Shown here piece after piece: positions 1 to 64,000 of a stretch of 64,000 bases of DNA (positions are counted from its first letter, which is position 1; each line of letters starts with the position of its first letter). The stretch spans positions 5,866,501-5,930,500 of the forward strand of contig OY727103.1 in assembly GCA_963402885.1 (NCBI GenBank). Reading direction: 5' to 3'. The DNA is from Antedon bifida. Taxonomy: Eukaryota > Echinodermata > Crinoidea > Comatulida > Antedonidae. The notes under the pieces are model-generated. The model did not search any database. It was not told the DNA's origin and worked only from the letters and a program-made list of their open reading frames with translations. A program made the translations under genes and the position numbers.

Positions 1-1630
1 GTCGCATGAAGTATTGAGTCAAGAAGGTTACTATGGTTCCGAAGAAAACTTGAGTGGGAATGATAATGCCATCAATTTGAGTGATTTAGAAAAGGTAGAA
101 GCAGATGAAGAAGATAACTGGGTTTATATTAAAGAAAGTGATGACCTTCCACCAGAGGATTATATAGACACTGACGAAGAAACAGACATCAGGATGGGAC
201 AGGCTGAAAGTTATTCCCGCTTTTATCAAGATTGTCAAAATTTTGAAGGTGAAAAACAATTTGATCGAAAATCAGGTGGTTGTCTTGTTCGAGGTAATTC
301 AAAATTCTACATAAAAAATCCACTACCAGATCTTGAAAAAGCAATAGGAAATGATTTTAGTAAAAATGACAGTATAAATAAAAAGAAAGTCAGTGTCAAT
401 GAAGATGATGAAATTGACTTTGATATGTGTGAAAAGTTCCGAGCGGATAATGCTATAAATGAAGGAAAGGCTGAAGAAATTGTGTTTAAAATTGAAAACA
501 TTGAAGAAAGCCAGGAATTATCAGGGTCGGCACAACCAGAAGGATTGGACGAACTCCGTGTTAAACAGGTCGGAAGATTTATTATTATTGAAGATGATTT
601 GTTAGACGATTCATCTGAACCGCAAAAACCGAAGAAAAAGAAAGAAAAAAGACGAAGCTTTTACGATAATGTGGAATATGTTTCGCAAGAGCCTTCCTCG
701 GAAAGCTCTGAAGATGAGAAAAACTTTTCGGAAAAATCTGAAACTGAAAGCCAACTGGCTGAGGAAGACCAGGATATAGCACATCATAGGGAAGATGACG
801 ACGATGATGATAGAAACGGTAAAGGCATGACAGACAGTACAAGCTCATGGTTACGCAAAGAAAAGTGTGTAATTCTTTCTGTAAATGAAATAAAGGACGA
901 TAATGAAGAAAAATCGTTTGTTTATAACTCAAATAAAGGGAAAGAAATTATTGACGAATATACCGAAATTGACATTGTTGAAGCATTAATACGAGGAAAA
1001 TGTGAAGAAAAACGCGAAATAAAATCACCATCTCCTCCAAGTTCTCCAATATCTGACTATTCCCCTACGTTCACTAAACTCTGGAAGAAGGCAAGTTTTC
1101 GTGAACGGTACCGTGATAGTGAACTTTATTCAGATGCAGATCTAAGCGAGGTTACTGAGGATACCGTGAGTTTAAGTAGTAGTTTTGAAAATTTAATTGC
1201 GCAGTCTTTAGATGAAGCTTTTAAAGATATCGGTGAGGCGTCATTTGATGTGGACGCATTTGGAGATATTGAAATGAAATCAAAATCATTGGAAATGAAC
1301 TTAACTTCAGCAGTTTGCCGGCGTTTATCTAGCGTTAGTCGACCTCCACCAAAGCCGCGACGAACAATGTATTATAAGAATGGGGATGATGTGCGTATGA
1401 GTTTAGAGAGGACAAGTCATTTAGACTGGAGTCATCAATTGATGATGCATAATCGTGACCCATATGAGTATGAAGGAATAAGCGTGAAACGTACAGTAAG
1501 TACGCCTGATCATACCACTACCGCTGGAACTGCAAACTTCTGGGAGAAATCGACTGAGGAAACGACACCGATTGCAGATATACAAGAGGAGGATTCAATG
1601 GAAGTCAATGCTATTATGGAAGGCACAGAG
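1..1630 (+). CDS. Large acidic-linker exon of the katanin p80-like gene
   Basis: Open in one frame from the window edge and ending in GAG before the donor GTAAGA at 1631 (phase 0). The open frame runs on to a stop at 1660, but the next exon at 10462 continues phase 0 without loss. The encoded sequence is low-complexity: runs of Glu, Asp, Lys and Ser, a DDDDDD run, a PSPPSSP motif and a basic PPPKPRR site. It has no recognised fold. Such linkers are usually disordered and phosphorylated; that is inference. Confidence 0.7.
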
Positions 1631-4600
1631 GTAAGACATTTTTCTTTTGGGTTGTCCTGAAAAAAATTACCTGGATAAACTGACATAAAAGAAATGGTGA
1701 GGTGTGTATGGGTGTTCCACTGTCTTGGAGGGAAGTCTTTTAAGTTATGTTCTCCATTCAAAAATGAAAAGGGCTTATATCGGTTTATTAAAGTAAACTA
1801 TAGGCATGAAATAGACACAGTTAACTTAAATAACTGAAGTCGTACTTGTTGGTTTTTGTGTTCAATATCAACTCTCCATCTTTCAATAATTCCAAAAGTA
1901 CAGTGGTTTGTAATCAATATAATTGGTTTTGGCAGAATATTTTATGGCTTTAACTGCTTAATATATAACATCAATATGTTTGTATTGGCGTCAGACAAAA
2001 ATAATTTAACTGTTCTATCAAATTAAATCTATACTTTATGACTGATGACTCGATTATTCAAATGAACTCTGCAGGTGGTTTTATGCTGTTACACCTGTTT
2101 TATGCTAATGATCGACTTTGTTATGCAACACTTAGTCAGCAATCACTCAAGAGCAAGGGCTGTTTGCATTTTTAAAGAGATTCGTGTTGTCTAACTTTTC
2201 AACGTTGCCTCATTGGTACTTCATGAATAAAGTTTGCATCTAGGTAGTCTAGCAGGCTATGATACTCCCTAGCCCTTTAAAACTATTTAAACATAATCAA
2301 GAATCCTTGTTAAACTTACTCAAGAATTCTTTTTCAAGCTTCCAGGATTATCATTCCCATAATTCTTTCCAAACCACCTTGATCCCATACAATATTGGGT
2401 TTAATTGTAATATTTGATCTTAAAAAAATCTTATTCATAAGAAAGGGTAACAATCACCTTTCTGAATTGGTTTTCTTTAATTTGCTTTTACTGTATTTGT
2501 AAGCAAACATACACACATTGATTTTAGAAATTATTTTAGCATACTGAAAAATATGAAAGTTTGTTATTCTGAATACAAATGCCATAATATAAAAATTACT
2601 GTACTTTTTGTTTGCATTATAATTTAACTAATTCCTATCATCCTGAAAGTTTTTGTTTTTGTTAAAGGTTTTCCCACAATGCCCACTTGGAAACATAATA
2701 ATAATCAACCTTTATTTTCCTGATTGTGAAGTGAAACAACACATTTTTGCAAAATTTAGCGACTAAATCTTACATTATTTCACAAATGCTAATGTTATCA
2801 CATAAGACGTGTTTTTGTTGTGGGTAACCATGACGTCATTATGGTTTATTTAAGGTACGTATCCTAATGATTTAGCTGATTAGGTAACCTGGCAATTTGT
2901 TAATTGAATACTTCCCTGCTTTAGCGAAATGAAAGATGCTAACATTAATTGCTAACCGTGCGATAAAAACCAAATCAAAATGCTTTCTTTCACAGTAAAA
3001 TAGAAATACTACTGGAGAACCAAAAAATGCCAGTTGGCAATAAAATGTTTGTTATAAAGTATTTTTGCTCTAAAGTCTAACACATCTATGTATATCTGTG
3101 GATTCGGAGCCTGATCCTGAGGGGAGTTCATTAGGCAACCCACGTCCCTTCTACCATACCCACTAACTTTTTCCTTCTGCTTTCTGTATATTTCACTTAA
3201 AAATAAAAAAAGCACAATATAGATTGCCTTCGGCATGAATGCCCCTTCCTCGCATACACAATGCTAATTGTGATTTGTTAATTCTGTAGTATGTGTCATT
3301 CAATGTTAGCTATTGTACTATAAAAGTTCTATTACAGTATGTGATTCTCATACAATATTTACCTTTTTGTAAACATTTGAATAATTCTTATCTATTCTGT
3401 AGCAAAAGGCTGGTATTTGGTTTAAAATAAAGACTTTAATGTAAAAGTTTCTATTGTGAAATGTGAACTTCATTTGACATTTAAAAAAATATCAAATTTG
3501 TAATCTCCTATCAAGATTAGAAAATGTAAAAAAGGAAATTCGTAATTATTGGATAATTTCATTTTACATAGATTTGATTTAATTTTTTAATTCATAACAT
3601 CTGCTTAACAATTTAAATAAATAATACCATACATTTTTAAAAACTACCTTGAACATAAAAAAGTCCTACGTTTTTTAGATCTAAGAGAGGACATTCACCA
3701 CGAGCTACTGCACATACAGTAGGTAGTGCATTGTTTTTCTCTTTTTATTATAATTTACCATAAAACGTACATTTAAGACAAGGAATGACCTGGTTTAATG
3801 TTTTTAAATAATATATATATTATATTATTATTATGTATGCATACTTTTCACAAAACATCAACAATTGTAGGGAATGGGTCTTTAAATTAAAATTATGAAC
3901 ATTCCAAATACCTCATGATAATCAAGAAATCTCAGGAATAAGTTTTCTTGCTACACATTTGGAATGTTGCCATTTACACAAAATATTGCTGAGGCAATTT
4001 TGAGGTTTTACAAATTAAAATGGTTTATTAATCTTTAAATATATTTCCTATATTTTTATTTTTAACAACTATCAATTGACATTTAATCCGATTAGATTTG
4101 AATTTTTTTTCTTAAGGGCAAAATATATTTAGATGCAAATGGTTTAGTGACCATGTCAAAATTATTCTACTACAGTTACTGCAGTAACTACATTGTGTTT
4201 ACTCTTTAACCTGTTTTTTAACCTATTATTTACCTTTTTTAGTCATATACTCTGTTTATTGCAGTGATTGCCTCATAAACTTTTTACATTGAAATCAACA
4301 AAAATCAGTGTTTAATTTGTGCTGATTATAATTCTAATTAACTAAGAAATTATATTAAATTATATTTTATTGACTGACCTGTTTTATAAGAGAGCGACCA
4401 ACAGTCTAGAATCTGTCAAAAGTCCCGACATCACGTAATCTGCAGGTCAACCGAATGGCACCATTTCAATTCATAGGATGCTATTTTGGATACTTAATGT
4501 TGACACCCCGTGGGACATGGTGTAGGACATCAAGTACCCATGGGACACTTGTATAAGGACACAGCTTACACAAGGGGACGTATTTCTTTCCTTAAAGGAA

Positions 4601-7600
4601 GAAATTTTTTACTTTAAGGTCATAATGTCATGGGTCAATGCCTGAAATTTTAGTCATAATAAATAAATAATAAAAGATTCATAATGGTTATAAACAATTT
4701 TGCAAATTTAAACTTGGATATACTGTTTTAAGAATATAAGTCATCTTTTCATTTCTTCTTTGTGAGATACACACACCTTTGTTTCCATTTCAGTGCATTA
4801 TAATATCTTTGTAACATTCAATAAAAACATTTCTTTGCATGATGTATAACATCTTTTTAAACTTCTCAAGTTGTTGATGAAAATTATGTTAGATAAAATT
4901 ACTGTTAGTAATCCTTTACTTTATAACTCTATTTGCCAATTGTTAGTTCCTTTACTAGATCTTCCAGAACTTTAAATCAGCATTCAGTTACTCTATTAAG
5001 AAGTTGTTACATGTAAAGGAAATACTACTACATCACTAATATAGAAAATATTATTAAAGGTTATCTTGATGTTCTGTACATTTATGTTAATATTTTAATT
5101 CATGTTTGATGATTTAAATCAGTACCTTAACTGATTAAACAAAGTTTTAATTATGCATCATAAATTTGGCTTTGGCATATTCTGAAATAGTGGGACTATT
5201 GATAACTAACATGTTTGCAGTTCCAAGTTTATGGTAGGCCTACTTGTTTGAAATAGAAATTAGAGTCAAGCATGTCATGGAAGGTTCCCTTTTTCCTAAA
5301 GTGCGATTTTCAAACTAGAGACCAACAGAAGTAATAGTAGGCCTTATACTAGCCTTGTCCATGGGCTTGGTAGTACATAGGTTTTTTTCGTGTGCCAAAA
5401 GTGCCATCTTTGTAGTTGAAGGTTGAGGCAAGTATCTGTTGGCATGGGAAAATGCTGTAACATTGACATGGTTGAATTGAAGCAGAATGCCAGGGTTTAT
5501 CCATACGAGAAGACTTGTTCCACATCCACCAGAACCTTAGAAACTACAGAGATTTTATAGCTAGATCTTCCCTGCCTTTCTACTTACGGCCAATCGACAT
5601 TAACTACTTTCAAATTCATTATTGGCAAATGTGCAATTGTCCCACACAACATTTCTATTATATTTGACCTTTAACCATTTTAATTCAAATTGAGTGGATG
5701 ATTTGTATCTTGTTATTCTATTTTGTCGTGAACTTTCTAATTCCAAATTTAGTGACAATCTTTACAAGGTATCTTACCTATTTTGTATTTATCTTTCCTA
5801 AAGAAAGTACAATATTTTGTATCTCATAAATGAATTGAAAATTATTTTCCTTTCTATTGTTATTGCTTTAATGGGTTAAAGCACTATGCTACGACAAGGA
5901 GACAAACACAGATATCACATGACATTGGGATGACCCAATCTGGGAATTTGAAAGGAAGTTGTTAACAAGAGATACCTCACGGATCGCTTGCTGCCGAAAC
6001 TAAACCTGATCATTCATTTAATATGATGGTTTCCTGTTGTTCTTGACTTACAATGTTTAGGTCTATTGATAATATCGTTAAATTTAATTCATATTGCCGA
6101 TTGCTACTTTGCGCAACAATGTATACTTTCAACACTTCCCATAATATAACACGTTTTAGTTTAGGTAGATTTGAGATAGTGCTGACTTTTAATCCCCAAT
6201 ATTTAAGCATTACCTTTAACACAATAATCAAGTTATGTTTACAGCTTGTTTATAATGTATGCTTATAGCTGTGTAAAACTTATCAGCATTATTCACATAG
6301 TGAATACAATTCATATCGAATACAAGTTTGATATAAGTTCTAAATGTTCAACAGTTTCTAAATATGGTGCTTTGCAAAATGTTTAATTTCAATTACATAC
6401 ATCTGAATAATTTTGTTTAGGATGTATTTATTTTTATGTTAACAGTTCTTCCTAAAAAGTTAAAATTATATGCAGAAAAAAAAAATCAGACATGTACTAC
6501 TATTACATGTCTTGAAATGACGATGATTGTCTGTGGGGATGCTCCCACATGAGAGTATTGTGGACTATACCATTTGTGCAAAGGGGTTTAATACAAAATA
6601 AAAATATATATATATATAAATTTCTATTTTTGATTTATATCTCACTCTTTATGGAGAATAGGTTACTGTTGGTTTATCCAGGTAAACTAGATACGAAATA
6701 GAACATTATGTTTGCCTGCTTGTTGAAGTTTTAAAATTGTCAGAAATGTCAAGAGATTTTTTGAAAACTTAAGGTCAAATTATAACAAAAATCTTTATAA
6801 TTCACATTAATAAAACTTTAACAAGAATGATCTATGTTATCATAATTCATCATAATGTTTCAATGACGCATGCATGAAGGTGTCACATTAAATAAAATGT
6901 TATCTCAAAATTGAAATTGTGTAAAATCCATTTTGGCACATAAACTGAGAATTCACACTGTATAGTCTCAAGTTCACAATCTTGGATTTCCACACGTTTT
7001 TTTTCCCCTTTGTTTCTAATCTAATAACAGCTTTTGAAATTTCCTTGCTTGTTTTACTGTAAGAAATCTTAAATATCAAATTATTAAAAGCCTACAGCTG
7101 CCTGATCTATGATACATTTACTTGTACACTGAATGCTACTAAAAAGTGCAAAACCTTGGATTAAAATCGGAATTATTTCATTTTTAAAAGGATTGTTAAC
7201 ATTTTGTCCATGGGTTGAGTCTGGACATCATAAACTTATTGAAATATCAAAACGGTTCACTCAAGAGTACACAAAATCTTTGTCAAATTTGAACTTTCAT
7301 AAACAATTTTGCTATAGACATCTATAGCCCGATAGATACATTTTGACTTATGCATATCCATGAAGCCTCTATGCGCTTCACATTAAAGGAAAAAGTTTTC
7401 AATAGATGGTAAAAATAGGTAGAAAGTTGGAACTGGAAAGCCAACAATGATGTTAACTGGAAACTGTTGGTATTGCTTTAAAATAAACTTAAGTAGTTCA
7501 TATTTGTTTTTGCTAAATAGGTGTCATATTGAATTATGAATATTACCACAATTACATAACTTCTATTTGTCCTATGCAATGTCAGGGATCGCTTCAGAGA

Positions 7601-10600
7601 CTCAGGCATTCCAGATGGCCCGGCCGCCCTCGCGGCGAAATCCCGACGGGAATCCACTCTTGCTGTCTACAATAGCCGATTAAAGCATTTTTTCAAATGG
7701 TGCAAGCGCCAAAAGACTAACCCTATGAAAGTGACTTTGGGCCAGGTCTGCGCCTTTCTGCATTACCTGTTTGAGTCAGGTCTGCAGGTTCGCACCGTAT
7801 CCGGCTATCGGTCTGCCTTGGGTGCAGTAATTCCGACCTTTAAAGACGGCTCGACCATCTCTTCATCCCCTGCAATTTCAAGTTTGCTTCGCGGGATGTT
7901 TCGAGAACGGCCTCCTACTAAGGCCTTGATTCCACGTTGGGACGTCAATGTCGTCCTAGCCGCTCTTATGCGCCCACCCTTCGAGCCCCTGAGTAGGGCA
8001 TCGCTTTACAACCTGTCTCTCAAAACTGCCTTTTTGATTGCACTAGCCTCGTGCAAGCGCAGAGGTGAACTGCACGCTCTATCTCTGGAGCCAGGGCACG
8101 TCAGGTTTGAACGGGGTGGCGCTCGGCTAGTGTTTAGGAAAGATTTTCTTGCAAAATCTCAGACATTGAACTTCTCGCCGCCGACTGTGTTTGTTCCCAC
8201 CATTGCTGCTTATTCAGGGGTTGAGGAAGACAAACTTTGGTGCCCAGTGCGAGCACTAAAGTTTTACATCAAACGCACAGAGTCCATTCGGGTCTCAGCG
8301 TCACACCTGTTCATATCGACAGTGTCACCTTTTCGACCGGCTGCGCGGTCGACACTTGCAAACTGGGTCGTGGCAGCCATCCGGGCTGGCTACGACTCCA
8401 CAAATACGCCTCCTCCGGCACATATGCACCAAGTGCGTGGCATAGCCGCTTCATGGGCGCTGTTTGCTGGGGTGCCTCTCCCTGACATCCTGCAAGCGGC
8501 ATGGTGGCGATCGCAGTCCACCTTCACATCCCACTACCTGTCGGATACCTCCACTCACCAGTCTTCGGTGGCGGCTTCAATCTTGAAGCCCAGACACTAG
8601 GTACGTATAAGAATGTTTACCTTGCCTCCCGCCTCCGACTAGACTCTAGTCCGGTGCTACACTGGCTTATGTTGGTTTATCCAGGTAAGCTAGGCACGAT
8701 ATAGACTACACAAACCAACAGTGGTGTTGGTAGTCTATGAGTGCCGCTTACCTGGATAAACGCCCTCCCTACCGTCCCCTCAGGCAAGTGGTCTTGAGAA
8801 ATGATGACGATGATAAGTGGGCGTGTCTCACTTGAGGGCGTACTGGTGGCGGACTGATCCATTATCCGACGGGGGTGTGGGAAAATTAATGTTATTAATG
8901 TTCTTCTTTTCGTAATGTTTACCTCTCGTCGGAGAGGCCAAACAGCAGCGACGAATTGGTAGAAGTGGTCATGGTTTCGGAACACATGATCCTGATCTGC
9001 AATAGGCATGTGAAAGCACTCTTTAGCGTCTTTCGGTCTATTGTGGCAGCCCAGTCGCCTCGTCTTAGCCCCAACAGGATAGATGAGGCTGTCTCCATCC
9101 TACCTGCAGGGCCGAATGAACCGTTTGGTTTATGAATTCAACGCCAAAGAAAATAAAGGACAGTACCGCCGTCCGTTTCGCGAACGCCTGCAGACCTTCC
9201 TCCCCAGGCCCGTCTCGTTCTCCCATACTTATTCTTGGAGAGTGAGACCATCGTCCTATCACTGTCATCTCTTGCCAGATAGACGGACCATCGTAAAAAC
9301 AAGGTTTGCTGTGGGCCTTTATATCGATATATGAAACTGGGGGAGGAGGTCTCATGTGAGAGGGTGCGTTGGGCTCATCCCTCGGCAGAGCTCTCTGTGC
9401 TGCAACGATGGCTTGCAGTAACAACGGAGAAATCTCATTCACCCCCGGGACCGCAGAGGCCGCAGCGGGTGCAGGCATGATTGGAGGTGCATTGTAGCTG
9501 CACTGAAAACAACAGCTGATCCGAATATACGGACCGTGTCCAAAATGAAGTGTCAACTATGACTCAGCTAGAAAACCAGACCAGTCAGGAAAGAAGCATA
9601 GACAAGATCTTTGATCCTGCAGTATGTAGGCCTAGGCCTCTTATATAGACTAAGTTCCAGCTAGGCCTTACAAAATTATGTCTAGCCACAATGTTATTGT
9701 TAGGCAACATGCATGGGCAACATCTGACCCTGCAAGATCTAGGCCTAGGCCCCCTATGAGAGCATTAATAAAATTTAAGAAACTCAGGAGGCCAGCCTAC
9801 AATAAGCCTAAACCACAATGCTAGGCAGTAGACAAGCTGTCCTGCTAGATTTAGGCCTGGCCACTATGGTACTGCAAACATTTCAGCCAGTTGGCCTAAG
9901 TGAAAACATTCACAAAAATGCTTGCTAAAAGTCATTTTATTGACATTTCAAAGTTCAATGAATCTCTGTAACCAAGAAAAACTACTTAGCTTCATATAGC
10001 AGCAGTCTCAGTATCAAAACTCTATTGCAACAGCAAGAAAACTGTGCAAGCTCTTTGAAGACATGTTTACTCTTTCATGTCTCGAAAAGAAATGATGATG
10101 GTGGTTTGTGGGCAGGCTCCCACTTGAGGGCATAGTTCATGGACTATACCATTTGTGGAGAGGGGAATTCAATGAAAACTTCTACTTTTCGAGTTATATC
10201 TCACTCTTCGAGGAGAAGGGGCTATTGTTGGTTTATCCAGGTAAGCTAGGCACGAAATAGACTACATAACTTCTATTTGTCCTATGCAATGTAATTAATT
10301 TTTTTTTTTCATTTGAAAGGTTGATTATAGAAAATATCTTTATCAACATGGTAGTTTTGTTCTTGACAGTTTCGTCATTCTTTGGTGAATAGCTTCTTCT
10401 GAAGAATCTAGAAAAATTGAAAATTACGATAATAAAGTTTGTTTTTCAATTTATTTTTTAGGCTGTATACGATATTTGTACTCTATGGGTTAACGACCGT
10501 TGTGTAGAAGCGATCGAGACATTTGACAAACTTGTCAAACGTGTTCGTGCAAACTCAATGTCCTCAACGAAAAGTCTCTACTTCACCGACTTACACGATG

Positions 10601-13600
10601 CAAGCAAACGTGTTCAAAAGGTCACAGATACAGATATTTTTGGTTTTAGTGGAATTTTAAGCGTCTTTGCTTCAGATGAGTAAGTATATTACTTTTTTTT
10701 TTACTTTTTTTTTCAAACATTCATGTTGGCTAACTTAGTGATATCAAGGTGCCTGTTCACCATCAAGTTTAACCTACATTCAAAAAACAGAAAAAATCTA
10801 ATAAACTTTTAGTAGCCTAGACCTGTAAACCCTCCTGCAAATTGCGCAAGGATGTTATAATAAAAGTTAAATACAATTTTAGAAGTCCTTGCAAGATATC
10901 TGTAAGTAAAGCAGAGACCAAGTTGATTTTGAAATTTGTGTAAGCTGATGAGTTTGTTTTAGTAGCAGATACAGGATTTGAAATAACATACCTCTCAACT
11001 TGGAAAAATGAAATATCGGTAGGTTTAGGAAATCATTTCCAAACTATAGAGGACACTATACTATTTAGAAAAATAAATTAAATCATAAAAAGGGGGCTAT
11101 TTACTAAAGATGTAAAGGTATTGGTATATAATAGTAAACATGGTACAGTATGTCAGACATGCCAAATGCGGAAAATACGATGCCCAACTCATTAACTTAT
11201 TAAACAATACATAGAATTTATTATAAACATTTTGCGGACCAATATTTAGCCTATTTTTTTTTCTTTAACAGAAAGTAGAAGTATGGGGATATTTTTTGGT
11301 TTATCAAATCTATCAGAAGAAATTACATTTTATAGATAGATTGAGAAACACAGCCTAAAAATAGATAAAATGATGTCTATCTTTTGCATTGCAGATTCAT
11401 CCCCCTCCCAAACCCCTCCTGCTTGGATCTGTCTGTGAATAAAAAAAGATGAATGACGCATTTGCGACCCTATGTATGCTTGTGTTCTTTATCAAACTAT
11501 TTAAATTCTAGTCAAGTTCTTCATGTGTTCTATAACAGCCTACAGAGAGTGCTAACATTAATCTTGGTTAATTGAATCATCTTTTCTATAATTTAATTTT
11601 ACTGGTTTATGTCAGGGTTTATTTGTTGGCCTCTATCTACAAGGCTTGAGCTTAGTCCCAAATGGGATAACTTTAATTAATTTAATTTGAAATGGATTTG
11701 TCAACTTTTGGTATTTATGATAATAATAATAACCATGAATTTCAAGTAATTAAGAAATTGTTTATAGAAATTCATGTTTAAGTGACAATAACTATTTGAT
11801 CATCTGGGCATTTGAAATAAAGAATTATAACCATCATAATATTTGTTGCTAAAAATATGAACATTAAGTGTTTGAAAAAAACTGTTCTGCAGAGATGTAT
11901 TTGCAGTGGTGTCATTTCTAAATGGCAACTGTATTTTGGCATGAAGCCGGAATGACCAAGACTGGTGCTCACCAGGGTTCAATTTAGACCAAACCCTGGA
12001 TAGCGACAAGGCCATATCCCCATACTGGGATATAGCTGTATGTACGCATAGAGGTTTCACAACATTGGCACTCTATAAATCCAGGATATTACATTATACA
12101 AATGTAGTGCGAGCGATATGCAATACTTCATACCTTTACACTGATGATAAAAATTTGATTTGATTTAACAAAAAATTGGGGTGGTGCAAGGGTTAATATT
12201 CTCATAAATTAACATTTCTTACTGAATTTTGCTTAGTTTAAAGTTCATTTGTTAATTGAAACGATCAAATGCCCTTTAGCACCACCAGGCACCATCTCTA
12301 ATATGGAGAGAGCCTTTGATTACAGCTGTCTCTCGTTGAACCCTTCTGAATGTGACTCATATCACAGTTGTATAGTATAGTTATTATAACCACTTGTAGA
12401 TGCTCTGGAAAGGATGATTAATATGAAATGCTTGTCATGGACATAATTACTCTTAAAACAAATATAGTATTTGTTAAAATGACATACTTAAAAGTGTCAA
12501 CTACTGTACATTGGTATTTGTTATTGGTAATAACTTGTTCACATTCAGAAAGTTCATCATGATCAACTTACTCATGATATATTATGTGAACATGAAACAT
12601 AAAAAACGATGATCAATTGGTACCTAGGGTCAGTACTAGATCTTACAACATTTGATTTCATTTACAACTACACTGAGATTCCTTCTCTCTTTCCATCAAA
12701 AGCATACAAATAATATGTTAAATACCATGTTAAATACAGAAAGTATTCGTTAACGAATAATAATAATTCATTATTGCATCATTATTGTATTATTCATCTA
12801 CACTGGAGTGAGTAATACTAATAGTGTAAAAAAAATATATTTCAACGCTTTTATTTTTAAAATGGCCTTCCAACATTGTCTTATGTGAGAATACATTTTG
12901 CGAGAAAAGCAGTTTGTCATGCCATTAAGTAACAGGATGCCATGACATTGGTTTGTAGCATTGACTTGTGGTTTTGTTGTTTAAAACTTCCATCATGTGA
13001 CATATACAGTAGGCCTACTATTATAGTTTCCGTACATTATATCATGTATCAGAAGATGACTCATTTATGCCGCATTGGTACTTTCAGACATTTTTGTCCT
13101 GCTCTGTTCCATTAGATGGCATGCATTGAATGTGCCGTTGTTTTATTTTGAATCTTTTCTGTATTCACAGAAGAATAAGTTTCCATTGGCGTCCTAAAGA
13201 ATGATAGCAATTTGAAAAATAACACAAAAAAAACACTATCGCACCCAACTTGACTATATGTGGCCATAGAGTGTACATTTTTTTTTTCTTTTTTCATCTT
13301 TATATTCATAAAAAACATTTTCTCTTCATGGTATTATTTTTTTTTCTCAACATGGTTTCTTCACATAATTAATATAAGTTTATAAATATAAGTTTAAAAA
13401 TAACTAAATTTTAGATGACAGGATTCTTGTTTTTGCTAATTAAAAAAAAGTCAGTCAATAATATCGTCTTAATGCTTATAATGCTACCTTGCACAAGAAA
13501 AACTGGATAGCGTCCCAACAAAAAATCCATCTTTACTTTGATAGCGCCATTAAACCTGTTTCAGCTGTCAAGATTTGTTCTTTTGTATTGTAAAAATTAT

Positions 13601-16021
13601 TCATCTGGTTTATTCAAATCAGGAAGAACCTTTAAACTATGCTAGGTCCCTGGATAGATTATTAATTAACTCATATTGGAAAATATACTAAATAATCAGT
13701 TACATGGTAGTATTATTGCAATTTGTGATTAAATGTAAATCACTTAAATACATAAAACATGGGTAAAGGGTTAAGCAGCTTAAATAAATGTATGGTAATG
13801 CATACAAAATAATTTTTGTTATATTTGTTGAAAATTTTTTAAGAATTTGGCAAGCACCGGGCCGTCGGAACTTAAACCAAATTCTTGGCAAAACTTCTCT
13901 ACAGGAAATTCATACCTCAAAGCTATATACGAGTGTTGATGCGTGTTAATTATCAAACCTGTCGCAGGTTTCCCCACGTGTTCTTTCGTGCCATGTCATA
14001 CCTCTCAAACGAATCTCTGTTTTCTAATTTTTTTAATTGGCGACTTTTTATGCTTGTGGTTAGGGAGGATTTTTAAACACAACTTCGCTATTTTTGTAAC
14101 AAGAAAAATACAATCTTTTTCATAAATGCTTAAAAAATGTTTATGAACACTTCAATTGTCTAAGAATGTTATTAAGCATCATAATTGTTTTCTTTGCCAT
14201 TTAAAAATGAAACCATGCTATAAATTGTATGTATCCACTCTAGGTACAAAATAAATGTCTTTCTTTATATTATTATTATCATTATTATTAGTTTAAATAA
14301 AGTAATATAACAAATAATGAATTTATAACATAACATAGGTAATTTTATTACCTTTTTTACTTCAAGTTTTAAAACTGCATTTCATCTCTTTGCTGTGTTT
14401 GTTTCAATTTGTCATTTTACATTCTGAATCTTTATTTGCATAATTTAAATAAATAATATTACTAAAACTATTCATAAATCAATAAACATTGTAGACATTG
14501 GTAAGATAGTTACAAATCGAATATATTCATAACTAATGGAACAAGATGAATGTCTGAGAAACTTTAGTCACATGTAGGTTAGAAAGTGGAATTGCGCCAG
14601 TTTGTCTAGGTTTCAGCTAGGATGTTGTTTATCAACAGACTGTCCTTTGAGATTAATAAATGGACCAGGAGGAGAGAGGATTATATGAAGGATTAGCCTT
14701 TTCTGCAGCTTATCACTTTCGGATAAAACTTTAATAGCATTACAGAAGTTATATTCACTTAATAATGTTAATAGTATTAATTTGGTTAGAACATTATTTA
14801 TGTTTTTAGTGTTTACCAATTCCTAATAGATTTTCAATTTAATGTATAATGTCAATTATAATTTCCTTTATGTAATTACTTTTATATATGAATAATTAAA
14901 AGATATATTTTCTTTATTAGTTCATACAAAAATATTCTAAAAATAGAAGCTAAAATTGCAAATGCGTAATACAAAAATTAAACAGCAAATGTTTAAAAAA
15001 AATTATTTACCTTTATTTTATTATTTAAATTCATAAAGAAATTGGGAAAAATGTGGAGTTCTGGAAAAACTGATTTGAGCTTATGCATGAAAATAGTGTA
15101 AAATGTGGAAAGGATTCATAGAGACAAGGATTAGGAAGTAATTTTTTAGGTCATTGAATACACGGATATGCTATTTCAAATTATTTTATAATTGTTTTTT
15201 TCATATATTTTTTTTTTTAGTTATTCAATTCTTTAATGACGATTTTGTGTGATTTTCTAAATACATTTCATGAACACCAAACAGTTGTTTTACAAAAGTA
15301 AGGAGCTCGAATGTCACACTGAATGGCAGATTTTATTCCAAATATAAACATCAAAGTAAAATAAAATTTTGTCGCCTTGTAATTTCAGAGTAAAGTGGAC
15401 ATTATCACTAAGTGCATTAATTCTACCTGTGATGGACCGTTTGTTTGACATCTGCAGCAACTCTATCTTGGATGCTGCGGTCGAACTGGTGCAGCTGCTG
15501 GTCAAAAAGTATGGCAAAGAAGTGGAAAAGAACCACCATAAAGGTAAGAAACAAGTCACTCATGTTAGTATTTCACAACATGGTGCAAATCTGCATTTTT
15601 TACAATTACAATTATTTACTATCAGTCTATGAATTTGTGTGACTTTTCTCAAGTTATATTAAACACTTTACTTTTAGTAATATCTTTACTTATAAACATA
15701 CTTTTTATTTTTTCTGAAGTTTGTACTGTAAACCAGTGATTACTTATTAGTGCTATTGAAGAGACATTCTAATATCAGAGAAAATTTCTTATAGACATTT
15801 TAGAAGTGTCATCACTACTAACTCACATTATTTATATTATAGGAGTTATCAAGACAAAATACAAAGAAGAATGTCGGTCCTGCTATATCTGGTTCAGTAA
15901 AATTCGCTTCCGCATTGAAGACATGCTTTGGAATGAACAGCAACGAAACAGTAGCCTACTACATTCATCTCTTCTACACTCAGTTTTTGAAGTGCTCAAA
16001 CCATTTGATGCCAAATCATAA
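1..16021 (+). CDS. Katanin p80-like (con80 domain) protein, last four exons
   Basis: Four exons join in frame with GT-AG borders: <1-1630, 10462-10679, 15389-15543 and 15843-16021 (TAA stop). The first is open to the window edge, so the N-terminus lies upstream. Exon 1 encodes a long acidic Ser/Glu/Asp-rich linker with a PPPKPRR motif. Exons 2-4 encode an all-helical C-terminus. Its WTLSLSALILPVMDRLF and the later EECRSCYIWFSKI resemble the con80 domain of katanin p80 (KATNB1), where WTLDLC...LLP and a C-x-x-C-Y stretch occur. In that family con80 binds the p60 microtubule-severing ATPase, and WD40 repeats precede it. The WD40 part would be outside the window, so it could also be a KATNBL1-like or other con80 protein. 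The linker (over 540 residues) is much longer than in vertebrate p80. Exon structure is solid; family assignment is moderate. Confidence 0.6.
1664..1811. repeat. Short palindromic DIRS-terminal-repeat-like element
   Basis: Begins with TTACCTGGATAAAC and ends with a diverged inverse (GGTTTATTAAAGTAAAC) followed by GGCATGAAATAGAC, the same end sequence as copies at 6690, 8672, 10240, 19885 and 20410. About 150 bp and non-coding. It sits 30 bases inside the intron, right after the splice donor at 1631. Confidence 0.5.
6515..6712. repeat. Solo DIRS-terminal-repeat-like copy
   Basis: Shares with 10080-10262 the order: GATGATGATTG-like start, GGCTCCCAC-like block, GGACTATACCATTTGTG, a TTATATCTCACTCTT block, and the end GGTTTATCCAGGTAAACTAG. 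A (TA)n run interrupts it near 6605. It has no coding capacity. Confidence 0.5.
7725..8600 (+). CDS. DIRS tyrosine recombinase (5'-truncated)
   Basis: 291 residues from the first ATG, but the frame is open back to 7583 and the extra 47 codons look like genuine recombinase N-terminus (TLAVYNSRLKHFFKWC). The catalytic set of a tyrosine recombinase is visible: Arg in SCKRRGELHAL (about residue 112), the HQVR box (His235, Arg238), and Tyr271 in FTSHYLSD. These residues cut and rejoin DNA so that a circular DIRS cDNA can integrate without an integrase. The intact frame and catalytic residues argue for little decay, but the element lacks its 5' part and cannot move alone. It ends in TAG shortly before the internal complementary region. 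Confidence 0.8.
   Translation: MKVTLGQVCAFLHYLFESGLQVRTVSGYRSALGAVIPTFKDGSTISSSPAISSLLRGMFRERPPTKALIPRWDVNVVLAALMRPPFEPLSRASLYNLSLKTAFLIALASCKRRGELHALSLEPGHVRFERGGARLVFRKDFLAKSQTLNFSPPTVFVPTIAAYSGVEEDKLWCPVRALKFYIKRTESIRVSASHLFISTVSPFRPAARSTLANWVVAAIRAGYDSTNTPPPAHMHQVRGIAASWALFAGVPLPDILQAAWWRSQSTFTSHYLSDTSTHQSSVAASILKPRH
8660..8775. repeat. Internal complementary region of the DIRS element
   Basis: The sequence GGTTTATCCAGGTAAGC...CACGATATAGACTAC is followed, after a spacer with the hairpin CCAAC-agtggt-GTTGG, by GTAGTCTATGAGTGCC and CTTACCTGGATAAAC. It is thus the two element ends placed tail to tail, as expected of the DIRS internal complementary region that templates circle closure. Confidence 0.55.
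9065..9556 (-). CDS. Possible decayed DIRS gag-like ORF
   Basis: 163 codons on the minus strand in the GC-richer segment between two terminal-repeat-like blocks. The product is Pro/Ala-rich at the N-terminus (PPIMPAPAAASAVPG) and has no recognised domain. Its place inside the mobile segment suggests a transposon ORF, perhaps gag, but no homology is visible and it may be a chance frame. Confidence 0.25.
   Translation of the reverse strand: MTLHFGHGPYIRISCCFQCSYNAPPIMPAPAAASAVPGVNEISPLLLQAIVAAQRALPRDEPNAPSHMRPPPPVSYIDIKAHSKPCFYDGPSIWQEMTVIGRWSHSPRISMGERDGPGEEGLQAFAKRTAVLSFIFFGVEFINQTVHSALQVGWRQPHLSCWG
10080..10262. repeat. DIRS-terminal-repeat-like block, right edge of insertion
   Basis: Contains GATGATGATGGTGG, GGCTCCCACTTGAGGG, GGACTATACCATTTGTGG, a CTCACTCTTCGAGGAGA hairpin-like block and the end GGTTTATCCAGGTAAGCTAG. 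The block at 8799-8955 repeats these in the same orientation. It ends exactly at the right 30-bp direct repeat. Confidence 0.55.
10462..10679 (+). CDS. Katanin-like gene, con80 exon A
   Basis: Acceptor TTTTTTAG before 10462 and donor GTAAGTA at 10680. Encodes 72 codons plus two bases, starting AVYDICTLWVNDRCVEAIETF. The helix LWVNDRCVEAIE aligns in character with the ALWSRGDIKSALE helix of con80. The phase matches the next exon at 15389. Confidence 0.65.
10680..15388 (+). other. Second visible intron of the katanin-like gene
   Basis: This 4.7 kb AT-rich intron contains only short, unconvincing ORFs. No structured repeat was recognised beyond A/T runs and TAGGCCTA-type palindromes (for example near 13010). 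Confidence 0.5.
15389..15543 (+). CDS. Katanin-like gene, con80 exon B
   Basis: Acceptor AATTTCAG before 15389 and donor GTAAGA at 15544. Encodes WTLSLSALILPVMDRLF and an amphipathic helix AAVELVQLLVKKYGKEV, the most con80-like part of the gene. Confidence 0.65.
15843..16021 (+). CDS. Katanin-like gene, terminal exon
   Basis: Acceptor TTATTATAG before 15843. Encodes KYKEECRSCYIWFSKIRF and ends FDAKS before TAA at 16019-16021. The CRSCY motif recalls the end of con80 in katanin p80. Confidence 0.65.
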
Positions 16022-16046
16022 TTGCTTTCCATTTATCTATTCAAAA

Positions 16047-16300
16047 CGAAGTTTGGAAGAACGCTAACAACTCTAAGCATAGGATTACTTTGAGACTCAG
16101 AAATTGTGCTTGCCATATCATAATGCTGTTCATTTATTCAGAAAGAAAAACGAAGTTTGGAAGAACGCTAACAACTCTAAGCATAGGATTACTTTGAGAC
16201 TCAGAAATTGTGCTTGCCATATCATAATGCTGTTCATTTATTCAGAAAGAAATACGAAGTTTGGAAGGACACTAACAACAAAAAACTACTTTGAGTAACA
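16047..16300 (+). repeat. 104-bp tandem repeat in the 3' flank of the katanin-like gene
   Basis: CGAAGTTTGGAAG recurs at 16047, 16151 and 16255, an exact 104-bp spacing. The intervening units are nearly identical, with the third unit diverging. It starts 26 bases after the stop codon, so it probably lies in the 3' UTR. Confidence 0.8.
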
Positions 16301-16735
16301 ATTGTATGTGCGAAATCATACTTTCCATGTATCCAGCAAAAAAGACTTAGTTTGTCAGGACAAAAAGATACATACATATTAAATACTATAGACTCCTTAA
16401 TCTTCTGCCAATCACAAACATGTTGTTGGTCAGTTAAAATGTTATTTCTTTATTCATGTTTTATTGGTATATAACAGTAATATATTATTCTAGCTGATAA
16501 AGAAAAATACTTCTTGGATAAAATTGTTTTTGCCAGCTGGCTAGCCCAGAAAATAGTAGGCAAGAGGGAATGAATACCACATTAGACATGGTTTGATTAC
16601 ATTTATTTTGGAAACCTCAATACCTTGAATGAAAAAAGGACAAATACAATTATAATATTGAAATAGAATCACCTTTTATGCTCATTTCTCCTGCACCTTT
16701 CCAATACCGAAGCCTTTCTAGGAAAATCTCACAAA

Positions 16736-16800
16736 CCAACCAGTGGGGCTGGAAGTGTGCCAGATACCTGGTTAAACTGACATTAGCCCTTCTCTCAAAA
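16736..16800. repeat. Partial DIRS-terminal-repeat-like end
   Basis: CAAACCAACCAGTGGGGC, then GTGTGCC and ACCTGGTTAAACTGAC, match the spacer and left end seen at 8708-8760 and 1664. Confidence 0.4.
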
Positions 16801-17926
16801 AATGAGAAAACAATTTAAAAAAAAGAAGGTTTTATTGAAATACCCCTATCTGAAAATGAGACAAAGACAAAGTCCACAAAGCTAAGCACAAAATAGTTTC
16901 AAAATTATTTTTAGAAAACAACCTGCAGAACTGGTTTATAATTATATTATTATCTCTTTCATTTATTTAATTAATTTATTGTTTCTGTCTTCAAGTCAAT
17001 CACAAGTTATGTTCTTTGAAATTGTTTCTTGGAAAAGACAACAAACACAATAACTGGAAGAAAGAATTTTTAGTTTAGGCCATAAACTCTTATGATTAAA
17101 AAAATAATCAATCATTATTAATTATTATAACAACAATGTGCAATAGAACTCTTTAAATTTATCATGGTAATATTTATCTCAACTTTGAAAGTAACAAAGA
17201 ACATACTTTTGGTTATGATCAGGCACTTAGCTTATAACAAAAAGCTTATTAAAAATTCATCATGTGCAAATTATGCAAATATACTGTTTGAATGAGTAAA
17301 GCATATTGTAGTTTGAAGGAAATGGAAATTATTGTGAAACGTTTGTCATTGAAATTGAAAGTTTAAGGGTTGCACATTACTTGTTCAAAACTTTTGTCTT
17401 TTATTTTGGCACATTTCCAATGGATGTTTATACAACATTCAGGATATGTTACATTTTGTAAGTTTTTCATAATTGATAGAAAGTGAAAGAAAGGTTAAGG
17501 TTCATCAACAATGACAGTGTTTTCATTTTGAAAATGACACGCAAAATTATGTTGCCACATTGAAACAAAAATCATCAGGTTACAAATTAAAACAAGATCT
17601 CACATAAAATGATACCCTGTTTTCCAAGATTTAGTAATTTCTAGCTGGGAAACAGTGACACCAACTGAACTACGTTTTTGTAGGCCTATAGCTTGAAGTT
17701 TAAAACTACTGCAGTGGCACCCAATTATAGATTCTGTTTGGCAGTGCAATAATATCTAGGCTGGGATCAGGGGGATAATCGTTGCCATACAAGCACTTTT
17801 TAAACTTGTTTTTAACAAAAACAAGTAAATTAATATTTTCTTTTTATTGTTAAAAAAAAGAATTTGCAATTATAAAATTCCGAAGTTTCAAAATGTTGGA
17901 AAGTTGCAATATAAACTAGACATGAA

Positions 17927-19509
17927 ACTCGTCACTTTGACGAGTTAGTTATCCGCACCACGACAAACGCCACGTGCACGTCATACGTTGGAATATTGCA
18001 CACAGATAAAGATTATGGCATTATGACAAGAACTGAAGAATATGATATGCTGTTAGTGCTGAATTCTGTCAATTTTGTGTCATATAGTATATACATGCAA
18101 ACAGTATAAGCTGTATACATATTACATACAGTGTAGAATAGGTGAAATTACAGGACCCGCCATTTATTCCAATTTTTAACATGGCGACGGTATCAAAATG
18201 AAACACTTAGATAGCAATTTCAGAAGGAAATTATCTCAGGAACAACATATTAACGTGTAGAAGAAATTTGAATACGTAAAATATAGATGCGCACCCTTTT
18301 AAATGTGATGAACTATTACGCAAAATATGAAAATACGACTTTTTTTATTCAACTGGCCATATGATGACGTCACAACATCCGATTGGCAAAATGTTTACAT
18401 GAATTCGTATCTACAATCCAATAGCTTCCAGAAAACGTTTTAATCGTGATTATCACATTTTATTCTTACGAGCTATTACAGATTAAAATTTACTGTAAAG
18501 ATGAAATTAATGACCCACGTAATTAAAATTTTTAGGCATGATGACGTCATAAAAATTAAAATATTTTTATCTCATGCTAAAGAAAGTTGATTGACCTACA
18601 CAATATATAAATGTAGGAGAAAAAGGAATACAGATAAGCGTGATGCGCTCCATTGAATGTGATGAGCAATAACGAAAGAGACAAAAATCCTATATTTTAC
18701 ATTCGTGTGGCCATACGATGACGTCACAATGTTTTTTTAGCCTTATTGATGCATGATCCGATATCTACAACTCATCAACTTCTAGATTTTGTAATAAAAA
18801 TAAACGGTTAACGGTTTACTTTAGAAACTATGACTGTTTAAAAAAAGACATAATTTTGACGATTTTTTAAGCTTTTTCATAAAAAACGCGCACGAATTGT
18901 CTAATTCAACGTGTTCGTATGGCGTTATTTAAACTGGAAAAGGTCTAAATTGTTTTCAAAATTACTAGGAAAGGCTTGAAAAATATAATTCAAGAGAAAA
19001 AAATATGTTTTTAACGCTACGTGCGCATCGCGCGCGTAAAAAATTGCGCGCCCGTGGGAATTTTTGACATGCTCAAAATGACAAGAAACGCGTAAAAAGT
19101 TGATTAGAAATTAATTTTGCGCATTTTGAAATTTTAAATGCGCATGCGCGCGTAACTTCTTGTGAAACATGCCATTTTTAATCCGTAGAAAGTTTGCCCC
19201 TGATATGACTTAAATTTTGTCAAAGTGTCAATACTAAATGACTTTTGGTTTTTAATCTATGATCAATCATTGAAATTCATAAAATTGCGCGTAAGTCACG
19301 TTGCGCAACTATGACGTCATTCAAAAATAGGAGGTGCACAACTTCACGTAAATGCCCATATGTTGTCAAAGTTATGAAATGTTATGTTTACACATTTTAG
19401 AGAAACGCGACTCACAAAAAGGAAGGAAGGATCCAAGAATAATACAGAAAAAAAATATTGATCCCATACAGTAACAAGGAGTTATCCGCTCTACCAAGCG
19501 GATAACTAA
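17927..19509. mobile_element. Hairpin-ended non-coding element with TGACGTCA repeats
   Basis: The left edge is a perfect hairpin (ACTCGTCA-ctt-TGACGAGT, 17927-17945) followed by GTTATCCGC (17948-17956). The right edge is another perfect hairpin (GTTATCCGCT-ctacca-AGCGGATAAC, 19481-19506), so the two ends share an inverted GTTATCCGC. The interior has GCGCGTAA-type CpG runs unlike the neighbouring DNA, no ORF, and four TGACGTCA palindromes (18365, 18542, 18719, 19312). Parts repeat at about 355 bp (for example AATGTGATGA...GGCCATA near 18300 and 18655). It looks like a non-autonomous DNA transposon; hairpins at both ends with short asymmetric inverted ends recall Helentron-type elements, but the class is not proven. 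Confidence 0.45.
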
Positions 19510-19799
19510 AAATACAATATTCACAGAAAACTATCTAGCATGCATTGTTATAAAATGTTCTCAAACATGAATCATGAATGTTCTTAGTGGTTGAGGTCAG
19601 TTTAAGCTAGGTCATTCTTGAACTATATCATATATCAAGGAAAATAACAAGGTCCCCTCTAAGAGTTTGTGAGTCATAGATTTTGAGATAAGTAATGAGA
19701 TTCAGTAATACTTTCTGATCCCCAACACTCTCATATCGAATGCAAACCTTTATATTATATACTAATGTTACTACATTTCATTGTTATGTTAATCGATTA

Positions 19800-19905
19800 T
19801 GACGGTGTATACCATTTATAGATAGGGTAGTTTTATTTTGATTAATCGTCACTCATCAGACAAAATAGGCCATTTTTTGTTTATCCAAGTAAGTTAGGCG
19901 CAAAC
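19800..19905. repeat. DIRS-terminal-repeat-like copy
   Basis: GTATACCATTTATAGATAGGG, an ATCGTCACTCATCAGA block and GTTTATCCAAGTAAGTTAGGC follow the same order as the copy at 10080-10262. Confidence 0.4.
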
Positions 19906-20319
19906 ATTACCATGCTACGATAAATAATTCTAAAGTATTGTATACATTAAATAACTATAAATAACACTTGTATTTCTGTAGAATATTCACCTTGTTTAAA
20001 ATCGCTGTATATATATATTTTGTAAATGTGTAAAAAGTCATATATAACTGTAAATCAGAATATTGTTTAAACTATACAGAAAATGCAATTACATTTTATT
20101 TTTAATATTGAAAAATAATGTTATTTTAAAAGAAATATGGTACATATTCGTTTTACTATGTATAAATATAGTATATATCAGATTTGATTGCTGTAAATCA
20201 GAGATTTATTTTACTATATATTATATAAACAATTTTTAAAATATATTTTAAAGATTCATTAATTTACCATGTTATACCATGGATTACTAAGCCAATTTAC
20301 GTTTTAAATCGTGAGGAAT

Positions 20320-20445
20320 GTATGTCTATACGAGTACCTGCTCAAGGGCGAAACCATTGTCCTGTAGGGTGGTGTAACCCCTCCTCAGAATGGAAACGGC
20401 CTATATCGGTTTATCCAGGTAGATTAGGCACAAAATAAACTAACA
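20320..20445. repeat. DIRS-terminal-repeat-like copy
   Basis: Ends in CGGTTTATCCAGGTAGATTA then GGCACAAAATAAAC, matching the element end at 10240-10262 and 1770-1811. Confidence 0.45.
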
Positions 20446-21266
20446 AACTAATTTACGTTTACAATGTATAATTAGTCGTTACATTTTCATTAAATAAATA
20501 AATAAAATTATGTAAAATATTTAACTGTAACTTCATACGTGAGCAATCAAACTAGAGTATTGAGGAATATACGGCAATAGTGATTAATAATGATTAGGTT
20601 CTTTCCTATAACTTGAGACTTACTCACATAATCGACCTCCAAAGAGCTATACTAATTTCTTGAGACTTATTCACATGTGACCTACAAAAAACCATTATTA
20701 GTTTGATAGGCAATAATTAATTTACAATACATCATTTTTTGTCTTCTAATTTTTGTTGGTGTAACGAGCATAACGGGCATATATACGATTTTGACTAAAT
20801 ACTAAGTGACTAAATACTTCCTCAATTACGAATATCTGTAGTAATAACTCCCAATGGTACTTTTCAGACAGAGTGGAGATACAGTAGAAAATTATTTTTT
20901 TTGAAATAGTTAATTTTTTAAATATACACCGATAAAAACATACCATATTCCGTTTATATGTGTTGTCGTTTCTTGTTTCGGAGGGTGGTGAGGGTGGTAC
21001 TTTTTATTTTCGTTTAAGCTTAACAGTACTTTTAATTTATAAATCTATAATATCCATTCAAGGAATGGTGGGGACATAACTTATATTATTTTTTTCCTTC
21101 TCTCTTTTAAGTTTGCTTTTATTTAAGTACTGGTGTTAATTAAGTATACATTATCTAAACTCGGTAAAGGATGTAGGCCTACAAATATTTTTGCATTTTT
21201 CCTGATAACTTAATTACTTTTTTCAAATATGAAACAATATATTGCTATTAAATTACGGTAGAGTTT

Positions 21267-21380
21267 GTAGTACATGCGTGCCAATTTCCTGGATAAACCG
21301 AAAATAGCCCTCTCTCTCCAAAGAAAGGACTCATTTATTTAGAAATTAGCACCCCTATTTGATAATAGATCCGTCCGCGG
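21267..21380. repeat. DIRS-terminal-repeat-like copy, reverse orientation
   Basis: GCGTGCCAATTTCCTGGATA then AACCGAAAATAGCCCTCTC is the inverse of the end found at 20400-20440. The inner boundary is unclear. Confidence 0.4.
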
Positions 21381-22236
21381 ACCGCTATCTCCCTATTTTA
21401 CAATTAGTATTATTATTACAATGCATTGTACAGTAAAATAAAAAATTAATATTAAATACAAATGAAATGAAATATTGATGGTTGTACTTAATTTACACTA
21501 TCACTGGTTGATGATTTGTATGTAAAATGTTATGTAACTTAAACAAAGTATTACTGTAAATGCATATGTGGTAAGGCCATGTAAATGGGAATGTGATTTC
21601 TTAGAAAATCCTCACTTATATTGTAGCCTACCACCTTTTAAAAATGTGTTGCCACTGAGATGGCAGATGCAAAAACAAACGCAACACAAGAACAGAGGTC
21701 CAGAAGTGCACATGATGATCTATTTAGTAGGCATACTTGTACACTTAACTACATTGCAGTGTGGTTAAACCACTGTTATTATTTTGCTTTTGAAAGTATA
21801 GACCTAACATCATAATGAAATATCTGTATGGTAGCTTATGCATGAAAAGTACAGTCCCGTATAAAAAGTACGTTAGTGACTGTTTTAAATGTGTCTTGCA
21901 AAAATAAATGAAATGTTCTTTATAAAATAATGTTACATTTTTTATTTCTGTGGGTTTTTTCTTTTGTTATTCCTAATTAAAATTTCGAAAAAATATCGAA
22001 TCTGAAATGCATACTGCAAAATATAAAGTGCACATCATTTGAAGCTAAAAAGAAGAGAAACCTAAGAGGAAGATACTAAAAGAGCTCTGGCTTCTAACTT
22101 TATTTAGGCCTAAACTCACAGATAGATCACATACCTGTCTCTTTCAACCGTTTCAGTCGTTCAACATTAGTTTAATTTACAACTAAAACATAAGGCTATT
22201 AAGCGTAGAAAGTAGAATGATTGTAGCATTGTTTTT

Positions 22237-22435
22237 AGTCGCGTGGACGCGACTCTATAGTTCACTATGTTGGCCTGTCGGTCTGTCTGTCGGTCCGGTA
22301 TCACTATGCGTTTTTTCGCTTTTCTGTACTTTTTGAACTGTTTTGATGATGTACAGAAAAGTTTTAAAGTACATTACTTTTTGAAAGTTCATTTTTTTCT
22401 GAGAGCACGCGACTTATGGCTGTTGGCCTTGTTTT
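22237..22435. repeat. Dispersed-repeat candidate with GTCGCG ends and GTCGGTC run
   Basis: Starts AGTCGCGTGGACGCGACT, includes GTCGGTCTGTCTGTCGGTCC, and closes with GCACGCGACTTATGG. CGCGACT...TGTTGGCC occurs at both ends in direct orientation. CpG-rich in an AT-rich setting, no ORF. Confidence 0.35.
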
Positions 22436-22504
22436 TATAAGGCTTTTGCTTTATTTTTTATGTAGGCATACGTGATAATATATTTCAATCTAGGTACCAT
22501 TTAT

Positions 22505-22595
22505 TTTACTTATTTAATTCTACCCTTGATTTTACATAATGCTTACCCTGGATTTTACATAATGCTACCCTGGATTTTACATAATATGCTACCGA
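22505..22595 (+). repeat. 22-bp tandem repeat
   Basis: Three to four copies of CCTGGATTTTACATAATGCT with small changes. Confidence 0.7.
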
Positions 22596-23630
22596 GTATA
22601 ATTTGCATAATAATTATACTCAATAAACTTTTTTTAAGCAGCTTTCAAACGAACGACTTGTTCTTGAACTTTTTCAATGGCAATTTCTTTATTGAAACTA
22701 ATTTAGTTTTGGCTCAAATATGCACTATTTGCACGTTCAATGTAATGTAGGTGCCCTTGTTATGGCATTATGTGAATGTAACACTCATAGCGTCACCTCA
22801 ACATAATGTATTAGACAATTATGACCTCTCTTTGTAAAATAAATTCAATCAAATTCATAATATCCTTGTTGTAGTAGGCCCACTAAACCCTTAATATCTT
22901 AAAAGTAGGTCTAGGCCTATACGGTTTGAAGTTCTTGAAATTCTTACATATTTAGGACTAATCCCCCTTCCCTCACGACCCACACCCTTCCCCCTCCCCA
23001 CCTCCAAAAGAAAGTAATTACGGTTACGTAACAGTTAGAATGACTGTTTTTTTTTGGTGAAGCGTTTTTTAAATAATTTTCTTCATATTAGAATTACTAG
23101 AAATAATTGTAACATTTGATGTTTATAAGTTAAATATTTCGACGGATACTGTTGTGGTCAAAGTTATTTTTTTTATCGTGATGACTCAAGAAAAATACCC
23201 AGGTGCAGACCACTATTCTAAGTAATAATTGATATTACTTAGTAGCCTAGTGCCTTGTCATGAGTCACTATCTAGTACAATATCAACCATTTGAGCCCCT
23301 ATCCGCAAGGGAATTGAACTAATCCTAAATGCTACTGAGGCCTAAACATGAAAGTTGGATGAACACGTACTAGGAGATGATGAATGTTATATCCTAACCA
23401 CATGGGAGGCAATCTAGACCCAACTGACAAATCGGACGCGTACAAAAGTAAAATCATGATGTGTTTTAATTCATAAATTCCTCAAAAACTTATGGAAAGT
23501 ATTAATAACGCCTTATGATTATTAATCTTTTCGGCAATTGGGACTCTGAGTTCAAAGCTTCATTTAATTAATGCGCAATACTTGTTTAGAATCAGTTCAG
23601 ATAGCATTAAATAAACGTGTCGTGTACTTT

Positions 23631-24003
23631 CTAAGGCTCTGTCTACATTGTCAACTTTGCATACGATTCCCAGTGCTGTATCTCCACATACTATCTATTT
23701 CCAAAGTATCATAGGAATATTTTGTAACACAACATCTCATTTATATCACATGTGGTGCCTGTAGTATGTAAGGTTTATGGTTAGGTTAGAACTAAATACA
23801 CGTGAAACAAATGGGATACTGTATACCAAATATTCCTATAAAAATTAGGAAATAGGATAGTACAGTACCGAGATTTTGAACTTTATGTGACAAAAAATGT
23901 TATGTGCCTATATGCACATCATGATGATGTCATATCACTACCATATTTGGGCACATCACACTTTTTTTGTCAAACTAGTTTGATAGTGTAGACAGAACTT
24001 TAA
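23631..24003. mobile_element. TTAA-type MITE copy with internal insertion
   Basis: The ends CTCTGTCTACATTGTCAAC and TTTGATAGTGTAGACAGAA are inverted, with TTAA at the right edge (24000-24003). The right half (CACTACCATATTTGGGCACA) matches copies at 31192 and 42535. The extra middle part has its own inverted pair (CATACTATCTATTTCC and GGAAATAGGATAGTA), so a second small element appears nested in it. Confidence 0.5.
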
Positions 24004-27000
24004 GCATGGATCAATGTCATTATTATTTCAGAAATAATTCCATAAATATAGATCAAAGTGAAAGGTGAAATTAAGTTGATTTTTTTTCGACGTATAAATG
24101 ACACACCCAGATGTATTGACATTTAGTGCATTATAAAAAATATTTAAAAAGTATGTTTTGTAGACAATGTAAATCTCTCCAGGTAGAATATAGTATTCTG
24201 AGATGAGAGCAAAACAACTGTATAGTCACTTGTATATTGTTATTATATAAAACGAACTTTTCTATGGACCAGAGATTCCGAAATAAAAGATTGAAACGGA
24301 AAACAATTCCGAAATTAATAATACTATCAGACTAGTATACGGAGTAAGCGGGAAAACGTACGTAAATATAAGATAATGACCATCATTTTGAACAGATTTC
24401 TGTATTTATACGGAAAACAATACTGACATTAATAATACTATCAATCATAGATAGCGGTATGGGCGGTAGTGTGAACTATGGACTAGTTGAATCATCTAGG
24501 CCTAACACATTGAACCAAGGAAGAGTTAAATTAGTAATTTAACTCTTTTCTGATTGAACACATGATTTCAAATGACGAGCATCCATGTTGTTTTTACCGT
24601 TTATATTAGCGTCCGTTACAGAGGCAGCATAAACAAACAAACAATCCTACCTTGCACCGGAGGTTTTCGAGACTGTATCCAATAATAGTTGATCTACTAA
24701 CTCTTTTCCATTTTCACTTTAGAGTAGGCATTAATTCCACAAGACGTTCAGAAATTCCACAATAACATGAGGTATTCCGAGTTACCACAAGACGTAATAT
24801 TACGTTTAGAAATTCCGATGGATGGCCGACAGTTAGGCCTACGGTACACACTGTCCTTCTGCCTACTGTTTATTTTATATATTCTTCAGTTTATTATGTT
24901 ATAAGTTATTCCACAATACACCGACATTCATATTATCTCATTCTACAGCAAATCAAAAACAAGGAAATACCAACAAATCATATATTTAACTCAAAAAGTA
25001 TGTAAAGATTTCCGAATGGATTTCCGACGTTAACTCAATTAGCGGTTTACGCGGCTATTTCAAATCAATGATGCAGAACCTGGTATTCAGTGTCAATTTG
25101 AATAAAACAATAGAAAAGGTGTTTTCTGAAAGCATACTTTGCTATAATTGTTACTTCTTTTTGGGGACCTTTTCCTACTCACAGACACTTTTTTTTATTC
25201 GAATTTACGGCGGTAAACCTGCGTTCCAGTAATTTCTGAAAATCGAATCACAGCTAGTATGCCGTACGGTATATTGGCAAAAACAAAACAAAAACGACAA
25301 AAACAACATCAACCTTCCAGAATAGGCTAGGCCTAATATGTACCTACAACCTATAACATATTTAATGTTCATGTTGATTTATCAACGGTAAGCTAGACGA
25401 CACAACCGATTCGCCGGTATTAAAGAAAACAAAAATGTAAAATTGTTATTAAAATTAATTGTGTTTTTAGTCTTTTGTTGGTCTTAAAAACTAATCTGGG
25501 TGGTTATCTGTTCTATGTTACTGTTAATTGTTGGTTGATGTAGATCTACGCATCTTTTATTCATTTTTTGCCTTCTTGTAGGCCTATACCGAATACTCAG
25601 AAAAACAAGCTTTTGCTCAGTTACGTAATCGAACGCGTATGGAAACACACTCCAATACAGCTAGTAATCAGCGCAAATTGTGACCTACAGTATAGAATAG
25701 ATAAAACCACTAAATGTTTCGGTGTTTCAATATGAATAAACATTTTGACATTCAAACAAAGTATAAATCCTAATCTCTATGATGTGTCATCAGTGTCAAT
25801 GTTGAACTTTACCGCACCTCTCATTGCTTTTATTTTCTCTGCAGTAAGCTTTCCTTTGATAAAATCGAATGTTAGCTCTTTTTTATATTGTACACTTTCT
25901 TCCAGTAAAACACAAATACATATTGCAAAATGATGATGAAAGATATTGTTTGGCATAGTACAAATTTAATATTCATTTGCGTTCATTTGATTGCCAGAAG
26001 AGCCTATAAACTAATTATTTAATGTTATATCGTAGTAGACATCTTTGAATTATAACTAAAAGTGACAACTAAATATTTGATGAGTGCATCGGTAGATTGG
26101 AACACCCATTCAGGGGACACTCATAATAAAGGACACTTGTGTCGAAGGTTTCCCTTTAATAGTGGTTCTACTCTATATTATGTAGGCCTAACTTGATCAA
26201 TTGACGCAATGGAGATGTTGGTGAACTACCAAAACGAAAACACCAAACATACCTAAATAAAATATTCATATTTAAATTTACGTATGTAGTTACAAAACAC
26301 AATCGCATTCAACATAACATTTTTACGAATAGGCATAATACCCATTTCCACATTTAACGCACATACACCTTTGCTGCTTTCGGCGCCCCATGGCAAATTA
26401 TTTTCAACTAGATTTTATAGATTCATAATTTGATGTTCGAAAAAATAAATATTAATGAGATTAACAATAATAATTATAATGAATGATTAACAATGATTAA
26501 TAATAATACAATATATTAGGTATCAAAACAAAATTAGACATGATCATGTTTTATTTTATGGCGCATATAAATATAAGCAATCTGAATGCGTGGTGAGGTA
26601 AAATAGGAAATCTGGCATTTTTTTAGATAAATAAAAAAGCTTGTTGGAAAAAGAAAGTCTTCAGCTGAGTCACTTCACACAGCCAATGACATTTATATGA
26701 AGGATTCAACAATGCTATAACTGCCACAGAAAGCGTCCCGCGACCATAGGTATGCCATACTGGCTAAGACAGACCATCTGCCCTAAGAAATCTATTCTAC
26801 TGGAGAATTTTACTAATTTTTTAAAAAGATAATACGAGAATAGAGAAGCCTTAGCCGAATTACCAAATAAGGAAGCACTACCGACTGTACAGTATACCTT
26901 TATCAAATATAGAAACAGTATTACCAAATATGGATGGAAGCATTGGGCCTTCTAGAACGGTATTACCAAATATAGAAGTAGTATTACCTAATTTGTTTGC

Positions 27001-27289
27001 AGAATGATAAAACAACTGTTTGTATAAAAGGCACCCGGAAGATCTGAATGCATGTTTACATCTTCAGTAGACCTTTGCAACTATCGGTACTAGGACGGCC
27101 AGTGATAGTATGAATACTAACCAAACATCCGATGCTGATAGAGCCATAGCGATGATTCATTAATGGCACGTATCCCCAAATCATGTACCTAGTGCTGTGT
27201 AAATACATGTATGTTTTTCTCCAGTTCTCAAGCTCTTTGCAGGTTTAAATCCCATTATTTTTACATACTTTCCTTCTTTTCCTAACTTT

Positions 27290-27600
27290 ATATGTAGCAT
27301 ATTACATACAGTATAGTATTTAGTAGGTAACATACAGTATGTAGCATATAATCTACAGTACAGTATTTTTCGCATTTTACCTACAATATGTAGCATGTAA
27401 CATGTACTGTAGTATGTAGCATGTAACATGCAGTATGTAGCATGTAATATACAGTATGTAGCATGTAACACACACTATTTACCATTTTACCTACAGTATG
27501 TAGCATGTAACATGCAGTATGTAGCATGTAAGATACAGTATTTACCATGTAACCCACAATATGTAGCATGTAACCTACAGTATTTAGCATCGAATAAGCT
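27290..27600 (+). repeat. Minisatellite of CAGTATGTAGCATGTAACAT units
   Basis: About 14 imperfect copies of a 20-23 bp unit containing TATGTAGCATGTAAC. Open frames on both strands here (MLHATYC-type repeats) are by-products of the array. Confidence 0.85.
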
Positions 27601-27920
27601 GCATATAAACCAATGTATGTTTTTTTCAAAACTGTTATTTCTAATAAATGTTCAAAAATAAATCATACCTTAACACAAAATTTGTAAAATTTATTAGGTT
27701 TCGTTTAAATACAACAAAAAATATTCATAAAATTAATGTACAACGCCAATAACTGTTTAACAAAACAATTTCACTCAACGCTTTTTTACAAGTTATCCAA
27801 CCGTGGATGAAAACAAAGGATGTTTTATTATAAGAAACATTTCCTAAAAGGTAATACTGTAATTCAGTGCATATTGCATTATATTTCTGGCTGCCCTGGG
27901 CTAAAACCTTTAGCCTCACA

Positions 27921-28246
27921 GGGGTTTTCTTTCATTGATAAAAGCCCAGTCGTCTATGAATCATCGGTACCTGCAGACTAATGCTTTATCATCCACTGAA
28001 TGTAGGGCTCTTTGTAATCTTGTACGTCTCAACCATCATCTTTCTATATCTGCGATTTATAATGCAGGGCATGACTCAAGTTTACATAATGTTATTACTT
28101 TCGTTTCGTTGCTGCAACATTATTCGCCAACAACCCATAGAATGTTCACTCCGGAAGCACCTAGATTTACACGCCTAAAAAGAAAGAATTTGAATGTTAA
28201 AATCGCAAAAGAAATTAAAAAAGCAAAGGCCTACAGTTTTGTATAG
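27921..28246 (+). CDS. Possible terminal coding exon, unknown protein
   Basis: A polypyrimidine-poor but acceptable acceptor (TAGCCTCACAG) precedes 27921. The frame then stays open 108 codons to TAG at 28246. The product reads GFLSLIKAQSSMNHRYLQ and ends with a Lys-rich tail (IAKEIKKAKAYSFV). AATAAA-like signals follow near 28558. No family is recognised and no upstream exon was found. It may be a real last exon or a chance frame. Confidence 0.25.
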
Positions 28247-29828
28247 AATCTGTCTAAATCCACGATTCCCTGTCCAATACATCTCATATCTCGAACATAG
28301 TGGTGGGCTATCGTAATTAGTCTTTATGTTGTTTAAACAAAATTGATACTATTTCTCATTGTATTATATGTTAAATATTGATGCTACATTTTATAAATAT
28401 CAAAATTATTAATGAAAAGTTTATTTAAGTTTATTTTTTATCAATCAACAATTTTAATGATTTTAACTTTGTTCTGAATATTGTATTTATTTGTTTTATT
28501 GAGGGCCCTTAATGATAAGTTCCGACTGGATAGGCCACCCTCATAACAAATGGTTTTAAATAAACAAATAATAAAAGAAAGGTTCACATATTACAGTATA
28601 TATTGTAAACCACACAGTTGGTCACACAATTTATTTTTTAAGGGTAGATTTTTGTGTTTGAAAAACGTTGATAGAGGATGTGAATCAAGAACCATGGAGG
28701 ATGAGGATGATTGAACAAACTTACCCTAGCATACCATGTTCCTTTGTTTTAATGCGGTGAAGGAACAATAGAATACACTGGAACATATTGCTTCTACCCT
28801 GAAAAAACAATAGAAACATATCGTCAAATAATATGGGTATTCAATACAGAAATATATATGAACATTACTTTAACTCTGATTGTCAGTCGACGTTGACTGG
28901 CAGCAAAATGCGTTGGATAGCAGATTCAACGATTTTACAGAAAAAGTGGGTAAAAATAAATGCTAAAAGTAGTTAAAACAATGATTGCAATCGTTGAACT
29001 AGGTTTATCTTCAACTCGGCGCAACTTAACGTTGACTGGAAAGCAGGCTTTGTTATTAAGTGCTTCAACACCATTGACTTACTTCAATCGAAATCGCTTT
29101 TGTGTCAGAGAGTGAGCGCTTACCGGCTAAACCCAGGGGTCCCAGAGCTTAAGCTGCCCCAATACAATTACTCAGCATTAGGAGTACTAAACCAGGGCCT
29201 TTCCCTCCCGTGTTCCACCAAAATTATCGCTAAACAGATCCATGCATTAGCCTAAGCTCAAGATGGGACTCTCTCTTAACAGGTGTTCTGCTACCGGGCA
29301 AGTAAGGTCCTGAATCTCACCAGAATATTATAGCATATCCAAGATTCTTAACGCTTAAATTACTTAATTTTGTACAAAAAAAGAGTTAAATTACCCATTT
29401 CATTGTTTGGGATCATGTCAAAACTATTAAAAAAAGTTATTTTTATTATTGTATTTTTATCAGCAATTTTAACAGCACTATTCACTTTCATTTTATCTCT
29501 AAGATGAGTCATCATACACTCCTCAAGCAGTGTAAGTAAATATTTAGGTAATGCAGTATATATCTATAAACCTTGTATACAATATCCAAACAAAAAGAAC
29601 CAATCAAAGTCATACAAAAAGCTTAAAATGTCATCAAGAAAGTAAACATGTGAATTCATGTACAGTATACAACAAACACAGTTTTCCTACACAAGTCACA
29701 AGCAGAGCGATTAAATAAACTAAATCCATCAATTGTAGACTTTTTCTTATTTTTCATAATGTTAGGTATCAAAATCATTCTTCTGCATTTATTGCAATAA
29801 ATGTAACTGCAAAAACAGTTAGTCAGAG
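28247..29828. other. Intergenic stretch, nothing coding recognised
   Basis: AT-rich, with one GC-richer patch at about 29100-29330 (ACCCAGGGGTCCCAGAGC, GGGCCTTTCCCTCCCG) that is neither an ORF nor a known RNA by eye. Confidence 0.4.
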
Positions 29829-30050
29829 CAATCTAACAACAGGACACTGAGCTCGCCTTGCCAAGATAGAAACTCGTAACAGTCCTTTGATCTTATGTCT
29901 GGCTGCGACAAATACCAACATTGCTGTATACTGTGTACATATTCTTTGAGGCGCAAAGTATCTGTTAAGTGGCGTGGAACTGATCGTGTCACAGCCACAG
30001 ATAAACCCTTTGATATCCGGAGCTCAGCATCCTTTTGTTAGATTGCCTTG
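29829..30050. mobile_element. hAT-like MITE, copy 1
   Basis: Inverted ends CAATCTAACAACAGGACACT and GTTAGATTGCCTTG, flanked by GTCAGAG on both sides (29822-29828 and 30051-30057), a 7-8 bp target duplication. The body is about 220 bp, non-coding, and matches 50492-50681 in inverse orientation. The duplication length suggests hAT; that is inference. Confidence 0.6.
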
Positions 30051-30833
30051 GTCAGAGTGTCACAATAATATAAACAAAATCCTATTTAGGCCTACTGTAA
30101 ATATAATAAGCTGAAAATGTGGATGGGAATATTTCGACTGCCTCATATAAAATGTTGGTTGATAAATTATGATAGACTAACTCTTATTTGCATTGAGTAA
30201 TACAACAATACCTGACTATAAAATGTTGACCTTTGTGATGAGAGTAATGATATAAAACAAACAGGAAGAACATACAACAACCATTTTAAACAGTGTGAGA
30301 GGAGACATATAGAAGTGACCAAAGCAGTTAGTACTGAAACCATCAACATATTTCAAAATCAAAGAAAACAGTTTAAAGTACAGAAAATCACAATTATTCT
30401 ATTGGCCCAATTCATTTTATATTGTTTTATTTTTCTAACAATTCATAAGGGATCGTGTCGAAGTAATGTTGCTGCTGTCATTAATCAATGGTATTGCAGT
30501 TACTATAGTCAAAATATTTTAACATGATCAATAGCAATTATGTGTTGATGTACGTCGACTTTTTAACTGCTGTTTACTTTTTTTTTGTATCTTGTTGTTC
30601 TTTCTTTTGGATGCACCTCTTTGTCACATGCTACTGTAAAATTGTAAACTCCAAATAAATTATTATAATTATTGCGGCTGCCATACATACAGTTATGATT
30701 TCATGATTAGGCAGAGTACTAAAGAATCTACTGTAGATGGTCGGAAAGAATGAAAGTTTATTAAGGTCACAAGGTTGAACATTTAACCTACCACTTTATG
30801 AAAATTAAGCTCTGTATATATATATATATATAT

Positions 30834-30997
30834 AAATCCAAAGGCAAATTACTGAAAAAAATGACAATGCTGTGGGTATCAGTGGCTGGATCTCAATGGA
30901 GATACAAAAAAAAAAAGCGAAAAGCTAAATCAAAACGATAAAGTAAACAGCCAGAAAAGTTAGCAGAGCTTTCGGGCAACACTAGCCCTTCATCAGT
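30834..30997 (-). mobile_element. Short hammerhead-bearing retroelement, copy B
   Basis: Read on the minus strand it starts with a hammerhead core (30961-30996), runs through CTTTTCTGGCTGTTTAC and GAGATCCAGCCACTGATACC, and ends TTTGCCTTTGGATTTA against a (TA)n run (30815-30833). Copies of the body lie at 34040-34165 (+) and 43604-43705 (-). Non-coding, about 165 bp. Hammerhead ribozymes of this kind occur in Penelope-like elements and retrozyme-like repeats of animals; membership in either is inferred. Confidence 0.6.
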
Positions 30998-31001
30998 GCA
31001 A
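30957..31001 (-). ncRNA. Degenerate hammerhead ribozyme core
   Basis: On the minus strand: CUGAUGA (30996-30990), an extra A, stem II GGGC/GCCC with a 7-base loop, GAAA (30973-30970), and stem III AGC-UCU-GCU followed by A17 at 30961. Invariant core bases are all present. Stem I does not pair (UUGCA before the core, ACUUU after the cleavage site), and the extra A weakens stem II, so self-cleavage in cis is doubtful. Confidence 0.55.
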
Positions 31002-31012
31002 TATATATATAT

Positions 31013-31177
31013 ATAACTAAGTAGAAAGCCAGAACAACTGGAGAAAGTGCTCAATACCATGGGTAGAGCTTAATACAATAAACAAATAAAAACTATGAAC
31101 TTGGTTACTTCATGGTGCTTTATTACTACAAATTTGTTTCATATGACCAGCAAAGCTGGCCACACTCATCAGGTAAT
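31013..31177 (-). mobile_element. Short hammerhead-bearing retroelement, copy A
   Basis: Begins on the minus strand with a complete hammerhead (31177-31122), continues through AGCACCATGAAGTAACC and CCAGTTGTTCTGGCTTTC, and ends at a (TA)n run at 31001-31015. Copy B starts directly after that run, so the two lie head to tail. The bodies differ, but both share a TTCTGGCT-T block and the plan ribozyme - body - (TA)n. Confidence 0.55.
31122..31177 (-). ncRNA. Complete hammerhead ribozyme (type I)
   Basis: All core and stem elements are visible on the minus strand. Stem I is AUUAC (31177-31173) with GUAAU (31126-31122). Then CUGAUGA (31172-31166). Stem II is 11 bp with a UUU loop (31165-31141, GUGUGGCCAGC with GCUGGUCAUAU, three G-U pairs). 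Then GAAA (31140-31137). Stem III is A-CAAAUUUG-U (31137-31128), very short as in dimer-acting retroelement hammerheads. N17 is A at 31127, so cleavage would fall between 31127 and 31126. This matches the known hammerhead consensus without exception. Confidence 0.85.
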
Positions 31178-31191
31178 GTACATATATATAT

Positions 31192-31344
31192 TATCAAACT
31201 ATTTTGACAAAAAAAGTGTGATATGTCCAAATATGGTAGTAATTATGCCTAAATATCATAGTGATATAACATCATCATGTCCATATATGGGCACATTACA
31301 TTTGTTTTTGTCACATCAAATTTGATAGTGTAGACAGAGCTTAA
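31192..31344. mobile_element. TTAA-type MITE, left end truncated
   Basis: TATCAAACTATTTTGACAAA at the left and TTTGATAGTGTAGACAGAGC with TTAA (31341-31344) at the right. Matches 42535-42688. The left tip is missing where the hammerhead element begins, so that element may have inserted into or next to it. Confidence 0.55.
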
Positions 31345-31569
31345 GGGCCTGTTTCTGCTGCATATAGCGCAGAATAAACCATTTATTAAAAGGCTTGCTG
31401 AAGAATTGCATTTAAAAAAGTTAAAGAATAAACAAAATTTGATTACTGCAGTAATTGCAGTAGAATGTTTATATGGTCCTTTACACAACAATTGGAATTT
31501 TCAAATTAACTTTAAAAGTTAGGATCATCAGCTAAATATATTACTCAATTTTTTGTAAAGAACTTTGAG

Positions 31570-33115
31570 ATGGCAACTAAGGAAGTATCTAAAGAGTTCC
31601 AAACCCTCGAAGAAGACGTACAACTTTACAAGCAACAACTGGAAGATGGCCTGAAAGCTGTTGATAGTACTGCAAGAAAATTAGAAAAAAGCAAAGAATA
31701 TAGTTACATAGATATTGATCTCCATGTAGATGAAATGGTTAAAAATATTCAAGAAAGTGGTAAGAGAATGAAGAACCAAGTGGAGAGAATGTTTGAGAAG
31801 AAGAAAAAGGCAATCGAAACACAGGCTGCTCACCTCAATAAGAAAAAAGCTGCAGTCGATGCCAAAATGGAATCTCTAACTCAAGTGCTGGAGAAAGGAG
31901 AAGTAGAGATGGCATCAGTTAAAGACGGAATAAAAGAGCTGCAAGAATTTATCAAGGAGTCACCGGACACAAAACCAAACGATAACGGAGAGATTTACTT
32001 TGTGAAAAACAAGCATCAAAGTTTGTTGACTTTTAACATCGGAAATGTTACACAAACAACGGCAAGCTATCACATTGTGGAACACGATTCTTCCTCCAAA
32101 GGGGAGAATATTATTGTTGTAAAATTGCACCAAATTGGAGACATCGACGAAAGTAAACTGAGCGCTACTTGGACACACCCAACGGGAGAAACGAGCATCA
32201 ATAAAGTCGAGCAAGATGAAAAGGGTGATTACATTGTCGCAGAGAAATACACGTTTCCAGGTGTTTGCAAAATAGAGGTTAGTGCTGATGGCAGTCTAAT
32301 CGAGCAATCGCCAATAATAATCACAGTTGAGAAGTCAAAACTTTTAAACACGATTCCTGCAAAAGATGGCGACGTACAAGATGCCGTGAAATTTGATGAC
32401 GACAGCTTACTTGTTTCGTGTAATGGTGGAATTAGTAAGTATAATTATTCGGGAGAATGTTTGGGTGCGATTGCGCTACCAGAGGGTGCAAAGGTCAACC
32501 GAATGCTGAAAATAAATGATGATTGCACAGCTTTCAGTGACAGTGGCCGTAAGTGCGTAACAATATGCAACATAAATGGCGAGATTGTTAAATCAATCGG
32601 TGAGGGCGTGTTGAAAGACCCTTATGGTATGTGTGTAGATGAGGTGTCAAACACTTTATGTCGCCGATTATGAGGATGATTGCGTGTTTGTGTTTAACAG
32701 CAAAAGCGGTGAGATGATCAGAACTATTGGTGCACAAGATGGAGAGGTACTTAGAGGAACCATTGACGTTGCTTTAATTCAAGGGGATGTCCTTATATTG
32801 CGACATACCAGTAGGAAACTAGAATTATTTGGTAATAAGGGAAGGTTCATTAAAAACCTTGTCACAATCGGTGGGAGTGGGAATGGATTTGTGCTTTATC
32901 CCAGTGGGTCAGTAGTCGATGATGATAACAACATCATTATTGCCAGTAAACAGAAAATCCAGCTTCTAAGTAATACCGGAGATTTCATTAAACGAATCGA
33001 TACTCCAAAAGATGGAATATTTGATCCGTGTGGAATATCCATCATTTCCAATGATCCGAGAACAGTTTCTGTAGCCAATCGTGGTAACAAAACAGTAAAA
33101 CTATTCCAATATTAA
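31570..33115 (+). pseudogene. TRIM2/3/71-like coiled-coil-filamin-NHL gene with frameshift
   Basis: Single-exon frame from ATG 31570 (context GAGATGGC) that shifts by +1 near 32660 and then runs to TAA at 33115. Order: coiled coil with long Glu/Lys helices (about residues 1-135), a filamin/Ig-like domain (about 150-255, with WTHPTGETS), then NHL-type beta-propeller repeats on both sides of the shift (DPYGMCVDE, TLYVADYEDD, DPCGISIISND). TRIM-NHL proteins use such propellers to bind RNA or protein; this one lacks the RING and B-box of full TRIMs. Two bases appear lost between NT and YVADYE. Both halves look well preserved, so it is either a young pseudogene or a real gene with an assembly error. 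No introns, so retroposition is possible. Confidence 0.7.
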
Positions 33116-33116
33116 T

Positions 33117-33570
33117 AGTTCTGTCAAAAATAATCAGAACTGCTACTGTAAACTTATTGTTCTGTAAAAAATAATCAGAACTGCTACTGTAAACATATTG
33201 TTCTATAACAAATAATCAGAACTGCTACTGTAAACTTCTTGTTCTGTAACAAATAATCAGAACTGCTACTGTAAATTTTATTTTTCTGTAACAAATAATC
33301 AGAACTGTACTTCTTCTTTGACATAATATAATTAGAAATACTACTGATAAAATTATTTTTCGGTAACATAATATAATGAGAACTGCTACTGTTAAACTTG
33401 TAATAGTGTAACAATACAGAACTGCTACTGTTCAACTTTTTGTTCTGTAACATGTAATATAATCATATTTTTCTGTAATAAATAATCAGAATTGCTACTG
33501 TAAACTTACTGTTCTGTAACAAATAATCAGAATTGCTACTGTAAACTTATTGTTGTGTAACAAATTATCA
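33117..33570 (+). repeat. 41-bp tandem repeat behind the NHL gene
   Basis: About ten copies of a unit with AATAATCAGAACTGCTACTG and GTAAACTTATTGTTCTGTAA, spaced 41 bp (for example 33135, 33176, 33217), starting two bases after the stop codon. A minus-strand frame through it is a by-product. Confidence 0.85.
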
Positions 33571-33919
33571 GTACTCAGAAATGTGTTTATTGAAATGTAA
33601 TTGACTATTCTTTAGAATTATTTTGATATAATTTTATAAAATATAAAATAATAAGTAATAATAATAATAATAATCCATTATTCATATATAATTGGATATA
33701 CTCCTCAATACTATTTTGGAAGTTAAAAAGAACTAATTCATATATTATATCATATATATTACATTACAAATTATACATTATACTGGTTTTATGTGTTTTG
33801 ATGACTTTCCATTTCACTAACCTGTAAGTACTCTAGAATAAGCCCATATTTGGGCAAAAGCCTACCCTGAGTTGTATTCTTACCTAGCTGTTCAATCAGT
33901 GTATTAAGACAGGACTTAC

Positions 33920-39553
<5,634 letters not shown>

Positions 39554-40887
39554 CTGAAAAAAATTAATTAAAGTAATTAGCTCTACTCTACAGTTAGCAG
39601 AATCTTGTTGTTTATGCTCTAGGCCTAGTAGTAGTTATATAGAAGAAGTACTGTAGGCTATATATGTAGGTACTCCATGGTCTAGGCTAGGCCTAGTACG
39701 TAGTCAGATCATGTTTAGTTAGAGCCAATCATTAATCAATGCTAGCAGCCATCCATCCAGGCTCCAGCAGAGTCTGAGACTGAGCCAGCTATAAAATATA
39801 GTCTAGGCCTATCTACCTAGCCTACTTATTACTAGCCAAGGCTAGATCGGCCTGCACTAAAGACAGTGAGACACTCAACATGACCTTCTAGGCTAGGCCT
39901 ACAATACATACAGCCGGTTGTCTCACTCGGCCGTGTTGCTCTCATCGTTCCCGCCGCGACCGTGCGTGTTTTACTCGCTCCCCACCAACCAGGCCAGGCT
40001 AGCCCTAGCAATAGAATATTATTATTATTGGAATAGATTACTAACTTGTTATTAATTGTAATTTATTTTTAATAATCAATGTCGACACAAAGAAGTAAAA
40101 CTGTCTCAAAAAGTATAATAAAAACAACAAATTCACAAGAAAAATAAAACATCCGAAACACAGGCAACAATTCGTGCATGTTTTTCCTATTTATTCATCG
40201 CCCGCCGCCAACGTTAACGCTAAGCTATCAACAATTTTTGTAAATATTATTTTAAATTATTTGAAATCGTAAATTTACTTATTTATTACTTTTCATTTAA
40301 TACTTTGTATAGGAATAATAAATTATTGTTACTTTCTATATAGTATATGAAAACACTTGAGCAAATACTTTGTTTTATGTAAAAAGATATGGATATTGAT
40401 AAAGGTCACTGTCCAAAGGTCAGTATTACGCAAAAAAATACAAGAAAAACTAGGAAGCTAACAAAAGGAAAGGAGGAAATACAGTAAAATGGACACGTAG
40501 GTTACAGAATGTTCTGGTTTATTATGATTTTTATTGTCTATAAAATGGTTCTGGATATTTTTATTGTTTTAAAACTGAATTCCAGGCCGTACCATGCAAT
40601 AAATACAGCCAGAGACTCTTGGATGGACTGCCTGCTGGATCGACGGGCTGCATGGTTTGGTGTGTGGTGGGTGGGTGGGTCGGCAAAACGTCGTTGGGCC
40701 TAGCTATATGAAATGGGCTTAGGTTAGGTCTACTTACCGTACTTACTGTTGTTGCACTAGCGGATTACCTTTCACATAAAAACAAAATGCCTCCTGGCCA
40801 TACGGTGATGTCGTTTAATTTTAATAATATTATTAAATTATTGGCAAAATAATAATATAATTTAATAATGTTTTCTTTTAATTTCAG
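39554..40887. promoter_or_regulatory. Divergent promoter region between TMEM209 and the MYND gene
   Basis: TMEM209 starts leftward at 39552 and the MYND gene starts rightward with an acceptor at 40887 before its ATG at 40931, so 5' non-coding exons of both must lie here. A CpG-richer patch (TCCCGCCGCGACCGTGCG near 39950, CGCCCGCCGCCAACG near 40200) is the likely initiation zone. Clusters of TAGGCCTA occur at 39600-39910. Exact start sites cannot be read. Confidence 0.45.
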
Positions 40888-40930
40888 TTAATAAACAAAT
40901 TGCAAAAAAGTTGCTGAATCATTTTTCAAG

Positions 40931-43900
40931 ATGGCATCTAAAGAAGTGACGAGCACTTCTAAGCAACGCTTTGTTGACATCCACCATCCAGATTTCGATA
41001 GTTATGACAATGAGATGTCGGTGGAAGATTACAACTTCTACTCAAAAAACAAAGATGAGTTCCGCAAAATGTGGTTTGATCAAGTACGCTAACCTTTCGT
41101 TATTGCATGTTAAAGAACTTGTTAGGAGGATCGTCTGAATCAAAAAGAGCTGCTGTGTGAACCATCCATCCATATTTTATATCATAATATGACCAGACGA
41201 TATTTACAAATCCATTAAAAATAAATCGTCAACACAATACAAAAAGCTTGATAAAATAAATTTCAATTTTTACAAATAAAATAATAATAAATGAATGAAT
41301 AAATCCGAATACATATCTTTTTCTTTACATTCATGTAAACAATTGATTATTTAAAATTGAATTTTTTGTGATCCAAAACAAATTAGAATTTATGAAAAAC
41401 CTATCTTCATTTTAAAATCATTTATTTCTCATTTGTAAATAAATTATAAGGCATAAAAAAAGATAAACACAATATGCTTATTACGAACAAAGTCCTACAG
41501 TACATGGTCTTTTGGAGTCGAGTAATTTTTGTATTGAAAAAAAAACCCTGGAACCTGATAGGACTAGAACCCAGGACCCTAGGATTGAAAGCCAAGCATC
41601 TTAACCACTGAGCTACTCTATATTGTTATATTAGACATGGTCTATTACTAATGCTGGTATCTTGATTGTTTTATTTAACTGGTTTTATTACTTTTCGCAG
41701 ACTTTACTTTTCTGGAAGCGGTTCAATCTCAACTATAAAGCATTCCTCGTCGACTATGGAACGGTTTACAAACTACGAGCTTCGGTAAGATTTTTTAAAA
41801 TTAGGAACAATAGAATATGTTTGTATATTTTTTTTTTTCCGAACTTACTCTTCTTATTAATTTACATAGGAAGGATGATATACAAATAATGAATTTTTAT
41901 GAGTGGAATGGTACAAATAATTTCATGATGCAAATTATGAAATTCTATTTTCACGTGAAAATATAATTTCTAAAAATGAAATTCGCACGAATATAAAAAC
42001 ATTCATTATTTGTTTTTATAACATCTAAGTAGATAATTGCCATTCATGTTCTGATCTTGTTGTTGCGAAGGAGTAATCATGTAGTACGCGTTCCATTCAC
42101 AGAAGCTATTGGATTGCACAAAAAATAATTTTGTTAATACTATTACACGATCGTTAAATAGTACATACTATTCCACAATCGTCCAATCAATATTTATTTA
42201 AGTGTTATATAAATACAATTGAGTTCATTTTCAAATCCAGATAATTGATAAAAAAAAGAAGTAAATAAAATATAGATAATTGAAAAGTTAACAATAATAA
42301 TTGGAAGAGATGCCTTCGAAAGGTTGCACCACCTTTTCAAAAACAAAGACAAAATGCCCAACACAACATGAACAAAGAATGTTATGGATATGGATGAAGC
42401 TGACATCATCATACAAATACAGATACAAATAAAAATATTTCAATTAGTTGTATTGCTTATTACAGGGACCCCTGATGGACATGTTACTGAAGGAATGTTG
42501 GGGATACCTGGACAGACAGACTACAAAGTGTAAGTTAAGCTCTGTCTATACTATCAAACTAGTTTGACAAAAAAAGTGTGATGTGCCCAAATATGGTAGT
42601 GATATGCCCAAATGTGGTTGTGATATGACATGATCCATATTTAGGCATCACATTGTCATATAAAGTTTGATAGTGTAGACAGAATTAAGAATTAAGAACG
42701 TAAACAGATTGGCTTTCAGTGACAGCAAAGTGTTACAAAATATTATTTAGTATATTATGAAAACACATACAGTAAATCATCATATATTTTTGTAAAGCAA
42801 CATGCAGATAAAAAATTTATATAAATATGAATAATTTCTTGGTAAATGTCTAGCATTTTTGCATACAAGGATCATATACAGTAATATACACGCTGCAGGT
42901 GTGTTGATCTGTGTGGGCGCTTTACTTCTGGCTTCCGTAGGTCCGAAGGTGATGGGCAAATCCGAATTTCCTCAGTTTCCAGTTAACCTTGAGGACGATA
43001 CTAAATACATTTATTAATGCGTGACTGCATAGAGGGCGTGAATAGCGTATCGAATGTTCGATTGCCGCAGCCATATTGTTGATAGCTGCAATGCTAACTA
43101 TTTATGTATTAATATGGTAGTTGGACAATTTTATTTTGTGTTACAGCAAATGATGTTGAACTTGTTATGCGGCTGATTGAAGATGGTTATGTGTTGATGA
43201 AATCCAGAGACAAACTACCGTTTGTTGACGTACGTGATAGAGGTAAATAAATGTTTCAAATCATCAATTAATATACAAATAATGAATGTTTATGAGTTGG
43301 ATTGAAAATTCCAAATGGACACGTGATGCGTAATTACCCAATAAATTTACAAGAATGTAATCGGTTGTGTTTGAGATATATATCAATTATTACTAATTAT
43401 ATTGTTTGAATTTTCGAAGGTTTTACTCTCTGACTTGTATTCTTTATTTAGAAAAATGCCCTTTCCTGAATGAAACCACTAAAAAAATTTTCCGAAGGTT
43501 TTTTGGAGCTCCAAGAAAAAATGGTTTACGGTTAAAGGTCAGTATCTGGTTTTCTAATACAAATGGTTTTTATATGTAATAGCTTTGTATACAAATTAAT
43601 GTATGAATCCAAAGGCAAATTACTGAAAAAAATGACAATGCTGTGGGTATCAGTGGCTGGATCTCAATGGAGATACAAAAAAACAGCCAGAAAAGTTAGT
43701 TTTGGTAAAAGTGAATAACTATTAAAAAAAGGAAGAAAAAAAAAATTATTATTAATAAATTAAAAATGTTGTTTGTCAATACCCACCCTATTTTGCAATT
43801 GATTTTTGTCCCATGCCAGTGTCAGGACTGTAATTAACAGTAATATCTGTTGTTCCAGGTGTGGTATCAGTATCCTTTATATGTCAAATATACAGCAGCA

Positions 43901-46900
43901 CTGTGTAAGGTGTTGAAGAGATGGATCAAGGCAACCACGTTTATAGAAGAAGACACAGGGAATTATTGGAAATTACCAGTTAAACGTGTTTTAGATTCGT
44001 ATGAGCTGGACTACTCTATGCTAATGGGTAAAGAGACTAAGCCTCCATGGGTTCATCCAGATCCAGACAGTAATATGTGGTGGGACAATGGTGGCCTATC
44101 CACAATGATGTTCCTTTCGCCAGAAGGTCCAAAGATTCTTGCACGCTACTTAGATCTGTATATTCCTGAATACATGGACAAGAAGGAGTTGGAAGAACAC
44201 AAAAAAGAGCAGGAAAGAAAGGCAGAAGCTAAGAAACAGGAGGAAATAAAAATTATTGAGTTTGCTTTGAAAAAGGAAGCGGAGAAGAATAATCTTGAAA
44301 AGAAGATGGAGGAGCTTAAAATACCGAAATCCAAACTTTCGGAAACAGAATCTCAGAAATCAACAGATAAAGAGGATGACATAGAGGAGGATAAACAAAC
44401 AGAGGAGAAGAAACCTAGAGCACCAATAGAATTAGTTATGGATGCTGATGAAATACGAAAACTAATTGAAAGTGATGATTTTGAGATGGAGGCTGGAGAA
44501 ACGCATTTAAACGATGAGATGGCGCGTGATTTGTTCAAAGCAAAATTAACAGGTGCAATCCCGAAAGATTCAACACTCAAATCATCTGAGAATGGCATTC
44601 ACAAGAATCAAGGAAAAAACAAGTCAAAATCGAAAAAACCAATAAAAGTTGAAATTGATTCAATCACTAACCAGAATGCACGAGCCAGAAAGAATAAAAA
44701 TAAGTCGGGTGAGAATGCTGGGGATAAGAAAGTGCACAACGTGACAATCAACCTATCTGGTGAGGGAGGAACGCAAAGAAAGGTTGTCCTTACAATCGAT
44801 AAAGAGAAGCCAAAGAAAGAAGTTGCTGGAATGGTTTGGAATCCTCCAATCTTCAAAGAGGGAAGTTTTGCGCAAGTACTCCTGGCAAAGGTTGATGATG
44901 AAGATGAAACCGATCCACATTTGATGTTGTCAAGGAAGATACTAAAAAAGAAGAAAGGTGTTGACTACCAAAATGACTCGGATTTGGAGTATGCAAGTCG
45001 ACATCTTCATGTTCTGAGTTATCAATCCCGACTGAAGAATGTTCCAGCTTTACGCAAGATTATTGATCCTGAGGAAGAAAAACTTAGATGTCGACAGTAC
45101 AGAAGGAGTGTTGAAGCCCTTAAAGGTCATGGCATTGATGCAATAGAGTTGGCCAACGGTCACCTGATGTCCTGCAATGCTTGGAAGTGCGATATCTTTA
45201 TGACCGATGACTGCTTGGATGGGTTAATGCTTGTGAAAAATAGAAAACATGGCAAGGTGCTACATAAGGCAGATCGAACAAAAGGCCGGAAGCAACGTGT
45301 GAAAGCACCAAAAAATATGAAGAGAGTTTTACGCGATGAGAAAATCCGACAGAAGAAGGAAGAGCTTATGAAGGCAATTAGATTGAAACAAGAGGTTATG
45401 CGAAAAACATGGGAAGAAGAGAAAGCAGTTGTTGAAAGGCGATACAATTCAACGAAAAATCCTTCTGCAGATGAAAGTCCATTTATGATGTACAAGAGTC
45501 TGCTATGGGATGTGGTTGGAGGAGATGTACGTGCAATGCGAAATATGATCACTGTCTTGAACGACACATGTAATCATGATATCAATGTAACTGCTCTCAC
45601 GAAAGAGGAGAGGCAGCAGATAGAAGATGACAACCAACTTATTGGCATTGTGGTAAAGAAGATTGCAGAATACAAAGACGACCAACCATTTATTGCTTTT
45701 CCTCCAGGAATGGACCAAGTGCTTGACATCTACCATGCAGTTATCATGGCTAAAATGCTACGAGAATCGTTGAGGGAACAATACAATGAAGATGATGGAC
45801 ACACATCTCCAGGAAGATCGATCATTCTTGACACATTTGCACAGATGGTTCCTCTCTTAGCAGATGAGGTTAAATATGACAACATACAGAAAATAATGAA
45901 ATACTTTGATGGTAAAGACAGATACAAAGCTACCCTTGAATGGCAAATCATTCAAGAGGCAGAAGTGAGGATGCAAATAGAGGGAAAGATCAAAGGAGTG
46001 CCTGTGACTCGTGAGGACCGCAGGAAATACACAAAACATCCTGATTTTGAGAATATGGTCTTTGACAAGCTACTTGAGGGTTACAAGAATCGTGAATGTG
46101 GAAGAGAGGTTAAAAGAAGGTCGAAAAAAGGAGGTAGGTATTTTAAATACAAGACATAATATTTATGAACAATTAATTCATTTTTTATTTCTAAATATGA
46201 ATACATACTACAATAAAAAGATTATTCAAAAACCAAACATTTAGATTCTTAAAAAACACATTCTTATTATATCAATTTGAATAGGCCTTCTGTATTTTAT
46301 CACTTTTTGATATTGTGTACTGTAGTTAGTAGTTTTTCATATCTCAAGAATATTTAATCAAGTCACTCCTTAAATAAATGCTTCCCTTGAGTAAATTCCC
46401 TAGTATGATAAGTATGTTTAAAAAAAAAGAACATTTTTCTTTTTGTAGATCAAGATGTTGGTGATTGGTCAGAAGAGAAGTTTGATTGGACCAATAAAGA
46501 AATGCTCTTGATTGAGCAGGTGATGGCAAAGATCGAAGATGATTTGAAGAAACATCTGCATATAACGGTACAAAATGGGTCAACCCCAGAGGTTCACTCA
46601 ACACCAAAGAGGAGCCGATATGAGGAAGGCAAAATTGAATATGCTTTACAAATGATCAGGAAGCAGGAGATGAAAGAAATGGAAGCTGAGAAGTTAAAAG
46701 AATCAGAGAAAAGAAAAGATGCAGACATCAGAAAGGAAGTAGAAACAAGGAAGGAAGCAGAAAAGAGGAAAGAAGCTGAAAGGTTAGAGCAGGAAAGAGA
46801 AGATGAGAGGGTCAGAGAGATGTTCAGAAAAGATGCAGATAGGAGGAAAGAGAAGGAAAAAGAACTAGAGAAAGAAAAAGAATTAGAGAAAGAAAGAAAG

Positions 46901-48492
46901 TTAGAGGAGGAAAGAGAATTGCAGAAGATGAAAGAGAAGGAAGAAGAAGAGAGGATCCAAGAGATGCTCAGAAAAGATGCAGAAAAGAAAAAGAAGGATG
47001 AGATCAAAAAGCGGAAGGAAAACGAAGCAGATAAGATTAAAGAAGTCAATGGTCAGGAAGAGATGACCAACGGTGATTCAAAGAAACACAAGAAGCCTTA
47101 CGATTTTAAAACATGCTCTTTTTGTGGAAACGTCGAAACTGTTCGTAAGCAGTTCAAACGGTGTCAAAGGTCAGTTAATTTACAATTTACAGCAAAAAAA
47201 CACATAACAATTAGATCCATGGTCTTATTGAAATGCGATGTCATTACAATTTGGATTATTATAATGTTTTAATTAAATTTCTGCCCTCCAATCGAAAGAA
47301 CATTCATCTATATTATATTGATCCATAGAGTTTGTATATTTGATTTAATACAAATTTATTCTACTGCATATACATAGGGTAACATCATTTTCCGGAATTG
47401 TACTGGGAAGGTTTCCAACTACATTTGAATATTATCTACCCCTAGTGGTGTGGTGATGGTGGGTTGGGTGATTGGTTAATAGGGTATCAAAATGATGGGA
47501 CTTATACTAGAAAAGGTTTTCAACTAAATTTGAAAATTATCGACCCCTAGTGGTGTGGTGATGGTGGGTTGGATGATTGATTGATCAATAGGGTATCAAA
47601 ATGATGGGACTTATACTAGAAAAGGTTTTCAACTAAATTTGAATATTATCTACCCCTAGTGGTGTGGTGATGGTAGGTTGGATGATTGATTGGTTAAAAT
47701 AAAGGGAATTGTACAGGAAAAGGTTTCAAAACTACATTTGCATTTGGGTTACAAGGTATCTTTGCTAGTACAGTCATCTGATTCTTATCAAAGTTAACCC
47801 AAACAAGAAGGTTGGAGTCTTTACTTCTTTTTATCAATACATTTGTTTTATTTTATGTACAGATGTGTTGAGCAGAAGTCAGAGAAAATACGCTTTTACT
47901 GCAAAAAAGAATGTCAAGGTATGATAATTTTTAAGAAAATAAATTAAGAAGGTTTGGGTAGTACAATATACAACTCACTACCCATTCTGATGTCTTCTTT
48001 CTGGCACACTGCACTTTTCTGTCAATTTAGTGTCATTACGTATAGTCAGATCATACACATACAGTACTATACTGTATATGATGTTGGTTAAAAACAACAT
48101 TATACAACAACTAAAAATACAATTGCACTGTATTTTAAAATATGATATGTTCTACTCTGTTTAAAAAATAGAGTAAAAGAGTAAATGTGGCAATCCAGCC
48201 CAGCATGGAATGGTGTATATTCGTTTTAAAAGGGATTAGGCTTAATATTTATAAAGACAAAATATTTGGCACACTTGACGTGTCATACCTATTCTGGCGA
48301 TGGAATCCAAATAAAAAAAATGCTAAAGCTTTGTGCAAGTCTACTTTTCGCACACACAGATTTGTTTTTAATTACCAACTTGTTTGTTTAAGATTTTAAG
48401 TTTCTTTTATCTTAATTATAATTTTTACATTTTTCTTTGCAGTTACTGACTGGAAGGTCGTACACAAAGAACAGCATGCGGCTGGTTATTAA
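40931..48492 (+). CDS. MYND zinc-finger, coiled-coil protein of unknown function
   Basis: Nine exons with consistent phases: 40931-41083 (ATG, context AAGATGGC), 41701-41784, 42466-42529, 43147-43242, 43452-43537, 43859-46133, 46449-47169, 47863-47918, 48443-48492 (TAA). An acceptor at 40886-40887 shows a 5' UTR intron. The product is about 1194 residues. The N-terminus is globular (DEFRKMWFDQ, WKRFNLNYKAFLVDYG, and a tryptophan-rich MWWDNGG region), followed by two charged coiled-coil stretches. The last ~50 residues form a MYND finger: CSFC, CQRC, YCKKEC and HKEQH. The usual final ligand Cys (HxxxC) is His here. MYND fingers bind proline-rich partners; the substrate or complex is not evident. 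I do not recognise the orthologue. Confidence 0.8.
41545..41620 (-). repeat. tRNA-derived SINE or tRNA pseudogene
   Basis: On the minus strand TAGCTCAGTGGTTAAG is an A box and GGTTCTAGTCC a B box, 30 bases apart as in a tRNA. The anticodon stem does not pair well and no clear acceptor stem is seen, so it is not a functional tRNA. Confidence 0.5.
42535..42688. mobile_element. TTAA-flanked MITE at a splice donor
   Basis: Inverted ends GCTCTGTCTATACTATCAAA and TTTGATAGTGTAGACAGAA are flanked by TTAA (42535-42538, 42685-42688), the target of piggyBac-type transposases. It contains CCAAATATGG-type repeats. The left TTAA starts at base +6 of the intron after MYND exon 3 (donor GTAAG at 42530). Confidence 0.65.
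43604..43705 (-). repeat. Body copy of the hammerhead element B in a MYND-gene intron
   Basis: AATCCAAAGGCAAATTACTG through CAGCCAGAAAAGTTAG matches 30838-30962 except for a deleted middle (the AGCGAAAAGC part). Read on the minus strand it starts within three bases of the predicted hammerhead cleavage site of copy B. Confidence 0.75.
43859..46133 (+). CDS. Large central exon of the MYND-finger gene
   Basis: Acceptor TTGTTCCAG before 43859, donor GTAGGT at 46134; 758 codons plus one base. It starts VWYQYPLYVKYTAALCKVLK, passes a Trp-rich segment, a Lys/Glu-rich coiled coil (KKELEEHKKEQERKAEAKK), and a second conserved-looking half (MTDDCLDGLMLVKNRKHGK, then AFPPGMDQVLDIYHAVIMAK). Minus-strand frames inside are shadows. 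Confidence 0.8.
46449..47169 (+). CDS. Coiled-coil and first MYND half exon
   Basis: Acceptor TTTTGTAG before 46449, donor GTCAGT at 47170. Mostly Lys/Glu/Arg single alpha-helix or coiled coil (EKRKEAERLEQEREDERVRE), ending with the first two MYND ligand pairs (CSFC, start of CQRC). The last codon is completed by 47863-47918. Confidence 0.8.
47360..47720 (+). repeat. Tandem repeat of about 107 bp in a MYND-gene intron
   Basis: CCCCTAGTGGTGTGGTGATG recurs near 47440, 47545 and 47654 with flanking GGTATCAAAATGATGGGAC copies; three units of 105-109 bp. Confidence 0.8.
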
Positions 48493-50491
48493 TTAACCTA
48501 ATTAAAACATTTATCTTCTCAAATTAATTATAAGTTGTCGCTATCGCTTAGTAATAAGTTTTTGCTTACTGTATGTCAACTCGGCCGAATTTAGATAGCC
48601 AATTAATAGTTAAATGTGAAGAAAAAAACAATTCTATAGAAAAATATTTGTTTTGATTTTCTTCCACCTCACTGCACTAGTTAAGTTACCATTTGTTGTT
48701 AAATCAATTTCCCTAAAACTTTGTTATCAAAATTTACTGTTGTGAGAATTTTACAGTACAAATTTTTTAATTTAATTTTGATTTAAGGGATCATGTCAAA
48801 CAGAAGTAGTTATTGCAGTAGAAACATTCTAACATGGTTCCTGAATTTGTTCCACATGAGTGGTTTTGTACTTGTTGTGTGAGTTATCCTCAATAAAGAA
48901 ATTGTGTTTTCATTTAAAGATGTATTGTGCCCCAAAAAACATGAAAAATGAAGATTAATTAAATCACTTCCATAGAAATGAAAACGGAAAAAATAATGTT
49001 TTCACTTATAAAATGACAAAATAAATGGTTAAATTCAACCAAAAATCCATTGGCTGGCAGCCAATTTGACCATTTTTTGCTTTAAATTACATTTTTTTCA
49101 GGTAAATACATTTTTTTTCGATCCAATTTTTGGTCAAAGTAGATAACCATTATGTTACATTAAAATGGAATATTCAACAAAAAAATTAAGAATTATTTTT
49201 TCAGGGGGACAATACATCTTTAAATAAATAAATTTTAATTTGCATTTTATATTATTAATCGAATCAAAAACAAATAAATTATGTAGTTTAATTAGTATGC
49301 GTAATAAAAAGAAAAGTTGAAAATAAGTTTATTAAAGTTGAAAATATTTCTTGTAATAATAAATGGGCCATCAATATAGCTAAACCAGTACTAGTAATAA
49401 AAAAAATAATATATGTAATATTTTATATCTTAATTTCAATTTCGCTATGTGATAAAAATCATAAATCATGCCATGCTAAATTATTATTATTAATGTTTTT
49501 TTTTTCTTTTTATAATGTTTTATTTTCAATTCAAGTTAAAAATAATTTTGTATGTAAATATTTGGTAGTATGTGTCGTCTGCAAATGTATTGACTAATTA
49601 TATAATAATTCATAATTAATGAATTTACCATTTGTTTAAATTCCAGAATATTTTGAAAATGTTCAGATTGTTTTTTGGATGTATGTAATATTTTTTATAT
49701 TTATTCCATTTAAAAAAAATTGTTCCATAATGGGAAAGACACGTTTTGTCTTTGAAATTTTAATTATGCGAATTTAATTTTAATCTTGAATGTAAGTAAA
49801 AACCAAACCTCTCCCACCCCCATTTTAGGACACCCCTACTAAGGGGACACTTCTCCATAAAACAAAGAAGTGGAAATAATATGTTTAAACTCTACATTCA
49901 ACCCCAATTAAAGGTCCCAAAATGTTAATATTTTATTATTATTATGATTATTTTTAAAATGTTACGGTACCAGATATGATGATTATTAATTTGTGTCAAA
50001 GTTACATTGAACTTTTTTTTAAACATGATAACTGCGTTGACCAGTGGCTGTGTTGACCAGTGACTGTGTTAACCATTAGGCCAACGAAATATTCCTCTTG
50101 CGATAAAGATATTTTTGATGGTGGTGGTGGTTGTATTTTTCAATAGATTTTCTTTTTTAATAATCTTTAGTAGGTAGAAAAATAAAGAAAGCAGAATACA
50201 AAAAGTACTCTAGAAAGATTTCTTTTAGTCGATGTTTTTTTTTTAAATTATTGATAGGAGGAAATGTTTAATTTTAACTGATCGAAACAGTGAAAGAAAC
50301 AACAATTTAAGAATTATGATTTCTTTTTAATGTCAGTAATTTTGTTAATTTTGAATAGGTGGTGGTAATTTTAAGTTTATATGAATATGTTTGTTTACAG
50401 ATTACTAAATCAAAATGAATTTATTTATACTGACAGCAATGTTGTTTGGAATAGGTGGTGGTAATTTTAAGCTACTGCTTGTGTGTTTAAT
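48493..50491. other. Intergenic region downstream of the MYND gene
   Basis: AT-rich with poly-A/T runs. AATAAA occurs at 48892, about 400 bases after the stop, and could be the MYND-gene polyadenylation signal. A pogo-like scrap (CCCCTACTAAGGGGACAC) lies near 49842. No gene seen. Confidence 0.45.
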
Positions 50492-50681
50492 CAAGGCAAT
50501 CTAACAGGATGAGCTCAGGAGATCAAAGTGTTTATCTGTGGCTGCAACACGATCAGTTCCACGCCTTATAACAGACACTGCGCACCGCGGAAAATATGCA
50601 CATAGTACAGTACTGTGGTATTTGTTGCAGCCAGACATAAGATAAAAGACGAGCTCAGTGTCCTGTTGTTAGATTGATTTG
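50492..50681. mobile_element. hAT-like MITE, copy 2
   Basis: Inverted ends CAAGGCAATCTAAC and GTTAGATTGATTTG; flanks GTTTAAT and GTTAAAT are a near-identical 7-base duplication. Internal GAGCTC, CAGACATAAGAT and CACGATCAGTTCCACGCC match copy 1 at 29829-30050 in reverse. Confidence 0.6.
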
Positions 50682-50924
50682 GTTAAATACATGATGCAAT
50701 TCTGCAGAAGATATGCATTTTATTAATTTCATCGAATAAAACTAAGATAGTTAGAAGCCTTGTAGGTTTACTATTTTTGCTTTTTGGACAACTAAAAAAA
50801 TAAATGAATATAAATGCCTTACCGTATCTCATGTCACTGTAGTATTTGTACTTCTGAAACTTATAGTAATGTCCAGAGCTGAAAAAAGGGAGAGAGGGAG
50901 TATTCGCACATGATAAGAGAGAAA

Positions 50925-51400
50925 CAGAATAGGAACTGTCGTTGAGCTCAGTATTAAATTTATCACCGACAAAAATGGTTTCATTGACAGTACAAAATAC
51001 TGTACGAAGAAACAGAACAGGAACCGTCGTTAGACTCAATAATGGTCATAGAAAATCTGTCAAGTTTCATTGACAGTACAAATACTGTACTGTGCGAAGA
51101 AACAGAATAGGAACCGTCGTTAGACTCAATAACAGTCATAGAAAATCTGTTAAGTTTCATTGAAAGTACAAATACTGTGCGAAGAAACAGAATAGGAACC
51201 GTCGTTAGACTCAATAATAGGCATAGAAAATCTGTTGTAAGGTTTCATTGACAGTACAAATACTGTACGAAGAAATAGAACAGGAACCGTCGTTAGACTC
51301 AATAATAGTCATAGAAAATCTGTTGTAAGGTTTCATTGACAGTACAAATACTGTACGAAGAAACAGAATAGGAACATACAACATGTTCGGTTTCATTGAT
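50925..51400 (+). repeat. 88-bp tandem repeat upstream of the GPCR
   Basis: GAACCGTCGTTAGACTC (or near variants) recurs at about 50933, 51021, 51111, 51196 and 51284, with units of 85-90 bp that also carry GAAAATCTGT and TTTCATTGACAGTACAAATA. Minus-strand frames here are repeat by-products. A (TA)n tract lies at 51460-51483. Confidence 0.85.
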
Positions 51401-51797
51401 AGTACACAATATGAAACCAAAAGAACAGTCTAGCTTCGAACTAAATAATTTCCATGGATCTATATATATATATATATATATATAGATATTCGATCTATTT
51501 CCACAAGAATAGATATAGGCCTATACAAGTACAGTATAGTATAGGCCTATCTTAATTATGAAGAAACAAACAGAGAATTGTCAGTTTGGTAAATTGGATC
51601 TTTGTTTCTTCGTTAAAAAACCATTAGTGTATTCAGTCGATGAATTCATTCTGCTCATTGATACCACTTGTGTGTGTAATTTCAATAATAAGCAATTATT
51701 TCGAATTTAATTGGTAAACCTTTTTTTTCAAAATGCTAATTACCCGGTGCATATCAACCAATCACAGACGTAGTAAATTCCAATATTGATTTAATAA

Positions 51798-52727
51798 ATG
51801 AAAACGTTTTATTTTATTGATGACATTTTGCTAAAAGTTTTCAAGATGGTCAACGGAACTGTAATGATCTTTTGCGATCTTCCAGTGATATTTGCTGTGC
51901 CATATTTCATAATTTCAGTAATAGTTTTACTTGCGAATACCTTGACTGTTATTGCAGTTCTATCACTAAAAGATCTACAAAAATCTAGTTTTATCATTAT
52001 TGCTAGCGTAGCGATTGTTGATTTTTCTATGGCCTGCTGGATGCTATTGGGACTTGCCAAATGGACTCACACAGGACAATTCTTTTACACTGAAGATTAC
52101 CTCGGCAATATTTCGTTCAACGTAGCAACCCTTCATATTTTATTCTCTTATATTCATCACATCTTTCTGGTATTCGAAAGGTACTTAGCGATTTTCTATC
52201 CTTTTTTCTACGTGGCTAAGGTAAACAACAAACGTGTTATAATTGCATTAGTTGTCGCGTGGACTCTTTGGATATCACTTGTAGTAACACTTATTCGGAA
52301 ATATTCAATTGATGAATATTTTCCGATTATTATGATATTTCTAGTGTTAACTTGCGTTCCGGTGTATGGTTGTCATACTCGAGTATACATCGAAGCTAGA
52401 AAGATATTCTTTGAAATTTCCTCGACGGAAACCAATTCAGCTACGGACAATCACCAACGACACACAAGAATACAAAACTTCAAAGCGACAAAAACTACCG
52501 CCATAATTCTTGGAGCTTTTAGTACGTCTATGATACCATATTTTCTTCAGGTAATCTACGAACTAGTTACCGGTCAAATTGACGACAAAGTGTGTAATAC
52601 CGGCGCTTTTTTGGCAACTACATCATTGTATCTGAATTGTTTGATGAATCCAATCATCTACTGTAGAACAAATAGACACTTCAGAAATTTTTGCAAAAAG
52701 TTTTCCAGAAAAATTATTTGCAAATGA
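51798..52727 (+). CDS. Class A G-protein-coupled receptor, MECA-like, intronless
   Basis: 309 codons from the first ATG. The second ATG (51846, Met17, context CAAGATGG) is the more likely start and puts an N-glycosylation site (NGT) at the N-terminus. Seven membrane segments are visible. Class A landmarks: Asn47 (TM1), Asp75 in VAIVDF (TM2), ERY127-129 (TM3), Trp155 (TM4), Pro247 (TM6), and NPIIY 284-288 (TM7). There is no Cys at the top of TM3 or in the very short second extracellular loop, as in the melanocortin/endothelial-differentiation/cannabinoid/adenosine group. The usual TM6 CWxP is SMIP, so the toggle tryptophan is missing. Ligand unknown. The receptor would signal at the plasma membrane through G proteins if functional. 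Confidence 0.85.
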   Translation: MKTFYFIDDILLKVFKMVNGTVMIFCDLPVIFAVPYFIISVIVLLANTLTVIAVLSLKDLQKSSFIIIASVAIVDFSMACWMLLGLAKWTHTGQFFYTEDYLGNISFNVATLHILFSYIHHIFLVFERYLAIFYPFFYVAKVNNKRVIIALVVAWTLWISLVVTLIRKYSIDEYFPIIMIFLVLTCVPVYGCHTRVYIEARKIFFEISSTETNSATDNHQRHTRIQNFKATKTTAIILGAFSTSMIPYFLQVIYELVTGQIDDKVCNTGAFLATTSLYLNCLMNPIIYCRTNRHFRNFCKKFSRKIICK

Positions 52728-54262
52728 ACCTAAACAACTACTACTCATTCTACTTCTTTTCCTTCTTTTCCTTCTTTTTAAAAAGATAACATTGTTAAAA
52801 AGATTTTTAAAAATAGTCTAAGTTAATAAATATATTATTAAACATAAATGATGTTAAATGATAATGTATGTATAAAGAAAAAAAAATAAGCAGAAAATAT
52901 GTATATGAACTAACATGTTTTTTAGTGAGAAATACATTAAAATATGATATGTATAAATGATAAGACAAAATTATGGTAAAAAATGATAATGGATAGAGAA
53001 AAGATAACAACAAAAATCACATAACAAAAATACAATGTTAGAACAAATATTTATGAATTAATATGCAAATGTAAATGATGGAAATAAAGGCGGGATGAAC
53101 CCACATAAGACAACAAAAAAACAACTATTTAATCTTCGTATAATTGGCTAAAAGGCAAGCCATTGCAGCAATGATACGGGCCTTTAGGTTAACACAGCAC
53201 AGTAATGTCAGTAAAATTGCTATCTAATAGGCCTAAGCAATTAAGCCAGGAGCTAGCCTTTAAATTGTAAAATCCAAAAAACTAAATTTATTTTTCATCA
53301 AGGTAATTGAGTGTGTCCAGTATTGTACATTTTGCGGTTTGTAAATGGACTCAATTAAGTTTAATTATTTAATTTGATTGCAAAATAATCAGACAATGGT
53401 TGCTATTATGCGGATAATTTGTTGTTATGCTAATTGAAAATCAAGTCATTAAATATTGTTAAATTGAAAGAGATTTTGTCATCAAGGTAATTACTTATTA
53501 AGCTCATATGCCTTCAGTTTCTGATAGTTTCAAGAATATCAATGCCGACAATTAACAGTCATTAAGGCAAATAAACGCACACAATGGTCATAGCCAAATG
53601 ATGACCGCCAAAAATATCTGATTTTTCACTCGAGAAATGAAAATTTAACATTAAAGAGTATAGCTCCGGTTATAATATTTTTATTATAAAATATAACCCC
53701 GCTTAGTTTTCGACAGCGGAAAAGCAGAACGATTCCTTAAATAAGCGGTGCTACGTGGCTTTTTTTTGTCTTATTTAAATTCTCAGTGATGAATATTATT
53801 GTATACATATAAGTACATTTGTGACAATTAAAGTAAGTGTTTAAAGTAGTTTAAATACAGGTATATATACATAATAAGATAGGCCTACTTGAATTCAGTA
53901 TTACCATATTTGTTTAAAACTTTAGATACGATGTTAATTAAAATGAAAAAAAGAAAGATGGCGGTAAAATACATGATTAAAATCTTTCTTGTTCAACTAT
54001 CTTATTTGTGTTCTTATTTGTGTTCGAGTAGATGGCGTGGCTTTTTGTAATTATAATACAGTGACGTAAAACATTAATCTGATTTAACCAATAATGATCA
54101 CGGATGGTTTGATATACACTATGGTTGAATGGAACACAGTTACGGAGGGCACTATGTATACGTAAAGGAAATATTAATTCAACTTATCACAAAGATAGGG
54201 TCGACATGTGGGGACTAATAACCGACCAAAAGTAACTTTGGAATTATTTTCGTTCGCTCACC
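52728..54262. other. Intergenic region downstream of the GPCR
   Basis: AT-rich; no exon or structured repeat recognised. Confidence 0.4.
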
Positions 54263-54452
54263 TCAGGCACAAGAAGGTAAGGGACTATACTGAGGTGGTG
54301 TATCTACTCTCCAGCTGGCTAAGTCGGTCACAACATGTACATTGAGAGAACTTGTACCACCAACCCGATTTGATAATCCGTTCCCCGATCCTGTACCCAA
54401 TTTGAACTCAATGATGATGATGTATATAGGCATATTCTGTTCACTGAAACAA
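54263..54452 (-). CDS. Weak exon-like frame, unknown
   Basis: On the minus strand an acceptor-like TTTTGTTTCAG precedes a 60-codon frame (NMPIYIIIIEFKLGTGSG) ending in TGA, with a donor-like GTGAGC just after the stop. No family is recognised and no partner exon was found. Confidence 0.15.
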
Positions 54453-54526
54453 AACAGGAACTGACAAAACAACCAAACACACCTTGTTTGCCTCATAAAT
54501 AAGTCTAGTTTCCTTTACATTTTCCT

Positions 54527-54640
54527 GTACATGATTGGTCCTTCAGACTATGAGGTTTGTGATTTCTGCCATAAGGAAAAAGAAACACTGATACACTTGT
54601 TTTGTGAATGTAATATTATTTGTTGTGTAATGTAATTAAA
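54527..54640 (+). mobile_element. Non-LTR retrotransposon 3'-end fragment
   Basis: A short frame reads SDYEVCDFCHKEKETLIHLF followed by CEC. The pattern C-x2-C ... HLF-x-C is the zinc-knuckle-like end of many LINE reverse-transcriptase proteins. It is cut off on both sides. Confidence 0.6.
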
Positions 54641-55580
54641 AAAAATATTTATTAAAAGAAAATATTGAATAAAGTCTCTGAATGGAAATAAAAATCAAAA
54701 CAAAAATCTTGTATTATTGTTTGCGGTACACTACGTATGTATTTCTGAAAAGAACTTTTGAGATTCTCGAGGTTTCGATCATTAATTATTTTTCATTTCT
54801 CATTCCTGAGACGATCGAACTACTGATCGAAACGTCAAGAAAGGCAACTGTTCTATTCAGATCTAGGCCTACTTATACGTATCGTGGTGTCCGCAAACTT
54901 TACAGCAACACATTTTGACATTGTGTTGTATTTTGCATTTTATAGGTTTCAATTGTCATCATGTTACTGTTTATTCATGGGGAGTGATTACCAAAAAGAA
55001 TCGATTAGGTAGCACAATTGCTATTATACTTCCTATTTTAATCCCGAAGACTTCCACTTTGAAACCAACAACCCGGATTACAACATTGTAGATTAGAAGT
55101 TAACGTAGTTTTACACAATACAAGACATTGATGTTGTTAGATACGACAAAATCACGTCCATGACGTATTGCAGGGTGTGATGACGTTTTTGTCTACTTCA
55201 CTGACAATGACATCACAAATAATATAATTTTAATTTTCCAGAATACACGTTTACCAGGATTTATTTTACCACAACATTTTATAAATCGAATGCAGTTGAG
55301 GAATTTACTTCATTCCTGTTTTTGAAAATTACAAAGCTGGATGTCAAAAGCAAAACAAATCCAAAGTCATAGAAAAGTAAGTATATTTTTATTTATTTTA
55401 AATATCAATAGCATCTAAGAATATTAAACTATAACGATGTTACGGCACCATTTTTTAAAATCTGGTTCAGGTAGAAATCATGAGTAATACATGAGCCTAA
55501 TATTGCGCTCTATGAATTACAAAGTAGCCGACCTATTTTCGAAATATAATTGAACCTAACCATCTCTCAGTATCAACATT

Positions 55581-55644
55581 CTATGTGTTTCGAACGCGAG
55601 TATTCAAGTCCACAATCTTAAGTCTATACCACTGAGCCACACAG
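55581..55644 (-). repeat. tRNA-like SINE remnant
   Basis: Minus strand: CTGTGTG pairs with CACATAG as a 7-bp acceptor stem, with TGGCTCAGTGGTATAGA (A box) and GCGTTCGAAAC (B box) between. It is only 64 bases and the T stem does not pair, so it is a decayed tRNA-derived element. It lies in the inferred 5' UTR intron of the gene at 55840. Confidence 0.45.
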
Positions 55645-55839
55645 CTGGTTTACAAAAACTAGTTTTTGTTTTTGAAAATTGTAATATTACTTTTTCTACT
55701 ACACAGATTTTATAGTCAACCAGATCCATTACTTCAAAGACAGAGAGATCAAACTTATTTTAAAACAGTTTAATAACAAGTTTGATACCAGATTTAAGGA
55801 CGTTTATATAGGCATATACAAGAATAAAAAACTTTAATT

Positions 55840-56259
55840 ATGTTGCGAATTAATCTTGCCAACCTAATGTTGTTTGGTTTGCTTATTACTACAACTCAAT
55901 GCCAACTTCCAGAACACCAGACGACACCAGAGACAGTGACCGTAACTGGTGTAACTACTGTGGTTGTCACTGAATTAGACTCTTCATTATTGACAACAGA
56001 CGAGAGAACTACAGTACAAAAGACAACAAGAGCTGCTACTAGTGGAGAGATTACTGCCAGGAAAGAGCCAACACAAGAGATTCTTACAACCAGCATGACC
56101 ACGTTGGACACTTCCACAGTCACTATCAAATCAGAAGAAGAAACTTTGAATACATCGTTAGTCATTGGATTGTCAGTTGGTGCAGTTGTGTTTTTACTTG
56201 TACTCGCAATACTATTCTTACTGTACAAGAGAAAGAGATCAATAACAGTAGAATTATGA
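55840..56259 (+). CDS. Short Thr-rich type I membrane protein, Ig-less paralogue
   Basis: 139 residues: signal peptide (1-21, ending TTTQC), a Thr/Ser/Val-rich ectodomain of about 85 residues with no Ig domain and no Cys pair, one membrane segment (SLVIGLSVGAVVFLLVLAIL region), and a basic tail ending ITVEL. The juxtamembrane part matches the gene at 60606: KTTRA then EPT-x-E-x-LT, a Leu-rich TM, and an IT(D)VEL tail motif. Upstream DNA is also shared (ACGACAAAATCA...CATGACGTA at about 55143 and 60016), so the two arose by duplication. A donor near 55379 (AAAAGTAAGTAT) and an acceptor at 55706 suggest a 5' UTR intron. It could act as a decoy or adhesion stalk; that is inference. Confidence 0.65.
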   Translation: MLRINLANLMLFGLLITTTQCQLPEHQTTPETVTVTGVTTVVVTELDSSLLTTDERTTVQKTTRAATSGEITARKEPTQEILTTSMTTLDTSTVTIKSEEETLNTSLVIGLSVGAVVFLLVLAILFLLYKRKRSITVEL

Positions 56260-56796
56260 ACCAGATGAACAAAATAACTGAACATTAATTAAAGTATAAA
56301 TAATAGGCCTATACAACCGGTTTTAATAAGGTACAGAAATATATGATATAAAATGATTATAATTATGCTGTACTACTAATAAAAAGAAATCGTGTCTACC
56401 ATATTCTCCTGCAGTAACTATATTATAAACTTAATCTGTTTTATACAACTATTCAGCTGCAGGCTACTAGGTCTAATTCCTAAATCCATAGGAGGTCGCC
56501 GTGCACCCACAGCTTCCTAGGCCTAAATGTTAGACTGCATGACAAAAAAAGAGTATTTTATCAAATGATGAATGTGTAGGCCTACCTAGTCAGTAGACCT
56601 AGTAACTACAACCTTTTAAAATGTTTTTAGTGTTTTTTGTTTATCGTATAACACGAATTATAGGCCTATTGATAACATAATTGTTCTCAATTATAACTTA
56701 TTATGTATAAAATTGATCATAATGATAAATAAGTTTTAACACTAAAAACTCCAAAATGTCTTCGTAAATGAAAATACGTAGAAATGAGCTAAATGC
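56260..56796. other. Intergenic stretch rich in TAGGCCTA
   Basis: 3' flank of the short receptor. TAGGCCTA or close variants near 56304, 56517, 56578 and 56660; no ORF. Confidence 0.4.
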
Positions 56797-57002
56797 CAAC
56801 TCAGAAAGCGTCGTACGACTTTGCCCGACGAAACGTCTTGGCTCGTCGGTGCTGTATGAGTTGAATCCAGACGAGACGAGTCGTCTTGAGATAGCGTCGG
56901 GCGTAGTTTTTAGGTCGTCGCGAGAACTTTAAAGATGTTTGATTTTCTCCCAACGATCGAGATTACTCGTCGGGCCTTGTCGTACGACGCTGTCTCAGTT
57001 GG
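56797..57002. mobile_element. CpG-rich MITE
   Basis: Inverted ends CCAACTCAGAAAGCGTCGTA + CGAC and GTCGTACGACGC + TGTCTCAGTTGG, about 38 bp long with few mismatches; non-coding, 206 bp, full of CGTCG motifs. No clear target duplication. Confidence 0.6.
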
Positions 57003-57149
57003 TCTTAAGACAAACATATTCTAAATCTATATAAATAAAACAGTTTAGAGAAAAGATTTACAAGAGTTCAACTTGGAACTAACACGAGGATATGATTTAA
57101 AACTTTGCTATGTTTTCCAATGCAACCAAGAACGTGGACGGTGAAATTA

Positions 57150-57378
57150 TTTCTCGAAACCGCTAGCGGATGGACCTCTGCGTCTACAAAGAATGCGATT
57201 GCGTCTGCAAAAGTACGACATAAAGATAATCTATGTACCTGGAAAATCACTCCAAACAGCGGATACTCTTTCACGAGCAGTTGACGAGACATACCAACTG
57301 TCGTCAGAGCAACAATTTAATGATGACATTGATATGTATGTACAATCAATAATTGCAGCGCTACCTAGCTACTACTGA
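57150..57378 (+). pseudogene. Ty3/gypsy RNase H C-terminal remnant
   Basis: Reads PLRLQRMRLRLQKYDIKI then YVPGKSLQTADTLSRA, the typical end of gypsy RNase H before integrase. The frame stops at 57378 after SIIAALPSYY; the integrase continues in another frame. Confidence 0.75.
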
Positions 57379-58636
57379 CAAAAAACTCAAGGAAATTGAA
57401 GTTGAGTCAGGCAACGATGAAGCGATAAGAGAACTGAATCGCACAATTCAACAAGGATGGCCTAACAAGCGAAACAAATTCCACCCAGCAACACGAGATT
57501 ACTGGAATTATCGTGATGAGCTATCAATAAAAGGCGATCTCGTATTCAAAGGTGATCGAATCGTAATACCTGCTAAAATGACAAAGGACATGCTTAAGCA
57601 AATCCATACTGGACACTTGGGTATCGAAAAATGCAGGAGACGGGCTAGACAATTCTGGCCAAACATCAACAAGGACATAGATGACAAAGTAAAATCTTGT
57701 CCGACATGCCAGAAACACCAACCAATGCAACCAAAGGAACCAATGGTATATGCAGCCGATAACACCCAACCATGGCAAAAAATTGGGGTTGATCTTTTCA
57801 CGGTAAACAATAACAATTACATCACATGTGTTGACTATTATTCTCAATACATTGAAGTTCGTCAACTAACAAGTTCATCTTCAGCAGCTGTAATCAACAT
57901 ACTGAAATCATGGTTTGCGATACATGGTACACCATTTGTACTCTTTTCTGATAATGGTCCACAATTCGTCAGTGAAGAATTTCGGAAATTCACCAACGAA
58001 TGGAACTTTGAACATACAACTTCCAGTCCATATTTTGCGCAGTCAAATGGACAAGCTGAAAATGCAGTAAAGATAGTCAAACGAATTATCAAGAAATGTA
58101 CAGAGACAAAGGAAGATATATACTTAGCACTACAGATATATCGTGCTACACCACTCGAGCATGGACTTAGTCCAGCAGAAATGATGTTCTCAAGGAAAAT
58201 CAGATCAAACCTCCCAGTTAATGAGTCAGCGCTAAAACCAAAACTTATTGACTTAAAGGAAAAGAAGGATGAGCTAAAGCAAAAACAAGCGCGGAACTAT
58301 AACAAACATTCAAAAACTCTAGAAACCATACAATACGGACAGAAAGTTAGAGTATATGATACAACATCTAAGTTGTGGAACAAAGTTGGAACAATTCACA
58401 AATCACTACCTCATAAATCTTATCTTGTGAAATGTGGAAATAATATCTATAGACGGAACAGAAGGCACATCATGCCAATACCATCCATTGACAGATATGA
58501 CAATGACGACTATGACTCGGATGACGACGTACCGGTTCCAAATGACAGAAATCGTCAAACTACCGATCAAAACCGACCACGACGTCAAGCCCGACGACCA
58601 GCATACTTAGACGACTATGTTACAGACAAAATATAA
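57353..58636 (+). CDS. Ty3/gypsy integrase fragment
   Basis: Shows the zinc-binding HHCC region (HTGHLGIEKCR ... CPTCQKHQ) and the catalytic DDE set (Asp in KIGVDLF, Asp in LFSDNGPQF, Glu in GQAENAVK), followed by a C-terminal part with GQKVRVYD and an acidic/Arg-rich tail. Integrase joins the retroelement cDNA to host DNA in the nucleus. The integrase core looks intact, but the element is truncated and shifted out of frame with RNase H, so it is non-autonomous. Confidence 0.85.
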   Translation: MQRYLATTDKKLKEIEVESGNDEAIRELNRTIQQGWPNKRNKFHPATRDYWNYRDELSIKGDLVFKGDRIVIPAKMTKDMLKQIHTGHLGIEKCRRRARQFWPNINKDIDDKVKSCPTCQKHQPMQPKEPMVYAADNTQPWQKIGVDLFTVNNNNYITCVDYYSQYIEVRQLTSSSSAAVINILKSWFAIHGTPFVLFSDNGPQFVSEEFRKFTNEWNFEHTTSSPYFAQSNGQAENAVKIVKRIIKKCTETKEDIYLALQIYRATPLEHGLSPAEMMFSRKIRSNLPVNESALKPKLIDLKEKKDELKQKQARNYNKHSKTLETIQYGQKVRVYDTTSKLWNKVGTIHKSLPHKSYLVKCGNNIYRRNRRHIMPIPSIDRYDNDDYDSDDDVPVPNDRNRQTTDQNRPRRQARRPAYLDDYVTDKI

Positions 58637-59149
58637 TGTATATAGATAATTATGCAACGACTTATGAATAATGCTAGCATGTACATAAATAAATTTAAGT
58701 AAGAAGATAAAAATATAAAAAAAAAAAAAATAAAAAAATCTAAGTATAATACTCTTGAAATCTTATGCATGAACTATGGATACATAAATAACGGATTTAA
58801 AAGAATACTAAGAAAAATATTTTAACTTTCAAAACAGGGAAGATGTAATGATATTACATTACAAGTGACTGAACTTACAGGTTCAACAGGTCCACACACC
58901 TTACTGGTATCTAGGTTAGCTATCCTCATAGCCATGACAACCACATACCAGACGTATTAGTAATGATAGGTAATGTTTCATAACCACTTGCTATATTGCT
59001 GAGCTACAATAAACATCTACCAAACCAAACTAACGTCTTCGTTCATTTTATATATTATATTGTTGTGTACAAACAAAGACATAACATCACAGTGATATGA
59101 CACCATCATGTGCACATTACTTGTCACATATAGTACTAAGACTGGGCAC

Positions 59150-59310
59150 ACTTCAACTAGAGGTAGAAAAGAATAGAGCGCAGCAATAGGTTATGTAAAA
59201 TATGTAATATAAATGAAGTTGAAGATGAAAATCATTTTGTTACAGTTTGCCCTCGTTACAAGGAAATCAGAAAAAAAATGTATACCTTCTTTATTTTTTG
59301 GAAATACCAA
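59150..59310 (+). mobile_element. LINE reverse-transcriptase 3'-end fragment
   Basis: One frame reads CKICNINEVEDENHFVTVCP followed by RYKEIR, the C-x2-C ... H-x3-VCP zinc motif at the end of CR1/RTE-like LINE proteins. Stop codons interrupt the part just upstream, so it is decayed. Confidence 0.65.
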
Positions 59311-60605
59311 ATACTACTGTAGTGCATTGCGCCGCTAACAGTTTCATCGACTGAACTTGATAAAATATTTATACTACTGTGTTTCTAGAATAATTCGAAA
59401 TAAACAAAAACGTATTGAAGATGTCTGCTGAAATAGTAAAATATACATTTTAATGTCACATAATACTTATTTAAAATTGGATGTTTTAAAAAAGTAGATC
59501 ACCTAACAACACCGTAATACAATGAAAAAGCAATCAACCAGAAACCAAGTTTTTTATTGTTGTTTATTTTGTATTTTTTATAAGCGAAATCATAAACGAA
59601 GTCCTTAGTAGGCCTAGTAGTTCAACTCAATACTCACTTTTTAAATGATCAGAGTGTGACGCACGCGATGCGCGTTCCAAGTTGCGAGTTTGTTCAAAGA
59701 ATAGCGAACGTGGTAGGTAAATTATATATCAACGTCTTAAGGTTGATATAGGTCAAACAAGGGGTCATGTTTTGGGGACAACAAACAACTAAATCAAACA
59801 CAAATTTAGATTATAACCGTCTACGTAACGGTTCAATAACCCACCCTATAAGCCACTGAGTCTCTAAAGAACATTAAAACTACACCAAAAATTGAAACAA
59901 TTATGTGTTTGCACAATCACTAATTCTTATTCCTTAAAGTCTGTGCTTGCAATAATGTTTTATAGTTCTATTATTCATATTTCGTTTTCTAAAATGCTGA
60001 AACGTGTTTTGAGAGACGACAAAATCAGTTACATGACGTAACACAGCGTTTACTCAGAATGATATAGTTTGTTTTATGACTTGTCAAACCTAAACAACTT
60101 CCTGTGTGGCGCCAGAGTTCACCAACCTGTTATATACGAGAGATAGTATAAATACAAGAGACACCAGAAGGTAGTCAGATATTGATGTAATTTTGAGTGA
60201 GGATACAAAACTATAAAAGCATTACAAAGTAGTAAGTAACGGTATAGATTCTTTCTTTTCGTTTAATTTTTTAAAATTTTGTTTAGCAATCTATTGACGA
60301 TGCAATGAAAGCTTTAGAAACCCTCAATTTCCCACCTGGTCCTTTCCGGGGAAATCCTGTTTTGTTTAGAGTAACGTTATACTTGTTATTCAATTAATCT
60401 GAAAAAAAAAAATGGTTTAATAATAGGCCTCTGTTCTTATACTTTACCTCACAGATATTTCTTACCAACAAAGAATTGACAGACTCGCCGCTTTCATAAA
60501 TACTGATCAAAAGCAAAAGTTATCTTTGACAAACTAAGACTGATTTGTAAGAACTATTATCAGTTAAGTTTGTTTGGGTAAGGTTAAACTCAGAACTACA
60601 ATATT
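59311..60605. other. Upstream region of the Ig/mucin receptor
   Basis: A block with CATGACGTAACACAGCG (about 60034) is shared with the upstream region of 55840. A donor-like AGTAGTAAGTAAC (60228) and an acceptor CTTTACCTCACAG (60445-60457) suggest a 5' UTR intron, mirroring the paralogue. No other gene seen. Confidence 0.45.
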
Positions 60606-62165
60606 ATGACAATGTTTGGAATTAAACTACAAATCTTGCTGTCGATTATTTTGCTAGTTATGCCAACTACAATCCAATCTACCATCATACCTTTGATTGG
60701 AAATCAATCGACTGAATTATTGGCTATTGAAGGTGATATTGTACACTTTTCATGTACAAATTCTCCACCCAGAAACGATAGCTATGTCAGTTGGTACAGA
60801 AGAAGCGCAATTACTGGAAATGTAACAGAGATTTACAGAAATGGAACGCTTTTGACCTCTGACCTTGGTCAAGAAGCACTGGCATATTCAATTAACAAGC
60901 TTAAATTTGAACTGAGATTATCGACCGCCAATGGGTTTGGACAACTTCTCCACGAGAATGGATATAAATGTAAAGTTATAAATGCATCTTCTCATGAGGT
61001 GTTATATGAAACCAACAATTACATCGAACTAAAAGTTTTCTATACTCCGCCACCTCCATACCCACTTTGTAGTTCAACCAATTACCATGAAGACGCTATC
61101 GGAAAATCCACTAGACTTACCTGTACATCAACGGGCATTTCTATATTGGCTACATTGATTACATTGTTGAAAAATGATAATATTATTGCTAGTCATGTTG
61201 AAGAATACAATAGAGAGAATAGATTTGAGGAATTTTCAATTGTGTATGATTTTGTTCTTCAACAAGAAGATTTAGAAGCAACTTTCCAATGCAAAATCAA
61301 CAGCGACTTTGATGAAAATTTTGATGCAAAGACTTGTACTATAACGTCTGAAACAACAACGCAATCGACAATAACAGAATCAACATTTTCACCAATTACT
61401 ACATTTATAGCTGAAGCAAATAGTCCTACTAGGCTTCTGCACGATGATATGCCTTCAGTTTCGTCAATATTGACCACGGAGTTAAAGCAGACTACATCGG
61501 AGACAACAGTCGCTGAAACTACAAGAGATTTATCCAACGTTCCTTCAACTTCGTCAATATTGACCACAGAGGTACAGCAGACTACACCGGAGAAAACAGT
61601 CGCTGAAACTACCAGAGGTTTACCCAACGTGCCTTCAGCTTCGTCAAAGTTTACCACGGACGATGTTGTACAACAGACGACTACCGGAAGTCTTTCGACC
61701 GTGCCATCAGTTACTGCACCATTGACAACAGAATCGATTCTAGGAAATACAGCACCAGAGACCACATTCGGTAAAACTACTAGGAATCTATCCAATATGC
61801 ATTCGGACTCTTCAATATTAACCACAGACAATGATGAGTACATAGAATCAAAGACAACAAGAGCTATTAGTCTAGAAAGTACTTTCAGAAATGAGCCAAC
61901 ACCAGAAGCTCTGACAAAAAGCACCAGCACATCTAAGAATCAAATAATTCTTGAATTAATCGAATCTAAGAAGAAATCATCTTTGGCCATTGCATTGTCT
62001 CTTGGTTTTCTTTTACTTATAGTAACACTAGTCTTCTTAATATACAGAGAAAATCGCTCAAGTAGACCTTCAATACCAGACGCCGAAAATCGCTCAAGTA
62101 GGCTTACAATAACAGACGTCGAGTTAACTGGAATAAATAACGAACCAGACAAATATAATAAATGA
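60606..62165 (+). CDS. Ig-superfamily receptor with mucin-like stalk, single coding exon
   Basis: 519 residues. Signal peptide (about 1-24), V-type Ig domain (Cys50, Trp63 in VSWYRR, Cys122 in GYKCKV), second Ig domain (Cys173, Cys229 in ATFQCK; extra Cys155 and Cys244). A Thr/Ser-rich stalk (about 248-455) is built from roughly 30-residue repeats (SSILTTE ... QTT ... TVAETTR ... NVP). Then a membrane helix (about 459-480) and a short tail with a tandem 12-residue repeat starting ENRSSR. Several N-glycosylation sites (NQS, NGT, NAS). The Ig-Ig-mucin-TM plan resembles TIM-type or nectin-like immune/adhesion receptors, but the tail has no ITAM/ITIM. Unusually for Ig receptors all domains lie in one exon. 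It pairs with the Ig-less paralogue at 55840. Confidence 0.8.
   Translation: MTMFGIKLQILLSIILLVMPTTIQSTIIPLIGNQSTELLAIEGDIVHFSCTNSPPRNDSYVSWYRRSAITGNVTEIYRNGTLLTSDLGQEALAYSINKLKFELRLSTANGFGQLLHENGYKCKVINASSHEVLYETNNYIELKVFYTPPPPYPLCSSTNYHEDAIGKSTRLTCTSTGISILATLITLLKNDNIIASHVEEYNRENRFEEFSIVYDFVLQQEDLEATFQCKINSDFDENFDAKTCTITSETTTQSTITESTFSPITTFIAEANSPTRLLHDDMPSVSSILTTELKQTTSETTVAETTRDLSNVPSTSSILTTEVQQTTPEKTVAETTRGLPNVPSASSKFTTDDVVQQTTTGSLSTVPSVTAPLTTESILGNTAPETTFGKTTRNLSNMHSDSSILTTDNDEYIESKTTRAISLESTFRNEPTPEALTKSTSTSKNQIILELIESKKKSSLAIALSLGFLLLIVTLVFLIYRENRSSRPSIPDAENRSSRLTITDVELTGINNEPDKYNK
61425..61830 (+). repeat. Coding repeat of about 90 bp in the mucin stalk
   Basis: CGTCAATATTGACCAC(G/A)GAG and GTCGCTGAAACTAC recur about 93-96 bases apart at 61464, 61554 and, more diverged, 61640 onward. 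Such arrays change length by unequal exchange. Confidence 0.7.
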
Positions 62166-63293
62166 ATAATTACAAGAAATCAGTTTCACTTATGAAACTT
62201 ATTATTATTATTCAAGTTATATTATTGCTACGAGCTCATAGAGCTTATACGTAAAAAAAAAAAACGTTTGTAATTTGTGCCGAGTACACACATATTTTTA
62301 ACTCAGATGATTATTAGGCCATGACTAGCACATAGCCAATTATAAATGTAATTATGTTGTGTATTTAGAGAACTTAAATAATATAATCAGATTTGCTTAA
62401 AATGAAAAATATAATTTAATACCTTTTTATAGGCAATAATTGAATTATTATTTAATGTAAATGTTTATATATTCATAAATAACCGTTTTTATAATTACAA
62501 CAAATAAAACAAATTATTTTTTTTTTAAAACAAATAAAGTTTATTTGATACTATATATTTGAATTGTATTGTTTATAGAATCTGTTTTATACCACTACCA
62601 TACGCCCGGAGCACTTTCCTTGTATATAAAACCATAGAGATATTTAATATCTTATCTTAATAAATTACTTTTAAACGAGCCTGGATTCGGGTACGGTGGC
62701 CGGATAAAAAATAAAGAACCGTTTACAATAGGCAGTTTGGACAACCTAAGAAAGCGTATACGTGTGTTTTTTCCAAACTCTATTAACTCATTCCGGACGT
62801 AGGGCCTATGTATTATCGAAAAACATAACGCATGACGTAAGGCAACCTCCGTGTTAACGTAGCTACAAATACAATTTATGTAGAAATTGGAATGTTTTTA
62901 ATAAACTAACTAACTAACTAACTGGTGTAACGTGTTGAACTTTTAGTAAATAAAGCTGTTTTATATATATATAATATTATATATGCCTAAGACAATGTCT
63001 AAATACCCTGTTTTAGAATAAAATAGTTATTACACTAGCATTTTAAACCATAAGGTAAGCCCATGTTTCAGTTACGTCATCTTTAATATTAAAACATGTA
63101 CACTTTTTTTAGAACACATATCTTAGCTAGGTTTTCCACTACACAAGTTTATTCGTGCTACACTAATCAAAAAATTGGTAAATGCATTCAAATTTACATC
63201 TACGTTTTGCAATGCAAAAAAAGGCCAACCAATCAGAGCACTGTAATATTTGATTAGCATAAAAAGATTCGCCTATTGAATGGAAAACATAAT
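62166..63293. other. Intergenic region between two convergent genes
   Basis: The Ig receptor (+) and the THNSL1-like gene (-) converge here. AATAAA-type signals occur near 62503 and 62532. A short CTAA tandem (62908-62922) and a (TA)n patch near 62965 are seen; no gene. Confidence 0.45.
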
Positions 63294-64000
63294 TTACATC
63301 ATTTTAATAAAATGTTTCAGTTCAGAAATTATTTCGTTTACATTAGCAGATAAAACTTGTGTATGCATTTTTGGTCTACGAATGGACTCTTCCAGTTCAA
63401 GGTGCATCATGGGATATGGGTTGAAGTCTTTCAACTGTCGAAAGAGTGTCACAGGGTCATCTGCATCAACTGACCCCTCTAGCGCGGTCAGTACATCTGA
63501 AGCGAATTTCCCATAATGTGCAGTTGAACAAATTACCATAGGAACAGATTCATCATGGAACCTGTCTGCAACCGCCTTAGCCACCGCTGTGTGCGGGTCC
63601 AATAAATAACCTAGAGAAAAAAATAAATGGTAATAATAAGAAATGAATATAGGCCTAATAATATTAACAATACTTAATAATAACAGGTTTGAACAAGTCT
63701 AGTAGTGAATCTATACAATAATATTACAATTAATATTGATATGTAATAGTAATAATAAAAAATACTATTTTTGTTTATCTCTCTTTAAGGCAAATTTACA
63801 CAGACGAGTGGTAACGGTAATCAAAATATAGAATCTATGTTATTATTCTGTGTGACCATTTACACACAACGGGGGAGTGGACGGGCGGTTTGCAGATGCA
63901 GACTCCACGTGGTACAAGGTACGCTGTTTTCTGCTTACCGTTACCACTCGTCTGCTGTGTAAATTGGCCTTACCTGTTCTCTTAAAGACATCATGAATTG
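63294..64000 (-). CDS. THNSL1: Threonine synthase-like 1, last two exons
   Basis: Minus strand: exon 64000-63974 (partial; ...IHDVFKRTG) with donor GTAAGG, then 63610-63294 ending in TAA. The join reads through KRTGYLLDPHTAVAKAV, the C-terminal signature of the threonine synthase-like PLP-fold family, followed by a conserved STAHYGKFASDVL helix. DPHTAVA followed by AKAVADRF fits THNSL1 better than THNSL2 (PHSAVA). Animal THNSL1 has a PLP-binding threonine synthase fold; its true substrate in animals is uncertain. The rest of the gene lies beyond the window. The 363-bp intron contains a MITE that touches the donor. Confidence 0.75.
63788..63970. mobile_element. MITE abutting the THNSL1 splice donor
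   Basis: 183 bp with inverted ends of about 35 bases (AGGCAAATTTACACAG... and ...CTGTGTAAATTGGCCT, one mismatch and a 3-base indel; inner parts CGAGTGGTAACGGTAA and inverse). Flanked by TA (63786-63787 and 63971-63972), as for Tc1/mariner-type insertions. Confidence 0.75.

Follow-up and report, generated by a model that had tools for sequence, protein, structure and literature searches.

Paired hammerhead ribozyme motifs in a TMEM209 intron of the crinoid Antedon bifida, probably carried by terminal repeats of two Penelope-like element families

We analyzed a stretch of 64,000 nucleotides from the crinoid Antedon bifida (GCA_963402885.1, contig OY727103.1, positions 5,866,501 to 5,930,500; hereafter the window), which belongs to an assembly with 27 contigs and a total of 315.6 Mb. 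The TMEM209-like protein of the brittle star Amphiura filiformis maps to the window as minus-strand exons from approximately 38.9 to 28.7 kb, and the last mapped intron spans 5.1 kb with the ends GTAAGT and TTTTTTCAG. Two hammerhead ribozyme motifs, HHR1 and HHR2, lie in this intron in sense orientation (Table 1). Along the minus strand, unit A with HHR1 precedes unit B with HHR2, and a (TA)n stretch lies before, between, and after the two; unit B begins approximately 4 nt before the HHR2 core. An earlier note on this DNA had reported HHR1 as a single hammerhead, overlooking HHR2, the two adjacent terminal repeats (pLTRs), and the sense-intron position.

Table 1. Hammerhead motifs, repeat units, and the host intron in the window.
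Feature	Position	Strand	Remarks
HHR1, type I hammerhead	31122..31177	-	11-bp stem II, loopless 10-nt palindromic stem III; predicted cut 31127/31126
HHR1 stem I 5' strand ATTAC	31177-31173	-	direct sequence reading
HHR1 core CTGATGA	31172-31166	-	direct sequence reading
HHR1 stem II GTGTGGCCAGC-TTT-GCTGGTCATAT	31165-31141	-	direct sequence reading
HHR1 core GAA	31140-31138	-	direct sequence reading
HHR1 stem III ACAAATTTGT	31137-31128	-	direct sequence reading
HHR1 A17	31127	-	direct sequence reading
HHR1 stem I 3' strand GTAAT	31126-31122	-	direct sequence reading
HHR2, minimal PLE-type hammerhead	30963..30999	-	predicted cut 30966/30965
PLE pLTR unit A, solo copy	31017..31183	-	5' end ~10 nt before HHR1 core; then (TA)n 31002-31015
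PLE pLTR unit B, solo copy	30836..31000	-	then (TA)n 30815-30834
Unit B copy, 5'-truncated, without hammerhead	34038..34174	+	starts 11 nt past HHR2 cut site
Unit B copy, 5'-truncated, without hammerhead, internal deletion	43581..43699	-	starts 2 nt past HHR2 cut site
TMEM209 intron (GT..AG), both hammerheads in sense orientation	28799..33919	-	exon mapping, splice ends

Other features were also found in the window. Nested in the same intron on the opposite strand are a TRIM71-like ORF (31570-32673), for which the best protein is the TRIM71-like protein of Anneissia japonica (40%), and a second ORF that overlaps it in a different frame, the two together covering 31570-33115 (+). Another ORF of the window has a receptor of Antedon mediterranea as its best protein (66%). 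A MITE-like inverted-repeat element (31192..31328) adjoins unit A and has related stretches at 42547-42683 and 23879-24000; it is overlapped by weak Rfam microRNA-family matches, all far under the cut-offs. Mobile-element ORFs are located at 7725-8600 (+) and 57353-58636 (+), with matches to a tyrosine recombinase (sub-threshold) and to the retroelement integrase domains rve and Integrase_H2C2.

Direct reading of the 56-base HHR1 motif bears out the earlier note's statement that every invariant hammerhead base is present, and agrees with the cut site predicted there. The bases C3 U4 G5 A6 N7 G8 A9, G12 A13 A14, the A15.1-U16.1 pair, and H17 are all in place, following core rules given in a section of PMC3088659, and so are the core-flanking pairs of stems I, II, and III (C-G, G.U, and A-U). 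Stem I (5 bp) and stem II (11 bp) also stand as first described. G.U pairs make up three of the 11 in stem II, including the core-closing 10.1-11.1 wobble, which is mostly G-C in other HHR1 subfamilies. The third stem, read in that note as ACAAA/UUUGU, requires revision. The segment ACAAAUUUGU has no loop, and within a single molecule no more than 3 bp are possible, closed by an AAUU loop; the 5-bp ACAAA/UUUGU pairing is possible only between two copies, as a 10-bp palindrome. A reading of HHR1 as a complete monomeric ribozyme is thus not supported, since its palindromic stem III needs a partner copy.

For a single HHR1 molecule, the native fold has a calculated energy of −14.5 kcal/mol versus −16.5 kcal/mol for the MFE fold, which shifts stem I, and the 3-bp stem III adds almost nothing (−14.5 with and −14.4 without). 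When two HHR1 copies are joined, a double hammerhead can be drawn in which stem III has 10 bp; its energy is −39.5 versus an MFE of −40.1, a gap of 0.6 kcal/mol. As modeled, the stem III palindrome would be suited to a hammerhead dimer. HHR2 (GCA-CUGAUGA-A-GGGC-UAGUGUU-GCCC-GAA-AGCU-C^UGC) likewise has a palindromic stem III, AGCU, which only the dimer form can use; the drawn dimer has −17.3 versus an MFE of −22.0, i.e., 4.7 kcal/mol above the MFE. Because the palindromes of HHR1 and HHR2 differ, neither can serve as the partner of the other.

Both strands were scanned with a descriptor that demands exact CTGATGA and GAAA, stem II of at least 4 bp, stem I of at least 3 bp, U16.1, H17, and a palindromic or hairpin stem III. 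This descriptor recovered HHR1 and HHR2 in the real window versus two motifs in total among 757 dinucleotide-shuffled windows, and none of the 757 shuffles gave a match with stem II of at least 8 bp and stem I of at least 5 bp. A relaxed scan of the window that permitted one core mismatch revealed no third motif. These results exclude a chance origin of the two motifs. The earlier note was right that chance is unlikely; the covariant pairing it invoked cannot be read from one copy, and is seen instead in the genomic copies described below.

The Rfam covariance-model match proposed in that note was not obtained: there was no hammerhead match at the gathering score within the window, and even at E ≤ 10 neither the 1.1-kb region nor pieces of 61-71 bases with HHR1 and HHR2 matched any hammerhead family. 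The same tool does detect Hammerhead_3 in L001 (E 7.1e-6; 33.6 bits, under the gathering score of 48.5). Rfam hammerhead models expect a conventional stem III, and the absent match speaks against a canonical hammerhead, not against a PLE-type one. The L001 motif itself (6356-6415, type III hammerhead-like) belongs to an IMG/VR viral contig, an unrelated record found by a looser PLE-type pattern. Searches of viral contigs with exact HHR1, HHR2, and unit B pieces found nothing.

Copies of both motifs are dispersed in the genome. A pattern of the HHR1 core bases and palindrome, blind to stem pairing, occurs at 60 places in the 315.6 Mb (reversed-pattern control, 0), and four of these, the window copy among them, have identical 47 bases. 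A search with HHR1 gave at least 44 matches including the window's own, with 40 of 108 candidates scored. The alignment of the window copy with 40 of the 43 other matches (41 rows) has an intact core in 29 rows and a broken one in 12. Three subfamilies are found, with stem I as ATTAC/GTAAT, TCAC/GTGA, or TTGAC/GTCAA; the two strands are paired in each, and across the three, changes on one side of stem I or II are matched by changes on the other. Stem III is invariant in the rows of the covariation test below, and the palindrome is kept in all three subfamilies.

With broken-core and identical rows excluded, 17 distinct intact HHR1 rows were available for a covariation test. Pairing is present in 95.2% of 312 cells, and the covariation score is 0.190 versus 0.102 ± 0.012 for shuffles, none of 500 reaching the observed value; slid structures score at most 0.049. 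For example, pair 3 of stem I is U-A in 10 rows, C-G in four, and G-C in three. Three of the five measures (covariation score, cells paired, and doubly changed cells) beat all 500 shuffles, and two lie within them (both-side-changed pairs, 110/500; further pair types, 330/500). The stem changes reflect approximately three subfamilies of related rows, i.e., few independent events.

The piece from the HHR2 core onward plus the next 15 bases has 430 exact genomic places (control, 0), more than the 193 places of an exact 40-base piece right after the cut site. A start of copies at the cut site itself, an idea prompted by the two truncated window copies, gains nothing from these counts. A search with the 165-bp unit B gave at least 41 matches, with 40 of 1987 candidates scored. 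Four places, including the window, are 100% identical among the matches listed, which marks unit B as a recently amplified family. Twenty fetched B loci were compared by eye, a set that was ranked by full-length match and is hence biased for 5'-end mapping. The 5' ends cluster just before the HHR2 core in 11 of these 20, the window's included, and these 11 share at most approximately 5 nt upstream of TGCACTGATGA with a longer form; an upstream stretch ending in CCAAATTCCCTCACT is common to nine longer copies. Many of the fetched B loci are thus short insertions that begin at the hammerhead. The bodies of units A and B match weakly (6-22 of 5000 shuffles do as well under three lenient scorings, and 218 of 5000 under a strict one), and a separate comparison of the two bodies was not significant.

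Consistent with the link to Penelope-like elements (PLEs) suggested in the earlier note, units of both kinds were found 3' of PLE coding sequences elsewhere in the genome. One ORF in L039 has both RVT_1 (E 9.6e-9) and GIY-YIG (E 1.2e-4) domains, and L031 has a GIY-YIG domain (E 1.6e-5). Unit B is located 184-244 bp downstream of such same-strand coding (type B) in L031, L037, L039, and L087, the GIY-YIG domain in L087 being just under the Pfam cut-off. In L037, B units flank RT coding on both sides, with an inverted A unit in between. Downstream of a second kind of coding (type A), at 90-137 bp, is unit A or its cousin A2 (79% identical) in L037, L039, L084, L086 (twice), L087, and L088. The A unit of L037 is 95% identical to that of the window over 108 bp, and the type A coding there shares 55-71% identity with the L039 protein. 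Type A coding has no Pfam RT or GIY-YIG match; two separate stretches of it, collinear in both proteins, resemble the type B protein at the RT C-terminus (E 6e-5) and at GIY-YIG (E 7e-4). On this pairwise similarity, type A may be assigned to PLEs, more weakly than type B.

Head-to-head inverted A or A2 pairs are present in L035, L036, and L039, and two B units are in tandem in L038; a passage of PMC3846280 describes PLE pLTRs as inverted units. For A/A2 units in L034, L035, L036, and L085 and B units in L032, L033, and L038, there was no PLE coding match within the fetched stretch. In L084, no unit is located just downstream of the type A stretch 3945-4727, and L030 has type B coding to which an A unit is joined. 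Candidate causes that would explain these cases are truncation, nested insertion, and the presence of solo pLTRs. L034 further contains a long short-repeat array (5137-5830), one frame of which reads GVAGDIGP. With three PLE proteins as queries, the window gave no match at E ≤ 1e-4, and no PLE coding was revealed when selected ORFs and the minus-strand frames of 24-42.4 kb were scanned with Pfam. Comparison of the PLE proteins with solved structures gave no match or one irrelevant weak match.

The hallmarks of PLEs, as given in parts of PMC3846280, PMC11167929, and PMC7761336, are RT and GIY-YIG domains, terminal units that are repeated or inverted, AT-rich targets, and repeat-borne hammerheads. 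The unit B motif lies in a terminal repeat whose element codes for RT and GIY-YIG, and the same holds for unit A on weaker grounds; palindromic stems III usable in a dimer and tandem or inverted pLTRs are found as well. We consider it very probable that HHR1 and HHR2 are terminal-repeat (pLTR/3' UTR) hammerheads of two different PLE families in this crinoid genome. The window locus consists of two adjacent solo PLE pLTRs at (TA)n, head to tail, since sister units sit just downstream of PLE coding at several places. In the simplest order of events, unit A would be the earlier insertion, and unit B would have entered the (TA)n tail of unit A later. The window HHR1 is presumably transcribed only through TMEM209 read-through, and would cut slowly, if it cuts at all, since the copy is solo, HHR2 is unfit as a partner, and G10.1.U11.1 is present.

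The 10-nt HHR1 palindrome, conserved while stems I and II changed, could mean that dimer cleavage in trans is obligate between separate PLE transcripts, with intronic solo pLTRs as partners of those transcripts or the reverse; we regard this extension as improbable. Also improbable is that the units are non-autonomous metazoan retrozymes, i.e., short tandem units that type I hammerheads cut out and that are then circularized, a reading that the earlier note's mention of small elements yielding circular RNAs would allow. Two same-strand hammerheads 161 nt apart from cut to cut, a unit size near the 170-400 nt given in a section of PMC7229834, and the tandem B pair in L038 would fit this reading. 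However, HHR1 and HHR2 differ, the A and B bodies match only weakly, both kinds of unit occur 3' of PLE coding, and the 161-nt circle from one cut to the other shows no more folding than its shuffles do (z −0.2).

The sense position in a 5.1-kb GT..AG intron, an intact core, and 47 bases shared with three other genomic copies raise the idea that TMEM209 has domesticated HHR1, which would cut its intron to regulate the message. Intronic hammerheads have been considered as message regulators in other animals. Yet the window HHR1 is one among many dispersed copies, its closing pair is G.U, and a full stem III requires a partner, and we give domestication very little credence. As for a chance hammerhead-like hairpin, the absent Rfam match, the weak single-molecule stem III, and an MFE fold that differs from the hammerhead fold are outweighed by the rarity of matches in shuffles, the 60 genomic places, the covarying stems of the copies, which by themselves refute it, and the PLE linkage, leaving it with practically no likelihood.

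Minimal type I hammerheads of PLEs were reportedly described by Cervera and de la Pena in 2014, and dimer cleavage by PLE hammerheads is said to have been reported by Lunse et al. in 2017. Shared with these minimal forms are the type I class, the location in PLE terminal repeats, a lacking or palindromic stem III, tandem copies, and presumed action as dimers; HHR2 fits this description, whereas HHR1, with its stem II of 11 bp and its palindrome of 10 nt, is longer than the minimal form, which is said to be without helix III. The long stem II and long palindrome make HHR1 a modest variant. Published PLE hammerheads are minimal, tandem, and able to cleave as dimers, as stated in parts of PMC7761336 and PMC6155905. 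The repeat hammerheads of Aedes aegypti, which in a section of PMC3088659 have a stem III that is palindromic and would form 10 bp in a hypothetical dimer, share the repeat-borne nature and the 10-bp dimer stem III with HHR1 but belong to another phylum. That section also gives the Aedes and Nematostella candidates, possibly dimer-dependent, as inactive in the assay used, and a passage of PMC11167929 reports one lizard PLE with no reads ending at the cut site. The metazoan retrozymes, as outlined in part of PMC7229834, are alike in having type I hammerheads and small AT-rich repeats, whereas the units found here are at 3' ends of PLE coding, and the stretch between their cuts is not unusually self-paired. 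The RECK and CTCL hammerheads (PMC6155905) are likewise intronic; unlike them, HHR1 is part of a dispersed repeat.

A literature search of limited extent found no paper joining a hammerhead ribozyme and a crinoid. What is added here is the crinoid host, two families with distinct hammerheads, the covariation test, and the intronic sense position. These findings illustrate that a hammerhead missed by Rfam models can still be recognized from the raw sequence, and that its identity is settled by genomic copies. With hundreds of exact HHR2-core copies, and an HHR1 that combines a fixed palindrome with covarying other stems, a crinoid genome with two hammerhead-bearing PLE families is a good test bed for the role of PLE hammerheads in vivo.
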